A stretch of DNA of 64,000 nt, taken from contig CAIUOG010000093.1 in assembly GCA_903900705.1 (NCBI GenBank), forward strand, positions 1 through 64,000. Direction: 5' to 3'. The notes beneath the pieces were generated by a model, which had not been told where the DNA came from, did not search any database, and saw nothing but the letters and a program-made list of their open reading frames with translations. This DNA comes from an uncultured Acidobacteriia bacterium (GTDB lineage: Bacteria; Acidobacteriota; Terriglobia; Bryobacterales; Bryobacteraceae). Positions 1-64,000 of the stretch are shown here, piece after piece (position 1 is the stretch's first letter; every line of letters starts with the position of its first letter). A program made the translations under genes and the position numbers.

Positions 1-1604
1 CGGCGCAGAAACTTCGCGGGGATACCGCCAAACAGGTCCGAGTAGAGTTTCAACCCGCTGTCCACGGTTGAATTCCCCTCCCGGAGCGCAGCCGCGAACG
101 CGGTCACCTCCGGTTTCAAAAGCGACGCCGAGGGCAGGGGGAATACCGCAACTGACTCCCGATCAATGGCCCACACCCACGAACTTTGCGACGAAACGTG
201 GAAACTGAGCAGCACTGTGTCTTCCGGCAATAGCTTTCTGACGTGCCGCAGTGGCGCCTCGCCCCGGTCGCCCGAATTGTCCCCGGCGGCGCGCGTCTCC
301 ATCTCGCCCAGCTCCTGGCGCAACGCCTCCGCCTTCTGCGCCGCGTCGCCTCCCGCGACCGCTGCCCGGTCAAGCGCCTGATAACGCGTCAGCAGTTCCC
401 AGTATCGGTTCGGTAATCTGCTGCGCCAGTCTCCCGAACTCGGCACCAAAGCCCGCAGACTCCACAGGCGATCCTGTTCGGCGGCGTCGAAGGTCTCCAG
501 CAGCAGGCTGTTATCCCCCGTCTCACGCGCCAGGCGATTGCCCGAATCCACAAAGCCCTCATACGCCTGGCTCACCTGGCTCAGCCGCTTCTCAAAGGCA
601 ACTCGGTCTTCGTCCGCCGGCACCATATCCGCCCGGAGTCGCAGGATTGTCTCGCGGGATTTCCGGAAGTCCCCAAACGCGCCGCGCAGGTCGCCCTCAT
701 GCAAGCGGAACCATCCCCGATCGGCGTAAATCTTCCACTCGGGTGTTGTACCCGCCGGGGCCGCGAGCGCGGACGCATATAGCAGCCCTGCCGATTCGTG
801 GTCGCCTTGCCGGCTCCTCAGATTCGCCAGCCCCAGCAGCGTGGTGCCGGAAGCGGTCAGGTGATGGGTTCGGATCAGCCGCAGCGCCTCGTTCAGTGCG
901 GACTCGGCTTCCCGCATCCGGCCCGCCCGTATCAGATCGGTACCAAACATCCCCCATACCCGCGCCGTGCCGGCAAGATCGCCCCGGTCCGTCATCTCCG
1001 CAAGGCTTTGCCGGTAGTACTCCGCCGCTTCGTCCATGCGTCCGAGTTCGGCCAGTGCGTTGGCCATCTGATAAAGGAGTTTGGAATTGCCTTCGATGTC
1101 GGCTTTGCCGATGGGGATCGCGAGACCTTCGCGGGCGGCCTGCATGGCCAGTTCCGGTCGACCTGTCTGCAGATAGAGACTGGCCAGATTATTGAGCGTC
1201 CAGGCCAGGACCTTTGTCTCGTGGGCGGCTTCGGCAATCTGCCGTGCCCGCGAGAAGTTCTCCAGCGCTTCCCGGAAGCGCGTCATGTAAAGCAGGCATC
1301 CGCCGCCACTGTTCCAGTTTCTGGCCGCCTCACCCGCAAAGCCAAGCTTTTCTTCGCGCTGCGCCAGGTCGACGAAAACATCGTGCGCATCGCTGTAGCG
1401 GCCCGCATTGAAAAATTCAAGCGCGCGCTTCTTTAGTTGCTGCAGTTGTGCAGGCAGAGGGGGGTTCGGATTGGGGGAGGTTGCTGCGATCCTTACGGAT
1501 CCGGTCAGCAGCAGCGCGATCAGAGTCGAACCAATGATTGCGCTGACGGTCACAGGGCGAAACGGCACACCAAGCTCTGGTCCGACCAGGAATAGCCACG
1601 CCAC
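1..1604 (-). CDS. CHAT-domain protein with TPR repeats, C-terminus cut by the window edge
   Basis: The ORF track misses this gene because its stop lies left of the window; I translated it from the reverse strand. About 534 codons are open. The N-terminus has one hydrophobic segment (about residues 17-38, SAIIGSTLIALLLTG). TPR-type helical pairs follow, for example AWTLNNLASLYLQTGRPELA, to about residue 400. The last visible part (VLLSFHVSSQSSWVWAID, then VFPLP) matches the start of a CHAT caspase-fold domain. The catalytic His/Cys would be outside the window. CHAT/TPR proteins are caspase-like proteases or scaffolds in signalling and defence. The start is uncertain: GTG at 1602-1604 is the first usable codon after an in-frame TAA, and no good RBS precedes it. 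The plus-strand ORFs over this region are shadows. Confidence 0.75.
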   Translation of the reverse strand, partial: MAWLFLVGPELGVPFRPVTVSAIIGSTLIALLLTGSVRIAATSPNPNPPLPAQLQQLKKRALEFFNAGRYSDAHDVFVDLAQREEKLGFAGEAARNWNSGGGCLLYMTRFREALENFSRARQIAEAAHETKVLAWTLNNLASLYLQTGRPELAMQAAREGLAIPIGKADIEGNSKLLYQMANALAELGRMDEAAEYYRQSLAEMTDRGDLAGTARVWGMFGTDLIRAGRMREAESALNEALRLIRTHHLTASGTTLLGLANLRSRQGDHESAGLLYASALAAPAGTTPEWKIYADRGWFRLHEGDLRGAFGDFRKSRETILRLRADMVPADEDRVAFEKRLSQVSQAYEGFVDSGNRLARETGDNSLLLETFDAAEQDRLWSLRALVPSSGDWRSRLPNRYWELLTRYQALDRAAVAGGDAAQKAEALRQELGEMETRAAGDNSGDRGEAPLRHVRKLLPEDTVLLSFHVSSQSSWVWAIDRESVAVFPLPSASLLKPEVTAFAAALREGNSTVDSGLKLYSDLFGGIPAKFLR

Positions 1605-1721
1605 TATGGCGTGTACTATTCCCGAGTCTACCAGAGTTTATGTCGCGCTCGGCGACGGCCGGCGGCAGCCGGCTTGAAATGGTGGCGGATGCGCTCTGTG
1701 GGGCGCATAGGTTTACAGGGC

Positions 1722-1778
1722 TTAGAAACCCAGAAGGAACAGAATGAAGTTGACGATAATGATCGGATCCCCGCCCAT
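1722..1778 (-). CDS. 18-residue hydrophobic micropeptide (possible)
   Basis: A minus-strand ORF, too short for the track, encodes MGGDPIIIVNFILFLLGF followed by TAA. It is preceded by AGAAAGGGA, a good Shine-Dalgarno sequence 7-8 bases before the ATG. After the charged head (GGD) all residues but one are hydrophobic, so the product could span or insert into the membrane. It lies about 120 bp upstream of the CHAT/TPR gene on the same strand. A GCCGGC-TGCC-GCCGGC hairpin lies between them. I do not recognise a family. It could be a real membrane microprotein, a translated leader or chance; the RBS plus composition is the only support. Confidence 0.4.
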   Translation of the reverse strand: MGGDPIIIVNFILFLLGF

Positions 1779-1932
1779 GTTGTTTTCCCTTTCTTGCAGG
1801 TCGCTCGCCATTGAGCCACCCGCGACCCAAAACTACCGCCCAGGTCCGGGAAAAACGCTCCTCGCCCACCGGGAAATTCCCCGTAAGCCGAAGAAAACAC
1901 AACGAAAGAAATTTATGCGAAAATTGTGACTG

Positions 1933-2505
1933 ATGAAACGAGCCCTCGCGCTTCTGGCCCTCGCCGCCCTCTCCCTGACCGCTCAGGAACCCACCGTGCC
2001 CCGGAAGGCGTCCGATATTGGGATTCAAATTGGAACAGACAAGTTCATTTGGCTAAGCGATCAGGGCGGTCGTACCTGCGTCCTCGCCTTCATCCTCACC
2101 ACCTGTCCGCACTGCCAGTTCACCATCGGACTGCTTAACAAGATCCAGAAGGACTACGCCGATAAAGGCGTCCAGGTCCTCGCCACCGCCGTCGAGCCCA
2201 TGTCCTCCCTCAACATCCCCGAGTTCACAAAGAAGTTCCAGCCGCAGTTCCCCGTGGGCTATAACGATCAGGCTTACATCCAGAAGTTCCTCGGCCGCCC
2301 GGAAAACGACCCCATGTTCTTCCCCCAACTCGCCTTTGTGGACCGCAACGGCAACATCCAGGTGCAGTTTGCCGGCGACAACCCCGCCCTCGCGAAGGAC
2401 ATTCAGGACAAGAGCCTGCGTGACGCGCTCGAAAAAACCCTCCGCGCGGGCGCGCCGGACAAACCGAAAACCGCAGCCCCGAAAGCGGCTCCCGCGAAGA
2501 AATAG
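1933..2505 (+). CDS. Secreted thioredoxin-like (TlpA/ResA/AhpC-TSA type) protein
   Basis: This 190-aa protein has an N-terminal signal peptide (MKRALALLALAALSLTAQ). A thioredoxin fold follows, with the redox motif CPHC in LTTCPHCQFT around residue 58. The cis-Pro region is plausibly FFPQLAFVDRNG around residue 135. The C-terminal tail of about 25 residues is rich in Ala, Pro and Lys and probably disordered. The product should be an extracytoplasmic or membrane-associated thiol-disulfide oxidoreductase or peroxiredoxin-like protein; the substrate cannot be told. It is transcribed divergently from the micropeptide/CHAT side and precedes the fatty-acid oxidation genes by 54 bp, so it may be co-transcribed with them. 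Confidence 0.8.
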   Translation: MKRALALLALAALSLTAQEPTVPRKASDIGIQIGTDKFIWLSDQGGRTCVLAFILTTCPHCQFTIGLLNKIQKDYADKGVQVLATAVEPMSSLNIPEFTKKFQPQFPVGYNDQAYIQKFLGRPENDPMFFPQLAFVDRNGNIQVQFAGDNPALAKDIQDKSLRDALEKTLRAGAPDKPKTAAPKAAPAKK

Positions 2506-2559
2506 GCCGCATCCACTGTCCGGCGTTCCATTATGAGACAGTAATTCTGGAGTCCCTTC

Positions 2560-3738
2560 ATGCCTGAAGCAGTCATCGTCGATTGCCTTCGTACCGCCGT
2601 CGGAAAATCCGGCCGCGGCACGCTGCGAACCACCCGCCCGGACGACCTGGCGGCCACCGTCATCCGTGCCCTTCTCGAAAAGTACCCGCAGGTTGCCAAA
2701 GACGATATTGAGGACGTAATCCTCGGCTGCGCCATGCCCGAAGGCGAATCCGGCACGAACATGGCCCGGATCGCCGCTCTGCGCGCCGGCCTCCCCGTCA
2801 CCACGACCGGCATCACCATCAATCGCTTCTGCAGTTCCGGACTCCAGGCCATCGCCCTCGCGGCCGATCAGATCCGCTCCGGCAGCGCAGGCATTCTGCT
2901 CGCCGGCGGCGCGGAATCCATGAGCATGATCCCCATGGCCGGCCACAAACCGGCGCCGAACCCCTGGCTCGTCGAACACCAGCCGGAAATCTACATGAAC
3001 ATGGGCCTCACCGCGGAGGCGGTGCAGCGCAAGTACGGTGTCACCCGCGAAGAGTCGGATGCCTTCGCTTTCCGCAGCCACCAGAACGCTCTCCGCGCTC
3101 AGGCGGAAGGCAAATTCGCCGACGAGATCGTTCCCGTCAAAGTCACCACCGCTGTCCTGAACGGCTCCGCCAAACCCAAAGTCACCGAAACGATTTTTGA
3201 TAAGGATGAAGGCCCCCGCGCCGATACGTCCCTCGAAGCGCTGGCGAAACTGAAGCCCGTCTTCCACACCCAGGGCACTGTGACCGCCGGAAATTCCTCC
3301 CAGACCAGTGATGGCGCGGCCATGGCGCTCGTCATGTCGGATACCAAAGCCAAAGCCCTCGGTCTCACCCCGAAAGCCCGCTTCGTCAGCTTCGCCACCG
3401 GAGGAGTCCCACCCGAGATCATGGGCATCGGCCCGGTGGTCGCCATTCCGAAAGCCCTCGCGCTCGCCGGACTCAAGCTCGCGCACATCGGCCTCTTCGA
3501 ACTCAACGAAGCCTTCGCCGTCCAGGCGCTTTCCGTCATCAGGGTCGCCGGCATCAATCCCGACCTCGTCAACGTCAACGGCGGCGCCATCGCCCTCGGC
3601 CACCCCCTGGGTTGCACCGGGGCGAAGCTGACCGCCGGTATTCTGCGCGAAATGGAACGGCGGGATCTCCGCTACGGCATGGTCACCATGTGTGTCGGCG
3701 GCGGCCAGGGCGCGGCCGGAATTTTTGAGAGGATCTGA
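2560..3738 (+). CDS. fadA: Acetyl-CoA C-acyltransferase (thiolase)
   Basis: This 392-aa protein is a full-length thiolase, which cleaves 3-ketoacyl-CoA to acetyl-CoA and a shortened acyl-CoA in beta-oxidation (or condenses acetyl-CoA). The nucleophile Cys91 sits in NRFCSSGLQAI. The His motif NGGAIALGHPLGCTGAK and the C-terminal CVGGGQG carry the other catalytic residues. The start is ATG with GGAGT upstream. It is followed after 2 bp by an acyl-CoA dehydrogenase, which argues for a degradative role. The neighbouring 3-hydroxyacyl-CoA dehydrogenase/enoyl-CoA hydratase (FadB/FadN) often found beside such a pair is not here. Confidence 0.92.
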   Translation: MPEAVIVDCLRTAVGKSGRGTLRTTRPDDLAATVIRALLEKYPQVAKDDIEDVILGCAMPEGESGTNMARIAALRAGLPVTTTGITINRFCSSGLQAIALAADQIRSGSAGILLAGGAESMSMIPMAGHKPAPNPWLVEHQPEIYMNMGLTAEAVQRKYGVTREESDAFAFRSHQNALRAQAEGKFADEIVPVKVTTAVLNGSAKPKVTETIFDKDEGPRADTSLEALAKLKPVFHTQGTVTAGNSSQTSDGAAMALVMSDTKAKALGLTPKARFVSFATGGVPPEIMGIGPVVAIPKALALAGLKLAHIGLFELNEAFAVQALSVIRVAGINPDLVNVNGGAIALGHPLGCTGAKLTAGILREMERRDLRYGMVTMCVGGGQGAAGIFERI

Positions 3739-3740
3739 AA

Positions 3741-5495
3741 ATGGCTATTCAAAAGCGTGCGGGCGGCTCCTTCCTTGTTGAAGAACATCCGGCCCCTGAG
3801 GTCTTCACCCCCGAGGACCTGACCGATGAGCACCGCGCTATTGGCCGCGCGGCCCGCGAATTCTTTGAAAAGGAAGTCGCGCCCCACGTCGACGCCATTG
3901 TCCACGGCGACCACGACCTCGGCGTCCTTCTTTTAAAGAAGGCGGCCTCGCTCGGCTTCGAATCCATCCTCACGCCGGAAGCCTACGGCGGCATGGAACT
4001 TGATCTCCCCTCCTCCATGGTGGTTGCCGAGGAACTGGCTCGCGATGGATCTTTCGCCGGCTGGCACGGCGCGCATGCCGGCATTGGCACCATGCCGCTG
4101 CTCCTTTTCGGCACCGAACAGCAGAAGCAGAAGTACCTGCCCCGGCTGTCGAGTGCCGAACTCGTCGCCGCCTATTGCCTCACCGAGCCGCACGCCGGTT
4201 CCGACTCCCTCGCCGCCAAAACCCGCGCCGACCTCTCGCCCGACGGCCAGTACTACGTCCTCAACGGCCAGAAGATGTGGATCACCAACGGCGGCAAGGC
4301 CGACCTGTTCACCGTCTTCGCTAAAATCAACGGCGAACAGTTTTCCTGCTTCCTCGTCGAGCGCGCCTTCCCCGGCGTCTCCAGCGGCAACGAAGAGCAG
4401 AAGATGGGCATCAAGGGCAGTTCCACCACGGCTGTCTTTCTGGATAACGTCCACGTCCCGGTGGAGAATCTGCTGGGCGAACCCGGCCGCGGCCACATCA
4501 TCGCCTTCAACATCCTCAACCTGGGCCGTCTCAAACTGGGTCCGTTCGCCGTGGGAGGTTCGAAGAACGTGCTCCGCGTCTCTCTCGCCTATGCGAAGCA
4601 GCGCAAAGCCTTCGGCGTGGAGATCGCCCGATTCGGCATGATCCGCCACAAACTCGCGGAAATGGCGATTCGCACCTACGCGGTGGAAAGCATGTCTTAC
4701 CGCGTGGAAGGCCTCATCACCGGGCACCTCGAGGGCTTCTCCTGGGCGGAACCGGAAGCGGCCAAACGCATGATGAAAGCGGTGGAAGAGTTCGCCGCCG
4801 AGTGTTCCATCATCAAGGTTTACGCCTCGGAAGTTCTGGATTACGTCGTCGACGAAGGCGTCCAGATTCACGGCGGCTACGGCTACCACCAGGATTACGC
4901 GGTGGAACGCGCCTATCGGGATTCGCGCATCAACCGCATCTTCGAAGGCACCAACGAAATCAACCGCCTGCTCACCACCGGCATGCTGCTGAAGCGCGCC
5001 CAGCAGGGCCGTCTGCCTCTGGTCAAAGCCGCCAAAGCCCTGATGGAAGAGGTTCTCGCGGGCCCCTCGCTCGCCGCGGACGACCAGACCGAGGAGCAGC
5101 GCCTCGTGCGCAATTCCAAAAAGGTCGCGCTATTGCTGCTCGCCGGCGCCTTCGAGAAGTTTGGCGCTGAAATGGACAAACAACAGGAAGTGGTGGCCGG
5201 CATCGCCGACGTCCTGATGGAATCCTTCGCCATGGAATCCACCCTCCTCCGCGTTCAGAAGACCGGCAAAACCGAGGGCAACGCCGCCGACATGTGCGCC
5301 GTCTTCCTGCGGGACGCCATGACCCGCATCGAAGGCTTTGCCCGCCCCGTGCTGGCCGCCTGTTCCGAAGGCGACGCCCTCCGGACCAACATGGTGGTGC
5401 TCCGCCGGTTCACGAAGTTCGAGCCGGTCAACTCCATCGCCCTGCGACAGCGCATTGCCGACCGTCTGCTGAATGCCGGTCACTACGTTGTCTGA
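3741..5495 (+). CDS. fadE: Acyl-CoA dehydrogenase (FadE, very-long-chain type)
   Basis: This 584-aa flavoprotein performs the first dehydrogenation of acyl-CoA in beta-oxidation. It has the usual N-terminal, middle beta and C-terminal helical domains: AYCLTEPHAGSD and WITNGGKAD are the FAD and substrate motifs of the middle domain, and IHGGYGYHQDY and RIFEGTNEINR belong to the C-terminal domain. The Glu in RIFEGTNEI is the catalytic-base position used by short-, medium- and very-long-chain enzymes. About 170 extra C-terminal residues match the VLCAD / Bacillus FadE architecture. It starts 2 bp after the thiolase stop, so the two are surely co-transcribed. The downstream kinase ORF begins inside its 3' end. 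Confidence 0.92.
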   Translation: MAIQKRAGGSFLVEEHPAPEVFTPEDLTDEHRAIGRAAREFFEKEVAPHVDAIVHGDHDLGVLLLKKAASLGFESILTPEAYGGMELDLPSSMVVAEELARDGSFAGWHGAHAGIGTMPLLLFGTEQQKQKYLPRLSSAELVAAYCLTEPHAGSDSLAAKTRADLSPDGQYYVLNGQKMWITNGGKADLFTVFAKINGEQFSCFLVERAFPGVSSGNEEQKMGIKGSSTTAVFLDNVHVPVENLLGEPGRGHIIAFNILNLGRLKLGPFAVGGSKNVLRVSLAYAKQRKAFGVEIARFGMIRHKLAEMAIRTYAVESMSYRVEGLITGHLEGFSWAEPEAAKRMMKAVEEFAAECSIIKVYASEVLDYVVDEGVQIHGGYGYHQDYAVERAYRDSRINRIFEGTNEINRLLTTGMLLKRAQQGRLPLVKAAKALMEEVLAGPSLAADDQTEEQRLVRNSKKVALLLLAGAFEKFGAEMDKQQEVVAGIADVLMESFAMESTLLRVQKTGKTEGNAADMCAVFLRDAMTRIEGFARPVLAACSEGDALRTNMVVLRRFTKFEPVNSIALRQRIADRLLNAGHYVV

Positions 5496-5934
5496 TGCGC
5501 GTCCCCGGATCGTGGTGGCCGTCGGGCTGCCCGGTTCGGGGAAATCGACGTACTTCTCAAAGATTGGAGCGCATCCCCTCTCAAGCGATGCGCTCCGCCT
5601 GCAACTCGCCGACGACGAGACGGACCAGACCATCCACGGTCGCGTCTTCGCCGCTCTTCGCTACCTGCTGCAGCAGCGCATCGAACTCCGTCGCCCCGTC
5701 ACCTACATTGACGCCACCAACCTCACCCGCCGCGACCGCCGCCCGTACATCCGGCTCGCGCGCGAAAACGGCTGTGCCATTGAAGCGCTGTGGTTCGATA
5801 CGCCAGTCGCCGTCTGCAAGGCCAGAAACGCCGCGCGGAACCGGGTGGTACCCGCCTTCGTCCTCGATCAGATGGCGGCGAAGCTCATCCCGCCCTCCAT
5901 CGAAGAAGGTTTCGAGGCCGTCCACCGAGTCTGA
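5473..5934 (+). CDS. P-loop kinase of the polynucleotide-kinase / AAA_33 type
   Basis: This 153-aa P-loop protein has Walker A GLPGSGKST at about residues 18-26, a Walker-B-like TYIDATNL at about 77-84 and a lid-like Arg-rich segment (KARNAARNR). This is the compact kinase fold seen in the 5'-kinase domain of polynucleotide kinases and related small-molecule kinases. The listed ATG is 23 bp inside fadE; an internal GTG about 40 bp later (RIVVAVG region) is a possible alternative start. The substrate is unknown. Its position between fadE and a DUF486 gene gives little functional hint beyond co-transcription. Confidence 0.75.
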   Translation: MPVTTLSDARPRIVVAVGLPGSGKSTYFSKIGAHPLSSDALRLQLADDETDQTIHGRVFAALRYLLQQRIELRRPVTYIDATNLTRRDRRPYIRLARENGCAIEALWFDTPVAVCKARNAARNRVVPAFVLDQMAAKLIPPSIEEGFEAVHRV

Positions 5935-5937
5935 ATC

Positions 5938-6279
5938 ATGCTGACCATCCTCCTGCTGCTGATCTCCAACACTTTCATGACCTTCGCCTGGTACGGCCAC
6001 CTGAAGCACCGGGACGCGCCGCTCTGGGAAGCCATTCTTTTCAGCTGGCTGATTGCGCTCGGCGAGTACTGCTTCCAGGTGCCCGCCAATCGCTTCGGTT
6101 ACGGACGGTTCACGGGATTCCAGCTCAAGATCATCCAGGAATCCATCACCATGGTCGTCTTCGTCGGTTTCGCTTACTTCTATCTGGGCGAATCCCTGCG
6201 CTGGAACTATGTGGTGTCTTTCTTATGTATTCTCGCGGCGGTCGTCTTCGGCTTCTGGGGCAGCCCCGCCCAGAAGTAA
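5938..6279 (+). CDS. DMT-superfamily DUF486 membrane protein
   Basis: This 113-aa protein has four predicted membrane helices: MLTILLLLISNTFMTFAWYG, WEAILFSWLIALGEYCFQV, ITMVVFVGFAYFYLG and WNYVVSFLCILAAVVFGFW. The GHLK, YCFQVPANR and FTGFQLKIIQE motifs are those of DUF486, a small conserved family related to drug/metabolite transporters with no firmly assigned substrate. It starts 3 bp after the kinase stop, as the last gene of the fad-kinase-DUF486 run. Its last 57 bp overlap, in antisense, the 3' end of the convergent aminotransferase. Confidence 0.85.
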   Translation: MLTILLLLISNTFMTFAWYGHLKHRDAPLWEAILFSWLIALGEYCFQVPANRFGYGRFTGFQLKIIQESITMVVFVGFAYFYLGESLRWNYVVSFLCILAAVVFGFWGSPAQK

Positions 6280-7347
6280 AATGCCCGCGCGGAAGATCTC
6301 CGGCGGAGTCAGCAGACTCACCACAAGGTAGCCGGACCGCTCGAAATCATAGAAAAAACCGGGCTGTACCAGGACATTGTGGTCCCGCAGCAGGTTTTCG
6401 GCCGTCTCTTCCTCGTCCATCACCGGGATGGTGGCGTACCAGCCCGCCTCCACCACCAGCGTCCGCTTGAGCAGCCTTAGATTGCCCCGCGCGCGCTCCA
6501 CAATCTGCTTCTGCACCGGTTCCCGCAGCGCCAGCAGAGCGGGCAGCGCCAACTGCACCGGCGTCCCCACGGAAAGGTACGTGTCCGCGATGATCTCCAG
6601 CTCCGGCACCGGCTCTTTCGTCAGAATCCAGGCGAGTTTCATTTGCGGCAGCCCCACCAGCTTCGAGAGCCCGTTCAGCACGAAGTCCGCCAACCCCCGC
6701 AGCGTCCGCACCGAATCGGGCGCGGGGTCGAGCAGATAGTCGCTGAAAACCTCGTCCGAGAGGATCGCGATATTGTGCCGCGCGCACAGTTCCGTCAGTT
6801 GCCGCAGTTCATGTTCGCGGATAAAGTGTCCGGTCGGGTTGTTCGGATTCACCAGCACGATGGCGCGCGTCCGGGCCGAAATGGCCCGCTCGATCGTGTG
6901 GAAGTCGATGAACCAGCCCTGGTCGTAAAACAACCCGTAGTGGCGCACCGCAACCGATTCGAGTGCGGCAAGATACTCGAATAAAGGATAGGAGGGGCGG
7001 GGCACCAGCACCTCGTCGCCCGGATCGCACAGCAGCTTGAAGAGCCATGAATACGCCTCGCTGGTGCTGGCCGTCAGGATTACGTTGTCCACCGGCGTCT
7101 GATAGGTCTGCGCGATCAGGTCGCGCGCCGCTGGCAGCCCGAATGCCTCAGGCTCGTAACGCACCGCGCGTTCATCCGCCAGCGCCGCCTCAAAACCGGC
7201 GGGATACCGGATTCCCGCGCGCGTGGGGTTCGATTCCGTCAGGTCCAGAACCGGCGTCCCCTCACGGCGCTTTTGCCGCAGGATTTGGGTGAGCGCATTG
7301 GTCTCCGTGGCCTGCTGCAGGGAGGGCAGCCGTCGCGAGAATCTCAT
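6223..7347 (-). CDS. PLP-dependent aminotransferase, class I/II
   Basis: This 374-aa fold-type I aminotransferase has TASTSEAYSWLF for the cofactor phosphate, the VNPNNPTG loop near residue 167, SDEVFSDY near 198 and the Schiff-base Lys229 in NGLSKLVGLPQMK. It should transfer amino groups between an amino acid and a 2-oxoacid; the exact substrate cannot be read from sequence. Its start overlaps the stop of the upstream gamma-glutamylcyclotransferase-like gene by 4 bp, showing translational coupling on the minus strand. Its C-terminal 19 codons lie opposite the end of the DUF486 gene. Confidence 0.88.
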   Translation of the reverse strand: MRFSRRLPSLQQATETNALTQILRQKRREGTPVLDLTESNPTRAGIRYPAGFEAALADERAVRYEPEAFGLPAARDLIAQTYQTPVDNVILTASTSEAYSWLFKLLCDPGDEVLVPRPSYPLFEYLAALESVAVRHYGLFYDQGWFIDFHTIERAISARTRAIVLVNPNNPTGHFIREHELRQLTELCARHNIAILSDEVFSDYLLDPAPDSVRTLRGLADFVLNGLSKLVGLPQMKLAWILTKEPVPELEIIADTYLSVGTPVQLALPALLALREPVQKQIVERARGNLRLLKRTLVVEAGWYATIPVMDEEETAENLLRDHNVLVQPGFFYDFERSGYLVVSLLTPPEIFRAGILLLGGAAPEAEDDRRENT

Positions 7348-7712
7348 GCGGCGCAGAAATCCCCACTCGCGATCCGCCGCGATTCGTCCGGCTGCGCGTT
7401 GTATTCATAGATCCACGCCGTCCGGCCGCCAGCGACTTCGATGGTCACGCGCGAATACTCCCCGCCCTCATACGCATCCAGTTCAGCGAGCGTCTTTGCC
7501 GGAGTCCGCAACTGCCACAACTCGCCCCGCACTTCCCCGTCCGGCAGGAACCGGAAACCCGGGTAGCGCTGAGTGGCAGAGTGCTGAATTCGAAAAAGCG
7601 AACCCATTACGGTCGCGGGCCCCACCAATCGGGCCTCTGAGCGCAGCAGGCGCGCGTATTGATTATCGAATTCACTGCGCAGCGTTCCATAGACGAAGAG
7701 AAAATCCACCAC
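7344..7712 (-). CDS. Gamma-glutamylcyclotransferase-fold (AIG2-like) protein
   Basis: This 122-aa protein starts with the hallmark FVYGTLR (residues 6-12) of the GGCT/AIG2 fold, which binds the gamma-glutamyl group. It also has GELWQLRTPAKTLAELDAYEG, whose Glu/Asp-rich LDAYEG holds the acid/base Glu seen in the family. Members cleave gamma-glutamyl amines or peptides to 5-oxoproline; the physiological substrate here is unknown. Its stop is coupled by 4 bp to the aminotransferase. The start lies only 21 bp from the divergent GatC/AtzG-like start, so promoters must overlap coding sequence. Confidence 0.82.
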   Translation of the reverse strand: MVDFLFVYGTLRSEFDNQYARLLRSEARLVGPATVMGSLFRIQHSATQRYPGFRFLPDGEVRGELWQLRTPAKTLAELDAYEGGEYSRVTIEVAGGRTAWIYEYNAQPDESRRIASGDFCAA

Positions 7713-7733
7713 TCTGGTCTATAGTATTGCGTG

Positions 7734-7913
7734 ATGACTGACTGGACTGCACTGGCCCGCGCCCGCGGCCTCGACATCCCGGCCGAGGCCGTGGAACGGA
7801 TCGCACCCTCCCTCAAAGCGCTGGAGGCGGACTTCCGCCCTCTCACCGCAAAACTCGACTTCACCACCGAGCCCGCGATCACACTTTCCGAAAGCGCGGT
7901 CCTGGGCAAATGA
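7734..7913 (+). CDS. Small GatC/AtzG-like amidase partner
   Basis: This 59-aa protein has two amphipathic helices (ARARGLDIPAEAVERIAPSL and LKALEADFRPLTAKL) and a short tail containing FTTEPAI. It ends in an ATGA overlap with the amidase gene. Size, position and the EPA-containing tail fit the small subunits (GatC, AtzG/DUF4089) that wrap around GatA-type amidases and stabilise them. Recognition is by architecture and coupling, not by a strong motif. The ORF track uses GTG three bases earlier; ATG at 7734 is equally good. No typical Shine-Dalgarno is visible. Confidence 0.6.
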   Translation: MTDWTALARARGLDIPAEAVERIAPSLKALEADFRPLTAKLDFTTEPAITLSESAVLGK

Positions 7914-9271
7914 CCGGCTTTCGCACCCTGACAATCGCACAGGCAGCCGCGAAACTGCGCGCCGGCGAGGTGACGTCCCTCGAACTGACGCGCGAATCGC
8001 TGCGCCTCATCCACGAAGAGCAGCCACGATTGAACGCCTTCGTCACCATCACCGATGACGTGGCTCTCGAACAGGCCCGGCGCGCCGACGAAGAGTTGGC
8101 CCGCGGCCTGGATCGCGGCCCCCTGCACGGCATTCCCTACGCGCTCAAAGACGTCTTTTCCACCAAAGGCATCCGCACCACGCTCGGCTCGAAGATCTTT
8201 TTCAATCATGTGCCGGATCAGGACGCCGCCGTCTACGAAAAGCTCACCGCCGCGGGAGCGGTGCTGACCGGCAAGACCGGCATGCAGGAATTCGCCTACG
8301 GAATCACCTGCAATAACCCCCACTTCGGACCCATTCGCAACCCGCATGATCCCGACCGGATTCCAGGCGGTTCCAGCGGCGGGTCCGGCGTCGCCGTGGC
8401 GGCGGGCATGGTCTTCTTCGCCATGGGCAGCGATACCGGTGGTTCCATCCGGAATCCGGCGGCCTTCTGCGGCTGCGTCGGCCTCAAACCCACCTCCGGG
8501 CGCGTGAGCCGCCTCGGGGTGCTGCCCCTCGATTTCAGTCTGGACCACATGGGCCCCCTCACGCGGTCCGCCCACGATGCCGGTCTGGTCCTCAACGCGC
8601 TGGCCGGTCATGACGACCGCGATGACACCTCCTCCCGGCAGGCCGTTGCCGACTATACAGCGGGCGCGGCGAGCCTCGCCGGCACCCGCATTGGCGTGCC
8701 GGAAAACTTTTATAATGAACGAGTTGCACCCGAAGTGGCTTCGCTTTTTCGAGCTGCCGTTTCGCGCGCGGAGGCCGCCGGCGCCACCATCGTCAACCTG
8801 CGCGTGCCGGATCCGGGGCAACTCAACATCATCAGTCGCATCATCCTGATGTCCGAAGCCTCCGCGCTGCTCGAACCCTACCTGCACCGGCGCGGCGATT
8901 TCGGCGCGGACGTGCTCGCCCTGCTCGACCAGGGGCGTTTTCTTTCCGCCACAGATTATGTGAACGCGCAACGCCTCCGCCGCGTTTATCAGAAAGAGTG
9001 GGCGGCTGTGTGGGAGACAGTGGATTACCTTTTCACTCCCACGGCGCCGATTGTTGCGCCGAAAATCGGCGAGTTGCACGTGGATATCGGCGGTTCACCG
9101 GAAGATGTGCGGCTGGCGGCGACGCGTTTCGTGCGGGGCTTCAACGTCCTGGGCTACCCGGCGGTGGCTATCCCGTTGCCGACCAGCGGCTTACCCGTCA
9201 GCCTGCAGATTGTGGGGCCGCCGTTTCAGGAACAGGGAATTCTTGCGATCGCGACAGCGTTAGGAGCGTAG
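7910..9271 (+). CDS. Amidase (amidase-signature family, GatA/AtzE-like)
   Basis: This 453-aa amidase-signature enzyme has the Ser-cisSer-Lys triad: Lys80 in YALKDVFSTKG, the cis-Ser in GGSSGGSGVAVAAG (about residue 155) and the nucleophile Ser179 in GSDTGGSIRNPAA. It hydrolyses an amide bond, or forms one in tRNA-dependent amidotransferases. No gatB lies nearby and the small partner is AtzG-sized, so a stand-alone amidase acting on a small amide or ureide is more likely than Glu-tRNA(Gln) amidotransferase. The catalytic residues are intact. Its stop is immediately followed by a TATAAT box. Confidence 0.88.
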   Translation: MTGFRTLTIAQAAAKLRAGEVTSLELTRESLRLIHEEQPRLNAFVTITDDVALEQARRADEELARGLDRGPLHGIPYALKDVFSTKGIRTTLGSKIFFNHVPDQDAAVYEKLTAAGAVLTGKTGMQEFAYGITCNNPHFGPIRNPHDPDRIPGGSSGGSGVAVAAGMVFFAMGSDTGGSIRNPAAFCGCVGLKPTSGRVSRLGVLPLDFSLDHMGPLTRSAHDAGLVLNALAGHDDRDDTSSRQAVADYTAGAASLAGTRIGVPENFYNERVAPEVASLFRAAVSRAEAAGATIVNLRVPDPGQLNIISRIILMSEASALLEPYLHRRGDFGADVLALLDQGRFLSATDYVNAQRLRRVYQKEWAAVWETVDYLFTPTAPIVAPKIGELHVDIGGSPEDVRLAATRFVRGFNVLGYPAVAIPLPTSGLPVSLQIVGPPFQEQGILAIATALGA

Positions 9272-9756
9272 TATAATCACATCCGCCTGTGAAATTGCGT
9301 ATATCGAGTGGAGGGACTAAATCAATGGCGGTTTTGGGCCTTGCCCAGGACAATTTTCTCAGCGTGTTCCGTCCCTGCGCGCCGCGGCTTTTGTCCAGGG
9401 CCGGAAGCTGTCGCCTATAGGCAGACTAACTCCTTTCGAATAAATCCGTTAGGAATAGCGTTCCGGAATGATTCACCCGCCGGATCGGCCGCGTTTTCAG
9501 CCTGATTGAAAGGTCACGCTCCAGAACTGATAGTACCGGGGACACCCGGTCTCCGCGAATCTTCTCAGGAAATTTATAACAAGTTAATTGACACGGCGGA
9601 CCTCGCACTCCCGAATGCTGAAGATTTCGGGTGCCCAGGGCGGCACTCGGATTCCAAAAATGGAATTCGTTCTGCGGGCAACCAGCACAAAGCCTTTTAT
9701 TTTATATATTTAACGAATCTGTGGATTGGCGTAGAACGTGCAGCTTTACTACACAT
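9272..9756 (+). promoter_or_regulatory. 485-bp leader before the TonB receptor, with TATAAT box
   Basis: A perfect TATAAT at 9272-9277 directly follows the amidase stop, but no good -35 lies 16-18 bp upstream (TTGCGA is 22 bp away). A second possible promoter is TTGACA at about 9588 without a clear -10. AT-rich tracts (TTTTATTTTATATATTTAACG, about 9695-9715) stand out against the GC-rich surroundings just before the receptor start. A short inverted repeat (CGGGTGCC / GGCACTCG) lies near 9630-9655. I found no match to cobalamin, c-di-GMP or other riboswitch consensus boxes. No long ORF is convincing here. Confidence 0.45.
9325..9420 (+). CDS. Possible 31-aa leader ORF
   Basis: Within the TonB receptor leader, ATG at 9325 is preceded by GTGGAGGGAC, a strong Shine-Dalgarno about 9 bases upstream. 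It opens 31 codons (MAVLGLAQDNFLSVF...) ending at TAG 9418-9420. It lies 48 bp after the TATAAT box, so it could be the first translated unit of the transcript. It has no recognisable domain and could be a leader peptide or chance. The rest of the leader to 9756 has stops in all frames except an upstream extension of the receptor frame. Confidence 0.22.
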   Translation: MAVLGLAQDNFLSVFRPCAPRLLSRAGSCRL

Positions 9757-12700
9757 ATGACCAAAAGCTTTCTGCGAAACTTGGGGGTGGCGGCGGCGAT
9801 TGCACTGCTCGCACTCACCCTGGTTCCCCGGCAAGGCCTCGCCCAGCTTACCAGCGGCGACCTTACGGGTTTGATTACAGACGCCACCGGGGCCGCTGTT
9901 CCGAATGCGACCGTTGACGCCACGAATATCGCCACGGGCGTGAAGTACACGCAGCCCTCCAATGGCACGGGCGAATATCGCTTTTCCAACCTGCCCATCG
10001 GTTCGTATGACATCAGTGCCACCGCAAAGGGATTTGGCACCACCAACGTGAAAGCCATCCCGATTTCACTCAACCGCATTACGAATCAGAACCTCACGCT
10101 TCAGGTCGGCGCCGCGGTCAGCACCGTGGAAGTCACCGAAGCTGTGCAGTCGATCGACACGAGTTCCGCCCAGATCACCAATTCCTTCGACACGAAGATG
10201 ACTGCCGATCTGCCGAACTCGAGCACGGGTTCCGGCGTTCTGAATCTCTCGCTCCTCTCGGCCGGTGTTGCGACATCGGGCGGCGTGGGCGTAGGCTCCG
10301 GCCCGTCAGTTGGCGGCCAGCGTCCCCGCAACAACAACTTCACGGTGGAAGGCGTCGATAACAACAGCAAGTCCGTCACAGGTCCGCTGGTTTTCGTCCC
10401 CAACGACTCCGTCCAGGAATTCACTGTGCTCCAGAACCAGTTCCAGGCGGAATATGGCCACTCCTCTGGCGGCCAGTTCAACACCGCGATTCGTTCCGGC
10501 ACGAACGAGTTCCACGGCGTCGCCTATGACTACCTGCAAAACCGGAACCTGAACGCCATCGACCAGCTGTTCCAGAATCAGGGCGTGACCAAGAACCCCC
10601 GCTATGATCAGAACCGTCTCGGTTTTGGAATTGGTGGCCCGATTAAGAAGAACAAGCTGTTCTTCTTCGCCAACTACGAATACAATCCCATTGGTCGCGT
10701 CGGCACCTCTGGCGGCGTGACGGCACCGACCGCCGCGGGTCTCTCGACCCTCGCCGCGCTGCCGGGCATCAGTTCCACCAACCTGAAGATCGTTCAGCAG
10801 TACCTGCCCACGGCAGCCACGAACGACCAAGGCACCGACGACTTCACCATCGGCGGCAAGGCCTATCACATTCCGATCGGAACCGTAAATATCAACGCTC
10901 CGAACTATCAGAACAATCACTACATCGTCAGCTCGGTCGACTACAACCTGTCTGACAAAGACCAGCTGCGCGGCCGCTTCATTATGAACAAGAGCGACGG
11001 CGTCGATAACGCCGCTCAGTTTCCGGCCTTCTTCCTGACGCTGCCCACCCGCAACTACCTGGCAACCCTCTCGGAGTATCACAACTTCACCCCGTCGATC
11101 ACCAACGAGTTCCGTTTCGGCTACAACCGCTACAACAACACCACGCCGGCCGGTAACTTCCAGTTCGCGGGCCTCGATTCGTTCCCGAACATCACCTTCG
11201 ACGAACTCGGCGTTCAGCTGGGTCCCGACGGCAATGCGCCGCAGTTTACCATTCAGAACCTCTATCAGTTCAACGATAACGTGACCTGGATCAAGGGTCG
11301 CCATACCTTCAAGTTCGGCTTCGACGGTCGCAAGCAGATCTCTCCCCAGAGCTTCACGCAGCGTGGCCGCGGCGATTACGAATACAGCAGCATCGCCGGC
11401 TTCCTGCTCGACCTGCTGCCGGACGATCTCGCCCAGCGCACCACCGGCGCCTATGTTTATTACGGTGACCAGATCGCTACCTATGGTTTCGCGAGCGACA
11501 CCTGGAAGGCCACCCGCAACCTGACCGTCGATCTCGGCGTGCGTTATGAATACACGACGATTCCGTACGGCGAACGGCAGCAAAAGGTGAACAGCCTCGC
11601 CAGCGTGCCGGGCCTGATCTCCTTCAACGAACCCAAGCCCCAGAAAACGGCTTGGGCTCCGCGTATCGGCCTCGCCTACTCGCCTGGTACCGACGGCAAC
11701 ACGTCCATCCGCGCCGGTTTCGGCATGGCTTATGATGTGCTGTTTGACAACCTCGGCATTCTGTCTTCGCCACCCCAGTTCCAGCAGACGGTCGATCTGA
11801 CCTGTGGACAGGCCGATCCGTTTACCTGCACCAAGGGCTTTCTCGCCAACGGTGGCATCAAGCCGAACGCCAGCGCCGGAACCCTGAGCGCAGCTGATGC
11901 CAAGGCCCTCACCGGCGGTTACGTGCCCGATCAGAAACTGCCCTACTCCATCAGCTGGAACCTCGGCGTGCAGCATGTGTTTGCCAAGGACTACACAATT
12001 GAAGTCCGTTACGTAGGTACTCGCGGCATTCACCTCCCGGCCCAGATTCGTCTGAACCAGCAGGCAATCGTGCAGCAGGGCAACTCTCTGCCACTCTACC
12101 TGAGCAACCCAGGTCAGGCGACGCTGGACTCGCTGAAAATCACACAGTCGCAGTTAGTGAGTCAGTACTCGGCAACCGCCACCAGCACAGACGCCGGCGG
12201 CATCCTGCCCGCTTACTACAAGGCAGGTTTCCAGAGCCCGATCGTGGGCTTCATGCCGTGGGGCAATTCGTCCTACAACGGCCTGAGCGTCCAGATGGAT
12301 CGCCGCTTCAGCAACGGCCTGCAGTTCCGCTCCGCCTACACCTGGAGCCATGGCATTGACGACACAACGGCCGAAGTTTTCTCGACCATCCTGTCGCCCC
12401 GTCGTGTGCAGGACTTCGGCAACCTCTCGGCGGAAAAGGCCTCCTCGGCGCTCGATCATCGTCAGCGCTTCACGACGGCCCTTTACTATGACCTGCCCTT
12501 CTTCAAAAAGAGCAACACCATCGTGAAGAATGTGGTTGGCAACGGGCTGATTGCTCCCATCTACACCGACCCGAGCCCGGAATACTACACCGTGCAGAGC
12601 GGCGTGGATTCCAACCTGAACGGTGACTCCGCTCCGGACCGCTCCATCGTCAATCCGAATGGCATCGTGGGAACCAGCTCCACCTCCACCGCCCTCAAGA

Positions 12701-13074
12701 ACAGCGCCGGACAGATTGTGGCTTACGTGGCCACCAATCCGAACGCCCAGTACATTCAGGCGGGCAAGGGCGTGCTGCCCAACGCCAGCCGGAACACTCT
12801 CGCCGGCCGGCCGATCGACAACGTCGATCTCTCGCTCATCAAGCGGATCTCCATCACCGAACGCTTCAAGTTCGAATTCCAGGCGCAGATGCTCAACGCG
12901 TTTAACCACGCGCAGTTCATCGCCGGGAGTCTGAACGACGTGGCGCCGGTCAGCTACACCAGCTCCGCGGTTCGCAACCTGCTCATCACGGGTGCGGCAA
13001 ACTTCAATAAGCCGGAGGCGGTCCTCTCCAGCAACCCGAGGAGCATCCAGCTGACGGCTAAGTTCCGCTTCTAG
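9757..13074 (+). CDS. TonB-dependent receptor, Oar-like, with carboxypeptidase-regulatory-like domain
   Basis: The track's start at 9631 is too early. ATG at 9757 gives a clean signal peptide (MTKSFLRNLGVAAAIALLAL, cleaved near QGLAQ) and a 1,105-aa protein. An Ig-like carboxypeptidase regulatory domain follows (about residues 30-110, GLITDATGAAVPNATV and GEYRFSNLPIGSYDISA), then a plug-like segment (VGGQRPRNNNFTVEGVDNN) and a long beta-barrel ending in Phe (LTAKFRF). These proteins sit in the outer membrane, are energised by TonB/ExbBD and import or bind large substrates such as oligosaccharides or peptides. The substrate is not predictable here. It is monocistronic, with its own leader and a strong terminator. 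Confidence 0.93.
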   Translation: MTKSFLRNLGVAAAIALLALTLVPRQGLAQLTSGDLTGLITDATGAAVPNATVDATNIATGVKYTQPSNGTGEYRFSNLPIGSYDISATAKGFGTTNVKAIPISLNRITNQNLTLQVGAAVSTVEVTEAVQSIDTSSAQITNSFDTKMTADLPNSSTGSGVLNLSLLSAGVATSGGVGVGSGPSVGGQRPRNNNFTVEGVDNNSKSVTGPLVFVPNDSVQEFTVLQNQFQAEYGHSSGGQFNTAIRSGTNEFHGVAYDYLQNRNLNAIDQLFQNQGVTKNPRYDQNRLGFGIGGPIKKNKLFFFANYEYNPIGRVGTSGGVTAPTAAGLSTLAALPGISSTNLKIVQQYLPTAATNDQGTDDFTIGGKAYHIPIGTVNINAPNYQNNHYIVSSVDYNLSDKDQLRGRFIMNKSDGVDNAAQFPAFFLTLPTRNYLATLSEYHNFTPSITNEFRFGYNRYNNTTPAGNFQFAGLDSFPNITFDELGVQLGPDGNAPQFTIQNLYQFNDNVTWIKGRHTFKFGFDGRKQISPQSFTQRGRGDYEYSSIAGFLLDLLPDDLAQRTTGAYVYYGDQIATYGFASDTWKATRNLTVDLGVRYEYTTIPYGERQQKVNSLASVPGLISFNEPKPQKTAWAPRIGLAYSPGTDGNTSIRAGFGMAYDVLFDNLGILSSPPQFQQTVDLTCGQADPFTCTKGFLANGGIKPNASAGTLSAADAKALTGGYVPDQKLPYSISWNLGVQHVFAKDYTIEVRYVGTRGIHLPAQIRLNQQAIVQQGNSLPLYLSNPGQATLDSLKITQSQLVSQYSATATSTDAGGILPAYYKAGFQSPIVGFMPWGNSSYNGLSVQMDRRFSNGLQFRSAYTWSHGIDDTTAEVFSTILSPRRVQDFGNLSAEKASSALDHRQRFTTALYYDLPFFKKSNTIVKNVVGNGLIAPIYTDPSPEYYTVQSGVDSNLNGDSAPDRSIVNPNGIVGTSSTSTALKNSAGQIVAYVATNPNAQYIQAGKGVLPNASRNTLAGRPIDNVDLSLIKRISITERFKFEFQAQMLNAFNHAQFIAGSLNDVAPVSYTSSAVRNLLITGAANFNKPEAVLSSNPRSIQLTAKFRF

Positions 13075-13113
13075 GAACGGGCTTTCGCCGGTCTCAACAA
13101 CCGGAACCCAAAG

Positions 13114-13154
13114 GGCGGGTTCCACGGCTTCCACCGTGGGACCCGCCTTTTTTT
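13114..13154 (+). terminator. Strong rho-independent terminator after the TonB receptor
   Basis: A 14-bp stem (GGCGGGTTCCACGG with CCGTGGGACCCGCC, one G-T pair), a 6-base loop (CTTCCA) and seven T residues follow the receptor stop by 39 bp. It isolates the receptor transcript from the histidine kinase gene, whose ATG lies 25 bp downstream. The kinase promoter must therefore be squeezed into or near this hairpin; TTATACT at about 13160 is a possible -10. Confidence 0.93.
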
Positions 13155-13179
13155 ATCCCGTTATACTGGAACCATCCCC

Positions 13180-15288
13180 ATGCCGAAACGACTGCTGAAC
13201 GGCTTAGCGGCATTCCTCCTCATCGCCTCCGTGACCCTGGTCATCTGGCAGGAGAATTTCGACTTCGGCACTTTCCGCCCGGGCGACCCCGAACAGACCT
13301 TCCTCTTCTTCGGCCTGTCCCTGCTCATCTTCCTGCTCATGGTGACGCTCGGCTTCATGCTGGTGCGCATCATGTTCAAGCTGTGGGTGGAACGGCGGGG
13401 AGACCGGTTCGGCTCCCGCATCCGCGCCAAACTCGTCGCCGGCGCGCTCGCCCTGAGCCTGATGCCCGTCTTCTTCATGGTGCTTTTCAACTACTACGTG
13501 ATGAACCGGACCCTGGCCCGCTGGTTCACCGGGCCCACCGAACACGTGGTGGCCGACTTCCAGCACATGACGATGGTGCTGGAGCAACAGACCAAAGGCA
13601 AGGCACTGGCCGAGGCGCAGCTCATCGCCGCACTACCCGAAACTCTCTCTCAGATTGAACAGGCTTCGGGCGACTCGGCCTGGCTGGAAACCTTCTGCCG
13701 TCAGCGAGGCATCAGCGCCGCCCGCATTCTGCCGGTCGATTCCATGCGCCCCGTCGGCAGCTTCGGTCGCTTCGCCTCCCGCGCCGAACACCCGCTCGAT
13801 TCCCAGGCCGTCACGGCGATGGCGCCGGTCATGAAATGGGGCGGCGCCATCGGCTCCGTGGTGGTCTCCGAGGCCATCCCGCTCGATTTCGAAAAACAGC
13901 TGAAAGACATCCGCGCCGATGCGCGCCTGTTCCAACAGCTCAGCGAAGGCCAGAAACAGCTGCGGACCAATCTGCTGCTGGTGTTGGGCCTGATCGCCAT
14001 GTTCATTCTTTTCGTGGCCGGGTGGCTCGCGCAACTGCTCGCGCGGCAGATCAGCGGCCCCATCTCCGCTCTGGTTCGCGCCGCCGAAGAGGTGAGCCGC
14101 GGCAATCTGGCCTACCGGGTGAACATGCGGGCCATGGACGAACTCGCGCAGCTGGTGGGTGGTTTCAACCGCATGACCGCCGATCTGGAGGCCAACCGCG
14201 CCGAACTGGAAGCGCGCCGCCGCTTCACCGAAGCCATTCTCGAAAGCATCCCCACCGGCATCATCTCGCTCGATTCCGCCGGGGCCGTGCGCCGCGTCAA
14301 TAAAGCGCTCGACGAGATGCTCTTCGAATCGAACGCCCGCGCCGCCAGCCAGCTGGACGATCTGTTTTCAAAAGAGGACGCCACCGAGATTCGCTACCTG
14401 ATGAACCGCGCCGGCCGCACGGGTCTCGCGGCACAGCAGCTTGACGTCAGAACCGAGTCGAAAACCCTGCATCTCGCCGTCACCGTGGCGGCCGTTGAGC
14501 GGGGCCGGAATGCCGGCTTCGTGGTGGTGATTGAAGACACCAGCGATCTGCTGCGCGCGCAGAAGGCGGCGGCCTGGAGTGAGGTCGCGCGCCGCGTGGC
14601 GCATGAGATCCGGAATCCGCTCACTCCGATCACGCTTTCCGCGGAACGCATTCTGCGACAGCTCCGGCGCGTCAGTCTGCCGCCCGATGTCGAGCATCTT
14701 CTCAACGAGTGCGCCGGCACCATCCTCGAGGAAACCGCTTCCGTGAAGCGGCTGGTAGACGAGTTCTCGCAGTTTTCCAGACTCCCGGCGGCGCGTCCCG
14801 TTGTGTCAGACCTCAACGAAGTGGTTTCCACCGGTATTTCCGTTTTCGAGGGGCGGCTCGAAGGCATTGAGCTGGAACTCGATCTCGCGCCGGGCCTGCC
14901 GCTCGTCTCCGTGGACCCGGAACAGTTCAAGCGCGTGGTGGTGAACCTGATCGACAACGCCGCCGAAGCCATGCAGGATGCACCGGTCAAAACGCTGCAT
15001 GTGATCACACGCCAGGGCGAGGCGGAGACCGTGGAACTCGAAGTGGCCGATTCCGGCTGCGGCATCACGGCCGAACAAAAAGAGAAGCTTTTTCTCCCCT
15101 ATTTCTCGACAAAAGACCGGGGCACGGGTCTGGGGCTGGCTATCGTCAGCCATATTCTTGCCGAGCATGACGCCCGGATCCGGGTGGAAGACAATAAGCC
15201 CTGTGGGGCGCGATTCACGGTGGAATTGCCCGCCGTTGTTTCGGATGAATCAAAGCCTGTGCAGGCCCCCGTTACACTGAATGCATAA
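13180..15288 (+). CDS. NtrY-type membrane sensor histidine kinase
   Basis: This 702-aa kinase has membrane helices near residues 4-22, 40-66 and 84-105, an extracytoplasmic region, a fourth helix near 265-290 and a HAMP linker. A PAS-like domain follows (about 350-460, ESIPTGIISLDSAGAVRRVN), then the HisKA H-box with His475 in ARRVAHEIRNPLTPI. The HATPase domain has N-box NLIDNAAEAM, G1 ADSGCGI and G2 GTGLGLAI. All phosphotransfer residues are present. This is the layout of NtrY, usually paired with NtrX and linked to nitrogen, redox or envelope signals. The NtrX-type regulator follows 21 bp downstream. The input signal is unknown. Confidence 0.9.
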   Translation: MPKRLLNGLAAFLLIASVTLVIWQENFDFGTFRPGDPEQTFLFFGLSLLIFLLMVTLGFMLVRIMFKLWVERRGDRFGSRIRAKLVAGALALSLMPVFFMVLFNYYVMNRTLARWFTGPTEHVVADFQHMTMVLEQQTKGKALAEAQLIAALPETLSQIEQASGDSAWLETFCRQRGISAARILPVDSMRPVGSFGRFASRAEHPLDSQAVTAMAPVMKWGGAIGSVVVSEAIPLDFEKQLKDIRADARLFQQLSEGQKQLRTNLLLVLGLIAMFILFVAGWLAQLLARQISGPISALVRAAEEVSRGNLAYRVNMRAMDELAQLVGGFNRMTADLEANRAELEARRRFTEAILESIPTGIISLDSAGAVRRVNKALDEMLFESNARAASQLDDLFSKEDATEIRYLMNRAGRTGLAAQQLDVRTESKTLHLAVTVAAVERGRNAGFVVVIEDTSDLLRAQKAAAWSEVARRVAHEIRNPLTPITLSAERILRQLRRVSLPPDVEHLLNECAGTILEETASVKRLVDEFSQFSRLPAARPVVSDLNEVVSTGISVFEGRLEGIELELDLAPGLPLVSVDPEQFKRVVVNLIDNAAEAMQDAPVKTLHVITRQGEAETVELEVADSGCGITAEQKEKLFLPYFSTKDRGTGLGLAIVSHILAEHDARIRVEDNKPCGARFTVELPAVVSDESKPVQAPVTLNA

Positions 15289-15309
15289 GTTGCTTCGCCG
15301 GAAAATACG

Positions 15310-16671
15310 ATGTCTCCACGCATTCTGATCGTCGACGATGAGCCCGGCATTCGCCAGTCCCTCAGCGGAGTGCTGCGCGACGAAGGGTATTCACCCGATG
15401 TGGCGGAGAGCGGCGAGGCCTGCCTCGAAGCCCTGGCGGCGACACCGTATGACGTTCTGCTGCTGGATATCTGGCTGCCGGGCATCGACGGCCTGGAAAC
15501 CCTGAACCAGATTCAATCCATTCCCGCGGCGGACCGCCCCATCGTGGTGATGATCTCCGGCCATGGCACAATCGAGACCGCCGTGAAGGCCACCAAGCTG
15601 GGGGCTTACGACTTCCTCGAAAAGCCGCTCTCGATTGAGCGCGTGCTGGTGGTTCTCAAGAATGCCGTGGAGCACCGCCGGCTGCGGCTGCAGAACGAAC
15701 AACTGCGCGAGTCCGCGAGTACGCCGTCCAACATTGTGGGCGATAGCGTCCCCATGAAGGCGCTGCGCCAGCAGCTGGGGCTGATGGCCAGTACGAATGG
15801 CCGTGTGCTGATCTTCGGCGAAAGCGGCACCGGCAAGGAACTGGTGGCGCACGCGCTGCATGCCATGAGCACGCGTTCGGCGAACCCGTTTGTGGAAGTG
15901 AACTGCGCGGCCATCCCGGAAGACATGATCGAAAGTGAGCTGTTCGGCCATATGAAGGGCAGCTTTACGGTCGCGCATGAGCGGAAAATCGGGAAATTTC
16001 AGAAGGCGGACGGCGGCACTTTGTTCCTCGACGAAGTGGGCGATATGAGTCTGCGCACGCAGGCGAAGGTTCTAAGGTCACTCGAAGAGCAGCGTTTTGA
16101 ACCGGTGGGCGCTCACGAATCGATTCAGGTGGATGTGAGGGTGGTGGCGGCCACCAACAAGAATCTCGAAGAGGAGATTGAAAAAGGCAACTTCCGCGAG
16201 GACCTTTTCTATCGCCTGAACGTGATTCCCTTCCATGTTCCGCCACTACGGGAACGCAGGGAAGATATCCCTACGCTCGCCGTGTATTTCATGGACGAAT
16301 TCGCGCGGTCCTACGGGCGCAAGCCCAAAGAACTCACGCCGCAGGCCATTGAACTGCTGCAGGAGTATCACTGGCCCGGCAATGTGCGGGAACTGCGGAA
16401 TCTGATTGAGCGCATTGTGATTCTGCACCAGCAAAGCAGAATTGACGCGCGCCACATTCCCTTGCAACTCACGCGCCGCCCCTCCGCCGACCGCGCGCCG
16501 GAACGCTACGGCAGTCTGCAGGACGTGCGGGAAGCCGCTGAACGCGACTACATCCAGAAGAAGCTCGAAGAGGCGAACGGAAACGTCACGCGGACCGCCG
16601 AACTGCTGGGGCTGGAACGAAGCAATTTATACCGGAAGATGCGGGCACTGGGGATCGCGCCGCGGGAGTGA
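15310..16671 (+). CDS. NtrX-type sigma54-dependent response regulator with variant GAFTGA loop
   Basis: This 453-aa protein has a receiver domain with phospho-acceptor Asp53 (LLLDIWLPG), a sigma54-activator AAA+ domain (Walker A GESGTGKE at 170-177, Walker B GGTLFLDEVGD) and a C-terminal Fis-type HTH (NVTRTAELLGLERSNLYRKM). The L1 loop that contacts sigma54, normally GAFTGA, reads GSFTVA (about 217-222). The conserved second Gly is Val, which may weaken sigma54 activation or mark an NtrX-like protein working with sigma70. It is cognate to the upstream kinase. No TGGCAC-N5-TTGC site was noticed nearby. Confidence 0.9.
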   Translation: MSPRILIVDDEPGIRQSLSGVLRDEGYSPDVAESGEACLEALAATPYDVLLLDIWLPGIDGLETLNQIQSIPAADRPIVVMISGHGTIETAVKATKLGAYDFLEKPLSIERVLVVLKNAVEHRRLRLQNEQLRESASTPSNIVGDSVPMKALRQQLGLMASTNGRVLIFGESGTGKELVAHALHAMSTRSANPFVEVNCAAIPEDMIESELFGHMKGSFTVAHERKIGKFQKADGGTLFLDEVGDMSLRTQAKVLRSLEEQRFEPVGAHESIQVDVRVVAATNKNLEEEIEKGNFREDLFYRLNVIPFHVPPLRERREDIPTLAVYFMDEFARSYGRKPKELTPQAIELLQEYHWPGNVRELRNLIERIVILHQQSRIDARHIPLQLTRRPSADRAPERYGSLQDVREAAERDYIQKKLEEANGNVTRTAELLGLERSNLYRKMRALGIAPRE

Positions 16672-16673
16672 AA

Positions 16674-17351
16674 TCAGGCGCCTTCGTGCAGGTTGTGATG
16701 AATGGCGTAAAGCGCCAGTTCCAGACGGTCGGAAACGCCCAGCTTGTCGAAGATGTTGTGCAGGTGGTTTTTCACCGTCTGCTCACTGATAAACATCCTC
16801 TCCGCCATTTCTTTATTCTTGAAGCCCTGCGCAACGAGAACCACGATTTCCCGCTCGCGCGTGCTGAGCGCTGAACTCTGGTCGCGAACACCCAGGCGCG
16901 ACGAAGCTCCGTTATTGCCGCCGCCCTTTTTCGCCAGACGCCGGATGACTTCCGCAGTGGTCAGACGGTCCAGCCAGAACTCACCCGCGTGCACTTTGCG
17001 GATGCTCTTCAGCAGCAGTTCCGTCGAGATCTGCTTCGGCACAATGCCGCAGCAGCCCTGTTTCACGGCTTCCACAAAATCGTCTTTCGCGTCTTCGGAA
17101 ATCAGCATAATCACGCGGGTGGCGAGCTTGCCTTCCTGAATCGCGTGAAAGACTTTCTGACTATTCGGGGAACTGGCCTGCCAACCCAGCAGGACAATAT
17201 CCGGCCGGCCTTTTCGAATTTGCTCTACAGCGGTAGCAGCGGAATCGGCGGCTGACAGTACCTGAAAGTCCGGCTGGGCGTCCAAAAGGTTAGACAGTCC
17301 ATCCCGGAAGAGACTATTGTCGTCGACGATTACGATGCGAATGTTAGCCAC
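16674..17351 (-). CDS. NarL/FixJ-family response regulator lacking the phospho-acceptor Asp
   Basis: This 225-aa protein has an N-terminal receiver domain (acidic pair Asp10-Asp11 in VIVDDNS, Ser85 in IMLIS, Lys106 in IVPKQ) and a LuxR-type HTH (LSTREREIVVLVAQGFKNKEMAERM, then SEQTVKNHLHNIFDKLG). The phospho-acceptor position is Gly56 (PDIVLLGWQAS) where Asp is normal, so it is probably an atypical receiver not switched by phosphorylation. It ends 2 bp from the convergent NtrX-type gene and is divergent from the TrmB-type gene. No kinase is adjacent on its strand. Control by expression level, ligand or dimerisation is inferred. Confidence 0.88.
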   Translation of the reverse strand: MANIRIVIVDDNSLFRDGLSNLLDAQPDFQVLSAADSAATAVEQIRKGRPDIVLLGWQASSPNSQKVFHAIQEGKLATRVIMLISEDAKDDFVEAVKQGCCGIVPKQISTELLLKSIRKVHAGEFWLDRLTTAEVIRRLAKKGGGNNGASSRLGVRDQSSALSTREREIVVLVAQGFKNKEMAERMFISEQTVKNHLHNIFDKLGVSDRLELALYAIHHNLHEGA

Positions 17352-17547
17352 AATGCGGTCAGCTTAAACGGCCCAAACAATTCCAAGTAAAACACTTATT
17401 CTTACGGAAGGCCGCTTCTACCCAAGTCTAGGGTTCTAGTACTTTAGTTGTCAAGGTACGGAATAGCCAAATTTACCTTCAATTTACAAATTGTGCGTTT
17501 TCCCTTGCATCCGGCATACCGGCATCGGATAGAGTTGAAAAGGCAAA
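17352..17547. promoter_or_regulatory. Divergent promoter region with AT-rich palindrome
   Basis: This 196-bp stretch separates the atypical response regulator (minus) from the TrmB-family gene (plus) and is clearly AT-richer than the flanks. A perfect inverted repeat CAATTT-AC-AAATTG lies at 17480-17493. Toward the TrmB gene, TTGCAT, a 17-bp spacer and GATAGA form a plausible weak promoter, with a CCGGCAT direct repeat in the spacer. The palindrome is a candidate operator for either neighbour. AAAAGG just before ATG 17548 is the ribosome binding site. Confidence 0.4.
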
Positions 17548-18372
17548 ATGACCAAGGACCCTGCGGAGATCGAATACCAGCGCTTTTGGCGCGGACTGCA
17601 ACAACTGGGGCTGAACGCTTATGAGGCGCGTTCCTATCTGGTGCTGCTGGGCCATTCGCGTTTCAAGGCTCTGGAACTGGCGCCGCGCGCGCATGTGCCA
17701 CGACAGAAAATATATGAAGTTCTGGACAGTCTGGTGGAGAAGGGTTTCGCGCAGATGGTGCAGGACCGGACAAAGTTGTTTTCGGCGGTCGGACCAAATC
17801 TCGCCATCCCCGCCTATCTCGCCCGCAAGCGCCAGTTAATGGAACATGAACTGACCGACCAGGCACGGTCCGCCAGTAATCTGATGGAAGATCTGAGCGG
17901 TCTCTACTCCGAGGGTAAAGGCGGCCGGGGAACACTGGATTTTCTTCGCATCGTCTCCGAACCCACGCAAACCGCCGCGGAATATCGCCGGATGTTGGGC
18001 GAGGTAAAGCAGGAATATCTCGAATTCTCGCGCCCGCCTTATGCGGTGGATCTTCTGGATGAAAAACTACTACGGGAGGCTCGACAAAAGGGCGTCTCCT
18101 GCAGACTGCTGATCGAATCCGGGTCGCTCGACGAACCCCACCGGCGTCGCCTGGCCGAGTATGCCGGCGCAGGCGTGGAGATCCGCGAGGCTGAATCGCT
18201 CCCGCTGAAACTGGCCCTTTTTGACGGACTCAGCGGACTGATCGCGCTGCTCGATCCGGTGATCAGCAAGCCTACCTGGACGTCGCTGGTCTTCGACCAT
18301 GCCGGTCTTGGAGAGGCTATGAAGCATCTCTTTGAAGACCGCTGGCAGCGGGCCACCACGTTCACGGAGTAA
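17548..18372 (+). CDS. TrmB-family transcriptional regulator
   Basis: This 274-aa protein has an N-terminal winged-helix DNA-binding domain (GLNAYEARSYLVLLG and PRQKIYEVLDSLVEKGF, residues about 20-70), a coiled segment around 95-125 and a C-terminal domain resembling the phospholipase-D-like sensor half of TrmB proteins (LDFLRIV, LIESGSL). TrmB regulators are best known from archaea, where they respond to sugars and control sugar uptake; bacterial members are mostly uncharacterised. No sugar gene is adjacent except a glycosyltransferase on the opposite strand. The C-terminus and stop lie in a tandem 16-bp duplication. Confidence 0.78.
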   Translation: MTKDPAEIEYQRFWRGLQQLGLNAYEARSYLVLLGHSRFKALELAPRAHVPRQKIYEVLDSLVEKGFAQMVQDRTKLFSAVGPNLAIPAYLARKRQLMEHELTDQARSASNLMEDLSGLYSEGKGGRGTLDFLRIVSEPTQTAAEYRRMLGEVKQEYLEFSRPPYAVDLLDEKLLREARQKGVSCRLLIESGSLDEPHRRRLAEYAGAGVEIREAESLPLKLALFDGLSGLIALLDPVISKPTWTSLVFDHAGLGEAMKHLFEDRWQRATTFTE

Positions 18373-18390
18373 TCCGTTCACGGAGTAATC
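18359..18390. repeat. Perfect 16-bp tandem duplication across two stop codons
   Basis: CGTTCACGGAGTAATC occurs at 18359-18374 and again, immediately adjacent, at 18375-18390. The first copy holds the TAA stop of the TrmB-family gene. The second contributes the first two bases of the minus-strand stop (TCA on plus, 18389-18391) of the convergent glycosyltransferase. It looks like a recent slippage or duplication that separates two converging reading frames. Confidence 0.9.
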
Positions 18391-19357
18391 AGCCGGCGAC
18401 TTTGTCGCGGCGTCTCTGCGTCAGAATCTCCCGCACCGCGTAGATCCGGCGGTTCTGAGATTCGAAATAGGTCCGCATGACCAGCTCGCCAATCAGTCCG
18501 GTACTGAACATCATCAGGCCCGCCAGCAGCAGCAGGGAACCGGCGATCATCATGGGCCCGTGCTCGATGAAGATGTCCATTTGCCGCCAGAGCTTCACAA
18601 ACAGGCAGTAGGCCAGCATGGACGACCCGAGCAGCGTTCCCGCCAGACCGAGCGCTCCGAAGAAGTGCATGGGGCGCGTGAAGTACTTCAGCAGAAACCG
18701 GATGGTGAGGATGTCGAACAGCACGCGGAAGGTGCGGCTCAGCCCGTAGTGGGACTCGCCGGAGGCGCGCGGCGTATTCTGAATCGGCACCTCGACGACG
18801 CGGGCGCCGTAGAAACTGGCGAGAGCCGGGATGAACCGGTGCAGCTCGCCATAGAGGTGAACGTCTTTCAGAACTTCCGCCCGGTAGGCTTTGAAGGTGG
18901 TTCCGAAATCCCGCAGGTCAATGCCGGACGCCTTGGACATGAGCCAGTTGGCGATGCGCGACGGAATTTTCCGGGTGATGGCGTTATCGACGCGCTCTTT
19001 CCGCCAGCCACTGGCGATGTCGTAACCTTCATCGATCTTCGCGAGCAGGGCCGGGATGTCTTCCGGCGCATGTTGCAGATCCCCATCCATGGCGATGACG
19101 ACGTCGCCCTGCGCTTCGTGAAAACCGGCCGAGAGGGCCGCGGTCTGGCCGAAGTTCCGGCGCAAACGGATTACCTTGAGGTGCGAATCGGTCTGGACGA
19201 GATTGGCCAGCAACTCGAAGCTGCGGTCGGTGGAAGCGTCGTCAATCAGCAGAATCTCATAGGGCCGATGAATCAGTTGCAGGACAGCCGTGAGGCGGTC
19301 GTACAAAGGCAGAATCGAGTGCTCTTCGTTATGAATGGGGACAACAATCGACAGCAT
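18389..19357 (-). CDS. Family 2 glycosyltransferase, GtrB/ArnC/DPM1 type
   Basis: This 322-aa protein has a GT-A catalytic domain (SIVVPIHNEE at the start, LLIDDASTD near residue 39, DGDLQHAPEDIP near 93 with the metal-binding acidic residues). Two C-terminal membrane helices follow (ALGLAGTLLGSSMLAYCLF and MIAGSLLLLAGLMMFSTGLIG). This is the layout of polyprenyl-phosphate glycosyltransferases that load glucose, mannose or aminoarabinose onto a lipid carrier on the cytoplasmic face. I prefer ATG at 19357 over the overlapping GTG because AAGGA lies about 8 bases upstream. It is convergent with the TrmB-type gene. Confidence 0.88.
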   Translation of the reverse strand: MLSIVVPIHNEEHSILPLYDRLTAVLQLIHRPYEILLIDDASTDRSFELLANLVQTDSHLKVIRLRRNFGQTAALSAGFHEAQGDVVIAMDGDLQHAPEDIPALLAKIDEGYDIASGWRKERVDNAITRKIPSRIANWLMSKASGIDLRDFGTTFKAYRAEVLKDVHLYGELHRFIPALASFYGARVVEVPIQNTPRASGESHYGLSRTFRVLFDILTIRFLLKYFTRPMHFFGALGLAGTLLGSSMLAYCLFVKLWRQMDIFIEHGPMMIAGSLLLLAGLMMFSTGLIGELVMRTYFESQNRRIYAVREILTQRRRDKVAG

Positions 19358-19441
19358 CACGTTTTCCTTGTTCTCCTCCGATGCACCGGACCCGCGGCGG
19401 GGTTTCGGTTATCTTCGCTGAAGTTGCTTAAGTTATCTTGA

Positions 19442-19984
19442 ATGGCAGTGGATACCCGCATACCGTTTCGCGCGACAACCGCCGCCGCGCCGTACGAAAA
19501 CATCCGGCCTTTGCCCGTGAGCGTACTGCTGGAGAACGTTCGCAGCCTGTACAACGTGGGGGCGTTCTTCCGGACGGGGGACGCGGCGGGCATCGCCAAG
19601 CTGTTCCTGGCCGGAATCACGGGCTACCCGCCGCAAAACATGATATCCAAGACAGCCCTCGGAGCGGAAGACACCGTTGCTTGGGAGCATACGCGCGAGC
19701 CGGTGGAACTGATCCGGCGGTTGCGCGCCGATGGCCATGAGATCGCGGCCATCGAGACCAGTGTGCACGCGGTGGATCTGTTCGACTGGCAGCCGCGCTT
19801 TCCAGTTTGTGTACTTTTCGGGCATGAGACCGAGGGCGTGACGCCGGAAGTGGGAGCGCTGGCCGACACACACGTGAGAATCCCCATGCTGGGCGTCAAG
19901 CACTCGCTGAATGTGGCAACGGCGGGCGGCGTGGTGCTCTACGAACTGCTGCGGAAGTTCCGGAATCTGCGGACGGGAATCTGA
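19442..19984 (+). CDS. TrmH/SpoU-family RNA 2'-O-methyltransferase
   Basis: This 180-aa SPOUT methyltransferase has all three family motifs: motif 1 NVRSLYNVGAFFRT (about 33-46), motif 2 VLFGHETEGV (about 122-131) and motif 3 IPMLGVKHSLNVATAGGVVLYE (about 145-167), which form the trefoil knot and AdoMet site. It lacks an N-terminal RNA-binding extension, so the target (tRNA or rRNA ribose) is undefined. It is divergent from the glycosyltransferase and precedes the radical SAM gene by 13 bp, so the two are likely co-transcribed. Confidence 0.88.
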   Translation: MAVDTRIPFRATTAAAPYENIRPLPVSVLLENVRSLYNVGAFFRTGDAAGIAKLFLAGITGYPPQNMISKTALGAEDTVAWEHTREPVELIRRLRADGHEIAAIETSVHAVDLFDWQPRFPVCVLFGHETEGVTPEVGALADTHVRIPMLGVKHSLNVATAGGVVLYELLRKFRNLRTGI

Positions 19985-19997
19985 AAGGATAATCGAC

Positions 19998-21209
19998 GTG
20001 ACCGCGCGGGAAAAGCTGACCATACTGGCGGATGCGGCGAAGTACGACGCCACCTGCGCCGGCGCCGGTCCCCTGCCCGAGCCAGAGACCCCGGGCGTCT
20101 CCATTACGCGCGGCGCAGAGGGCCGCGCCACGGCGCTGCTCCGCATCCTGCTGACCAATTACTGCATTTATGACTGCGCGTATTGCGTGAGCCGGGTGAG
20201 CAATGACCCGCCGCGGGCGCGCTTCACGCCGGACGAAGTCGCGAACCTGACCATGGATTACTTCCGGCGCGGCCTGATCCAGGGCCTGTTCCTCAGTTCC
20301 GGCGTGGTGCAGAGCCCCGATTACACGATGGAACAGATGATCGAAGCGGCACGACTGCTGCGCGAGGACAAGCTGTTCGGAGGCTATATCCATCTGAAAG
20401 CGGTGCCGGGCGCGTCGCCGGAGTTGCTGGGCATTGCGGGCAGATATGCCAACCGTCTCAGCGCGAATATCGAACTGCCGCGCGCGGAAGATCTGATCCA
20501 GCTGGGTTCGGCCAGAACGCACGAGCAAGTTGAACAATCGATGGACAGGATTCACCAGCGCGTACTTGAAACCGGCGGGCGGAGGCCCAAAGGCGTGGCG
20601 AAACCCTTCTTCGCGCCTTCCGGACAGACCACACAAATGATGGTGGGGGCGACGGCGGCGACGGACCGCGACATTCTGCTCAAAGCCGCCGCGCTCTATT
20701 CGCGGCATGACCTGCGCCGCGTCTACTATTCCGGCTTCACTCCCGTGCCCGGCATGAACCGGGAGCGGCCGCCCGCGGTGCGGGAACACCGCCTCTACCA
20801 GGCCGACTGGCTGTTCCGGTTCTACTCGTTCGCACCCGCGGAACTGGCGACGGAGGACGACGGCAACCTCTCGCTGACGGAAGATCCAAAGCTCGCCTGG
20901 GCCCTCCAAAACCGGGGCTTCTACCCGGTGGATGTGAACGCGGCTTCGCGCGAAGCCCTGCTGCGCGTGCCCGGACTGGGGGTGAGAAACGCCGAGCGAA
21001 TCCTGCGGCTGCGGCGGTTCCACAAGGTAACCGTCGAGGACCTGCGCCGCCTGCGGGTGGCCCTGCGGAAGGCTCTGCCGTTTCTGGTGGCGGCGGACGG
21101 CTGGGAGGTTTCCGACCCGGAAAGCGCCACGCTCGCGACGAAGCTGCGCCGACCCGAACAAATGGAACTCTTTGAAGCGGAGAGCGCCGCCGTCACCGGT
21201 CAGTTCTGA
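19998..21209 (+). CDS. Putative DNA modification/repair radical SAM protein with helix-hairpin-helix tail
   Basis: The track start lies inside the previous gene. GTG at 19998 with AAGGA 9 bases upstream gives 403 aa. The radical SAM cluster motif is CIYDCAYC (CxxxCxxC) near residue 55. A radical SAM barrel follows, and the C-terminus carries a helix-hairpin-helix DNA-binding element (NAASREALLRVPGLGVRNAERIL). The order and length match the uncharacterised family described as putative DNA modification/repair radical SAM protein, usually encoded beside a second repair-like protein (TIGR03915 type), which is absent here. The last 10 bp overlap the convergent oxidoreductase gene. Confidence 0.82.
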   Translation: MTAREKLTILADAAKYDATCAGAGPLPEPETPGVSITRGAEGRATALLRILLTNYCIYDCAYCVSRVSNDPPRARFTPDEVANLTMDYFRRGLIQGLFLSSGVVQSPDYTMEQMIEAARLLREDKLFGGYIHLKAVPGASPELLGIAGRYANRLSANIELPRAEDLIQLGSARTHEQVEQSMDRIHQRVLETGGRRPKGVAKPFFAPSGQTTQMMVGATAATDRDILLKAAALYSRHDLRRVYYSGFTPVPGMNRERPPAVREHRLYQADWLFRFYSFAPAELATEDDGNLSLTEDPKLAWALQNRGFYPVDVNAASREALLRVPGLGVRNAERILRLRRFHKVTVEDLRRLRVALRKALPFLVAADGWEVSDPESATLATKLRRPEQMELFEAESAAVTGQF

Positions 21210-22501
21210 CGAAGCCGCTTCGCCATCTGCTCCGCCAGTTTGATATTGAACTCCGCAATATTGAAGACGGACTCATGGGAGAATGTCGCGCCGCTGTACC
21301 AAACGTTGTCCACACCCTGCATGGCCTCCATCTCGCGAACCATGCCGGACGCGATGGCTTCCGGCGTGAGCGTGGGGCAGTATTTCCAGCGCTTCCGCAG
21401 AAGCACTTCCTTGACGCATCCACCCATTTCCGCAATGTCCTCCCGCAGCGTTGTGAGGGCCTGTTCGTCAGAAACCGAGGCGTTCGTGTACTGATAAGTC
21501 ACGTAGACATCGGGACGGTCCGGCGGCAGACCCGGAACCTTGTCGCCCGTCCGGCGCGCGCCGAGGATGTGACCGAACCGCGAGCCGCCCGCCTCCAGAG
21601 TGTTGGTCTCATAAAAAAAGGTATCCCAGTCGCGAAACCAGCCTTCGGCCACCACCAGCGTGGTGATCACGCCGTGCCACTCCACCTGGGCGGCAACACG
21701 CTGCGCCGCGGGGGACAGTTCCATCCAGTTGCATTCATCGAGAGGCGTGGTAACCACCAGATGGTCCACGGTTTCCGCGCCCTGTGAGGTTTCCACTCGA
21801 TAGCGCGCCCCCTCGCGGACCACGCGCTGAATTCCCGCGCCGTACCGGACATCCATGGTGGCGGCCATTCGTTCCCAGAGCACAGCCCAGCCTTCCGCAG
21901 GCTCGTACATTTGGCCTTTCGACGCGGCGCGGATGAGTCCAGGCGTAGTCCAGCGGAGTCCGTTCAGGGCAGGAACCTGGTGCAACGCGCCGTAGCCCAT
22001 CACGGTCATCGAGCGTAGTGCGAACCGGTAAATGGAGTTGTAGCCGCGCTCCGTCAGCCACTGGCCGTACGGCTGACTCAGTTCCCGGTCCACTTTTGCT
22101 CGCCCGGCAGCCGTGCGCGCGCGAACAGAATAGCCGAAACAGGCTCGGGTGTAACGCAGCAATTCCCGGTAACTCGCCAGACGGCCTGCGTGGTTGACGT
22201 AATCCCGGAAGTCGACGATGGAGCCGTCACGGAGCAGAGCGGCACTCTTCTTCAATTGAAAGAGGCCAACGCCGTAGTGCCGGAGCCACTCCTTCACGAC
22301 TCCATAGCTTCCGGCGGCGTAGCAGGTGCCCATTTCATGCGCCAGCCCCTGCCAGTTCCAGCTGAAGGACTTGCCGCCGACGCGATCCGTGCGCTCGAAT
22401 ATGACGACGTTCCCAACGCCCTGATCTTTCAGCAATCGGGCGAGGCTGACTCCTCCGGGGCCGGCGCCGACGATCCCGATTCGTGACTCCGAGTTTTGCA
22501 T
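21200..22501 (-). CDS. FAD-dependent amine-oxidase-like oxidoreductase
   Basis: The track start at 22651 would extend into the upstream gene. ATG at 22501 gives 433 aa beginning MQNSESRIGIVGAGPGG, with the dinucleotide-binding GxGxxG at the very N-terminus and IFERTDRVGGKS for FAD. C-terminal VDNVWYSGATFSHES is the second FAD-contact region of the amine-oxidase/phytoene-desaturase superfamily. The substrate is unknown. The stop of the large membrane protein lies 4 bp upstream, so the two form a minus-strand operon. Activity on a lipid, isoprenoid or sugar nucleotide is only a guess. Confidence 0.78.
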   Translation of the reverse strand: MQNSESRIGIVGAGPGGVSLARLLKDQGVGNVVIFERTDRVGGKSFSWNWQGLAHEMGTCYAAGSYGVVKEWLRHYGVGLFQLKKSAALLRDGSIVDFRDYVNHAGRLASYRELLRYTRACFGYSVRARTAAGRAKVDRELSQPYGQWLTERGYNSIYRFALRSMTVMGYGALHQVPALNGLRWTTPGLIRAASKGQMYEPAEGWAVLWERMAATMDVRYGAGIQRVVREGARYRVETSQGAETVDHLVVTTPLDECNWMELSPAAQRVAAQVEWHGVITTLVVAEGWFRDWDTFFYETNTLEAGGSRFGHILGARRTGDKVPGLPPDRPDVYVTYQYTNASVSDEQALTTLREDIAEMGGCVKEVLLRKRWKYCPTLTPEAIASGMVREMEAMQGVDNVWYSGATFSHESVFNIAEFNIKLAEQMAKRLRQN

Positions 22502-22505
22502 GGTT

Positions 22506-24539
22506 TCATACAGAATAAGCCGAGGACCTGAAAACCGATGCCGCCAGCAGGCTGAACAGCGCCAACATACTGACAATGCGACAGATCCAGGCTTCGGCGG
22601 TAACGCCGAAGGAAGCCTCAACCACGCAGGTTCCCTCGCAGGCCGGTTCAAGGATCATCTGCCCCAGCCCGTCGCCCCGCACCGGAATCGGCCGCCCGGA
22701 GACGGTCGCTTTCCAACCGGGCATCCACGTCATCTGGACTGAAATCACCTGCTCGCGGCGAAGTGGGGCGACTACCCGAAAGCGGGAGTTGCCGGAGAGT
22801 CTGAATTGAGCCGTTGGCAGCGAGGGGTCGTCAAGCGCGGCCACCCACGCGCGGGCGGGGTCGGTATCGAGACCGTGCAGCGGCTTTCGGGTCACAACGG
22901 CGCTCTTCGGAATGACGTGCGCCAGGGATTTCGAGCGCAACGGCACGGCGTAAATCGTATCGTCCTCTTCGTGCCAGAGGACCGGCAGCAGACCCTCGAA
23001 TTTGTGTGGCCGGGCGATGGGATGGTAGGTTTCCCGTGATTTTTCGCCGGGTACCACAATCGCCTGGACGCCGAAGGCCTTCAGCCAGAACAGGGAGATT
23101 TCACCGTCTTTCGCGCCCGCGCCGTCGCCCGTATTGATCTCGTAGAGACTGACGAGGTTCATCCAGTTGGGTACCTGCGGCTCATGTCCGCCGCCCAGCT
23201 GGGGATTGTCGGTGAACACGTTGTAGAGAAACTGCGTGTCGCCGGCGACCATGGCCCGTCCGCCGGGCAGATTGCGGTCGAGCCAGTTCGCGGTCTTCGC
23301 CTCGATGGTCCGGCTGATATCGAGAGGCTGCAGGATATTGCGCGCGTAGTGGCGGTACACCCGGGCCTCCGCGATTCCGGCCAACACCAGCAGCCCAATG
23401 GCGGCGTATTGCAAACGCCGCGGCGCAAGGCGACTGCCCAGGGAACAGACAGCCGCACAGAACAGGGCAAGCGCCATTTCCAGTTCCAGCTGATACCGGT
23501 TCCCCTGGGGCACCAACGACACTCCGGCCAGGAAATATGCCACCGGGAAAACTACCATCCACGGGGCAAAGAGCGCGGCAAAGCGTTCAAAAGGCGGGAG
23601 TTTCCGGGTTAGCCTCCACAGCAGCGCCACGGTGGCCAGCAGCAGGAGAAGAAAGCCCAGGGCCCGGAAGTCGCCGCTGAACGCACCCCTCGCGCCCCAC
23701 TGGTCCTTTGTAATCAGCCGGAGGAGCGACGGTGGCAGCCACGGACTCGCCCAGCAGTAGGCCGTCACGCCGGCCACCGCCAGCAGGGGGAAACCGCGAC
23801 CCAACGCGAGCGCGATACAGATGCCGCCCAGCGCCAGATCCACCGCGCCGAAGGCGTTGGTGAGAACCACGGAGGCGGAGAACACCACCGCACCCACGAG
23901 GCTCGCGGCATCCCGCCGTTCGAACAGCCGCCGGAGAAAAAGCAAAGCCAGTGGCAGCAGAGTCAGCGCGAGGATGTGCGGGTCTTCGGCATAGTGAATC
24001 AGATTGTAAAGCCGCAGGGGAACCCAGTGCCCATCGGGCCAGCCGTTGCCTGCGGCGCCGTTGCCTGCGGAGATCGAGACCCGCAGCACCGGAATCAGCA
24101 GTTCGGCAAACGAGGTGAGCGAGTAAACCAGGCCGGCGGTCAGGCTCACGGCGAGCGATTCCGACCAGTCCCACGCGAACCAGAAGAGCGTCACGGGCCC
24201 GAGCGCGTACCCCACGGCCAGAACAAAATGAAAGGCGCGCTCCACGCTCCAGCCGGTCACCCAGCCGGTGGCGGCCGCCAGAAACGGCAGCAGCGGCTGG
24301 TAGGCGTTTTCAATCGGCATGCCGCCATCGAACCAGGGAAACCAGCGGAGGTCTGTGAAGTTTTCGCGGTAAAACCGGCTGATGGCCACGAACGCGCCTT
24401 CGTTGGAACTGAGGTTGTGCAGGAATTCCGCACGGAACAGTTCCCGGCAAATCCAGGCATTCAGCGCAAAGAGCGCCACAGCGCCCAGAAGGACCCGGAA
24501 TTTACGCGGCATCAGCTTCCCCATTATGCAATCCGACAA
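22506..24539 (-). CDS. Large polytopic membrane protein (YfhO / PTPS-related membrane family)
   Basis: This 677-aa protein has about 12-13 hydrophobic segments, starting with LLGAVALFALNAWICRELF and ending with SMLALFSLLAASVF. There is an acidic first loop with ENFTDLRWFPWFDGGMPIENAYQPLLPF. A soluble C-terminal region (about 440-630) has beta-rich character (VISVQMTWMPGWKATVSG, like the C-terminal YfhO domain). The pattern resembles GT-C-fold glycosyltransferases and the membrane family named after 6-pyruvoyl-tetrahydropterin-synthase-related domains. A role in polyprenyl-linked glycan transfer is inferred. ATG choice among the first ten codons is uncertain. Confidence 0.65.
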   Translation of the reverse strand: MSDCIMGKLMPRKFRVLLGAVALFALNAWICRELFRAEFLHNLSSNEGAFVAISRFYRENFTDLRWFPWFDGGMPIENAYQPLLPFLAAATGWVTGWSVERAFHFVLAVGYALGPVTLFWFAWDWSESLAVSLTAGLVYSLTSFAELLIPVLRVSISAGNGAAGNGWPDGHWVPLRLYNLIHYAEDPHILALTLLPLALLFLRRLFERRDAASLVGAVVFSASVVLTNAFGAVDLALGGICIALALGRGFPLLAVAGVTAYCWASPWLPPSLLRLITKDQWGARGAFSGDFRALGFLLLLLATVALLWRLTRKLPPFERFAALFAPWMVVFPVAYFLAGVSLVPQGNRYQLELEMALALFCAAVCSLGSRLAPRRLQYAAIGLLVLAGIAEARVYRHYARNILQPLDISRTIEAKTANWLDRNLPGGRAMVAGDTQFLYNVFTDNPQLGGGHEPQVPNWMNLVSLYEINTGDGAGAKDGEISLFWLKAFGVQAIVVPGEKSRETYHPIARPHKFEGLLPVLWHEEDDTIYAVPLRSKSLAHVIPKSAVVTRKPLHGLDTDPARAWVAALDDPSLPTAQFRLSGNSRFRVVAPLRREQVISVQMTWMPGWKATVSGRPIPVRGDGLGQMILEPACEGTCVVEASFGVTAEAWICRIVSMLALFSLLAASVFRSSAYSV

Positions 24540-24794
24540 ACAAGCTCCCGCCGGAGCCGTGATATGCTCACCAGCATAAGAGGGACATGCGCCTTCGCCC
24601 GTCCAAAGGTTTTTCGCGGTCCCCGTTCCCGCCGCCCCCCAGTCGGAAGGATTTCTCTGTCCGGAAGCCCATGCAAAACTTTACGCGTGATGCTGTTGCG
24701 GCAGCATCGGTGAATGAAGGATCATTTCCACACGACGTATTCATGACAACCTTTGCGGCCGGCGTACGTCACTAAAGTAATCGGGTAGCCCAAC
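24540..24794. other. 255-bp intergenic region before the MoxR/VWA operon
   Basis: This divergent region probably holds promoters for the membrane-protein operon (minus) and the seven-gene VWA operon (plus). A 62-codon plus-strand ORF (24587-24775, MRLRPSKGFSRSPF...) has GAGGGAC before its ATG. Its basic, Pro/Ser-rich product lacks any recognisable pattern and I do not call it. No clear -35/-10 pair or terminator was found. Confidence 0.35.
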
Positions 24795-27035
24795 ATGTTC
24801 GAACTGCTGTTCAAATATCCGCCGGCAATATTCACGAAGGGCAAGCTCGTGCTGCTTTCACCCTGGCCGCTGTGGCTGCTGTTCGTGTTGATCGCGCTGG
24901 CCGCCGGTGGTCTTTTCTGGCACATGAGCCGCCGGGAATCCGTACTTTCGAAGTCGCGTTCGGTCGCCATCTGGCTTGCCCAGACCGTTTTGATTGCCCT
25001 GGTTTTGTGGATGCTCTGGCATCCCGCCATCAGTGTGGCCCGCCTGCGCCCACAACAGAATGTGGTGGCCGTTTTGATCGATCACTCCCGTAGTATGGCG
25101 ATTGCCGATGACGGAAAACAGCGACTCCAGGCCGCCGAAGATCTGCTGAATAACGAGTTGCTGCCGGAACTAAAAAAGAAATTCCAGGTCCGCACTTATG
25201 AGTTCGGGCGGGACGCCGTCCGTGTGGACGATGCGAAGAACCTGAAGGGGGACGACAACGCCACCCGCATCGGGGACAGCCTGCAACACATCGCGGCGGA
25301 AGCCGGCACCATGCCGCTCGGCGCGATTGTTCTGATGACCGATGGCGGCGACAACACCGGAGGCGTGGACCGGGAGACCATCGCGCAGCTGAAGCAGTTG
25401 CGCGTGCCGGTTCACACGGTGGGGTTCGGTCCCGACCATTTTCAAAAAGATATTGAAGTGGAGGAAGTTGCCGTTCCGGCCCGCGCGCTCCCCGGCTCTA
25501 AAGTCAATGCGCGCGTGGCGTTTCGGCAGCATGGCTACGGCGGGCAGAAGGTCCGGCTGATCGTCCGCGAAAACGGCACGCCGCTCGCCCAACAGGAAGT
25601 CACCCTGAAGCAGGATGTGGAGCAGAGCGAAACCGTACAGTTCAATACGGGCGCGGCGGGCGCGCACAGCTTCACAATCGGTATCGATGCGCTGAGCGAC
25701 GAAGAGAACAAGCAGAACAACGCGATGGTTCGTCTGGTGAACGTCACCCAGAAGAAGATGCGGATTCTCTACATCGAAGGCGAGCCGCGCTGGGAGTACA
25801 AATTCATCCGTCGGGCGCTCGAAGACGAACAGAGCATCGACCTGACCAGCGTCGTCCGTACCACGCAGAACAAGACCTACCAGCAGGGCGGCGTGGATGG
25901 CGAACTGGTAGACGGTTTTCCGCCGAAGATCGAGGGACTTTTTGCCTTTGATGGCCTGATTATCGGCAGCATTGAAGCGAACTATTTCTCGCCCGCACAG
26001 CAGCAGATGATCCGGGATTTCGCTGATCGCCGGGGCGGTGGCGTGATGTTTCTCGCCGGTCGTTTTTCGCTCACCGAAGGCGGCTATGCCAACACGCCGA
26101 TGGCGGAGATGATGCCGGTACACCTGCTGGCGGAAAAGACCTTCAGCCGGAACTTTGCCGATCCGCAATTGACCGAAGCGGGCCGTGAAAGCCCCATCGC
26201 CCGCATCGCGGAAGGCCGGGCGGCCAGCGTGGAACGCTGGAAGAAGATGCCGCAGATCGCCAATTACGCTGTGGTCGGCACGCCCAAGCCCGGCGCGGTG
26301 GTGCTGATGAACGTGCAGGAACCGGGGCATCACCCGTCTCCGCTGCTGGTGATTCAGAACTACGGCCATGGCCGGACCGCCGTCTTCGCGACCGCCGGAA
26401 CGTGGCGCTGGAAGATGCTGCAGGATCATACCGATAAGACCCACGCGATCTTCTGGCAGCAGTTACTCCGCTGGCTGGTGAACGAAACTCCGGGCCAGGT
26501 GTCCGCCGCCACCCCGCGGCAGGTGCTTTCGGACGACACCAAAGTGCCGCTGCGCGCCGTGGTGCGCGACAAGACCTATCAGACCGTCGCCGGCGCAACG
26601 GTCACCGCGACGTTTACACGTCCGGATGGCGCGGCCGACACGCTGGAACTGAAGCCTGATCCTCTGGAACCCGGCACTTACACCGGCGAATACAACGCGG
26701 AGAAAGCGGGCGCGTACGTGGCTGAAATCGCGGCCCGCGAAGACAAGACAGAGATTGGCCGCGACACTCTGACTTTCCGGCGGGAAGACGGCGTGGCGGA
26801 GAATTTCGGTTCCGCGCAGAATAAGGAACTTCTCGAAAAACTGGCCAGCGATACCAACGGGAATTACTATACGCCCTCGAAATCGGGCCGCCTGCCATCG
26901 GAAATTGCGGTTTCTGAAGCGGGCATTACCGCGCACGACAATCTGGATATCTGGGATATGCCGATCCTTTTCCTGCTGGTGATTCTGATCCGTGGCGGCG
27001 AGTGGCTGCTGCGCCGCAAGTGGGGGGTCGTTTGA
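24795..27035 (+). CDS. VWA- and GATase-like membrane protein, first gene of the MoxR operon
   Basis: This 746-aa protein has two N-terminal membrane helices (WPLWLLFVLIALAAGGLFW and IWLAQTVLIALVLWMLW). A von Willebrand A domain follows with MIDAS motif D96-H-S98-R-S100 and LMTDGGDN. The next region resembles a class-I glutamine-amidotransferase fold without its Cys (FDGLIIGSIEANYF, RRGGGVMFLAG). A beta-sandwich region precedes a C-terminal helix (LFLLVILIRGGEWLL). Metal-dependent ligand binding by the VWA domain is expected, with MoxR as chaperone-like partner. It is coupled to the next gene by a TTG start overlapping its TGA. Confidence 0.82.
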   Translation: MFELLFKYPPAIFTKGKLVLLSPWPLWLLFVLIALAAGGLFWHMSRRESVLSKSRSVAIWLAQTVLIALVLWMLWHPAISVARLRPQQNVVAVLIDHSRSMAIADDGKQRLQAAEDLLNNELLPELKKKFQVRTYEFGRDAVRVDDAKNLKGDDNATRIGDSLQHIAAEAGTMPLGAIVLMTDGGDNTGGVDRETIAQLKQLRVPVHTVGFGPDHFQKDIEVEEVAVPARALPGSKVNARVAFRQHGYGGQKVRLIVRENGTPLAQQEVTLKQDVEQSETVQFNTGAAGAHSFTIGIDALSDEENKQNNAMVRLVNVTQKKMRILYIEGEPRWEYKFIRRALEDEQSIDLTSVVRTTQNKTYQQGGVDGELVDGFPPKIEGLFAFDGLIIGSIEANYFSPAQQQMIRDFADRRGGGVMFLAGRFSLTEGGYANTPMAEMMPVHLLAEKTFSRNFADPQLTEAGRESPIARIAEGRAASVERWKKMPQIANYAVVGTPKPGAVVLMNVQEPGHHPSPLLVIQNYGHGRTAVFATAGTWRWKMLQDHTDKTHAIFWQQLLRWLVNETPGQVSAATPRQVLSDDTKVPLRAVVRDKTYQTVAGATVTATFTRPDGAADTLELKPDPLEPGTYTGEYNAEKAGAYVAEIAAREDKTEIGRDTLTFRREDGVAENFGSAQNKELLEKLASDTNGNYYTPSKSGRLPSEIAVSEAGITAHDNLDIWDMPILFLLVILIRGGEWLLRRKWGVV

Positions 27036-27913
27036 GACGCTTTCTGCCTCTGCTGTTTCTTGCCGCAAGCCCGGCCTTTGCAACCACGTTCTTTCTGACG
27101 GTGGCGGGTCTGGGAGGCGAGCCCGACTACGAAACGCGCTTCGCCCTGCTGGCGACTGATACCGATAAGATTCTGCGCGGCAGCGGCGGCGGTGATCGCG
27201 TGGTGGAGACGCTCAAGGGGGCGGACGCCACGAAGGTGAAACTGACGGCCGCGCTGGGTAAAATCGCGTCGCAGGCGAAACCGGCGGATGTTCTGGTGCT
27301 GACCATGATCGGCCATGGAACTTTCGACGGCGTGGAATACAAATTCAATTTGCCGGGTCCTGACATTTCCGCCACCGAACTGGCCGCGGCGCTGAATAAG
27401 ATTCTCGCCGGACGTCAACTGGTGGTGGATATGACGAGCGCCAGTGGTGGCGCGGCGACCGCGCTCAAGCGGGAGGGCCGCACCATCATCACGGCCACCA
27501 AGTCCGGCACTGAAAAGAACGCCACCATTTTTGGCCGCTACTGGGTGGAAGCCCTGCGCGACCCCGCCGCGGATACCGACAAGAACGAGATTGTCACCGC
27601 GCTCGAAGCCTTCAAATACGCGCAGACCAAGACCGCGGCGTTCTTCACGGAACAGAAGCGCATCGCGACCGAACACGCGCAACTGGAAGATACCGCGCAT
27701 GCCGGAGCCTTCGCGCTGGTCCGCTACGGCAACGCCGCGCTGGTGGTGAATGATCCGGCGAAAAAAGCGCTGGTGGCAAAGAAGGAAGATATTGAGAACC
27801 GGATCGACGCTCTGAAGTATCAGAAGGATCTGATGGATCCGGCCGATTACAGGAAGCAGATCGCGGCGCTGCTGCTTGAACTGGCCCGTACACAGGAGCA
27901 GATCGAAAAGTGA
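27032..27913 (+). CDS. Secreted caspase-fold protein with Cys-to-Thr change (pseudo-caspase)
   Basis: TTG at 27032, overlapping the previous TGA, gives 293 aa with a signal peptide (LRRFLPLLFLAASPAFA). The next 150 residues look like a C13/C14 caspase or legumain fold: VLTMIGHGTFDG holds the catalytic-type His95, followed by LPGPDISATELAAALN. The Cys strand reads LVVDMTSASGG where VxDxCxSG is expected. Thr135 occupies the Cys position, so it is either inactive or uses another nucleophile. The C-terminal third is helical and charged, possibly coiled coil (KKEDIENRIDALKYQKD). Its stop overlaps the GTG start of the TPR peptidase. Confidence 0.65.
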   Translation: MRRFLPLLFLAASPAFATTFFLTVAGLGGEPDYETRFALLATDTDKILRGSGGGDRVVETLKGADATKVKLTAALGKIASQAKPADVLVLTMIGHGTFDGVEYKFNLPGPDISATELAAALNKILAGRQLVVDMTSASGGAATALKREGRTIITATKSGTEKNATIFGRYWVEALRDPAADTDKNEIVTALEAFKYAQTKTAAFFTEQKRIATEHAQLEDTAHAGAFALVRYGNAALVVNDPAKKALVAKKEDIENRIDALKYQKDLMDPADYRKQIAALLLELARTQEQIEK

Positions 27914-30012
27914 GACTGACGCGCTCTCTGCTGATGCTGTTGGCGAGCTGCGGCTTTCTCCGCGGACAGAGCCTGCAACAGGCGGAGGCGCTGTGGCGCG
28001 CCCACGATTATCAGAATGCGGTGAAGGCTTTCGACGCTCTCATCGCCGCCAACCCGAAGAACGCGGACTACCGCATCCGCTTCGGGCAATTCTTCTTTGA
28101 ACGCTACGATCCCGAAGAAGCCGCCAGGCTGTTTCAGGAAGCGCTGGAAATTGATCCGAAAAACGCCAGGGCCCATCTGGGGCTCGCGGTCGTGCTGGCC
28201 GATCAGTTCAGCGGCAAGGCCTCCGAAGAAGCTGATAAAGCACTCGAACTGGATCCAAAGCTGGCCGCCGCGCATGCGCTGAAAGCCCGCATGGCGCTCG
28301 AAGACGACGACCCGAAAAAGGCCATCGAAGAAGCCGACGCCGCGCTCGCCATCGACAAGAGCGACGTCCAGCCCATCGCGATTCACGCCGCGCTGGATCT
28401 GCTGCGGGACAAGCCTTCGAGTTGGCTGTCGAAGATCGACAACCGGGCCAAAGGCTTCGAGACCATCGCGCATTTTTTCGTCATCAACCGCCGTTATGAA
28501 GACGGCATCGAATACTATCGAAAAGCCATCCAGGCCGACCCGGAACTGTGGACCGCGCACTCTGAACTGGGTGTGAACCTGATGCGCCTCGGCCGCAGCG
28601 ATGAGGCCTATAAAGAGCTCGAACTCGCTTTTAACAACGACCACAGCAGCGACGCCGCGACACGCAACTCCCTCAAGCTGATGGACACGTATAAGGAATA
28701 CAAAACTTATACGACGCCCACCACCATCCTGATGGTGCACTCAAAGGAAGCCGAGGCGCTCCGCCCCTATTTCGAAGCCGAGATGAAGCGGGCGATGTCG
28801 GTTTACGAGAAGAAATACCAGTTCAAACTGAAGCGCCCCATCCAGGTGGAGGTTTATCCGAACCACGAGGATTTCGCGGTCCGCACCATGGGGCTGCCTG
28901 GGCTGGGAGCGCTGGGTGTGACGTTTAATGATGTGGTGGCGATGGACAGCCCGTCCGGTCGCCCGCCGGGCCAGTTCCACTGGGCCAGCACCATGTGGCA
29001 CGAACTCAGCCACGTCTACATTCTGACTCTCACGAATGACCGCGTGCCCCGCTGGTTCACAGAGGGCCTGGCGGTCCACGAAGAGACCGCCACCACGCCC
29101 GACTGGGGCGACCGGATTACGCCCGAAATCATCACCGCCATTCGCGATAAAAAACTGTTGCCCGTGGCGGAGATTGACCGCGGCTTCGTGCATCCGAAAT
29201 TCCCCGCCCAGGTAATCGTTTCTTACTTCGAGGCGGGCAAGATGTGCGACTACATCGCCGAACGCTGGGGGGAATCGAAACTCCTCGACATCGCGCGTGA
29301 GTTTGCAAAGAACCGGCCCACCGTCGACGTGATTCGCGAACAACTGGGCATGGAGCCCGAGGCGTTCGATAAAGACTTCCTCGCGAAGGTCGAAAAAGAG
29401 ACCGACGTGACGGTAAGGAATTTTAAGGAATGGACCACGGGCCTGGGCGAGCTGAACAAGCTCGTCAAGTCCGCGGACACCAAACCCGATGAGTTGATTG
29501 CCAAAGGCCGCGCGCTCGAATATTTCTATCCGGATTACGTGGAAATCGGCAACCCCTATCTGATCGTGGCTAAAGCCTGCCTCGCGAAGGAAGACAAGGC
29601 CTGCGCTTTGGAAGAGTACTCCAAATATTCGAAGCAGAGCGGGCGCGATGCCGACGCGATTAAGAAGTACGCTGATCTTCTCAAGGAAAACGGCAGGCTG
29701 AAGGAAGCCGAGGCCGCGCTGGACCGGTTAAATTTTGTGAATCCGCTGGATCAGGATCTGCACGAGAGACTTGGTTCGCTCTATCTGGCCACCAATGACG
29801 CGGCGCTGGCGGTCCGCGAATTCGGCGCTCTGGTGGCGCTGCACCCGATTGACGTAGCGGGCAGCCGCTACAATCTTGCAAAGGCTTATAAAGCCCAGGG
29901 CCTGGAAGATAAGGCCAGAGAGGAAGCCCTTAACGCACTTGAAGCGGCGCCGGATTTTCGGCCCGCACAGAAGCTGCTGCTCGAACTGAGCGGCGAAGGC
30001 CCGAAAAAATAA
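27910..30012 (+). CDS. TPR protein with peptidase-MA-like HExxH metallopeptidase domain
   Basis: This 700-aa protein starts at GTG in a GTGA overlap. A signal peptide (SLLMLLASCGFLRGQ) precedes N-terminal TPRs (about 20-250, ALWRAHDYQNAVKAFDALIAANP). A gluzincin-like domain follows with the zinc motif HELSH at 364-368 (TMWHELSHVYI) and PRWFTEGLAVHEE, where the downstream Glu is the likely third ligand. More TPRs close the protein (about 530-690). It should be an extracytoplasmic zinc peptidase, unlike its caspase-like neighbour, whose catalytic Cys is lost. Clustering suggests it processes or senses a component of the MoxR/VWA complex; this is inference. Confidence 0.85.
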   Translation: MRLTRSLLMLLASCGFLRGQSLQQAEALWRAHDYQNAVKAFDALIAANPKNADYRIRFGQFFFERYDPEEAARLFQEALEIDPKNARAHLGLAVVLADQFSGKASEEADKALELDPKLAAAHALKARMALEDDDPKKAIEEADAALAIDKSDVQPIAIHAALDLLRDKPSSWLSKIDNRAKGFETIAHFFVINRRYEDGIEYYRKAIQADPELWTAHSELGVNLMRLGRSDEAYKELELAFNNDHSSDAATRNSLKLMDTYKEYKTYTTPTTILMVHSKEAEALRPYFEAEMKRAMSVYEKKYQFKLKRPIQVEVYPNHEDFAVRTMGLPGLGALGVTFNDVVAMDSPSGRPPGQFHWASTMWHELSHVYILTLTNDRVPRWFTEGLAVHEETATTPDWGDRITPEIITAIRDKKLLPVAEIDRGFVHPKFPAQVIVSYFEAGKMCDYIAERWGESKLLDIAREFAKNRPTVDVIREQLGMEPEAFDKDFLAKVEKETDVTVRNFKEWTTGLGELNKLVKSADTKPDELIAKGRALEYFYPDYVEIGNPYLIVAKACLAKEDKACALEEYSKYSKQSGRDADAIKKYADLLKENGRLKEAEAALDRLNFVNPLDQDLHERLGSLYLATNDAALAVREFGALVALHPIDVAGSRYNLAKAYKAQGLEDKAREEALNALEAAPDFRPAQKLLLELSGEGPKK

Positions 30013-30016
30013 ACCC

Positions 30017-31042
30017 ATGTCCACATCTCTGAACCCCCAGCTTGACCCGGACGCACTGAGAGCTCGTGTTGCGCGCTTCCGCGAAGTCGACGCGAAGATC
30101 GTCGAGCAGGTGCGACGCGTTATCGTCGGCCAGGAAGAAGTCATTGAACAGGTCCGCATAGGCCTTTTCGTCGGCGGCCACTGCCTGCTGACCGGTCTGC
30201 CCGGCACCGCGAAAACGCTGCTGGTCCGCACGATGGCGGAGGTGGTGGGCCTGCTTTTCAAGCGCATCCAGTTCACGCCGGATCTGATGCCGACCGACAT
30301 CACCGGCACCGACATCATCGAGGAAGATCCCACCACGAAGCACCGCACGTGGACCTTCGTCCAGGGTCCGATCTTTGCCAACGTGCTGCTGGCCGACGAA
30401 ATCAACCGTACGCCGCCCAAGACGCAGTCCGCACTGCTCGAAGCCATGCAGGAACGCGCCTGCACGGTGCGCGGACACCACTACAAACTGCCCGCGCCGT
30501 TTTTCGTGCTGGCCACGCAGAATCCCATTGAACTCGAAGGCACGTATCCGCTGCCCGAAGCGCAGCTCGACCGCTTCCTGTTCAACATCATGCTCGACTA
30601 CCTCTCCGCGGAAGAAGAGCTGAAGGTTGTGGACCTCACCACCACCACCCATGTTTCGAAGGCTGACCCCATCACCACGGCGGAAGAACTGCTCGACTTC
30701 CAGCAACTGGTCCGCATGACTCCCATCTCGGAGACCGTGGCGAAGTACGCCATCGAACTGGTCCGCGCCACGCGCATGAAGGATCCGTCCGCGCCCGAAG
30801 TAGTGAAGAAGTACGTGAACTACGGTGGCTCGGTCCGCGCCGCCCAGTTCCTTGTATTGGCGGCGAAAGCGCGTGCTCTGATGAAGGGCCGCTATCACGT
30901 CAGCTTCGAAGACGTGCGCGAACTCTATATCCCGATTCTGCGCCACCGCATTCTGGTGAACTTCCACGCCGAATCCGACCGCGTCACTTCGGACGACGTG
31001 CTGCGCCAGATCCTGCAGGTGAAACCGGCCCCGAAGGAATAA
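30017..31042 (+). CDS. MoxR-family AAA+ ATPase
   Basis: This 341-aa AAA+ protein has Walker A GLPGTAKT at 60-67, Walker B VLLADEINR near 124-132, sensor-1 ATQNP and the arginine-rich lid typical of the MoxR/RavA clade. These ATPases act as chaperones that activate or assemble VWA-domain proteins. It is flanked by VWA genes on both sides and a DUF58 gene directly downstream, the standard MoxR-DUF58-VWA order. It starts 4 bp after the TPR peptidase stop. Confidence 0.93.
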   Translation: MSTSLNPQLDPDALRARVARFREVDAKIVEQVRRVIVGQEEVIEQVRIGLFVGGHCLLTGLPGTAKTLLVRTMAEVVGLLFKRIQFTPDLMPTDITGTDIIEEDPTTKHRTWTFVQGPIFANVLLADEINRTPPKTQSALLEAMQERACTVRGHHYKLPAPFFVLATQNPIELEGTYPLPEAQLDRFLFNIMLDYLSAEEELKVVDLTTTTHVSKADPITTAEELLDFQQLVRMTPISETVAKYAIELVRATRMKDPSAPEVVKKYVNYGGSVRAAQFLVLAAKARALMKGRYHVSFEDVRELYIPILRHRILVNFHAESDRVTSDDVLRQILQVKPAPKE

Positions 31043-31076
31043 GGACGCCCCGTCGAGCACTCCGGGCCTGACCCAC

Positions 31077-31964
31077 ATGCTGCAGCGATTTCTTGATCCG
31101 CAGGTTCTGAACTCCATTTCTTCGCTCGATCTTGTTGCGAAGACCGTGGTGGATGGCTTTGTTGCCGGCCTGCATCGTTCGCCTACTTTTGGCTTCAGCC
31201 AGGAGTTCGCCGAATACCGTCAGTACACCGAAGGCGATGACCTGCGCCACGTCGACTGGAACGTCTTTGCCCGCACGGAGCGCGTCTACCTCAAGCGCTT
31301 CAAGGGCGAGACCAACTCACAGTTGCTGGTGCTGCTGGATTCCAGCGCTTCCATGACTTACAAATCGGGCAACATTTCGAAGCTCGATTATGCGCGCTAC
31401 ATGGCCGCCTCGCTCGTTTACCTGTCCTCACAACAGCGCGACGCGAGCGGCCTGATCGTCTTCGATGAAGACGTGAAAACGTACGTCCCGCCGTCCACGC
31501 GGCAGGGCCAGCTGATGCGCCTGCTGCATGGCATCGAACAGGCTGAAGGCGGCCAGCGGACAGACTTCCTGAAGCCCTTCAAACACTTTCAGGAGTTCCT
31601 GCGCCGCCGCGGCATCGTCATCGTTCTTTCCGATTTTTATTCCGACCCCGTCGAGATCTGCAAAGCCATTGAACCGCTGCGTTATCGCGGCAACGAAGTG
31701 GTGATGTTCCACATCCTCGACCCCAACGAAGTAAAGCCCAACTTCCGGGACCCCGTGATGCTGCTCGATATCGAAGACAACTCCGCCATGGAAGTCTCGC
31801 CCGAATATGCGCGCAACGAATACCGCGCGAAAATTCAGCACCATCTGCAAACACTCTCCGACAAGGCCGCCGCGGCGGGCCTCGGGTACGTCTTCATGGA
31901 TACGTCCACACCGCTCGACACGGGCCTGCGGAACTATCTTTCCCTGCGCCAGAGGAGAAGGTAA
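31077..31964 (+). CDS. DUF58 (VWA-like) protein
   Basis: This 295-aa cytosolic protein has the DUF58 signature GFSQEFAEYRQYTEGDDLRHVDWN at about 40-63. A VWA-like fold follows with LLVLLDSSASM (a DxSxS metal site) and VIVLSDFYSD. DUF58 proteins are obligate partners of MoxR ATPases in many phyla. It lies 34 bp after MoxR and is followed without a gap by the BatA-like gene. It has no transmembrane segment, so it may be the soluble link between MoxR and the membrane VWA proteins. Confidence 0.9.
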   Translation: MLQRFLDPQVLNSISSLDLVAKTVVDGFVAGLHRSPTFGFSQEFAEYRQYTEGDDLRHVDWNVFARTERVYLKRFKGETNSQLLVLLDSSASMTYKSGNISKLDYARYMAASLVYLSSQQRDASGLIVFDEDVKTYVPPSTRQGQLMRLLHGIEQAEGGQRTDFLKPFKHFQEFLRRRGIVIVLSDFYSDPVEICKAIEPLRYRGNEVVMFHILDPNEVKPNFRDPVMLLDIEDNSAMEVSPEYARNEYRAKIQHHLQTLSDKAAAAGLGYVFMDTSTPLDTGLRNYLSLRQRRR

Positions 31965-33995
31965 TTGGGTTTCCTCACACCATGGTTTCTCGCCGGAGCG
32001 GCCGCCATCGGACTACCGGTTTACGTCCACCTGCTGCGGCAATACCGGCAGACGCCGCTGCCGTTCAGCTCCCTCATGTTCTTTGAGAAGAGGACGCAGA
32101 GCTCCATCAAACACCGCCGCCTGAAATATCTGCTGCTGTTTGCCCTGCGCTGCCTGTTCATCGCGCTGCTGGTGCTGGCCTTCGCGCGGCCCTACATTCA
32201 TTCCTCCGCCATGGCAAAGGCCAATGCGGCCCGCACACTTGTGTTCGCGGTGGACAACTCATTCAGCATGCGGCAGGGCGACCGTTTCTCCAAAGCCAGG
32301 CAGGCCGCGCTTGATGAGATTGCAAAGATGAGCGGCGGCGAACGCGGCCAGGTGATCACGTTCGGCGGACCCGCCAGACTGCTCACCGATATGACCTCCG
32401 ATAAAGCCATGCTGCGTGGCGCGGTTCAGGCCATCGAACCCGGTGACGATTCCAGTTCCTACGCGGAACTCTCGCGCATTCTGCGGTCCACCGCCGAAAG
32501 CGTGAAGGCTGATATTGAAGCCCACGTCTTTACAGACCTGCAGAAGTCTTCCCTGCCCGCCAGCTTCTCTGACCTTCGCCTGGACGAAGGAACGAAGTTC
32601 GTGATGCACGCGGTGACGGATAAAACACTGCCCAACTGGACCGTGGAAAACGTGGACGCCCCGCGCCGCGTCTTCGATACGAAGAAGGTCCGCACGGTGG
32701 CGACCGTGGCCGGTTTTGGCACGGAAGAAGCTACCCGCAAGGTCACGCTCATCGCCAACAACAAGACGATTGAATCGAAGACCGTGAAGGTGCCGGCCGG
32801 CGGGCGCGCGACGGTGGAGTTCCTCACGCTCGACGTCCCCTACGGCCTCACGAAATGCGAGGTCCGGCTCGACGGCGCAGACACATTTCCGAATGACGAC
32901 CACTGGTTTTTCTCCGTGGAACGCGCCGACCCGAAGCCCGCGCTGCTGGTTCACAGCGATGCCGATGGCTCCAGCCCGCTCTACCTGAAAACGGCTCTCG
33001 AATCCGCCACGGACGCGGCCTTCACGCTCGATTCCAAAACACCCGCGCAGGCCACGGGCCTTGACCTTTCGAAGTACGCCTTCGTGATCCTTTCCGACGC
33101 GGGCGCGCTCCCCCAGGGCCTCGAAGACAAGGTGGACAAGTTCGTGCAGTCAGGCGGGTCGATGCTGGTCTCGCTGGGTCGGAACGCCGCCATCGGCCGC
33201 AATGTGTCGGCTGCGGGCATTCCGATTCTGCAGGTTCACACCATCAATCCCGATACGGAAACCGTGCAGACGGTGGCGCAGCTGGATGCATCCTACCCGT
33301 CTTTCGGGAAGGCGCAGAACTGGGACAGCGTGACCATTTTCCAGTACGTGAAGCTCCAAACGCCACAGGAATCGCCGGAAGTGCGCGTGGCCGCGCGGCT
33401 CGCCAACGGACTGCCTCTGCTGGTCGACCGCAAGGTGGGCGAAGGGCATGTGCTGGTCTTCGCATCGGCCTTTGACAACGTGGCCAACAACCTGCCGCTG
33501 CAGCCGGTCTGGCTGCCTTTCCTTGAACAAACTACTCATGAGATGGGCGGCGTAGGCTCCGGTCGCGGCAACTATCGGGTCGGCTCCTTTGTGGATCTCC
33601 GTTCGGTGAAGGAAAAGAACGTGCCTGTGGAAGTCATCGGACCGGGTGACAAGCGCCTGCTCACGCTGGCGGAATCTTCCAAAGCGGTCACCTTCCAGTT
33701 CCCGTCGGAAGGGTTCTTTGACATCCGGCGCGCCAGCGGGCGCGAGGAACTGGCCGCGGTGAATGCGGACCGGCGCGAATCCGATTTCGCCCTCGTTCCG
33801 GCGGAGACGGTGGAATTGTGGAAAAATACGGGAATAGCCGCAAAGCGGGAAGTTGGCACCCAGTCCAGTGCCGCGAACACGCGTGATGAGAACGCGGAAC
33901 TGTGGTGGTGGGCGCTGGCGTTGCTCGCGGTGCTGGCGGTAATCGAATCTGTGTTTGGGAACCGGCAAATGAGCGCCGGCAAGGAAGCTGCATGA
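31965..33995 (+). CDS. BatA-like membrane protein with VWA domain
   Basis: This 676-aa protein starts at TTG immediately after the DUF58 stop, with AGGAGAAGG as ribosome binding site. The N-terminus (FLTPWFLAGAAAIGLPVYVHLL, then LPFSSLMFF) and a helix at about 54-76 match the BatA/aerotolerance N-terminal domain. A VWA domain has D97-N-S99-F-S101 (VDNSFSM). A GATase-like region follows (YAFVILSDAGALPQGL, SGGSMLVSLG), and a single C-terminal helix closes the protein (WWWALALLAVLAVIESVF). It parallels the first gene of the operon in layout and may be its paralogue. An ATGA overlap couples it to the DUF4175-like gene. Confidence 0.87.
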   Translation: MGFLTPWFLAGAAAIGLPVYVHLLRQYRQTPLPFSSLMFFEKRTQSSIKHRRLKYLLLFALRCLFIALLVLAFARPYIHSSAMAKANAARTLVFAVDNSFSMRQGDRFSKARQAALDEIAKMSGGERGQVITFGGPARLLTDMTSDKAMLRGAVQAIEPGDDSSSYAELSRILRSTAESVKADIEAHVFTDLQKSSLPASFSDLRLDEGTKFVMHAVTDKTLPNWTVENVDAPRRVFDTKKVRTVATVAGFGTEEATRKVTLIANNKTIESKTVKVPAGGRATVEFLTLDVPYGLTKCEVRLDGADTFPNDDHWFFSVERADPKPALLVHSDADGSSPLYLKTALESATDAAFTLDSKTPAQATGLDLSKYAFVILSDAGALPQGLEDKVDKFVQSGGSMLVSLGRNAAIGRNVSAAGIPILQVHTINPDTETVQTVAQLDASYPSFGKAQNWDSVTIFQYVKLQTPQESPEVRVAARLANGLPLLVDRKVGEGHVLVFASAFDNVANNLPLQPVWLPFLEQTTHEMGGVGSGRGNYRVGSFVDLRSVKEKNVPVEVIGPGDKRLLTLAESSKAVTFQFPSEGFFDIRRASGREELAAVNADRRESDFALVPAETVELWKNTGIAAKREVGTQSSAANTRDENAELWWWALALLAVLAVIESVFGNRQMSAGKEAA

Positions 33996-36900
33996 ATCCC
34001 ATAGAAGGCCTCGCGCAATATCTCGACCGGCTGGAAAAGCGCATCCGGCTGATGACCTGGACACGCGGAGCGGCGATTACGATCGCGGCCGCGCTGTTGC
34101 TGACGCTATTGATCGTGGTGGTGGTCTCTTACCTGATGACCTCCGTCTTCACGCCATCGAGCCTTCTGATTGGCCGGTTCATTCTGTTCCTGGGGATTGG
34201 TGCGGCCGTCGCGCTCACCATCGTGACGCCTCTGCTGCGCATGAACCGCCGCCGGACCGCGCAGGAAGTGGAACAGAAGCGCCCCGGCTTCGACCAGCGC
34301 CTGCTCACTTTCACCGAGAAATCTTCCACCAACCCCACCGACCCCTTCCTGCCGCTGCTGGCCGATGACGCTCTGGTGATGACGCGCGACGCGCAGCCCG
34401 AACAACTAATTGAAAGCGGCGTTATCTTCCGCTTTGCCGGGGTGGCCGCCGTGGCCGCCAGCGTCCTGCTGTATCTGGTGTTCGTGGGCGGCGGTGTGCT
34501 GGGCACCGGCACGCAACTGCTCTGGGGCAGCTTCCCGAAAGACAGCAAAGTCAAGCCGCTCTATGACATCACGGTGGAGCCCGGTTCGAAGACCATCCGC
34601 CGCAAGACCGATCAGCTGATTACCGCCACGCTCAGCGGCTTCGTGGCGACGAAAGCGAACGTGTGGGCGAAGTATGCCAGCGGCGCGAAGTGGGAACAGG
34701 CGCCCATGGAAGCCACCAAAACCGGCTTCGCGTTCCTGTTCGTGGGACTGCCGGAAGATGTGGAGTATTACGTGGAAGCGGGCGGCATCAAGAGCTCCAC
34801 GTTCAAGCTCCGAACCGTGGATCTGCCCGGCGTGAAGAATATCAAGGTCACGTACGCTTATCCGTCGTGGACCGGTCTGCCTTCGAATACGGAAGACCCC
34901 GGTGGCGATCTCCGCGCCGTGGAAGGCACTGTGGCGAAGCTTGAGATCGAGACGGATCGTCCGCTCTCCGGCGCGCAGTTGCTGTTTGAGGAAGGCAACC
35001 CCATCGATCTGCCGGCTACGACGAACAACCGTACCACCGCGTCGGTCAACATCCTGAAGGACGGCACCTATCACATCGGCGTGATGGATCACGGTGAGAT
35101 GGTGCGCCTCACGGACGACTATTTCATTGAGGCCCGCAAGGTTTCCCCGCCCACGGTTAAGATCACCAAGCCCGGCCGCGATGCCAAAGTCAGCCCGATT
35201 GAGGAAGTGACCATTGAGCTGACCAGCGAGGATGAATACCCGCTGCAGGCGCTTGACCTTCACTACTCGGTGAACGGAGCGGCGGAGAAGGTTGTCTCGA
35301 TGCTGAAGGAGCGAGGCGCGAAGAAGATCGAGGGCAGCACCATGCTGGCCATGGAAGACTTCAAGCTGGTGCCGGGCGATATCGTCAGCCTCTATGCAAC
35401 CGCGAAGGATGGCAAGAACACGGCGCAGACCGACATGTTCTTCATCCAGGCCGTGCCGTTTGAGTTCAACTACACGCAGTCCCAGCAGTCCGGTGGCGGC
35501 GGCGGGGGTGGCGGCGGTGAGCAGGAGCAGCAGATTTCCGAGCGTGAAAAGGAAATCATCGCGGCCACATTCAACCAGATCAAGGGTGACAATAAGGCCA
35601 AAGCGGCGGCGGCGGAGAACGGGAAGTATCTGGCGGAAGTGCAGGCGAAACTCCGCGATCAGGCTCAGTCTCTGGCCAACCGCACCAAGGCCCGGCAGCT
35701 CGATGCGAACGGCGCGGGCTTCTCGCAGTTTGTGAAGGAGATGGAGCTGGCGGTGGCCGCCATGACGCCGGCATCGGACAAGCTGAAGGCGCTGCAGTTC
35801 CAGGATTCTCTGGCTCCGGAACAGCAGGCGCTGCAGCACCTGCTGCGCGCCGAATCCACCTTCCGTGACATTCAGATTCAGATGAGCCGCGGCGGCGGCG
35901 GAGGCGGCGGGGGTGGTGGCGCGGGCCGCGACCTCGCGAACCTCTTCGATCTGGAACTCGATAAGGACAAGAACCAGTACGAGACCAACTCCAGTTCCCA
36001 GGCCGAGCAGCAACAGCAGAAGGTTGACGATGCCATGAAAAAGCTGGCCGATCTGGCGCGCCGCCAGCAGGAACTCGCCCAGCAACAGCAGACGCCCCAG
36101 CAGATGGCCCAGCAGCGCTGGCAGCAGGAAATGCTGCGACGCGAAGCTGAACAGCTGAAGAAGGAAATGGAGCAGATGCAGCAGGGCCAGCAAGGTCAGC
36201 AGGGGCAACAGGGCCAGCAGGCGAAGAGTCAGGGGCAACAAGGTCAACAGGGGCAACAGGGGCAGCAGGGACAACAAGGTCAGCAGGGCCAGCAGTCTGC
36301 TTCTTCGAGCGGCGGACAGTCCGGTCAGCAATCGGGTCAGCAGGGTCGGCAGCAGCAACAACAACAGCAGGGCGGTCAGCAGCAGGGTCAGCAGCAGACT
36401 CCGCAATCGGCCATGAACCGCCCCATGACTCCGCAGCAGCGCCAGAGCCAGCAGCAGCTCGACCAGGCGATCAAACAGCTGGAACAGGCGACGCGTGAAA
36501 TGGGCGCCGCGGCTTCGGCCCGGCAGCCCGGCCAGCAGAGCAGCGCCGCCGCACAGTCGGAAGCGCAGAAAGCGGCGGAACGGCTGCGGCAGGCACAGGA
36601 ATCCATCCAGAACATGCGGAATCAGCAGTCCGGTTCCGAGATGGCGGATATGGCGAACAAGGCCGAGCAGCTTGCCGGCCAGCAGCAGGATTTCGAGCAA
36701 CGCCTGCGCCGCAACTTTGGCCAGGGGCAGGATAACCAGCAGCTCGCCCAGCAGATGGCGGACGAGAAAAAGCAACTGCACTCGCAGTTCGATTCGCTGC
36801 AGAAGGAAATGCAGCAGGCTACCCGCAATATGGCTGGCGCACAGCCGGATGTGGCGAAAAAACTCCGCGAGAGCATGGGCAAGAGCCAGCAGGGTGAGGT

Positions 36901-37909
36901 GGGGACCCGCATGGACTTTACTGAGCAGGCGCTCCGCCAGGGCATGGGCCAGTATGCCGTGCTGCGGGAGGCTCCGGTCACCCGCACGCTGAATGAATTG
37001 AAAGACGACCTGAAGCAGCTGGAAGCTCAGGCGGGCAAGGGCGGTGGTGCGGGCGAGGACAAGAACTCCGCGGCCGCGCAGCAGGCGCTCAATCAGGCTG
37101 GACGCGTACGCCGGGATATCGAGCAGCTCACGCGCGCCGCCCAGGGCAAGCAGGGTCAGAACGGTCAGCAGCAGGCGCAGGGCAATCAGCCCGGCCAGCA
37201 GGGCAGGCAGGGTGGACAGCAACAGGGGCAACAGCAGGCCCGCAACGGTCAGCAACAGGGCCAGGGCGGCCAGCAGCCGGGGCAGGGCCACCAACAGGGT
37301 CAAGGGCAAAGCCAGGGTCAAGGGCAAAGCCAGGGTCAAGGTCAGGGTCAAGGTCAACAGGGCGGTGGCCAGCAGGCAGGCAACTCTCCCCAGGGTGGTC
37401 AGGGCAATCAGGGTGGCGGTGACCGGAATGGGATCAATTCCGCCGGTGGCTTCCGTAATGGCGGGAACATCGGGGGACTCGGCGGCAACAACGGTGGGCT
37501 CTCTCCCTCCGGCACGCAGGAGGACAATCGCCGGACGGATGGCAATTCGTTCGATCCCCGGCAGGGTAACGCAGTCTCCCAGGCGCAGGCCCAGCAGATC
37601 TTCAACGACCTGAATCGCGACCTGGCCCGGCTCCGGGAAGGCATCGGGAACGATAAGGATCTTGCCCGCGAATATCAGCAGTTGGCACAGCAGGTGCAGC
37701 AGTTGGATCCCCGCCGGTGGAGCGGGAACCCCCTGCTCTCCCAGGTGATCAATGGGCAGATGCTGACGGCGATCGATCAGGTGGAACTGCTGCTGCGTCG
37801 CAAACTGGAAGACAAAGACGGCGCCGTGCGCAGCGCGAACCCGCGCAACACCCCGCCAGGCTATGCGAACGCCGTGGCCGAGTACTACAAGCGCCTCAGC
37901 AAGCAGTAA
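33992..37909 (+). CDS. DUF4175-like membrane protein with giant Gln/Gly-rich region
   Basis: The start at ATG 33992 overlaps the previous stop (ATGA) and gives 1,305 aa; the track start is too early. Three membrane helices lie near residues 24-46, 54-74 and 145-168. Ig-like beta domains follow (about 190-490), then a poly-Gly stretch and helical coiled-coil-like segments. Long low-complexity Gln/Gly tracts lie at about 725-815 and 1045-1165. A helical C-terminus closes the protein (QAQQIFNDLNRDLARLREGI). The organisation resembles DUF4175 proteins found beside MoxR clusters. The function is unknown; a flexible periplasmic scaffold is a fair inference. The long minus-strand Leu-rich ORF here is a shadow of Gln codons. 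Confidence 0.75.
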   Translation: MNPIEGLAQYLDRLEKRIRLMTWTRGAAITIAAALLLTLLIVVVVSYLMTSVFTPSSLLIGRFILFLGIGAAVALTIVTPLLRMNRRRTAQEVEQKRPGFDQRLLTFTEKSSTNPTDPFLPLLADDALVMTRDAQPEQLIESGVIFRFAGVAAVAASVLLYLVFVGGGVLGTGTQLLWGSFPKDSKVKPLYDITVEPGSKTIRRKTDQLITATLSGFVATKANVWAKYASGAKWEQAPMEATKTGFAFLFVGLPEDVEYYVEAGGIKSSTFKLRTVDLPGVKNIKVTYAYPSWTGLPSNTEDPGGDLRAVEGTVAKLEIETDRPLSGAQLLFEEGNPIDLPATTNNRTTASVNILKDGTYHIGVMDHGEMVRLTDDYFIEARKVSPPTVKITKPGRDAKVSPIEEVTIELTSEDEYPLQALDLHYSVNGAAEKVVSMLKERGAKKIEGSTMLAMEDFKLVPGDIVSLYATAKDGKNTAQTDMFFIQAVPFEFNYTQSQQSGGGGGGGGGEQEQQISEREKEIIAATFNQIKGDNKAKAAAAENGKYLAEVQAKLRDQAQSLANRTKARQLDANGAGFSQFVKEMELAVAAMTPASDKLKALQFQDSLAPEQQALQHLLRAESTFRDIQIQMSRGGGGGGGGGGAGRDLANLFDLELDKDKNQYETNSSSQAEQQQQKVDDAMKKLADLARRQQELAQQQQTPQQMAQQRWQQEMLRREAEQLKKEMEQMQQGQQGQQGQQGQQAKSQGQQGQQGQQGQQGQQGQQGQQSASSSGGQSGQQSGQQGRQQQQQQQGGQQQGQQQTPQSAMNRPMTPQQRQSQQQLDQAIKQLEQATREMGAAASARQPGQQSSAAAQSEAQKAAERLRQAQESIQNMRNQQSGSEMADMANKAEQLAGQQQDFEQRLRRNFGQGQDNQQLAQQMADEKKQLHSQFDSLQKEMQQATRNMAGAQPDVAKKLRESMGKSQQGEVGTRMDFTEQALRQGMGQYAVLREAPVTRTLNELKDDLKQLEAQAGKGGGAGEDKNSAAAQQALNQAGRVRRDIEQLTRAAQGKQGQNGQQQAQGNQPGQQGRQGGQQQGQQQARNGQQQGQGGQQPGQGHQQGQGQSQGQGQSQGQGQGQGQQGGGQQAGNSPQGGQGNQGGGDRNGINSAGGFRNGGNIGGLGGNNGGLSPSGTQEDNRRTDGNSFDPRQGNAVSQAQAQQIFNDLNRDLARLREGIGNDKDLAREYQQLAQQVQQLDPRRWSGNPLLSQVINGQMLTAIDQVELLLRRKLEDKDGAVRSANPRNTPPGYANAVAEYYKRLSKQ
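36176..36300 (+). repeat. GQQ-coding degenerate tandem repeat
   Basis: About 125 bp of 9-bp degenerate repeats of the form CAGGGGCAA/CAGGGCCAG encode G-Q-Q units inside the DUF4175-like gene. Synonymous third positions vary (ggc/ggt/ggg, cag/caa), so the peptide repeat has been kept while the DNA repeats have drifted. Confidence 0.85.
37301..37336 (+). repeat. Perfect 18-bp tandem repeat in the DUF4175-like gene
   Basis: CAAGGGCAAAGCCAGGGT occurs twice in perfect tandem, followed by a related CAAGGTCAGGGT stretch. Unlike the older GQQ repeat upstream it shows no drift, so it is probably a recent expansion and may vary in length between strains. Confidence 0.9.
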
Positions 37910-37915
37910 TTTCGC

Positions 37916-37945
37916 GGCAGGCGCGGAGCCAAATCCGCGCCTGCC
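37916..37945 (+). terminator. 12-bp perfect hairpin ending the MoxR/VWA operon
   Basis: GGCAGGCGCGGA pairs perfectly with TCCGCGCCTGCC around a six-base loop (GCCAAA), starting 7 bp after the DUF4175-like stop. The tail CTAATCCTTTCCC has no strong U-run, so this is a hairpin-type or attenuator-like terminator rather than a textbook intrinsic one. The diguanylate cyclase starts 38 bp later. Confidence 0.65.
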
Positions 37946-37983
37946 CTAATCCTTTCCCGCCATTCCGCCGATCATCTCTCGCG

Positions 37984-39069
37984 ATGATCTCTTTGCGGAA
38001 ACACCTTGAAGACTACCGGCCAGCCCCGCCACCACCCATCGAAGTGGCTGCGCCGCTGCCTCCGCTGGAACCTGGCGTCGCCGCCCTGCGCTCAACGCTC
38101 ACGGCCATGGGAACCGCCGGAGAGAAGGCCACGCCGGCGATCGGCAGTACGCTCAATCTGAGACTACGGGAAATCAGCGGGAATCTCCTTTCCCCTTCAC
38201 CGGAAGAGCTCAGCGAGGTAACAGAACAGGTCAACCAGGAACTTGCCGGCTGGGCGGAGCGCGCCGTTCAGCACCACAATGAGAATGAACGGGAACTGCG
38301 GGAGATCATCAGCGTGGTCGCACGGGCCACGGAGGCGATCGGCCGCAAGGACGAGAAGTACGCCAAAGAGATTGGTGATGTCACCGGAAAGATGCGGACG
38401 TTCGCGGACCTGAAGGACATTGCGGTGATCCGCCGCTCCATCATGGAAAGCGCCACCATGCTGAGAAGCTGCGTCGAGAAGATGACCGAGGAGAGCCGGT
38501 CCACTCTCACCAGCCTTTCCGCCCAAGTGACCGAGTACCGCGTCCGGATGGAAGCGGCGGAAAAGACGGCGACGCTCGACCCGCTTACCCAGATCTGCAA
38601 CCGACGGGCGTTTGAAAAGCGGCTGGAACTGAAGATCTCCAACCGGGACACCTTCAGTCTGATCCTGATCGACCTGAACGGGTTCAAAGGCGTGAATGAT
38701 ACCCACGGTCACACGGCCGGCGATGAGTTACTCCGCCAGTTTTCCACCGAACTGAAAGGGCAGTTCGCACCGGAAGACACCGTCTCGCGCTGGGGTGGTG
38801 ACGAGTTTGCCGTACTGGTGGCCGGCGACCTCAAGGTCGCCGGCGAAAAAGCGGAGCGGGTCCGGCGCTGGGTTCTGGGCGATTACAAAATCGCCACCGC
38901 GTCGGGCGTGGTGAAAGTGGCCGCCGGCGCGTCCCTCGGCGTTGTGCAGTGGAATGGCAGGGAGACGGCTCTCGAACTTGTGAACCGCGCCGATCAGGGA
39001 CTTTACGGAGAGAAGCAGGCCTCGCGCACCGCGGCGCCGCGTCCCGCGGCCCGCACCGTGACGAACTAA
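37984..39069 (+). CDS. GGDEF-domain diguanylate cyclase
   Basis: The track start at 37717 reads into the preceding gene. ATG at 37984 gives 361 aa. An N-terminal helical, probably coiled-coil region (residues about 50-200) precedes a C-terminal GGDEF domain (about 205-345) with the intact active-site motif RWGGDEF. DPLTQICNRRAF opens the domain. It should make cyclic di-GMP from two GTP. I see no RxxD inhibitory site five residues before GGDEF (the sequence there is FAPEDTVS), so product inhibition at an I-site is unlikely. No sensor or membrane domain is visible. Confidence 0.88.
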   Translation: MISLRKHLEDYRPAPPPPIEVAAPLPPLEPGVAALRSTLTAMGTAGEKATPAIGSTLNLRLREISGNLLSPSPEELSEVTEQVNQELAGWAERAVQHHNENERELREIISVVARATEAIGRKDEKYAKEIGDVTGKMRTFADLKDIAVIRRSIMESATMLRSCVEKMTEESRSTLTSLSAQVTEYRVRMEAAEKTATLDPLTQICNRRAFEKRLELKISNRDTFSLILIDLNGFKGVNDTHGHTAGDELLRQFSTELKGQFAPEDTVSRWGGDEFAVLVAGDLKVAGEKAERVRRWVLGDYKIATASGVVKVAAGASLGVVQWNGRETALELVNRADQGLYGEKQASRTAAPRPAARTVTN

Positions 39070-39139
39070 AACCATCGTTCATGAGAGTGTTCCAGGGTTC
39101 ACGGCGGAATTGCCGCGGTTCGGGGGATAATCGGAAGAG

Positions 39140-40402
39140 ATGCTCCGCCTCATTTCCGCATTATTGCTGTCCGCACTCTTCATTTCAGCGCAGACGCCGA
39201 AAGACGTTCGCGCAGTCGCCAAACAGGGCCCCACCGCGATCCCGACCGTCGCCCAGTATCTCAACAGCGCCGCCGTCGACACGCGCGTCGAGACGATTAA
39301 ACAGCTCATCATTCTCGGCGGCAAAGACATCATTGAACCTCTGATCCGCGGCACGCATGACTCGGACCCGGAGGTCCAGATCCGCGCCACCGACGGCCTG
39401 GTGAACTACTACATGCCGGGCTACGTGAAGACCGGCCTCGGTTCCACCGTGATTAGAGCCGGCGTCGCCATCAAAGCGCGTTTTTCCGATTCCAATGACC
39501 AGGTGATTGACGGTTTTGTGCTGGTACGTCCTGAAGTCATCACAGCTCTGGGTCAGCTTGCCCGGGGCGGCGCCAGCATGGATTCGCGGGCCAATGCCTG
39601 CCGAGCGCTGGGCATCCTTCGCGGCCAGGCCGCCGTGCCGGACCTGCTCGAAGCACTCCGCACCAAGGACAACCGCGTCATGTTCGAGTCCCTGGTCGCC
39701 CTGCAGAAGATCCGCGACCCCGAAGCCGGCCCGCGTGTGGCTTATCTGGTGCGGGATCTGGATGACAAAGTCCAGGGCGCGGCCATCGAAACCGTGGGAA
39801 TCCTGCGAGCCAAAGACGCTCTTCCCGCACTGCGCAACATTCTCGCCAGTCCCCGTAATAAAAACGCCGAACGCGCAGCGCTGGCCGCTCTCGCTCTCAT
39901 GCCGGACGCCAACGATCGCACTCTGCTCTCCAACTATCTGAATGTGAAGGACGACAGGCAACGTTCGTACGCCGCCGAAGGCCTGGGCCGCATCGGCAAC
40001 CCGGCCGACAAAGAAGTGATCGGGAGGACTTGGCACGACGAGGAAAAGATGCTGCCCCGCCTCGCCGCCGCGTTCTCACTCACTCTGATGGGCGACCTGG
40101 GACTGGGCGATGAAGCGCCGTTCCGGTACCTGATCAACACGCTGAATTCGGCGGCCTACCGGGACGTGGCGCAGGCCTATCTGATTGAAGCCGCGAGGAA
40201 AAACGAGGTTTTGAATGCGCTTTACAAGCCGCTCGAACAGGGGACCAGGGACGAGAAGATACAGCTCTCCCGGATTCTCGCGGTGAGTGGTGACGCCGCG
40301 TCGATACCTTATTTGGAGAAGACCAGCCGGGATGCGGATACCGAGGTAGCGCAGGAAGGATTGCGGGCCCTGAGATCGCTCAGAGCCCGCCTGAAAGTCT
40401 GA
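39140..40402 (+). CDS. Secreted HEAT-repeat protein
   Basis: This 420-aa protein has a signal peptide (MLRLISALLLSALFISAQ) and then helical repeats across the whole length, for example AAVPDLLEALRTKDNRVMFESLVALQKI and GAAIETVGILRAKDALPALRNIL, typical of HEAT/PBS-lyase-type repeats. It should form a curved scaffold for protein-protein contacts outside the cytoplasm. No catalytic motif is evident. It stands between the diguanylate cyclase and the convergent small CPTC gene, whose stop is 1 bp away. Confidence 0.82.
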   Translation: MLRLISALLLSALFISAQTPKDVRAVAKQGPTAIPTVAQYLNSAAVDTRVETIKQLIILGGKDIIEPLIRGTHDSDPEVQIRATDGLVNYYMPGYVKTGLGSTVIRAGVAIKARFSDSNDQVIDGFVLVRPEVITALGQLARGGASMDSRANACRALGILRGQAAVPDLLEALRTKDNRVMFESLVALQKIRDPEAGPRVAYLVRDLDDKVQGAAIETVGILRAKDALPALRNILASPRNKNAERAALAALALMPDANDRTLLSNYLNVKDDRQRSYAAEGLGRIGNPADKEVIGRTWHDEEKMLPRLAAAFSLTLMGDLGLGDEAPFRYLINTLNSAAYRDVAQAYLIEAARKNEVLNALYKPLEQGTRDEKIQLSRILAVSGDAASIPYLEKTSRDADTEVAQEGLRALRSLRARLKV

Positions 40403-40403
40403 A

Positions 40404-40613
40404 CTACTTCTTCTTGACCTGTTTCTGCTGACCAACACGGACCTTGTTCATGGCCGCCTTGGCGTCCGTGAACGCTTTGTGGTCGTGACGGGCCACAGCG
40501 TCGGCAAGATAAGCATCGACGTTTGCATCATTGGGCAGGACAGCCATCAGCGTGAACGAATCATTGCACGTGGGGCAGAACGGCCGGAACCGTTTCACAT
40601 TTGGAATCGCCAT
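40404..40613 (-). CDS. Small conserved-looking protein with CPTC motif
   Basis: This 69-aa basic protein has one CxxC (FCPTCNDSF, residues 12-20), a short helix pair and a Lys-rich tail (QQKQVKKK). The single CPTC could be half of a zinc site completed on dimerisation, or a redox pair; I do not recognise a family. It lies 45 bp downstream of the HDOD gene on the same strand and may be co-transcribed. Codon use looks like its neighbours, which supports a real gene. Confidence 0.55.
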   Translation of the reverse strand: MAIPNVKRFRPFCPTCNDSFTLMAVLPNDANVDAYLADAVARHDHKAFTDAKAAMNKVRVGQQKQVKKK

Positions 40614-40658
40614 AACCTTATCATTCTACCAGAGTAAAGAGCGATGGTGTTCGGGATT

Positions 40659-41675
40659 CTAAGCCGAGGCCCGAATTCCGGCCTTCTGAGTCGTGGCCAG
40701 ATCACTCAACTGCCCGGTGGAGATGCCCAACTGATCGAGCGCGGCGCGCCGGCGCATTTCCCTCCAAAGGTCTTCTTCCGGGGTCCATGCCACCCGAACA
40801 CTCATCTCTTCCGCCAGGTGCAACACAGCCTGCAGCGCGGACTTATTCAGCTCCGGCCGGTGGTGATACTCGACAGCTTCCACTAATCCATCGGGCAACG
40901 TCCACTTCCGCAGCAGATCCGCCCCGAAAGCCGCGTGATCCTTCTGATACACCAGAGCTTCGGCGTAAACACGCGGGAATCCGGCTTCGAGAAAACTTTC
41001 TTCCCACTCGCGCATCTTCACCGGAGCCGTCACGAACGCGAGCCGCCCGATGTCATGCAGCAAGCCGGCCACGTACGCGGCTTCCTGCTCCATGCCGGCA
41101 ATTCCGGCAATCTCCCAGGCCGAATCGGCCACAAACTGGGAATGCTGCCAGATCTCCTGAAGCGGCTTCGAGGCAAACAGACGCGACACGCAGGAGGCAA
41201 ACAAGGCCTTGCGCGCTTCCGGCACACCCACGCGCATCACCGCATCCCGTATATTGTTGATTTCAAAGCGCGAGCCGAACCGCGCAGAGTTTGCCGCCTG
41301 CAGAATACCCGCCGCCAGCACAGGGTCGGAGGCCGCGATATCCTCCAGTTCCCTCGTTGTGGTGTGTTCTTCGGTCGTCTTCATGAGCCGGCCCGCCGCC
41401 TTCGGCATCACCGGCAGATTCCGCGGAACAAACGTACCCAGCGACCAGACTATCGTCCCCAGCTGCGCCCGCGCGGCGCCGCTGAGATCGCCCAGGTACC
41501 CGGCAATGGCGTCCGCTACGGAACGGCCTTCACAGGCGGAAAACTCCACCGCCCTGTCCAGATCCGCGCAGATCTCCTCGTATTGACGGTCGCCGCCCAA
41601 CCGGGAGACCAGATGACGAGATCTCTCCTGATGCGCTGCCAATTCCGGACGCCGGATCCCTGCCAGTGCTTCCAT
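40659..41675 (-). CDS. HDOD-domain signalling protein
   Basis: This 338-aa protein contains an HDOD domain at about residues 90-290: LPVMPKAAGRLMK at the start, DPVLAAGILQAANSARFG, and an HD-like LLHDIGRLAF near 205. HDOD proteins are non-enzymatic relatives of HD-GYP phosphodiesterases that act in c-di-GMP-linked and stress signalling. It keeps HD but lacks GYP. AAGGAGAAAG lies 6 bases before ATG 41675. A diguanylate cyclase gene lies 1.6 kb away. A 20-bp AT-rich palindrome sits upstream. Confidence 0.83.
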   Translation of the reverse strand: MEALAGIRRPELAAHQERSRHLVSRLGGDRQYEEICADLDRAVEFSACEGRSVADAIAGYLGDLSGAARAQLGTIVWSLGTFVPRNLPVMPKAAGRLMKTTEEHTTTRELEDIAASDPVLAAGILQAANSARFGSRFEINNIRDAVMRVGVPEARKALFASCVSRLFASKPLQEIWQHSQFVADSAWEIAGIAGMEQEAAYVAGLLHDIGRLAFVTAPVKMREWEESFLEAGFPRVYAEALVYQKDHAAFGADLLRKWTLPDGLVEAVEYHHRPELNKSALQAVLHLAEEMSVRVAWTPEEDLWREMRRRAALDQLGISTGQLSDLATTQKAGIRASA

Positions 41676-41735
41676 AAACTTTCTCCTTCTTGCTTCGTAC
41701 GGGCTTTCGTCGTACAGGCAAGAGATCGGAAAAAA

Positions 41736-41755
41736 TTTTCTAAAACTTTAGAAAA
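41736..41755. promoter_or_regulatory. 20-bp AT-rich palindrome upstream of the HDOD gene
   Basis: TTTTCTAAA-AC-TTTAGAAAA is a perfect 9-bp inverted repeat in an otherwise GC-rich region, 61 bp upstream of the HDOD start and 56 bp after the fbp stop. Between it and the gene, on the minus strand, TTGCCT and TACGAA spaced by 16 bp form a possible promoter. The position suits an activator or repressor operator. On the minus strand it is followed by a T-run, so a weak terminator for fbp is the alternative. Confidence 0.5.
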
Positions 41756-41810
41756 ATTGGTCGAAGGGAGTACCAGTACCAAAACGGCGCACCGTCCCGG
41801 GACGAAAGTA

Positions 41811-42821
41811 CTAAAGTGGCCGTTTGCGCGTCGGACCGCTCGAAAAATGCTCGTATTCGTCGACGTCGTCGGCGCTGCCAATCACCAGCGGCGTACGCTG
41901 GTGAATCTTCGTCGGCACAATATCGAGAATCCTGGAAGTACCGTTGGAAGCCTTGCCGCCCGCCCGTTCCACGACGTAGCCCAGCGGCGCGCCCTCATAG
42001 AGCAGGCGCAGCTTTCCGTCCGGATGCCCGGGGTCCGGCGGATAGAAGTAAAGTCCGCCTTCAATGAGGCTGCGGTGCAGGTCCGCCACCAGAGCGCCGG
42101 TGTAGCGCAGCGAGTAGGGACGCTGATTCTCTTTGTCGTCCGCCGTCACCCACTGCAGATAGTTCCGGACGCCGACACCCCACTCGTGCGAGTGGCCCAG
42201 GTTGGCGCTGTAATAATGCCCCCGCTGCGGAATGGTGATGTTTTCGTGCGAAAGCAGGAATTCGCCCAGTTCGCGGTCCAGCGTGAAGCCGTAAACGCCC
42301 TGCGCGTTGGCATAGACCAGCAGAGTGCTGGTGCTGAACATGACGTAGCCGGCCAGCACCTGATCGGAACCCTTGCGCAGGCAGTTTTCCTCCACCGAAG
42401 CGCCCGGAATTCGCGGCCAGACGCCAAAGATCGCGCCCAGCGAGCCATTGATATCGGTATTGGAGGAACCGTCGATCGGGTCGCAGCACATCACATACTG
42501 GCTGTTTTCCCCGCCCGGCAGTTCCACCAGGTTGTCCATCTCCTCGGAGACCATGGCATAGAGCAGGCCGTTCGAGGTGAAGGCATCCACCACCACCTCG
42601 TTCGCAAACACGTCCAGCTTCTTCTGGGAGTCACCCGTGGCGTTCCGGTCCCCCATCAGGCCCAGCTTACCGACCAGTGCCGCCCGCCCCACTTCGCGGG
42701 CGATGATCTTGGAGGCGTAAGCCAGTTGGGTGAGGATGGGGCCCAGCCCCGGATCCGCATCCGGGTGCCGCGCCTGCTCCTCCACCAGAAAACGATTCAG
42801 CGTGATTCCAATACGGCCCAT
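41811..42821 (-). CDS. fbp: Fructose-1,6-bisphosphatase, class I
   Basis: This 336-aa protein has the class I FBPase motifs: the metal-binding core CCDPIDGSSNTDIN near residue 112 and SEEMDN before it, plus the C-terminal substrate site LRLLYEGAPLGYVVE. It removes the 1-phosphate from fructose 1,6-bisphosphate in gluconeogenesis and carbon cycling of the pentose phosphate pathway. Length is normal. It is the last gene of an rpiB-gnd-fbp set on the minus strand, 31 bp after gnd, so the three probably act together to run pentose phosphate metabolism. Confidence 0.93.
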   Translation of the reverse strand: MGRIGITLNRFLVEEQARHPDADPGLGPILTQLAYASKIIAREVGRAALVGKLGLMGDRNATGDSQKKLDVFANEVVVDAFTSNGLLYAMVSEEMDNLVELPGGENSQYVMCCDPIDGSSNTDINGSLGAIFGVWPRIPGASVEENCLRKGSDQVLAGYVMFSTSTLLVYANAQGVYGFTLDRELGEFLLSHENITIPQRGHYYSANLGHSHEWGVGVRNYLQWVTADDKENQRPYSLRYTGALVADLHRSLIEGGLYFYPPDPGHPDGKLRLLYEGAPLGYVVERAGGKASNGTSRILDIVPTKIHQRTPLVIGSADDVDEYEHFSSGPTRKRPL

Positions 42822-42852
42822 TCTGTCCTCTTTTCGGTCGAGCGTTTCCCGT

Positions 42853-43833
42853 TTAACCGGCGGCCGGCCGTTCCGTGTGTCCGCCGAACTGCTTGCGCAT
42901 CGCCGAGAGCATTTTCTCCGCGAAGGTGTGATCCTGGCGGGACCGGAAGCGCACGAACAGCGAAGCCGTCAGCACGTCGGCGGGCACGGATTCCTCAATG
43001 GCCGCCATGATGGTCCAGCGTCCCTCACCCGAATCCTGCACGTAACCGGCGTAGCTGTCGAGCGCCGGATCGTCAGAGAGTGCGATGGCGCTCAGGTCCA
43101 GCAGCCACGAACTCACCACGCTGCCGCGACGCCAGAGTTCCGCAATCTCTCCCAGATTCAGGTTGTAACGGATATTCTCCGGCAGAGCCTTGGAATCGGC
43201 ATTCTTCATGATGTCGAAACCTTCGCCATAGGCCTGCATCAGGCCATATTCGATGCCATTGTGGACCATTTTGACGAAATGGCCCGCGCCCACCGGTCCG
43301 GCGTGCAGATAGCCCATATGAGCGGTGCCGCCGGGGGCACGACCGTGGGTGGGCTCCACATCGCCCTGGCCGGGCGCCAGCGTTTTGAAAATCGATTCCA
43401 GATGCGCGAAGACTTGCGGGTCGGCGCCCACCATCAGACAGTAGCCCCGTTCGAGGCCCCAAACGCCGCCGCTGGTGCCCACGTCGCAGTAGTGAATGCC
43501 TTTTGGTTTCAGCATTTCCGCGCGCCGGACGTCGTCTTTGAAGTAGGAGTTTCCACCGTCGATCAGAATGTCGCCGGCTTCGAAATGCGCGGCGACGGCA
43601 TTGACCATGGATTCGGTCGCGTCGCCGGAAGGAACCATCAGCCAAACCACGCGCGGCGCTTTCAGCAGCGCGATGAATTCCGGTATTGTGGTCGCGCCCT
43701 GAATGCCTTCTTTTGCCAGAGCCGCAATCTTTTCGGCATCCAGATCGAGAGCGACCACCTCATGCCCGTCCCGCGTCAGACGGCGCGCCATGTTGCCGCC
43801 CATCCGGCCCATTCCAACCATCCCCAGCTGCAT
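42853..43833 (-). CDS. gnd: 6-phosphogluconate dehydrogenase, decarboxylating (short, YqeC/GntZ-like)
   Basis: This 326-aa protein has the N-terminal Rossmann motif [16 protein letters not shown]. The 6PGDH active site includes [20 protein letters not shown] and the catalytic Lys in [22 protein letters not shown]. It oxidises 6-phosphogluconate to ribulose 5-phosphate and CO2. At about 325 residues it is the short tetrameric type, which commonly prefers NAD; the region after the first Rossmann strands (ALDLDAEK) with an Asp fits NAD preference. It lies between fbp and rpiB. The glucose-6-phosphate dehydrogenase gene is not in this window. Confidence 0.92.
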
Positions 43834-43889
43834 GTATTGCTCCTTTTTATCCGACCGTTTTTTCGACCGTAACTACGTGCTGAAAAGGA

Positions 43890-44342
43890 CTATTCGCCGA
43901 AACGTTCTTCGAGAGCCGTCACCTTCGCGAGCCGCCGGGCATGGCGATCTTCCGCGGTGTATGCGGCGCCGACGTAGGCATTCACGAGTTCAATCGCGGT
44001 CTGCGGGCCAATCACGCGGCCACCCAGTACCAGGACATTCATGTCGTCATGCTCCACGCCCTGATGCGCCGAGTACACATCGTGACAAAGACCCGCCCGG
44101 ATTCCCTTCAGCTTGTTCGCCGCCACCGAAGCGCCGACGCCTGATCCGCAAATCAGAATGCCGCGTTGCGCCTCGCCGCTCAGCACCGCCCCCCCGACTT
44201 TTTCCGCATAGTCGGGATAATCGACTGAATCTGAGGTGTAAGTCCCTACATCCACCACTTGGTGGCCATTTTTCGTGAGATAGTCCGCCAGACCCTTTTT
44301 CAGGTCAAGGCCGGCGTGATCGGATCCAATCGCAATTTTCAT
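43890..44342 (-). CDS. rpiB: Ribose-5-phosphate isomerase B
   Basis: The track start at 44531 is too early. ATG at 44342 gives 150 aa starting [15 protein letters not shown], the normal RpiB N-terminus. GSDHAG, the catalytic Cys65 in [16 protein letters not shown] and [21 protein letters not shown] are family hallmarks. It interconverts ribulose 5-phosphate and ribose 5-phosphate. It is first of the rpiB-gnd-fbp set. Its start lies 163 bp from the divergent tolC-like gene, so promoters for both must lie between. Confidence 0.94.
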
Positions 44343-44505
44343 GAGTGTTCGCCTGGTGTCTGAGGTTGTAGGGACAGTATCTATTAATAGCAGAGGAAAA
44401 GGGAAGCGGGTAGTGAGGGATTTAACCAAAAGTTCGATGTCGGACGAATCGGGCGCTGTTGGGACAATGAAGCCTGTGTCACAAATTGTGCCCCTGCCCG
44501 GAGGA

Positions 44506-45942
44506 ATGAACCTGTTGAAACCCGTCGTCAAAGCCTCGCTCGTCTCGCTGCTCGCTCTCCGCGCGGGCTGGGGACAATTGCCGCCGCCTCCGCAGGCGGT
44601 CCCGAACGGACCCGCGCCCGTGATTCAGCAGCGCGCCATCCTCTCGGCGGGCGGCAGCGTGCCTTCCGGCCAGGCGACGGCGGAAACCCTGCGAATCTCT
44701 CTTCGCGATGCCCTGCAGCGGGGGCTGAAATACAACCTGGGCGTGCTGACCAATCAGGATTCCGTGGATCTCGCCTCCGCGGAACGCCGCCGCACCCTCG
44801 CCGCCCTGCTGCCCAACATCTATGCCGGCGCGACACAGCATTCGCTGCAGGCGGATCTCGCGGTGTTCGGACTGTCGATTCCCGGGTTCCCCTCTGTCGT
44901 CGGGCCCTTCGGCTATCAGGATGTCCGAGCCTTCGCGCAGCAGACCGTTTTTGACCGCCCCTCGCTCAGGAACCTGCAATCGTCCACAGAGAGCGTCCGG
45001 GCGGCGAAACTTAGCGCCGAAAGTGCCCGGAACCTGGTGGTGCAGGCCGTCAGCAACGCCTATCTCCAGGTGATTACCGATTCCGCCCGGGCCGTGGCCA
45101 TCCAGGCGGAAGTCGAAACCGCCCAGGCCCTGCTCGATCGGGCCACGGACCAGAAAAAAGCGGGCACCGTCGCCGGGATCGACGTCCTCCGCGCCGACGT
45201 GCAGTTCCGGACGGAAAAGCAGCGTCTGCTCGCGCAGAAGAATCAGGTGGAGAAAGACAAGCTGGTTCTTGCCCGCGCCATCGGCCTGCCCACCGGCCAG
45301 AACTTTCAACTCACAGACTCCCTGCCCTTCTCGCCTCTCGACCGCGCCCTGGACGACCTGTTGAAACAGGCCTGGGAAAAGCGGGCGGACTACCGCGCCG
45401 CGCAGATGCAGGTCCGCGCCGCTGAACTCGCCGTGCAGTCCGCGCGCTCTGAGCGCCTGCCCTCCGTGGTGGTCCAGGCCGATTATGGTGATGTCGGCCA
45501 TACCCTGGCCAACTCCCACGGCACCTACAATTTCACCGCCGGGGTCCGCGTTCCCCTCTATGCCGGTGGACGGATTCAGACCGACATCGACCAGGCCGAA
45601 GTCACCCTGCGCAATCGCAAAAATGCCGTCGAGGAACTGCGAGGCCGCATCGATTCCGATGTGCGTACCGCGTTCCTTGATCTGCAATCGTCCGCCGAAC
45701 AGGTCTCCGTGGCCAAAGGCAACGCGGAGCTGGCCGGGCAGACGCTCACGCAGGCGAAGGACCGCTTCGGCGCCGGTGTTTCCGACAACATTGAGGTCGT
45801 TCAGGCCCAGCAACTGCTGGCCGCCGCGAACGAAAACTATATCTCCAGCCTGAGCGCCTACAACGCCGCCAAAATCGCCCTCGCCACCGCGCTGGGCGTG
45901 GCGGAAGAGGGCGTTCCGCAGTTCCTTGACCTGAAACCGTGA
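44506..45942 (+). CDS. TolC-family outer membrane efflux protein
   Basis: I chose ATG 44506 because it gives a good signal peptide ([21 protein letters not shown]). GGAGG is unusually close to it, and ATG 44467 is a fair alternative; the track start is too early. The 478-aa mature form has two OEP repeats with long periplasmic helices ([46 protein letters not shown]) and beta strands of the outer-membrane barrel ([19 protein letters not shown]). It should form the trimeric exit duct of a tripartite pump. The MFS exporter is coupled by a GTGA overlap. The periplasmic adaptor (EmrA/HlyD type) is missing. Confidence 0.88.
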
Positions 45943-47510
45943 CCGCGGCACCTGTCCAGTGGCGTCCGAAGCATAACCCATGGGCGATCGCTCTGGTCGT
46001 CACCATGGCGACCTTCATGGAGGTGCTGGACACCAGCATCGCCAACGTGGCGCTGCCGCACATTGCCGGCAACCTTTCGGCCACCGTGGACGAAAGCACC
46101 TGGGTACTGACTTCTTACCTGGTCGCCAACGCCATCATCCTGCCCATCAGCGGCTGGCTTTCCACGCGCATCGGCCGCAAGCGTTTTTACATGATCTGCG
46201 TGGCGCTGTTCGGCGTCAGTTCCCTGCTTTGCGGCATGGCGCCGACGCTTGGCACGCTGGTGTTCTGCCGCATTCTCCAGGGTCTGGGCGGCGGCGGTCT
46301 GGCGCCCAGCGAGCAGGCCATTCTGGCCGACACCTTTGAGCCGAAAAAGCGAGGTGTGGCGTTCGCCGTCTACGGCATGGCCGTGGTGCTCGCGCCGGCC
46401 ATCGGGCCCACGCTCGGCGGCTACATTACCGACCATTTCAGCTGGCGCTGGGTCTTCTTCATCAACATCCCGGTGGCGATTCTGTCGCTGTTTCTTACGC
46501 ACCGCCTGGTGGAAGATCCACCGTGGCTCAGAGGCAATCTGAAAAAGGTGCGCGTCGACTACATCGGGCTGGGTCTCATCACGCTGGGCCTTGGTTCCCT
46601 CCAGGTGGTGCTCGACAAAGGCGACCGCGAGGATTGGCTGAATTCCCACTTCATCCTCGGCTTCACCGTGGTCGCCGTGGCGGCGCTCATCGGCGCGGTG
46701 TTCTGGGAGTATTACGAAGAGCATCCCATCATCGATCTGAAGCTCTTCCAGACAAGGACCTTCAGCATCTCCGCCATCATGATGTTCACGCTGGGCTTCA
46801 CGCTCTTCGGCAGCACCGTGCTGATTCCGCAACTGTTGCAGACCATGATGGGCTACACGGCCCAACAGGCGGGCATGGCGCTCTCGCCGGGCGGGCTGCT
46901 GCTGCTCTGCATCATGCCGCTCATCGGCACGCTGATTCAAAAGGTGGACGCGCGCTACATGATCGCGTTCGGCTTCACCATCCTGGCGCTCTCGCTCTGG
47001 CACATGACCGGCATCACCCTCGAAATGGATTTTGGCTTCGCCGTGCGGCTGCGCATGTTTCAGTCGCTGGGCCTCGCCTTTCTGTTCGTCCCCATCAATA
47101 CGATGTCTTACGTCGGCGTGCCTCGCGAGAAGAACAATCAGATATCCGGGATGATGAACCTGGCGCGGAATATGGGCGGCAGCGTGGGCATCTCACTGGT
47201 CCAGACCCTGCTTTCCCGGCGCGCGCAGGTGCACCAGGTCAACATGGCGGCGCACACCGGCGCATCCGACCCCGCCTTCCTCGAAGGCCTTTCCGGCCTG
47301 ATCCGGCGGTTTACCCAGTCCGGAGTCGCGCACGATGCCGCCACGCAGATGGCGTATGGACGGCTCTACGGCGGTATGCTGCGGCAGTCGCAGCTGCTGG
47401 CCTATGTGGATACCATCTGGCTGTTCATGGTCGCGGTGATCTGCGTGATCCCGCTCGCGTTCCTGATGAAGAAGGCCGCTCCGGGCGGAGCCCCGCGGGG
47501 CGCGCACTAA
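45939..47510 (+). CDS. DHA2-family (EmrB/QacA) MFS drug:H+ antiporter
   Basis: This 523-aa protein has about 14 membrane helices. It carries DHA2 motif D1 LDTSIANVALPHIAGNL at about residues 28-44 and MFS motif A GWLSTRIGRKRFY at about 71-83, and QGLGGGGLAPSEQAILAD belongs to the antiporter motif C region. It exports lipophilic drugs or other toxic compounds in exchange for protons. GTG start overlaps the TolC stop. EmrB proteins normally need an EmrA adaptor to reach TolC; none lies in this window. Confidence 0.92.
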   Translation: MTAAPVQWRPKHNPWAIALVVTMATFMEVLDTSIANVALPHIAGNLSATVDESTWVLTSYLVANAIILPISGWLSTRIGRKRFYMICVALFGVSSLLCGMAPTLGTLVFCRILQGLGGGGLAPSEQAILADTFEPKKRGVAFAVYGMAVVLAPAIGPTLGGYITDHFSWRWVFFINIPVAILSLFLTHRLVEDPPWLRGNLKKVRVDYIGLGLITLGLGSLQVVLDKGDREDWLNSHFILGFTVVAVAALIGAVFWEYYEEHPIIDLKLFQTRTFSISAIMMFTLGFTLFGSTVLIPQLLQTMMGYTAQQAGMALSPGGLLLLCIMPLIGTLIQKVDARYMIAFGFTILALSLWHMTGITLEMDFGFAVRLRMFQSLGLAFLFVPINTMSYVGVPREKNNQISGMMNLARNMGGSVGISLVQTLLSRRAQVHQVNMAAHTGASDPAFLEGLSGLIRRFTQSGVAHDAATQMAYGRLYGGMLRQSQLLAYVDTIWLFMVAVICVIPLAFLMKKAAPGGAPRGAH

Positions 47511-47549
47511 AACAGAAGCAGCTCGCTACGGAACCCGCTACAGAATAAG

Positions 47550-48701
47550 ATGAGTAGCGATATGCCAGCCAACACACCCCAACGCCGCGGCTTCCTGCGC
47601 CGCCTCGCCGGATTCGCGGGCTTCACGGCGGCCGCTTCCGCCACTTCCGCCACAGCCCAGACCACAACTACCGCCTCCACCCCCGCACTGCTTCCCGAAT
47701 ACGCCCGCGCGCAGAACTATAAGTCGCTCAAGCAATCCAGCTTCGACCGTACGGGCGGCAATTCCGACCGCTGGCCCATCGCGCCCGGCGCCACCCAGGA
47801 ACTGTTCCGGTCAGACGGCCCCGGCATCATCACCCACATCTGGTTCACCATCGCCGCCCAGAGCGCCAGCCACCTCAAGGACATCGTGATCCGCATTTAT
47901 TGGGAGGGGAATGCGAAGCCCAGCGTGGAGGTCCCGGTGGGCGACTTCTTCGGGCTCAACCTCGGCCAGTATTGCGTGTATCAGTCGGCCTACCTGAACT
48001 GCTCCTCCGTGAAGGCGCTGAACTGCTATTTCGCCATGCCCTTCCGGCGCTCCGCCCTCATCACGGCGACCAATGAAGGCAAGCAGCCGGTCGGCTCGTT
48101 CTACTCCAACATCGACTACAAACTGGTGCCCTCACTGCCGGATGACATCGTCTATTTCCACGCGCAGTACCGGCAGAAGACTCCGGCCCAGGCCACCAAA
48201 TTCGCGGCGGGCGAAAAGGAAATCAATCTCGACGGGAAGACCAATTACGTCTTCGCCGAAACCCGCGGTAAAGGCCATCTGATGGGCGTCACCATGGGCG
48301 TGCTGCAGAATTCGGAAAACTGGTTCGGCGAGGGCGACGACATGATCTTCATCGACGACGAAACCAGGCCCGCCATCACCGGCACCGGCACCGAGGACTA
48401 CATCAACGGCGCGTGGGATTTCGGCGGTCGCGATGGCGCCGTCCCCTTCGCCCATCTATACAACGGCGCGCAGTTCATGCAGGCCCCCGAACACGGCGGC
48501 GGCCGCTACCTGATGTACCGCTGGCATGGCGACAACCCCGTTACCTTTGAGCGCTACCTGAAACACACCATCGAACATGGCCATGCCAATGACCGAGCCG
48601 ATAACTTCTACACCGTCTGCTACTGGTACCAGACACAGCCCTTTACCGACTTCCCGCCGCTGCCCCCCGCGGCCGACCGCATCCCGGTACTCAAAATATG
48701 A
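47550..48701 (+). CDS. DUF2961 (GH172-type) glycoside hydrolase-like protein, exported
   Basis: This 383-aa protein has a twin-arginine-like signal (RRGFLRRLAGFAGF, then Ala-rich to TATAQ region), so export folded via Tat is likely. The core matches DUF2961: ELFRSDGPGIITHIWFTI, then TGTGTEDYINGAW, the family hallmark with a catalytic-type Glu, and WHGDNPVTFERYLKHTIEHGHAN. Characterised DUF2961 proteins form CAZy family GH172 and act on fructofuranosyl or other furanosyl linkages. The substrate here is unknown. It overlaps the next gene by 4 bp (ATGA), implying joint expression with the cupin. Confidence 0.82.
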   Translation: MSSDMPANTPQRRGFLRRLAGFAGFTAAASATSATAQTTTTASTPALLPEYARAQNYKSLKQSSFDRTGGNSDRWPIAPGATQELFRSDGPGIITHIWFTIAAQSASHLKDIVIRIYWEGNAKPSVEVPVGDFFGLNLGQYCVYQSAYLNCSSVKALNCYFAMPFRRSALITATNEGKQPVGSFYSNIDYKLVPSLPDDIVYFHAQYRQKTPAQATKFAAGEKEINLDGKTNYVFAETRGKGHLMGVTMGVLQNSENWFGEGDDMIFIDDETRPAITGTGTEDYINGAWDFGGRDGAVPFAHLYNGAQFMQAPEHGGGRYLMYRWHGDNPVTFERYLKHTIEHGHANDRADNFYTVCYWYQTQPFTDFPPLPPAADRIPVLKI

Positions 48702-49138
48702 AAAAACTATTCTTCCTCTTCCCCGCGTTTCTGCTGCTTGCCGCCGACCCGACCGGCTTCGGCCACTTTGACGACGCCTCCATCAAGGCAAAGATGGCGA
48801 CGCTGAAGTCGGGCGTTTCCGAAACCCTCGGCAACTGGGGCAACCACCAGCTGCTCATCATCCACCGCGATTCCACCGGCCAGGCGGAGTTTCATGAAAC
48901 CCAGGCCGACGTCATCATCGTGCGCGCCGGGGGCGGTTCCATCAAGATCGGCGGCCGGATTCTGGACGGCAAGACCACGGCCCCGAATGAGATCCGCGGC
49001 ACCGTGATTGAAGGCGCGCAGGTGCATCCCCTCAAAGAGGGCGACGTGATGCACATCCCCGCCAAAACCCCGCATCAGGTGATGCTCGAAGCAGGCCAGA
49101 CCATCGACTATGTCGCGGTGAAGGTCGACGCGAAATAG
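48698..49138 (+). CDS. Secreted cupin-domain protein
   Basis: This 146-aa protein has a short signal peptide (MKKLFFLFPAFLLLAAD) and a single cupin barrel: HETQADVIIVRAGGGSIKIGG and a C-terminal HIPAKTPHQVMLEAGQ, the second cupin motif with a metal-binding His. The first motif has only one clear His (FHETQAD), so metal binding may be weaker. It is coupled to the DUF2961 gene, and a role in handling the same carbohydrate is inferred only from context. Its stop abuts the convergent M28 peptidase gene without a gap. Confidence 0.8.
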   Translation: MKKLFFLFPAFLLLAADPTGFGHFDDASIKAKMATLKSGVSETLGNWGNHQLLIIHRDSTGQAEFHETQADVIIVRAGGGSIKIGGRILDGKTTAPNEIRGTVIEGAQVHPLKEGDVMHIPAKTPHQVMLEAGQTIDYVAVKVDAK

Positions 49139-50740
49139 CTACTTCGCGAAGCGTTTGAAGAAGCTGTCGGCGCGCCATTGCGGGCGATTCGGATCGTCCG
49201 CAATGCGCTGCACCAGCCCGAAAATAATGCGGTCGAACTTCGCCGCCGATTCCGTATCCACCGGCTGATTCAGCCCGTCCCCCGCCTTGTGGTAAATGTT
49301 CTTCACCCACTCCGTCCGCGTCTTTTCTTCCGGCGACCCGAATTCATAGCCAAACTTGAACGCGAGCGACGGAATGCCCTGGCGAATGAAGCTGTACTGA
49401 TCGCTCCGGATGAAGCGGTTCTGCTCCGGTTCGCGGTCCGTCTGCACATCCACGCCCTCCGCCTTCGCGGCGGCGGTAATCAGGTCGCCCAGTGTCGATT
49501 CGGTCAGCCCCTGCACTTCCAGAACCTTGAGTTTGTACAGCGGCAGGAACATGTCGAGATTAATGTCCGCCACAATCTGTTTGAACGGCACCGTGGGATG
49601 CCCCGCGAAGTACCGCGAACCTAGTTCGCCCTTCTCTTCGCCCGTGACCGTGAGGAAGATGATGGACCGCTTTGGCTTCACGCCGGATTCTTTGAACAAC
49701 CGCGCCACTTCGAGCACCGAAGCCACTCCGGAGGCGTTATCCATCGCGCCCGGACGCCCCGGCCCCAGGTGATCGAGATGCGAGGAGAAGACCACATATT
49801 CGTCCTTCAGTTTCGGGTCCGAACCGGGCAGAATCGCAGCCACGTTCGGCGCTTCCAGAGTGCCTGTGGTGACGGCGGTTTTCGCCCGCAGCGAAACGGC
49901 CAGCGGGAAGGTGGGCAGCGCTTCATTGTTCGCAGCCAGTTTCAGAATCTCTTCGTAAGTGTGACCGCTGCCGGCAAAGAACTTCTCGCCGCCGTTGCGT
50001 GTGATGGCGGCTGAAACCAGCATGCCGGTGTTCTCGCGGAGCGAGGCGTCAGCGAGCGATACGACAGGTTGCGGCGGCATCGCGCCCCGTCCGCCGCGTC
50101 CACCGGCCGGAGGCGTTCCGGGGCCGGCGCCCGGAGCTGCACCCGGAGCCGGCATGCGCGGATTCGCGATCGTCACGACCCCGATAGCCCCCGCCTTGTG
50201 CAGCGCCGCCCAGCGTTCGGCGGCGGAGGAGTAATGCGACTTCACGTTGCCGGAAGCCTTCGCCGGCCCCGGCCCGTTCACGTACACCGCGATCTTGCCC
50301 TGGAGTTCCAGCCCCTTCAGATCGTTGTAGCCCGCCTCCGGGATGTTCAGCCCGTAGCCGACAAACACGAGAGGCGCGGTGACGATGGTCGCGGCCTCCC
50401 CGCGCGCCGCCAGCGTCGCATCCTGCCCGAGCTTCAGCTCCTGCACGGTATCGCCTGCCAGAAGAGCGAGACTCGATTCGGCCTCGACCAGCGTGCGCGT
50501 TTCGAACTTCACGGGCTGCTGATAACCGGACGTCCCGCCCGGCTTCAGCCCGAGCTTTTCGAACCGCGTGGCGACATAAGTGGCCGCCTGCCGGTACCCC
50601 TCGCTGCCGGTATTGCGGCCTTCGAGTTTGTCATCGGCAAGGAACTGAATGTGAGCCCACCAGAGCTTCCCTTCAGCGGCATAGTCGGCGGCGGTGAGCG
50701 AAGCGGCGGCGAGCAGGAGCAGGATTGGTGTGCGTGGCAT
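49139..50740 (-). CDS. Secreted M28-family zinc aminopeptidase with PA domain
   Basis: This 533-aa protein has a signal peptide (MPRTPILLLLAAASLTAAD). A PA-like insertion (VFVGYGLNIPEAGYNDLKG to GAIGVVTIANP) lies at about 125-200. The M28 catalytic domain has the zinc ligands and Glu pair: VFSSHLDHLG, GAMDNASG, TGEEKGELGS, ADINLDM and the last His in NIYHKAGDG. All metal ligands are present. A Gly/Pro-rich insert (PPAGGRGGRGAMPP) interrupts the PA region and resembles inserts in the S9 peptidase 2 kb away. It releases N-terminal amino acids from peptides outside the cytoplasm. Confidence 0.9.
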   Translation of the reverse strand: MPRTPILLLLAAASLTAADYAAEGKLWWAHIQFLADDKLEGRNTGSEGYRQAATYVATRFEKLGLKPGGTSGYQQPVKFETRTLVEAESSLALLAGDTVQELKLGQDATLAARGEAATIVTAPLVFVGYGLNIPEAGYNDLKGLELQGKIAVYVNGPGPAKASGNVKSHYSSAAERWAALHKAGAIGVVTIANPRMPAPGAAPGAGPGTPPAGGRGGRGAMPPQPVVSLADASLRENTGMLVSAAITRNGGEKFFAGSGHTYEEILKLAANNEALPTFPLAVSLRAKTAVTTGTLEAPNVAAILPGSDPKLKDEYVVFSSHLDHLGPGRPGAMDNASGVASVLEVARLFKESGVKPKRSIIFLTVTGEEKGELGSRYFAGHPTVPFKQIVADINLDMFLPLYKLKVLEVQGLTESTLGDLITAAAKAEGVDVQTDREPEQNRFIRSDQYSFIRQGIPSLAFKFGYEFGSPEEKTRTEWVKNIYHKAGDGLNQPVDTESAAKFDRIIFGLVQRIADDPNRPQWRADSFFKRFAK

Positions 50741-50787
50741 CTTCTGTACATGGTAAAGGCTGGGGGGAATCGGTTACCATAACGAGT

Positions 50788-50877
50788 GGAGGAATGGCAG
50801 AGCGGTTTAATGCGCCGGTCTTGAAAACCGTTGGAGTCGAAAGGCTCCCGGGGGTTCGAATCCCTCTTCCTCCGCCA
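50788..50877 (+). tRNA. tRNA-Ser (anticodon UGA), CCA encoded
   Basis: A 7-bp acceptor stem pairs GGAGGAA (50788-50794) with TTCCTCC (50867-50873), with discriminator G and an encoded CCA at 50875-50877. The anticodon loop CTTGAAA places TGA at 50822-50824. A long variable arm (TTGGAGTCGAAAGGCTCC) and the T-loop GGTTCGAATCC confirm a class II serine tRNA. Its 3' end is the likely integration target for the segment that follows. Confidence 0.97.
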
Positions 50878-50879
50878 TC
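50862..50879 (+). repeat. Left att-like repeat in the tRNA-Ser 3' end
   Basis: CCCTCTTCCTCCGCCATC covers the end of the T arm, acceptor 3' strand and CCA of tRNA-Ser. It matches 17 of 18 bases with a copy at 52433-52450. Site-specific recombinases of integrative elements often use tRNA 3' ends as attB, leaving such a direct repeat at the far end. Confidence 0.55.
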
Positions 50880-50986
50880 AATTTTCATATTCTTACTGGC
50901 ATCTGTAGGCAGTTTGTTGATCCGATGATGTGGAATCGCCGTATGGACAGCGCTGTCGACGCCCACGTAAGCCGTTCGTTTTCCCC

Positions 50987-51568
50987 TCAATCCTCGATCT
51001 CCACAAGCAGAGCCGAATGATCCGAAGTCTTGCTCTCTCGCTCGTCATGCGAATAGCGGCAATCTCGGATCCGTGACAGCAGCGACGGCGAGGCAAGTGC
51101 ATGGTCGATCCGATATGACTTCCCACTCCGAGGCCATGTATACGTGTATTCGGTACGGTCTGCGTGGAAGTGCCTCCAGGCGTCGGTGAAGCCCTTTCCC
51201 TGAAGCGCCGCAAAGCGATCAACGTCTCCGAAATTCTTCAACGGCCCGTCCGCTGGCCCGATTCCGGTATTGAAATCTCCCACGAAGAGGAATGGATCGG
51301 CGGCTCGTAACGAACCGATTTGAATGAGAGCATCCAGGTGCGCCTTCATCTTTGGTGGCTTCGTTGGCAAATGAACGACTCCGAAGCTGAGGCGGTGCGC
51401 CGGAACGGTGATCTCCAGCCACAGCCCGGAATCGTCCAGCGTGGGAATCCCGGAGATTCGGGTGCTGATGGATGTCTTCGAGAAGACGCACATGGCGTGG
51501 TTGAAGCCATTCGGGGTTGTGCATATCTGATCATTTCCCATGTCCCGGAACGATTGGACTATCGGCAA
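50987..51568 (-). pseudogene. N-terminally truncated endonuclease/exonuclease/phosphatase (EEP) family gene
   Basis: This 193-aa ORF aligns with the C-terminal three quarters of EEP nucleases: LFVGDFNTG (catalytic Asp-x-Asn), SYRIDHALAS (Asp-His) and the terminal KTSDHSALLVEIED (Asp-His). The first strands, with the Asn and the metal-binding Glu (usual WN and QE motifs), are missing. TGA lies immediately before the TTG start in frame, and the two other upstream frames show no matching sequence. Nuclease activity is therefore unlikely. It could still make a regulatory or dead fragment. It lies between the tRNA and an orphan terminator, as expected after a deletion. Confidence 0.7.
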
Positions 51569-51604
51569 TCAGTCAGCAACACTCGCGTGTGTCATCCCTG
51601 TGAG

Positions 51605-51639
51605 CGGCCCGTCGAACCGCAGTTCGGGGCCGTTTTTTT
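51605..51639 (+). terminator. Orphan rho-independent terminator on the plus strand
   Basis: CGGCCC-GT-CGAAC pairs with GTTCG-GGGCCG (11 bp with a 2-base bulge), loop CGCA, followed by seven T residues. It points along the plus strand, yet no plus-strand gene lies between the tRNA and this point. It may end tRNA-Ser read-through, an unseen small RNA, or a gene since lost. The truncated EEP gene starts just beside it on the other strand. Confidence 0.8.
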
Positions 51640-51755
51640 CTTGCGTGGAAACGTGCCCTTGCAAAATCCTGCCCGTTTTAGGTATTTAGGGTGTTAGAGT
51701 CTTTTGCCACCCCGGAGTTCACGAAGGCAAATCGTTTTAACATTGGCTCGTTTTC

Positions 51756-52235
51756 GTGCAACCGCCGATCCAGATATCGTCCGACCCAAACGTCAACTGG
51801 ATCGTCTTCGGTGCTGCGTTGATCGTTGCTCTTTATTGGCTCCGTGCACTGCGGTTGGCTCGAGAAGGTGCGCAGCTTTTTCTCAGGAATGTCGCGAAGG
51901 GGGTCTTTGTTTTTCTCGCGTGCGCGCTATTGATCTCCGCCGTCTTCCACATTGACCCGAAGCAGTCACAGTTCTGGTCTTTCTTCGTCGCATTTTTTGC
52001 TTGGGTCAGATGGCAATCGCAGAAGCGATCCCGGCATATCTCAGCGAAGACAAAGAAAGCGGTGATCGCGCGAGATTTGAAGGGCGAGCGGTACGACTCA
52101 TCGAAACACCACATAGATCACGTCTGGCCGCACTCGCGAGGCGGCAGCAACACGGAGGACAACCTCCGCGTGATCGAGAAAACAAAGAACCTGAAGAAGG
52201 GCGGTAAGCGGCCCGGCCTTCGGGAGATGTGGTGA
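51756..52235 (+). CDS. Membrane-anchored HNH endonuclease-like protein
   Basis: This 159-aa protein starts at GTG 51756. Hydrophobic helices lie at about 14-32 (WIVFGAALIVALYWLRAL), 47-65 (VAKGVFVFLACALLISAVF) and perhaps 72-85. A basic linker (RWQSQKRSRHISAKTKK) leads to an HNH domain at about 100-150, with HHIDHVWPHSRGGSNTEDNL and ending in TKNLKKG. The core His-Asp-His, GG and Asn residues are present, but the flanking zinc Cys pairs of many HNH enzymes are absent. A nuclease tethered to the inner face of the membrane is unusual. Defence against incoming DNA or DNA processing during transfer is inferred from fold and location only. Confidence 0.72.
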   Translation: MQPPIQISSDPNVNWIVFGAALIVALYWLRALRLAREGAQLFLRNVAKGVFVFLACALLISAVFHIDPKQSQFWSFFVAFFAWVRWQSQKRSRHISAKTKKAVIARDLKGERYDSSKHHIDHVWPHSRGGSNTEDNLRVIEKTKNLKKGGKRPGLREMW

Positions 52236-52385
52236 CTACTTCTTCTTTGCAGCCTTCCGCATGTGCGCCTTCGCGCGCGTGCCGTCCTTCTTGACGCGGC
52301 CGTTGACAGCGGTCTTCTTTTCCGGTTTCGATGAAGCTTTCCCGAGGAGAGCTCCGACGACGAGTGGGATGATCGGAAGAGGCAT
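52236..52385 (-). CDS. 49-aa basic protein with one hydrophobic segment
   Basis: The track start is too early. ATG at 52385 gives MPLPIIPLVVGALLG, a short hydrophobic stretch, followed by a very basic tail (VNGRVKKDGTRAKAHMRKAAKKK). The pattern with KKDGTxxxxHxR resembles small phage- and island-encoded basic proteins, but I do not recognise a named family. Its stop codon abuts that of the HNH gene tail to tail. It lies just inside the right repeat of the candidate island. Confidence 0.55.
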   Translation of the reverse strand: MPLPIIPLVVGALLGKASSKPEKKTAVNGRVKKDGTRAKAHMRKAAKKK

Positions 52386-52432
52386 AATCGGGGAATTTAT
52401 CACATCCCCAGCCGCATGAGGAAACAGCAGAC

Positions 52433-52450
52433 CCCTCTTCCGCCGCCATC
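52433..52450 (+). repeat. Right att-like repeat, imperfect copy of the tRNA-Ser 3' end
   Basis: CCCTCTTCCGCCGCCATC differs at one position (G for T) from the tRNA-Ser 3' end at 50862-50879, in the same orientation. It lies between the 49-aa gene and the S9 peptidase start, outside coding sequence. With the left copy it would define the ends of the candidate micro-island. The pyrimidine-rich composition makes a chance match somewhat easier. Confidence 0.5.
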
Positions 52451-52544
52451 TCCCCTCGCGGAACGACCCCTCGACCGAAGCCCTCCCCTCCATCCACGCC
52501 CATGCTACAATCCCTCAGCGCCCGCACCCGGGCTGAGGTTCTTC

Positions 52545-54911
52545 ATGCGCACCCCGACCGCCCTTTCCACCCTCTCTCTCGCCGCCGCGGCACTCCTGGC
52601 CGCACCCCTCACCGCCGCTCCGCCCGCCGTCCCCCTTTATCAGCAATTCCTGAGCCCGGCTTCCCCGCAGGAACTCGTCTCCGCGAAGAAGGCGGACCGC
52701 ATCGCCTGGGTGGACTACGCCGAAGGCAGGCGCAACGCCTACGCCGCCGCCGCGCCGCTTTTCACGCCGGTGCGCCTCACGAGTTTCACCAAAGACGACG
52801 GCATCATGATGTCCGAAGTCCACATCTCCGACGATGGCGGCACCGTCATCTTCCTGCGCGGTGAAGCCCTCAACCGCGACGGCTGGGCGCCCAATCCGTC
52901 CGCCGACCCCAACGGCCCCGAGCATGCCTTCTGGGCCGCCCGCACCACCGGCACAGGCGGCGCGTGGCGCGTGGCCGACGCCAGCAATCCCGAACTCGCG
53001 CCCGACGGCAGTTCCCTGCTCTTCGTGAAGAACGGGCAAATCTTCCGCGCCAAAATCACCCCCACCAAACCCGCCGGCGAGGTCGACCGCGGCGAAAAGG
53101 CGTTCATCTCCGAATGGGGCGTGCAAAGCAGCCCGAAATGGTCGCCCGACGGCCGCAAAATCGCGTTCGTCAGCACACGCACGGACCACAGCTTCATCGT
53201 GGTCTACGACATGGCCACCCGCTCAGTGAAATACATGTCGCCCAGCGTCGATTTCGACACCATGCCGCTCTGGATGGCCGACAGCCGGCGCCTCATCTTT
53301 ATGCGCCGTCCCGGTCTGCCCTTCGGCCAGCAGGCGCAGCAGGGCGGTGGCGGCATCGGGCTCCCGAACGGCCCCGCACTGCAGGCCCCGGCCGCAACTC
53401 CCGCCGCACCGACTGTTGGACGCGGTGGCAGGGGTGGGCGCGGCGCAGCAGACAGCGCGGCAGCCCCGGCATCCACAGCCAACAACTCCGCCGGCCTGAT
53501 GCGCGCGACCTTCCGCGGCGGCTACACCCTCGCCTTCTACCAGGCCGATGTGACCACCGGCGAAGCCCGGGAAACGTGGCATAACCAGCCCAATGACCCA
53601 CTTGCCGCCAATATCTTCGGCGCTCACCTCGCCGGGAATTTCGTCGTCTTCCAGGGCGGCGCGGGCGCGGGCGGCCGCGGCGGTGGCAGAGGGGGAAGGG
53701 CTGGCGGCGCGGCTGCGGAAACGCCCGCCACACCCGCCGGTCCGGTGGACGAATGGGAGCGTTATTACTCGCTCAACGTGCTGGACCCGGCGGCGCGCCC
53801 GGTGCTGCTGACCACCACCAACGGCATGATCGAAAACCAGACCTCGGTCGCCTTCTCGGCGGATGAGAAGACGCTGTACTACTGCACGAACGCCGGCGAT
53901 ATCGAACTGCGTCACATCTGGGCGGTCCCGGTGAGCGGTGGCAAACCGGTGCAGATTACCACCGGGGAAGAGGCCGAAATTTACCCCGCGCCGCTGTCAT
54001 CGGGAAAGTACCTCGCCACGCTGAGCGCCAGCTGGAAGATGCCGGAATCGGTGGGCATCTGGAAGACGGATACGGCGGGCGTCGCGCCGCCCCGAAAGAT
54101 CGTGTTTCCCATGTCGCTCGCGGGCTTCCCCACAGACCTGCATGTGAAGCCGGAGATCATCCTGACGAAGGCCGCCGACGGCCTGGAAATCCACAACCAG
54201 CTCTTTCTGCCGAAGAATCTGAAGCCCGGCGAGCGCCGCCCGGCCATCGTTTTCGTGCATGGCGGACCCATGCGCCAGATGATGCCCGCATACCACTACA
54301 TGCAGTTCTATCACTGGGCCTACGGCATCAACCAGTGGCTGGCCGACCAGGGTTACGTCGTACTGTCCGTCAACTACCGCAGCGGCGTGGGCTACGGGCG
54401 CAGCTTCCGCACCGCGCCCAATACGGGCCAGGCGGGCAACAGCGAGTATCAGGACGTGGTGGCCGGCGGGAAGTACCTGCAGACGCGCGCCGATGTCGAC
54501 CCCAACCGCGTGGGCATCTGGGGCCTTTCCTATGGCGGACTGCTCACCGGCCAGGCGCTGGCGCGCAATTCCGACATCTTCAAGGCGGGCGTGGATCTGG
54601 CCGGCGTGCACCTGTTCGGCAGCAATCTCGACCCGAACTCGGTCTCCTGGAAGTCTTCAGTGGCGGGCGCGATCGACGGCTGGAAGTCGCCGGTGCTGCT
54701 GATCCAGGGCGATGACGACCGCAACGTGGCCTTCCAGCAGATGACCGGCCTGGTGCAGATGCTGCGGGCGCGCGACGTGTACCACGAGCTCATCGTGTTC
54801 CCGGATGACGTTCACGAATCTCTGCTGCACAGCCGCTGGCTTTACACGCTGGGGCGCATGGAAACCTTCCTGCACAAGTACCTGTGGGAGGCGCAGGCCC
54901 CGCCGAAGTAA
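52545..54911 (+). CDS. Secreted S9-family (prolyl oligopeptidase-like) serine peptidase
   Basis: The track start runs through the att-like repeat. ATG at 52545 gives 788 aa with a signal peptide (LSTLSLAAAALLAAPLTAA). A beta-propeller region with PD40/WD40-like blades (PKWSPDGRKIAFVSTRTD) fills about residues 80-550, broken by Gly/Ala/Pro-rich inserts around 262-315 and 368-400. The C-terminal alpha/beta hydrolase domain carries nucleophile Ser662 in GIWGLSYGGL, Asp in LIQGDDDRNV and His in DDVHESLLHSRW. The triad is complete. It cleaves short peptides outside the cytoplasm. It closes the accessory segment after the tRNA. Confidence 0.92.
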   Translation: MRTPTALSTLSLAAAALLAAPLTAAPPAVPLYQQFLSPASPQELVSAKKADRIAWVDYAEGRRNAYAAAAPLFTPVRLTSFTKDDGIMMSEVHISDDGGTVIFLRGEALNRDGWAPNPSADPNGPEHAFWAARTTGTGGAWRVADASNPELAPDGSSLLFVKNGQIFRAKITPTKPAGEVDRGEKAFISEWGVQSSPKWSPDGRKIAFVSTRTDHSFIVVYDMATRSVKYMSPSVDFDTMPLWMADSRRLIFMRRPGLPFGQQAQQGGGGIGLPNGPALQAPAATPAAPTVGRGGRGGRGAADSAAAPASTANNSAGLMRATFRGGYTLAFYQADVTTGEARETWHNQPNDPLAANIFGAHLAGNFVVFQGGAGAGGRGGGRGGRAGGAAAETPATPAGPVDEWERYYSLNVLDPAARPVLLTTTNGMIENQTSVAFSADEKTLYYCTNAGDIELRHIWAVPVSGGKPVQITTGEEAEIYPAPLSSGKYLATLSASWKMPESVGIWKTDTAGVAPPRKIVFPMSLAGFPTDLHVKPEIILTKAADGLEIHNQLFLPKNLKPGERRPAIVFVHGGPMRQMMPAYHYMQFYHWAYGINQWLADQGYVVLSVNYRSGVGYGRSFRTAPNTGQAGNSEYQDVVAGGKYLQTRADVDPNRVGIWGLSYGGLLTGQALARNSDIFKAGVDLAGVHLFGSNLDPNSVSWKSSVAGAIDGWKSPVLLIQGDDDRNVAFQQMTGLVQMLRARDVYHELIVFPDDVHESLLHSRWLYTLGRMETFLHKYLWEAQAPPK

Positions 54912-54920
54912 GGTCGCGCC

Positions 54921-55328
54921 TTACGCGCAGACCACCAGCTTTTTCGCCAGTTCCACCCAGCCGTCGCCGGCGTTCTGCTTCTTAAAGCCCTGCTTCAGGA
55001 AGAAGCCGGCGGCGTCTGTAGGGACGCGGGCCAGCACCAGTTCCACGCCGCCGGCCTTGCCGATCTCGCGCATCCGGTAAAGCAGCAGGAACCGCCCCAG
55101 GCCCATCTCGCGGAACTCCTTCCGCACCATTCCCCAGCGCAGAATGCCCAATACACCGGTAATGGAATAGCCCCCGCAGCCCACCACCGCGCCCTCATGC
55201 TCCATCACGAAGAACCACTCGATGCCGGAATCGAGAAACGCCTCGAACTCCGCCCGCGCAGCCCCGGCGGACTCGCAGATTTCCAGGCAGGCCGCCCGGT
55301 CCGTGTCTTCGTAATGTCGAATATCCAT
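54921..55328 (-). CDS. GNAT-family N-acetyltransferase
   Basis: This 135-aa protein spans the GNAT fold: strand 4 with VVGCGGYSI, then WGMVRKEFREMGLGRFLLLYRM, where the R/Q-x-x-G-x-G/A acetyl-CoA motif is represented by REMGLG. C-terminal FFLKQGFKKQ is the usual final motif. It transfers an acetyl group to an unknown amine. It converges on the S9 gene; a GTAAGG/CCTTAC mini-hairpin covers both ends. It follows the spermidine-synthase-like gene by 21 bp on the same strand. Confidence 0.83.
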   Translation of the reverse strand: MDIRHYEDTDRAACLEICESAGAARAEFEAFLDSGIEWFFVMEHEGAVVGCGGYSITGVLGILRWGMVRKEFREMGLGRFLLLYRMREIGKAGGVELVLARVPTDAAGFFLKQGFKKQNAGDGWVELAKKLVVCA

Positions 55329-55349
55329 ACCTGATTCTCAGCCGTTCCA

Positions 55350-56015
55350 TCAGCGCCGCGCCAGAAAAATGGTGTGCCAGCGGCCCGAATCCTTATGCGC
55401 GCGGCATTTCTGCATCTCGACGGTAAAGCCGCAGCGCCCCAGCGCCTTCTCAAAGCGCGCGTTGGGCGCGGCGGACCAGAACGCCGCGCAGCCGCCCGGC
55501 CGCAGCGCCGCACGGATGAGCCGCAGCCCTTCGTCTTCGTATAACACCTGGTTGCCGGAAGTGGTGAGCGCCACCGGGCCGTTGTCCACGTCGAGGATGA
55601 TGCTGTCGAACTCGCCGCGCACGGAGCGGATCACCTCCGCCACGTCCCTCTCGACCACCCGAACGCGGCGATCCGCCAGACTCTCTGAGGCCAGGGGCAG
55701 TTCCGGATTCCGGTTCCAGGCGATCACGGCGGGCATCAACTCCGCAGCGACAACCTCCGCATCCGCGCCGAGTGAGGCGAGCGCCGCGCGCAGCGTGAAG
55801 CCGAACCCGAGCCCGCCGACCAGAACGCGAACCCGCCGCTTCGCCTTCAGACCCGCGCAGGCCAGTTCGGCAACGCGCTCTTCCGACGCAAACTGCCGCG
55901 TGGACATCAGCTCTTCCGCACCCACACGGATCGCGTGAGAACCGTCATGCTCCCACAACGAGATGGTCTGCCCGTCCGGCGTCAGGCTCTGGTCAACCAG
56001 GTTCCACTTCTTCAA
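55350..56015 (-). CDS. Spermidine-synthase-like class I methyltransferase
   Basis: This 221-aa protein has the Rossmann motif I VLVGGLGFGFTLRAALA (around residue 63), an acidic motif II (VVAAELMP) and DSIILDVDNGP. This layout is shared by spermidine/spermine synthases and predicted methyltransferases of that fold. The N-terminal substrate part is short, with STRQFASEERVAEL resembling the synthase helix. It may be a methyltransferase or a polyamine aminopropyltransferase; the catalytic Asp pair of true spermidine synthases is not clear. It follows sdhB by 7 bp. Confidence 0.75.
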   Translation of the reverse strand: MKKWNLVDQSLTPDGQTISLWEHDGSHAIRVGAEELMSTRQFASEERVAELACAGLKAKRRVRVLVGGLGFGFTLRAALASLGADAEVVAAELMPAVIAWNRNPELPLASESLADRRVRVVERDVAEVIRSVRGEFDSIILDVDNGPVALTTSGNQVLYEDEGLRLIRAALRPGGCAAFWSAAPNARFEKALGRCGFTVEMQKCRAHKDSGRWHTIFLARR

Positions 56016-56022
56016 TACAGCT

Positions 56023-56793
56023 CTAGTCGGAACTTTCCTTCACTGCGCCGCGGTCGCGGACGCTGGCCTTGAGGTAGTCGCCATTCATCTGCGCGATCAC
56101 CGAGAGTGAAATGTGTTTCGGGCAGGCGGCTTCGCATTCGCCGATGTTGGTGCAACTGCCGAAGAGTTCGCTGCTGAACTGCGCGATCATGCGCAGTGCG
56201 CGCCGGTCGCGTTCGGCCTGGCCCTGCGGGAGCAGGCCCAGGTGAGAGATCTTGGCGCCCGTGAACAGCGCCGCCGAAGCGTTCGGGCAGGAAGCGACAC
56301 ACGCGCCGCAGCCAATGCAGGCGGCCGCGTCCATCGCGCGATCCGCGTAGGCCTTCGGCACCGGAATGCTGTTGGCATCCTGGGCGCTGCCGGTCCGCGC
56401 CGTGATGAAGCCACCGGCGGCGATGATGCGGTCGAACGCGTTGCGGTCCACCATCAGATCTTTCAGCACCGGGAACGCCTTTGCGCGCCAGGGCTCCAGA
56501 TACAGCTCGTCGCCGTCTTTGAACGAACGCATGTGCAACTGGCAGACCGTGGTCCCGCTCTTCGGGCCATGCGCCACGCCATTGATCATAAAGCCGCAGC
56601 TGCCGCAGATGCCTTCGCGACAATCGTGCTCAAAGGTAATCGGGGCCGTGCCTTCAGCGATCAGTTTCTCGTTGACCACATCCAGCATTTCGAGAAACGA
56701 CATATCGGGGCTGACATCCTTCGCCTCATAGCGCTGCATGCTGCCAGGCGCGGACGCGTTCGGTTGCCGCCAGACGTGAAGTGTAAGGTTCAC
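56023..56793 (-). CDS. sdhB: Succinate dehydrogenase / fumarate reductase iron-sulfur subunit
   Basis: This 256-aa protein carries the three clusters of SdhB: [2Fe-2S] by [11 protein letters not shown] with a later Cys in TTVCQLHM (about 59-85), [4Fe-4S] by [13 protein letters not shown] (about 148-160) and [3Fe-4S] by the [13 protein letters not shown] region with the final Cys. It passes electrons from SdhA to quinone at the membrane. Its start overlaps the sdhA stop by 4 bp. It is the third gene of sdhCAB. Confidence 0.95.
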
Positions 56794-58703
56794 TTGTAAC
56801 TCCGTTGCGCGGGGTGGACGTACTCGAAATTCAGCGGTTCTTTATTCAGCTGATGCGGCGCATCCGGACCCATGTATTCCCAGGCTGCGACGTACTGGTA
56901 ATGCTCGTCGTCGCGCATCGCTTCGCCCTCATCCGTCTGGAATTCTTCGCGGAAGTGGCCGCCACAGCTTTCGTTGCGTTCCAGAGCGTCGACGCACATC
57001 AGTTCGCCGAGCTCGAAGAAATCGGCCACGCGACCGGCGTTTTCCAGCTGCTGGTTGAGATCGTCACCGGAACCAGGAACGTTCACGTCGCGCCAGAACT
57101 CTTCACGGAGCGCGCGGATCTGGCGGATGGCCTGCTTCAGACCTTCGGCGTTCCGGGCCATGCCGCAGTGATCCCACATGATTTTGCCGAGTTCGCGATG
57201 GAAAGAAGTCACGGTCCGCTTGCCCTTGATGGAGAGCAGCCGCTTCACGCTGTTCTCCACTTCGGAAAGCACGTTGCGAACTTCCGGCGCGCCGGCATCC
57301 ACCTTGGCCAGCTTGTTGGAGGCCAGATAGTTGCCGAGCGTGTACGGAATGATGAAGTAGCCATCGGACAGGCCCTGCATGAGGGCGCTGGCGCCGAGGC
57401 GATTGGCGCCGTGGTCAGAGAAGTTTGCCTCACCCAGCACAAAGAGGCCGGGGATGCTGCTCATCAGCTGGTAATCCACCCAGAGGCCGCCCATTGTGTA
57501 ATGGATGGCGGGGTAGATGCGCATGGGCATTTCATACGGGTTTTCGCCCGTGATGCGCTCATACATTTCGAACAGGTTGCCGTAGCGTTCTTCGATGGCG
57601 CCGCGGCCCAGGCGGCTGATGGATTCCGCAAAATCGAGGTAGACGCCGAGGCCGGTTTCGCCCACGCCGCGGCCTTCGTCGCAGACCGCTTTCGCGGCGC
57701 GGGAGGCCACGTCGCGCGGAACCAGATTGCCGAAGCTCGGGTAGCGGCGTTCGAGGTAATAATCGCGTTCGTTCTCCGGAATCTGGCTGGCCGGACGCTT
57801 GTCGCCCTTCTGCAGCGGCACCCAGATGCGGCCGTCATTGCGGAGCGATTCCGACATCAGCGTCAGTTTCGACTGGTACTCGCCCGAAACCGGAATGCAG
57901 GTCGGATGGATCTGCGTGAAGCAGGGGTTGGCAAACGCCGCGCCCCGCTTGTGCGCGCGCCAGATGGCGGTGCAGTTGGAGCCCTTGGCGTTCGTGGAAA
58001 GGTAATAAACGTTGCCGTAGCCGCCACTCGCCAGCACCACGGCATCGGCGACATGGGACTCGATTTTGCCGGTGACCAGGTTGCGGGTGATGATGCCGCG
58101 CGCCTTGCCGTCGATGACGACAAGATCCAGCATCTCGGTGCGCGGGTACATGGTGACGCGACCGGAGTCGATCTGCGCTTCGAGCGCCTGATAGGCGCCC
58201 AGCAGTAACTGCTGCCCCGTCTGACCGCGGGCATAGAAGGTACGCGAAACCTGCGCGCCGCCGAACGAGCGATTGGCGAGAAGTCCGCCGTACTCGCGGG
58301 CGAACGGCACGCCCTGCGCGACGCACTGGTCGATGATGCTGACGCTGTTCTGCGCGAGGCGGTAGACGTTGTGCTCGCGGGCGCGGAAGTCGCCGCCCTT
58401 CACCGTGTCATAGAAGAGGCGATAGATGCTGTCGCCGTCATTCTGATAATTCTTGGCCGCGTTGATGCCGCCCTGTGCCGCGATGGAGTGCGCGCGGCGC
58501 GGGCTGTCCTGAAAGCAGAAGCATTTGACGTTGTAGCCGAGTTCGCCGAGCGACGCTGCCGCCGCGCCGCCGCCCAGGCCGGTGCCGACCACAATTACGG
58601 TGAACTTGCGCTTATTGGCCGGGTTGACCAGCTTCATTTCGAAGCGGGTTTTTTCCCAGGCTTTTTCGATTGGTCCCGAGGGAATTCTGGAGTCGAGTTG
58701 CAT
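56790..58703 (-). CDS. sdhA: Succinate dehydrogenase / fumarate reductase flavoprotein subunit
   Basis: This 637-aa flavoprotein has the N-terminal dinucleotide motif [19 protein letters not shown]. His72 in [13 protein letters not shown] is the covalent FAD attachment site. The capping-domain region [13 protein letters not shown] and the C-terminal [23 protein letters not shown] follow. It oxidises succinate to fumarate (or the reverse) in the TCA cycle. Length and motifs match the type found with a single, five-helix cytochrome b subunit. It is coupled to sdhB and lies 7 bp after sdhC. Confidence 0.96.
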
Positions 58704-58710
58704 CTGCGCC

Positions 58711-59412
58711 CTATAAACTCATGCTCGAAAGCCGGATGATACCGGTCATGACGCCTACCGGAATGGAGGCGTAGCCGAGGAAGTACAGCGTCGCAATCAC
58801 GCGCGCAGCCGCTTTGATTTTCGGCGTGTGGACCGGGTGGTTAAAGCCCAGCGTTTGGGGGATGCTGGCGATCCCGTGGCTGAGGTGCATGCACAGCAGC
58901 CCCACCGCCACCATGTACGAGAGCGCGACAGGCAGTTGCAGGAAGCCATAGACGACGTTCGAATACACGTCCGTCTCAGAGAAGTGCGGGTGCACCGCGC
59001 CCACCGTGAAGTGCAGCAGGTGGTACACCACGAAGGCGAGAATCACCGGGCCGCTGTAATACATGGTGCGGGAGGCCGCCGACGAGTGCGAGTTGACCTT
59101 CTTCACATAGGCGACCGGACGCGCCTGGTTCTTCAGCTGCCACAGCTGAATGGTGAAGAAGATGTGGGCGAAAACGCTGATGAGAAGAGTGATGCGGGCG
59201 CCCCAGAGAAGCTCGAGGTTGCTTTTGAGAAAGGCTGCGTAGGCGTTCAGGCGCTCCGGTCCGAGAAAGATCTGGAGGTTGCCAAGCATATGACCGGTGA
59301 CAAAACCGAACAGAACAAGACCGGTCACCGCCACTACGGCTTTCTTAACAATCGTGGCTTCAAAGAAGCGCAGTGCTCGGTTGGAGCTGCCTGCGGCTGC
59401 TGTTGGACTCAT
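58711..59412 (-). CDS. sdhC: Succinate dehydrogenase cytochrome b subunit (single diheme type)
   Basis: This 233-aa protein has five membrane helices ([103 protein letters not shown]). His residues at the typical heme-binding positions of B-type quinone reductases ([30 protein letters not shown]) fit two hemes. One subunit anchors SdhAB and reacts with quinone. The order C-A-B is that of Bacillus and related phyla. The gap upstream to the next gene (about 100 bp) holds the operon promoter. Confidence 0.92.
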
Positions 59413-59511
59413 GTGAGGGCTGCTAATATCCTACTATCCTGCTTGTTTTGATGCGCGGATTCGTGTGTCGCGCCTGAAAAATGCGCCGCCGCGGAACCGG
59501 ATCGCGGAAGG

Positions 59512-60528
59512 TCACAGCCGTTCGGCGATCACGCGCCCGGCGAGGCCATGCCGGGCTGCGACTTCCTCCACGGCAAGCAGCATTTTCGGCGGCCCGCAGA
59601 CGTAGATATCGGGCTCTGTGACACCGGGGGCCAGCGAGGCATCCAGAGCGGCGGCGGCCGTGCCGACAAAGCCATTCCACGCCGGGCCGGGATTCATCAC
59701 GGCGAGAGTGAGCGTCAGTTGCGGCAGGCCCGCCCGCAGAGCCGCGATCTCGCTTTCGGGCAGCAGCTCGGCTTCCTGGTTTGCGCCGAATATCAAATGC
59801 ACCGGCTGCGAGTCCTGAAACTCGGCAAGGTGGCGCAGCATGGACAGAATCGGAGCCAGACCGCAGCCGCCGCCGACGAAACACCGGGGCCGGGGGCTGG
59901 CTTCGTCCAGCACGAAACGACCCGCCGGTCCGCGCACCGTCAGCGTATCGCCGACTCTGGCCTGCCCGGTCAGCCAGGCCGAGAACTGTCCGCCCGGCTG
60001 AATGCGAATCAGAAACTCGATCAGGCCATCCCAGTTGGGCAGGTTGGCGAGCGAATAGGCGCGCCGGATCCCGGTGCCGGGAATGGCGAGCTCCATATAC
60101 TGGCCGGGGGCGAAGTCCGCCGCTACCCCGAGTTCGTCGTGCGGCTGCAGTCGGAGCGAGAGACACACCGCCCGCTCCCAGACCATTTCGATGCGCTCCA
60201 CCACGGCATCCCGCAGGGGAATCTGGTGGCGCGGAATCTGATCTTCCCGGCAGGGGAGCTGGACCGTCACGTTGCCTTCGGGCGTGCACCGGCAAAGCAG
60301 AACGTCGCCCAGGTCGCGCCCGGGGAGCAGGCTTTCGGTATACCCGGACATTTCATAACTGCCGCTGGTGACACGCGCATGGCACAGGCCACAGGTGCCC
60401 TGGTGACACATTGCGGGGAGATGGTAACCCGCGCCGGCCGCGGCGTCGAGCACGGTGTCGCCGGAGGCGCACGGAACCTCAATCCGTGCGCCATCCCGCG
60501 TGAGGAGGGTGATTTGACTGTCAGGCAT
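59512..60528 (-). CDS. Ferredoxin/FNR-type NADH oxidoreductase, probable Hcp reductase
   Basis: This 338-aa protein has an N-terminal [2Fe-2S] plant-type ferredoxin domain (CHQGTCGLCHARV and a later Cys, about residues 40-80). A FAD-binding domain follows (RRAYSLANLPNWDG, with the FAD-phosphate motif RxYS), then a C-terminal NAD-binding domain with CFVGGGCGLAPILSML and VCGPPKMLLAVEE. The domain order is that of BenC-type reductases, whereas E. coli Hcr carries its [2Fe-2S] at the C-terminus. It lies 12 bp downstream of hcp, so it likely delivers NADH electrons to Hcp. Confidence 0.87.
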   Translation of the reverse strand: MPDSQITLLTRDGARIEVPCASGDTVLDAAAGAGYHLPAMCHQGTCGLCHARVTSGSYEMSGYTESLLPGRDLGDVLLCRCTPEGNVTVQLPCREDQIPRHQIPLRDAVVERIEMVWERAVCLSLRLQPHDELGVAADFAPGQYMELAIPGTGIRRAYSLANLPNWDGLIEFLIRIQPGGQFSAWLTGQARVGDTLTVRGPAGRFVLDEASPRPRCFVGGGCGLAPILSMLRHLAEFQDSQPVHLIFGANQEAELLPESEIAALRAGLPQLTLTLAVMNPGPAWNGFVGTAAAALDASLAPGVTEPDIYVCGPPKMLLAVEEVAARHGLAGRVIAERL

Positions 60529-60540
60529 CTTCTTCCGCGG

Positions 60541-62193
60541 TTATGCCGCGCGGGTGAGCGCGGCTTCGATGTCCGCTTCCGCCGTGGTGATGGGCTGAAT
60601 GCCGAATTTGTCCACCAGAACGTTCAGGACCGCGGGCGTGAGGAACGCGGGCAGCGTGGGCCCGAGGCGCACGTTGCGAACCCCGAGAGCGAGAAGCGTC
60701 AGCAACACCGCAACGGCCTTTTGTTCGAACCACGAAACAACGAGCGTAAGCGGCAGATCATTCACGCCGCACTGAAACGCGTCACTAAGCGCGAGTGCGA
60801 TACGGATGGCCGAGTAGCTGTCATTGCACTGGCCGATATCGAGCAGCCGGGGAAGTCCGCCGATGGTGCCGTGATCCTGCATGTTGAACCGGAATTTTCC
60901 ACAGCCGAGCGTCATCAGGATGGTGTCCTGGGGCGCTTTTTCCGCGAAATCCGTATAGTAGTTGCGCCCCGGTGCCGCGCCGTCGCAGCCGCCGATCAGG
61001 AAGAAGTGTTTGACGACGCCGCTCTTCACCGCGCCGACAACAGTGTCCGCAACACCCAGCACCGTGTCGCGGCCAAAGCCGATGAGAATAGTCTTCTCCG
61101 GCGCGGTTTCCGCAAAGCCAGGCAGAGCTTTGGCGGCCTGCGCCACCATGGCGAAGTTGCCGTCGCCGATATGGCGCACGCCCGGCCAGCCAACGGGGCC
61201 CGCGGTGAAGATGCGGTTGCGATAGGCGGGCTGCGGCTCGATCAGACAGTTCGACGTCATCACGATGGGGCCGGGAAACGCCGCGAATTCCAGCTGCTGG
61301 TTCTGCCACGCGCTGCCATAGTTCCCGGCAAGGTGCGGATAGGCTTTCAGCTTCGGATACGAATGCGCGGGGAGTAGTTCGCCATGCGTGTAGACGTTGA
61401 TGCCGGTGCCTTTGGTGGCTTCCAGAACGCCGTGCAGGTCGCGCAGGTCGTGACCCGAAACCAGGATCGCTTTGCCTGCGATGGGTGTGGTCCGCACGTT
61501 GGTGGGTTCGGGAGTGCCGAAGGAACCGGTATTGGCGGCGTCCAGCATTTCCATCACGCCGAAGTTCAGCTTGCCCAGCGCGAGCGCTTCCTCCAGCAGG
61601 GCATTGATGTCGGAGGGTTCAGAAGCAAGGAAGTCGAGCGCGTGGGCCACACCGGCGGCGACCTCGGGCCTCGTCCGGCCCAGCACCTCGGCATGATGCG
61701 CGTAGGCGGCCACGCCCTTCAGGCCATAGAGAACCAGCGCGCGCAGACCGGCCACATCTTCGCCAAACGTCGCAGCGCCCGCGGCGAGGGAGGCGATCTT
61801 CGTCTGTGGCTGCAGCTCCACCAGAGTCTGGAAGGGCTGAAAAGCGGCCGGACCGCCGAGTTTTTCCGCGCCCGGCGCGGCGGCCAGATATGCGTCGCGA
61901 ACGCGGTCCCGCGTCCTCGCGGCCTCGGCAATCAGATCCACAAAACGCTGGCGATTGAAGTTGACGTTGGTCAGGGTGGTAAACAGGGCGTAGAGGGTAA
62001 AGCTGTCGGCGGCCGCGTCGGCCTCGCCCAGAGCGTGGAGGCGCGTGGAATACTGCCCGATGCCCTCCAGCTGATAAATCAATAAATCCTGCAGGTCCGC
62101 GGTGACTTCGTCCTTGCCGCAAACTCCTTTGTCGGAGGCGCATCCGCCGCCGGCATCGGTTCTCATCGTCTGTTCACACTGATAGCAAAACAT
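60541..62193 (-). CDS. hcp: Hybrid cluster protein (hydroxylamine / NO reductase)
   Basis: This 550-aa protein has the N-terminal cluster motif CYQCEQT and [10 protein letters not shown] (Cys3, Cys6, Cys18, Cys25). C-terminal hybrid-cluster ligands lie in segments such as [27 protein letters not shown] and IGQCNDS. Hcp reduces hydroxylamine and NO and protects against nitrosative stress under low oxygen. It lies 30 bp downstream of the Rrf2 gene and 12 bp upstream of the reductase gene. GGAGAAGCC before ATG 62193 is a good ribosome binding site. Confidence 0.94.
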
Positions 62194-62223
62194 GGCTTCT
62201 CCTGTTGTTCGGGGTTATTAAAA

Positions 62224-62673
62224 CTACGTGGTTTTTGAAATTTCAGTCGCTTCAATCAACGTGGGCTGTTGCGCATCCCGCAGCAGGTCGGCGATCGTGA
62301 CGCTGCCCAGCGCACGAACGATTTCCGTTTGCAGCCCGGCCAGCACCGAACGAAAGCTACAGCACCGGCTGCGCCCGCACGCCGAGGCGTCGCGGAGGCA
62401 GACATGCAGATCGATCGGGCCTTCCATGCTCTCCACAATTCGCAGGAGAGAGATCTCTTCCGGCGGAGCGGCCAGCAGACAGCCACCGTTCACGCCGGGA
62501 CGCGCCTTCACAAGGCCCGCATGCGCGAGGCTGCGGATGATCTTGTTCAGGAAGGCCGGCGGCACACTGGCCTGGTCGATTAACTCCTGTCTGGTGACGC
62601 GCGAACCAGCCGGCTGAGCGCCCAGATAGCTGAGCACGCGGACGGCGTAATCGGTGGCGCGGGTCAGACGCAT
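62224..62673 (-). CDS. Rrf2-family regulator, NsrR-like Fe-S sensor
   Basis: This 149-aa protein has a winged-helix DNA-binding domain (MRLTRATDYAVRVLSYL, SVPPAFLNKIIRSLAHAGLVKARPG). The Fe-S region holds Cys92, Cys99, Cys104 and Cys105; C-x6-C-x5-C fits the spacing of NsrR cluster ligands. It precedes hcp and its reductase, so NO sensing and derepression of hcp is the natural inference. A 33-bp inverted repeat begins 28 bp upstream of its start. It could instead sense iron or redox state, but the hcp context favours NO. Confidence 0.88.
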   Translation of the reverse strand: MRLTRATDYAVRVLSYLGAQPAGSRVTRQELIDQASVPPAFLNKIIRSLAHAGLVKARPGVNGGCLLAAPPEEISLLRIVESMEGPIDLHVCLRDASACGRSRCCSFRSVLAGLQTEIVRALGSVTIADLLRDAQQPTLIEATEISKTT

Positions 62674-62700
62674 GATCCGGAGGGATGCAATTAGCGACCC

Positions 62701-62733
62701 GTTTAGTCGCCATTCAGGGAATGCGGGCTAAAC
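62701..62733 (-). promoter_or_regulatory. 33-bp operator-like inverted repeat upstream of the Rrf2-hcp operon
   Basis: Half-site GTTTAGTCGCCATTC, spacer AGG and the inverted half GAATGCGGGCTAAAC match at 12 of 15 positions (GTTTAG outer and ATTC inner ends identical). It starts 28 bp upstream of the regulator's ATG, where promoter overlap and autorepression are expected. The half-site pattern differs from the classic NsrR site (AAGATGCATTT) and would be a clade-specific operator. No copy lies between the regulator and hcp, so the three genes are probably one transcript. Confidence 0.7.
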
Positions 62734-62848
62734 CCGTGGCAAGCGAGGGAAAATTCCCGGGTTATGGCGCTGGTGGAGAGGGGGCGGGAGCGTGGGGTAG
62801 AAGCCGGAATAGGGAGAAGTGCGTGATTTCGCCTGGAAGGCCTGGGTG

Positions 62849-63601
62849 TTAAGGCTCAGCGCGAAGGTTCACGTGGAAAAACGCTTCCAGGCTTTCAAAC
62901 TCAAAGTGATTGTCCTCAAAAAACGCATGGCCCAGACCGTCGATGACGGAGAGCGTGACCGGGTTGCCATGCGCGCGCAGCGCTTCGTAGAGCAACTCGC
63001 TCTGCCGCAGCGGCACGAGCCTGTCCTCGCGGCCATGCACGATCAGGAAAGGCGGCGCGCCGGGGCGGACGTAGGTGACCGGGTTCGCCCTGGCCACCAG
63101 TTCCGGCACCTGGCGTATCGGTGCGCCCAGGAAGCGCGATTCGTAGGAATCCGGGGCGAAGGACCGTTCCGTCATCTGGTAGAAATCAATCGGCGCATAG
63201 GCGGCGACCACGCAGCGCAGACCGGGCTGTGGCCGCGACAACGCGGCCAGCGCGGCGAGATGTCCCCCGGCGGATGCGCCCCAGATGCCGAGGCGTTCGG
63301 GGTCGAGGCCGTGCGCGGGGCCATCAGAGCGCAGCCAGTCGAGGGCCGCAAAGACGTCGTCGAGCGCGGCGGGAAAGATGGCCTCACCGCTCAGGCGGTA
63401 GTCAATGCTCAGCATGGCAAGACCGCTTTGAACGGAGAAGCGCGCAAGATCGGGGCAGGTGCGCCGATCGCCGCGCACCCAGCCACCGAGGTGCAGATAG
63501 AGCACGGCGGGCAGGGGGCGCGCCGTGCCTTCCGGCAGGTAAAGATCGGCCAGCAGAGGCCGTCCGCCAGGGGCGGAATAGCGCACCGTGAGCGGCATCA
63601 C
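62849..63601 (-). CDS. Alpha/beta hydrolase (HSL/carboxylesterase type)
   Basis: This 250-aa protein has the oxyanion-hole motif LYLHLGGW (residues 33-40, HGGG-like variant), nucleophile Ser in GIWGASAGGHLA (around residue 110), Asp in LIVHGREDRLV and His in GLGHAFFEDN. The triad is complete. It is probably an esterase or peptidase-like hydrolase of small substrates. A 4-bp overlap with the nucleoside hydrolase upstream shows coupling. No signal peptide is present. Confidence 0.85.
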   Translation of the reverse strand: MMPLTVRYSAPGGRPLLADLYLPEGTARPLPAVLYLHLGGWVRGDRRTCPDLARFSVQSGLAMLSIDYRLSGEAIFPAALDDVFAALDWLRSDGPAHGLDPERLGIWGASAGGHLAALAALSRPQPGLRCVVAAYAPIDFYQMTERSFAPDSYESRFLGAPIRQVPELVARANPVTYVRPGAPPFLIVHGREDRLVPLRQSELLYEALRAHGNPVTLSVIDGLGHAFFEDNHFEFESLEAFFHVNLRAEP

Positions 63602-64000
63602 TTTGCCGTGAGAGCCTCGCGGTAGAGCGCGAGCACCTTGTCGAAGTTCATGCCGAGCACGTGCCTGACGGGCGTGGCGTGTGGCGCGAACACTCTGTCC
63701 AGCGGGCGGACCGCGCCGTAGTTCGGTCCGAAAGTGGAATCCACGTCCAGGTAGAGAGATTCGCTCCGCGTCACGAGCGAAGGGTCGATCACCCAGGCGG
63801 CGGCGAGTTCGTCCCAGAGCGAGCCCACGGCCTTCGGGTCTTTCAGGAAGCCCGGGTAGCGGTTGCCGAAGTCTTCGCGATAGAGGGCGGTGATGGGGGA
63901 CGGGTGGGCGGTCACCTGGTCGAAGAGTTCTTTAGAGAAGTGGAACTGATTGCAGAGGTCGAGCGCGAAGAGCACCTTGTTCGGGATGGCGCTGCGGAAA
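63598..64000 (-). CDS. Inosine-uridine nucleoside hydrolase-like, N-terminus outside the window
   Basis: The reading frame continues past the right edge (PNKVLFALDLCNQ), so the track start (GTG 63975) is internal. About 134 C-terminal residues are visible, with SLWDELAAAWVIDPSLVTRSE, a Leu-Trp-Asp version of the C-terminal active-site helix of IU-nucleoside hydrolases, and RHVLGMNFDKVLALY at the end. These enzymes split nucleosides to base and ribose with a Ca ion held by an N-terminal DxDxxxDD motif, which is not visible here. It is coupled by 4 bp to the alpha/beta hydrolase. Confidence 0.68.
   Translation of the reverse strand, partial: FRSAIPNKVLFALDLCNQFHFSKELFDQVTAHPSPITALYREDFGNRYPGFLKDPKAVGSLWDELAAAWVIDPSLVTRSESLYLDVDSTFGPNYGAVRPLDRVFAPHATPVRHVLGMNFDKVLALYREALTAK

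Follow-up and report, generated by a model that had tools for sequence, protein, structure and literature searches.

The locus and its island setting

Within the 64,000-nucleotide stretch of DNA analysed here, hereafter the window, a 159-aa ORF runs without interruption from a GTG start to a TGA stop and encodes a small HNH protein of a soil bacterium (Table 1). The ORFs that surround it comprise peptidases, the remnant of a gene of the endonuclease/exonuclease/phosphatase (EEP) family and metabolic genes. A chance ORF is ruled out by the existence of relatives and by the codon substitution pattern, both discussed below; the closest relative, with 58% identity, even shares the start context VQPP.

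The gene lies in a low-GC interval of 1.57 kb that directly follows a tRNA-Ser gene and holds three ORFs, namely the EEP remnant, the HNH gene and a 49-aa ORF. GC content drops to a trough of 0.52-0.58 in the region of the HNH gene, against mostly 0.59-0.71 in the flanks. The 18-nt sequence at the 3' end of the tRNA gene, CCCTCTTCCTCCGCCATC, recurs with one mismatch on the far side of the interval, 1571 nt away; in the 6.1-Mb genome these two sites are the only matches to it with at most one mismatch, and when the segment was simulated 3000 times under a first-order Markov model, no such copy arose. By these sequence features the segment looks like an integrated island, in the pattern of integration at tRNA 3' ends. 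The EEP gene inside it is probably a pseudogene: the first 70 profile positions are missing and in-frame stop codons stand immediately upstream. On the contig of the window there is no match to an integrase family, so the island would be either a remnant or a cassette that was mobilised in trans. In same-genus genomes the flanking peptidase genes are not adjacent to a tRNA, and hence there is no syntenic site for an empty-site comparison. At another locus (L009, G021:C428) a different, zinc-type HNH gene is found near the 3' end of a tRNA-Ser with the same terminal sequence, and this tRNA may for that reason be a recurrent insertion site.

Table 1. Features of the HNH locus, with positions in the window
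Feature	Position	Strand	Basis
tRNA-Ser (anticodon TGA), presumed integration target	50788..50877	+	ARAGORN
Direct repeat at the tRNA-Ser 3' end, presumed att	50862..50879	+	repeat search
EEP-family gene remnant, N-terminal part missing	50987..51568	-	PF03372 positions 71-225 of 225
Gene of the membrane-anchored HNH protein	51756..52235	+	open frame; Pfam HNH above cut-off; full-length relative with 58% identity
Predicted TM helix 1 (residues 16-34)	51801..51857	+	Kyte-Doolittle mean 1.83; AlphaFold2 helix 11-34
Predicted TM helix 2 (residues 46-64)	51891..51947	+	Kyte-Doolittle mean 2.41; AlphaFold2 helix 36-64
Predicted TM helix 3 (residues 68-87), weaker	51957..52016	+	AlphaFold2 helix 68-87; relatives' segment 0.9-1.9
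HNH nuclease domain (about residues 93-153)	52032..52214	+	Pfam and PHROG HNH matches
Active-site codons	D121-H122 52116-52121; N136 52161-52163; N145 52188-52190	+	invariant in 8 members
49-aa ORF, short hydrophobic N-terminus, basic C-terminus, possible partner	52236..52385	-	adjoins the HNH stop codon tail-to-tail
Second repeat copy, 17/18 nt, presumed att, far side	52433..52450	+	repeat search; genome-wide uniqueness; simulations

Architecture and predicted topology

The first-pass annotation had read the ORF as two or three hydrophobic helices followed by a basic linker and an HNH core. Each of these parts is present: the first 90 residues hold all the hydrophobic segments, the linker WQSQKRSRHISAKTKK between helices and HNH is basic, and the HNH part passes its Pfam cut-off. 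The number of helices can be narrowed to three on the strength of AlphaFold2 and hydropathy, the third (about residues 68-88) being weaker in the window protein and clearer among relatives, in most of which its counterpart scores 0.9-1.9 on the Kyte-Doolittle (KD) scale. The strongly hydrophobic second segment sets this gene apart within its own genome: when it is compared with three of the four other HNH genes above the cut-off (the fourth, L071, being left out), only the window gene has a segment of KD 2.4, the others peaking at 0.4-1.5.

Structure prediction, which had been proposed as a check on the annotation, gave three long helices followed by an HNH part both for the window protein (mean pLDDT 79) and for a divergent relative, G330 (mean pLDDT 85). 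In the former, a further helix spans residues 97-108 and both HNH strands are called (118-122 and 137-141), the final helix not being called; in the latter, the beta-beta-alpha unit is complete (strands 107-111 and 126-130, helix 131-139). Foldseek placed HNH nucleases at or near the top ranks, yet no match of any kind got to E 0.001, which would be unsurprising for a domain of about 50 residues.

Lys and Arg residues cluster after helix 1 and after helix 3. From this distribution we infer, under the positive-inside rule, an N-out/C-in topology with the nuclease facing the cytoplasm, the side on which injected DNA comes out.

The HNH core

The window protein matches Pfam PF01844 (HNH) over residues 116-140 with 24.6 bits, against a cut-off of 21.4, and the model is matched by all eight aligned family members; the HNH_4 match of the window protein falls slightly under the cut-off, and many phage HNH families in PHROG match it too. 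Invariant in all eight members are R93, G110, D121, H122, G129, G130, D135, N136, N145 and K148, and the residue set of the HNH superfamily is complete, with a catalytic His, a metal-binding Asp, a central Asn and a final His/Asn. This D-H/N/N arrangement is that of Cas9-type HNH domains. Zinc-binding CxxC pairs, common but not universal in the superfamily, are absent, there being no cysteine within the HNH part of any of the eight members. The catalytic residues belong to the best-conserved positions of all, which speaks for an active enzyme.

By sequence profile, the PDB entries that match best, all of them weakly, are HNH domains of Cas9 and the Gme HNH nicking endonuclease (PDB 4h9d). The likeness to the HNH domain of Cas9 and IscB (PF13395, HNH_4) extends to the D-H/N/N site without zinc-binding cysteines and is confined to the HNH domain, RuvC, the bridge helix and the guide-RNA parts being absent; a Cas9 or IscB fragment is rejected by the equivalog scores (22 bits versus 375 for Cas9d, 18.8 versus 175 for IscB) and by the local nature of the similarity. 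The Gme enzyme, which also ranks first by fold for G330 (E 0.03), differs in being soluble, and its weak match covers the HNH core only.

The idea from which we started is thus supported in part. Its core, a probably active HNH nuclease tethered to the membrane, draws support from hydropathy, positive-inside charge, conservation, two structure models and the invariant D-H/N/N site; both the tethering and the intactness of the active site are well supported.

A rare and patchy protein family

The 58%-identity relative is full-length and comes from another genus of the same family (G019, also L002/L018, a Terriglobia MAG). For this pair of genes pN (0.26) lies far below pS (0.80, saturated), pN being 0.34 over the membrane part and 0.17 over the HNH part, a substitution pattern by which the gene is under purifying selection. 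A profile built from these two sequences retrieved more divergent members within the class, namely G236 (a Bryobacteraceae MAG), G098, G330 and G298, besides copies in G313, G135 and G037 that are degenerate or doubtful; scans of viral contigs added two full-length members, L020/L039 and L038. The architecture is retained in the closest relative and in six more divergent members. In full-length members helix 1 is followed by a basic RE(G/A) loop, by helix 2 and a short polar loop, and then by helix 3, the (R/K)xRyI linker and HNH; helix 1 of G236 is short, perhaps owing to a misassigned start. Since relatives keep the architecture and the gene is under purifying selection, the fusion of helices to HNH is a real protein family. 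Rejected as members were the soluble, zinc-type HNH proteins found in the order (L004-L017) as well as HNH matches from phages (L021-L023, L040-L046), whose similarity is confined to the HNH core. At two loci, L003 (1252-1695) and L028 (1309-1692), the HNH part is damaged, with an apparently disrupted frame and a change of DH to DQ, which suggests that the gene is decaying in some genomes.

Relatives are rare and patchy. The gene is present in one of 19 same-genus genomes, a weak match in G009 being a zinc-type HNH protein, and matches occur in 8 of 399 genomes of the class. When a wider profile was applied to a sample of the phylum, the only additions were zinc-type HNH proteins. One of these (L050, G478:C232, 1327-1707) is a separate small HNH protein that has two hydrophobic N-terminal helices as well as zinc cysteines, and its closest viral-contig matches are soluble; it suggests that membrane-fused HNH proteins evolved more than once. 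Neither the window protein nor the phage-contig relative had a tblastn match in 72,556 plasmid records or in 50,697 phage records. The observed spread is a lower bound, as pattern-seeded scans overlook divergent members.

Neighbours of different members have little in common except mobile-element genes. At three loci (G330, G135 and contig C125 of G298) integrase-family genes lie within about 5 kb; with about 1-6 integrase genes per Mb in these genomes, well under one would be expected by chance over all bacterial loci. On viral contig L039 the gene stands beside a terminase small subunit, a head protease and head genes; L038 is viral by IMG/VR assignment. Both come from a viral collection and therefore show that phages are able to carry the gene, not how frequently they do. 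We regard the gene as small and probably mobile. Beside the phage-borne relative, L020 holds two ORFs that are a possible accessory gene cluster: one of 193 aa (1413-1994), which looks like a restriction nuclease by eye and matches nothing in Pfam or PADLOC, and one whose product has a hydrophobic helix at the C-terminus (1903-2478).

Comparison with known membrane-associated nucleases

Two described systems bring a nuclease to the membrane. SNIPE is a membrane-bound GIY-YIG nuclease with a DUF4041 domain that cuts incoming phage DNA, its nuclease domain being cytoplasmic and toxic once untethered (PMC13190303). Zorya II brings the HNH nickase ZorE to the membrane upon infection (PMC11890865; reviewed in PMC12904381). 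The window protein resembles SNIPE as a single protein with an N-terminal, N-out inner-membrane anchor and a C-terminal cytoplasmic nuclease (here predicted from hydropathy and charge), and in the proposed cutting of DNA at entry. It differs in having HNH and three helices in place of GIY-YIG and one helix, and in being a chain of about 150 aa that lacks DUF4041 and any other recognition domain; no relation between the two was detected by sequence. Only HNH families match it, GIY-YIG not being found, and DUF4041, for which 159 aa leave no room, has no Pfam match. With ZorE it shares the trait of an HNH nuclease working at the membrane, but ZorE is soluble and requires the ZorAB motor, whereas the window protein carries anchor and nuclease on one chain; PADLOC returned no Zorya type II match for the window protein, and no ZorAB-like neighbour was noticed. 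Lacking GIY-YIG, DUF4041 and a match to ZorE, the window protein belongs to neither system.

More broadly, PADLOC assigned the protein to no known defence family, and no recognised defence system adjoins the gene; the weak partial PADLOC matches among the neighbours of relatives are not relied upon. Among the open-access papers searched, judged in part by title and abstract, we found none on a membrane-fused HNH nuclease; subscription papers and unannotated entries may hold one.

Possible roles

Computation supports how the protein is built, that it belongs to a family, that its active site is intact, that its gene sits on an island and that the spread is patchy. We favour, tentatively and with somewhat less than even confidence, the reading that a small tRNA-Ser island carries, as its cargo, a mobile HNH nuclease that is anchored in the membrane and cuts DNA entering through the inner membrane. 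We posit that it would sit at this membrane with its nuclease facing the cytoplasm, and that its metal-dependent D-H/N/N site would cut or nick DNA as it emerges, be it a phage genome or a plasmid. Tethering would limit access to the folded chromosome and could in this way discriminate self from non-self; the window protein would amount to a SNIPE-type anchor and a nuclease of the Zorya II type in one short chain. The SNIPE precedent (PMC13190303) makes the cutting of incoming DNA by a tethered nuclease plausible, and a function in anti-phage or anti-plasmid defence is plausible as well; catalytic activity, target DNA and a role in defence or exclusion we likewise infer. The island setting and the patchy distribution fit an entry-cutting nuclease. 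Weighing against it are (i) the lack of a match to PADLOC or other defence families, (ii) the lack of a recognition domain like the DUF4041 of SNIPE, (iii) presence on a phage contig, which is equally consistent with service to the phage, (iv) the weakness of helix 3 in the window protein, and (v) neighbourhoods that share little beyond mobile-element genes. Somewhat doubtful, in our estimate, is that the protein represents an undescribed minimal (about 150 aa) single-protein entry-restriction nuclease, in which a three-helix anchor fused directly to a zinc-free HNH domain would cut whatever DNA comes through the inner membrane and discriminate by location only, borne on a 1.6-kb tRNA-bounded cassette with a small partner.

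That partner would be the 49-aa protein, to which a regulatory or immunity role might be ascribed. Its counterpart in G019 is a 51-aa ORF of about 55% identity, immediately upstream of the HNH gene and encoded on the strand that it uses. Among 61 relatives the ORF occurs in the window genome and G019 only, and among 250 class genomes in the window genome and as one marginal match without an HNH neighbour; the association with HNH is therefore specific to this sub-lineage. Adjacency in the two closest members and almost nowhere else, together with carriage on an island, is what one would expect of a tethered toxin or addiction-like module, in which the HNH protein, once activated, would attack the DNA of the host or some other nucleic acid and the 49-aa protein would hold it in check, stabilising the island or causing abortive infection. 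We nonetheless consider such a module unlikely: the two genes are tail-to-tail here and in tandem in G019, not in the usual single operon, and the small ORF was not found at the more distant family loci examined.

A similarly low probability attaches to a role in the service of phages and satellites, in superinfection exclusion or genome handling, with the protein acting against competing phages or on the element's own DNA at the membrane. Such a role would agree with the two members on viral contigs, one of them amid packaging and head genes, and with the integrases near three others, but the annotated phage records hold no relative, the origin of the viral contigs makes their number uninformative on proportion, and the window copy sits on an island of 1.57 kb without phage genes.

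It is very improbable that we are dealing with an ordinary soluble HNH nuclease whose helices form a soluble core or a dimerisation bundle. The third helix of the window protein is weak, several segments have unfavourable insertion estimates on the scale used, and the structure model by itself does not show whether the bundle is soluble or lies in a membrane; yet segments of membrane-spanning length with mean KD values of 1.8-2.8 recur in nearly all full-length members, with positively charged predicted inner loops, and their length and hydrophobicity favour placement in the membrane. Least probable of all is an EndA-like role in taking up or processing DNA from the environment, as EndA-type competence nucleases, which are likewise membrane-anchored and of the beta-beta-alpha-metal type, face outside, serve DNA uptake and belong to a different sequence family, whereas the nuclease here is predicted to be cytoplasmic and 18 of 19 same-genus genomes lack the gene, which would not be expected of a core competence function.

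Implications

Membrane location as a basis of nuclease specificity has been demonstrated only lately, for SNIPE and for Zorya recruiting nucleases. If the entry-cutting reading is true, this protein family would be a much smaller solution to the same end, made of three helices and an HNH core only, and would offer a direct test of whether tethering without a recognition domain suffices to separate incoming DNA from the chromosome. The phage biology of Acidobacteriota is, to our knowledge, scarcely explored, and the protein would provide a defence candidate in this phylum.
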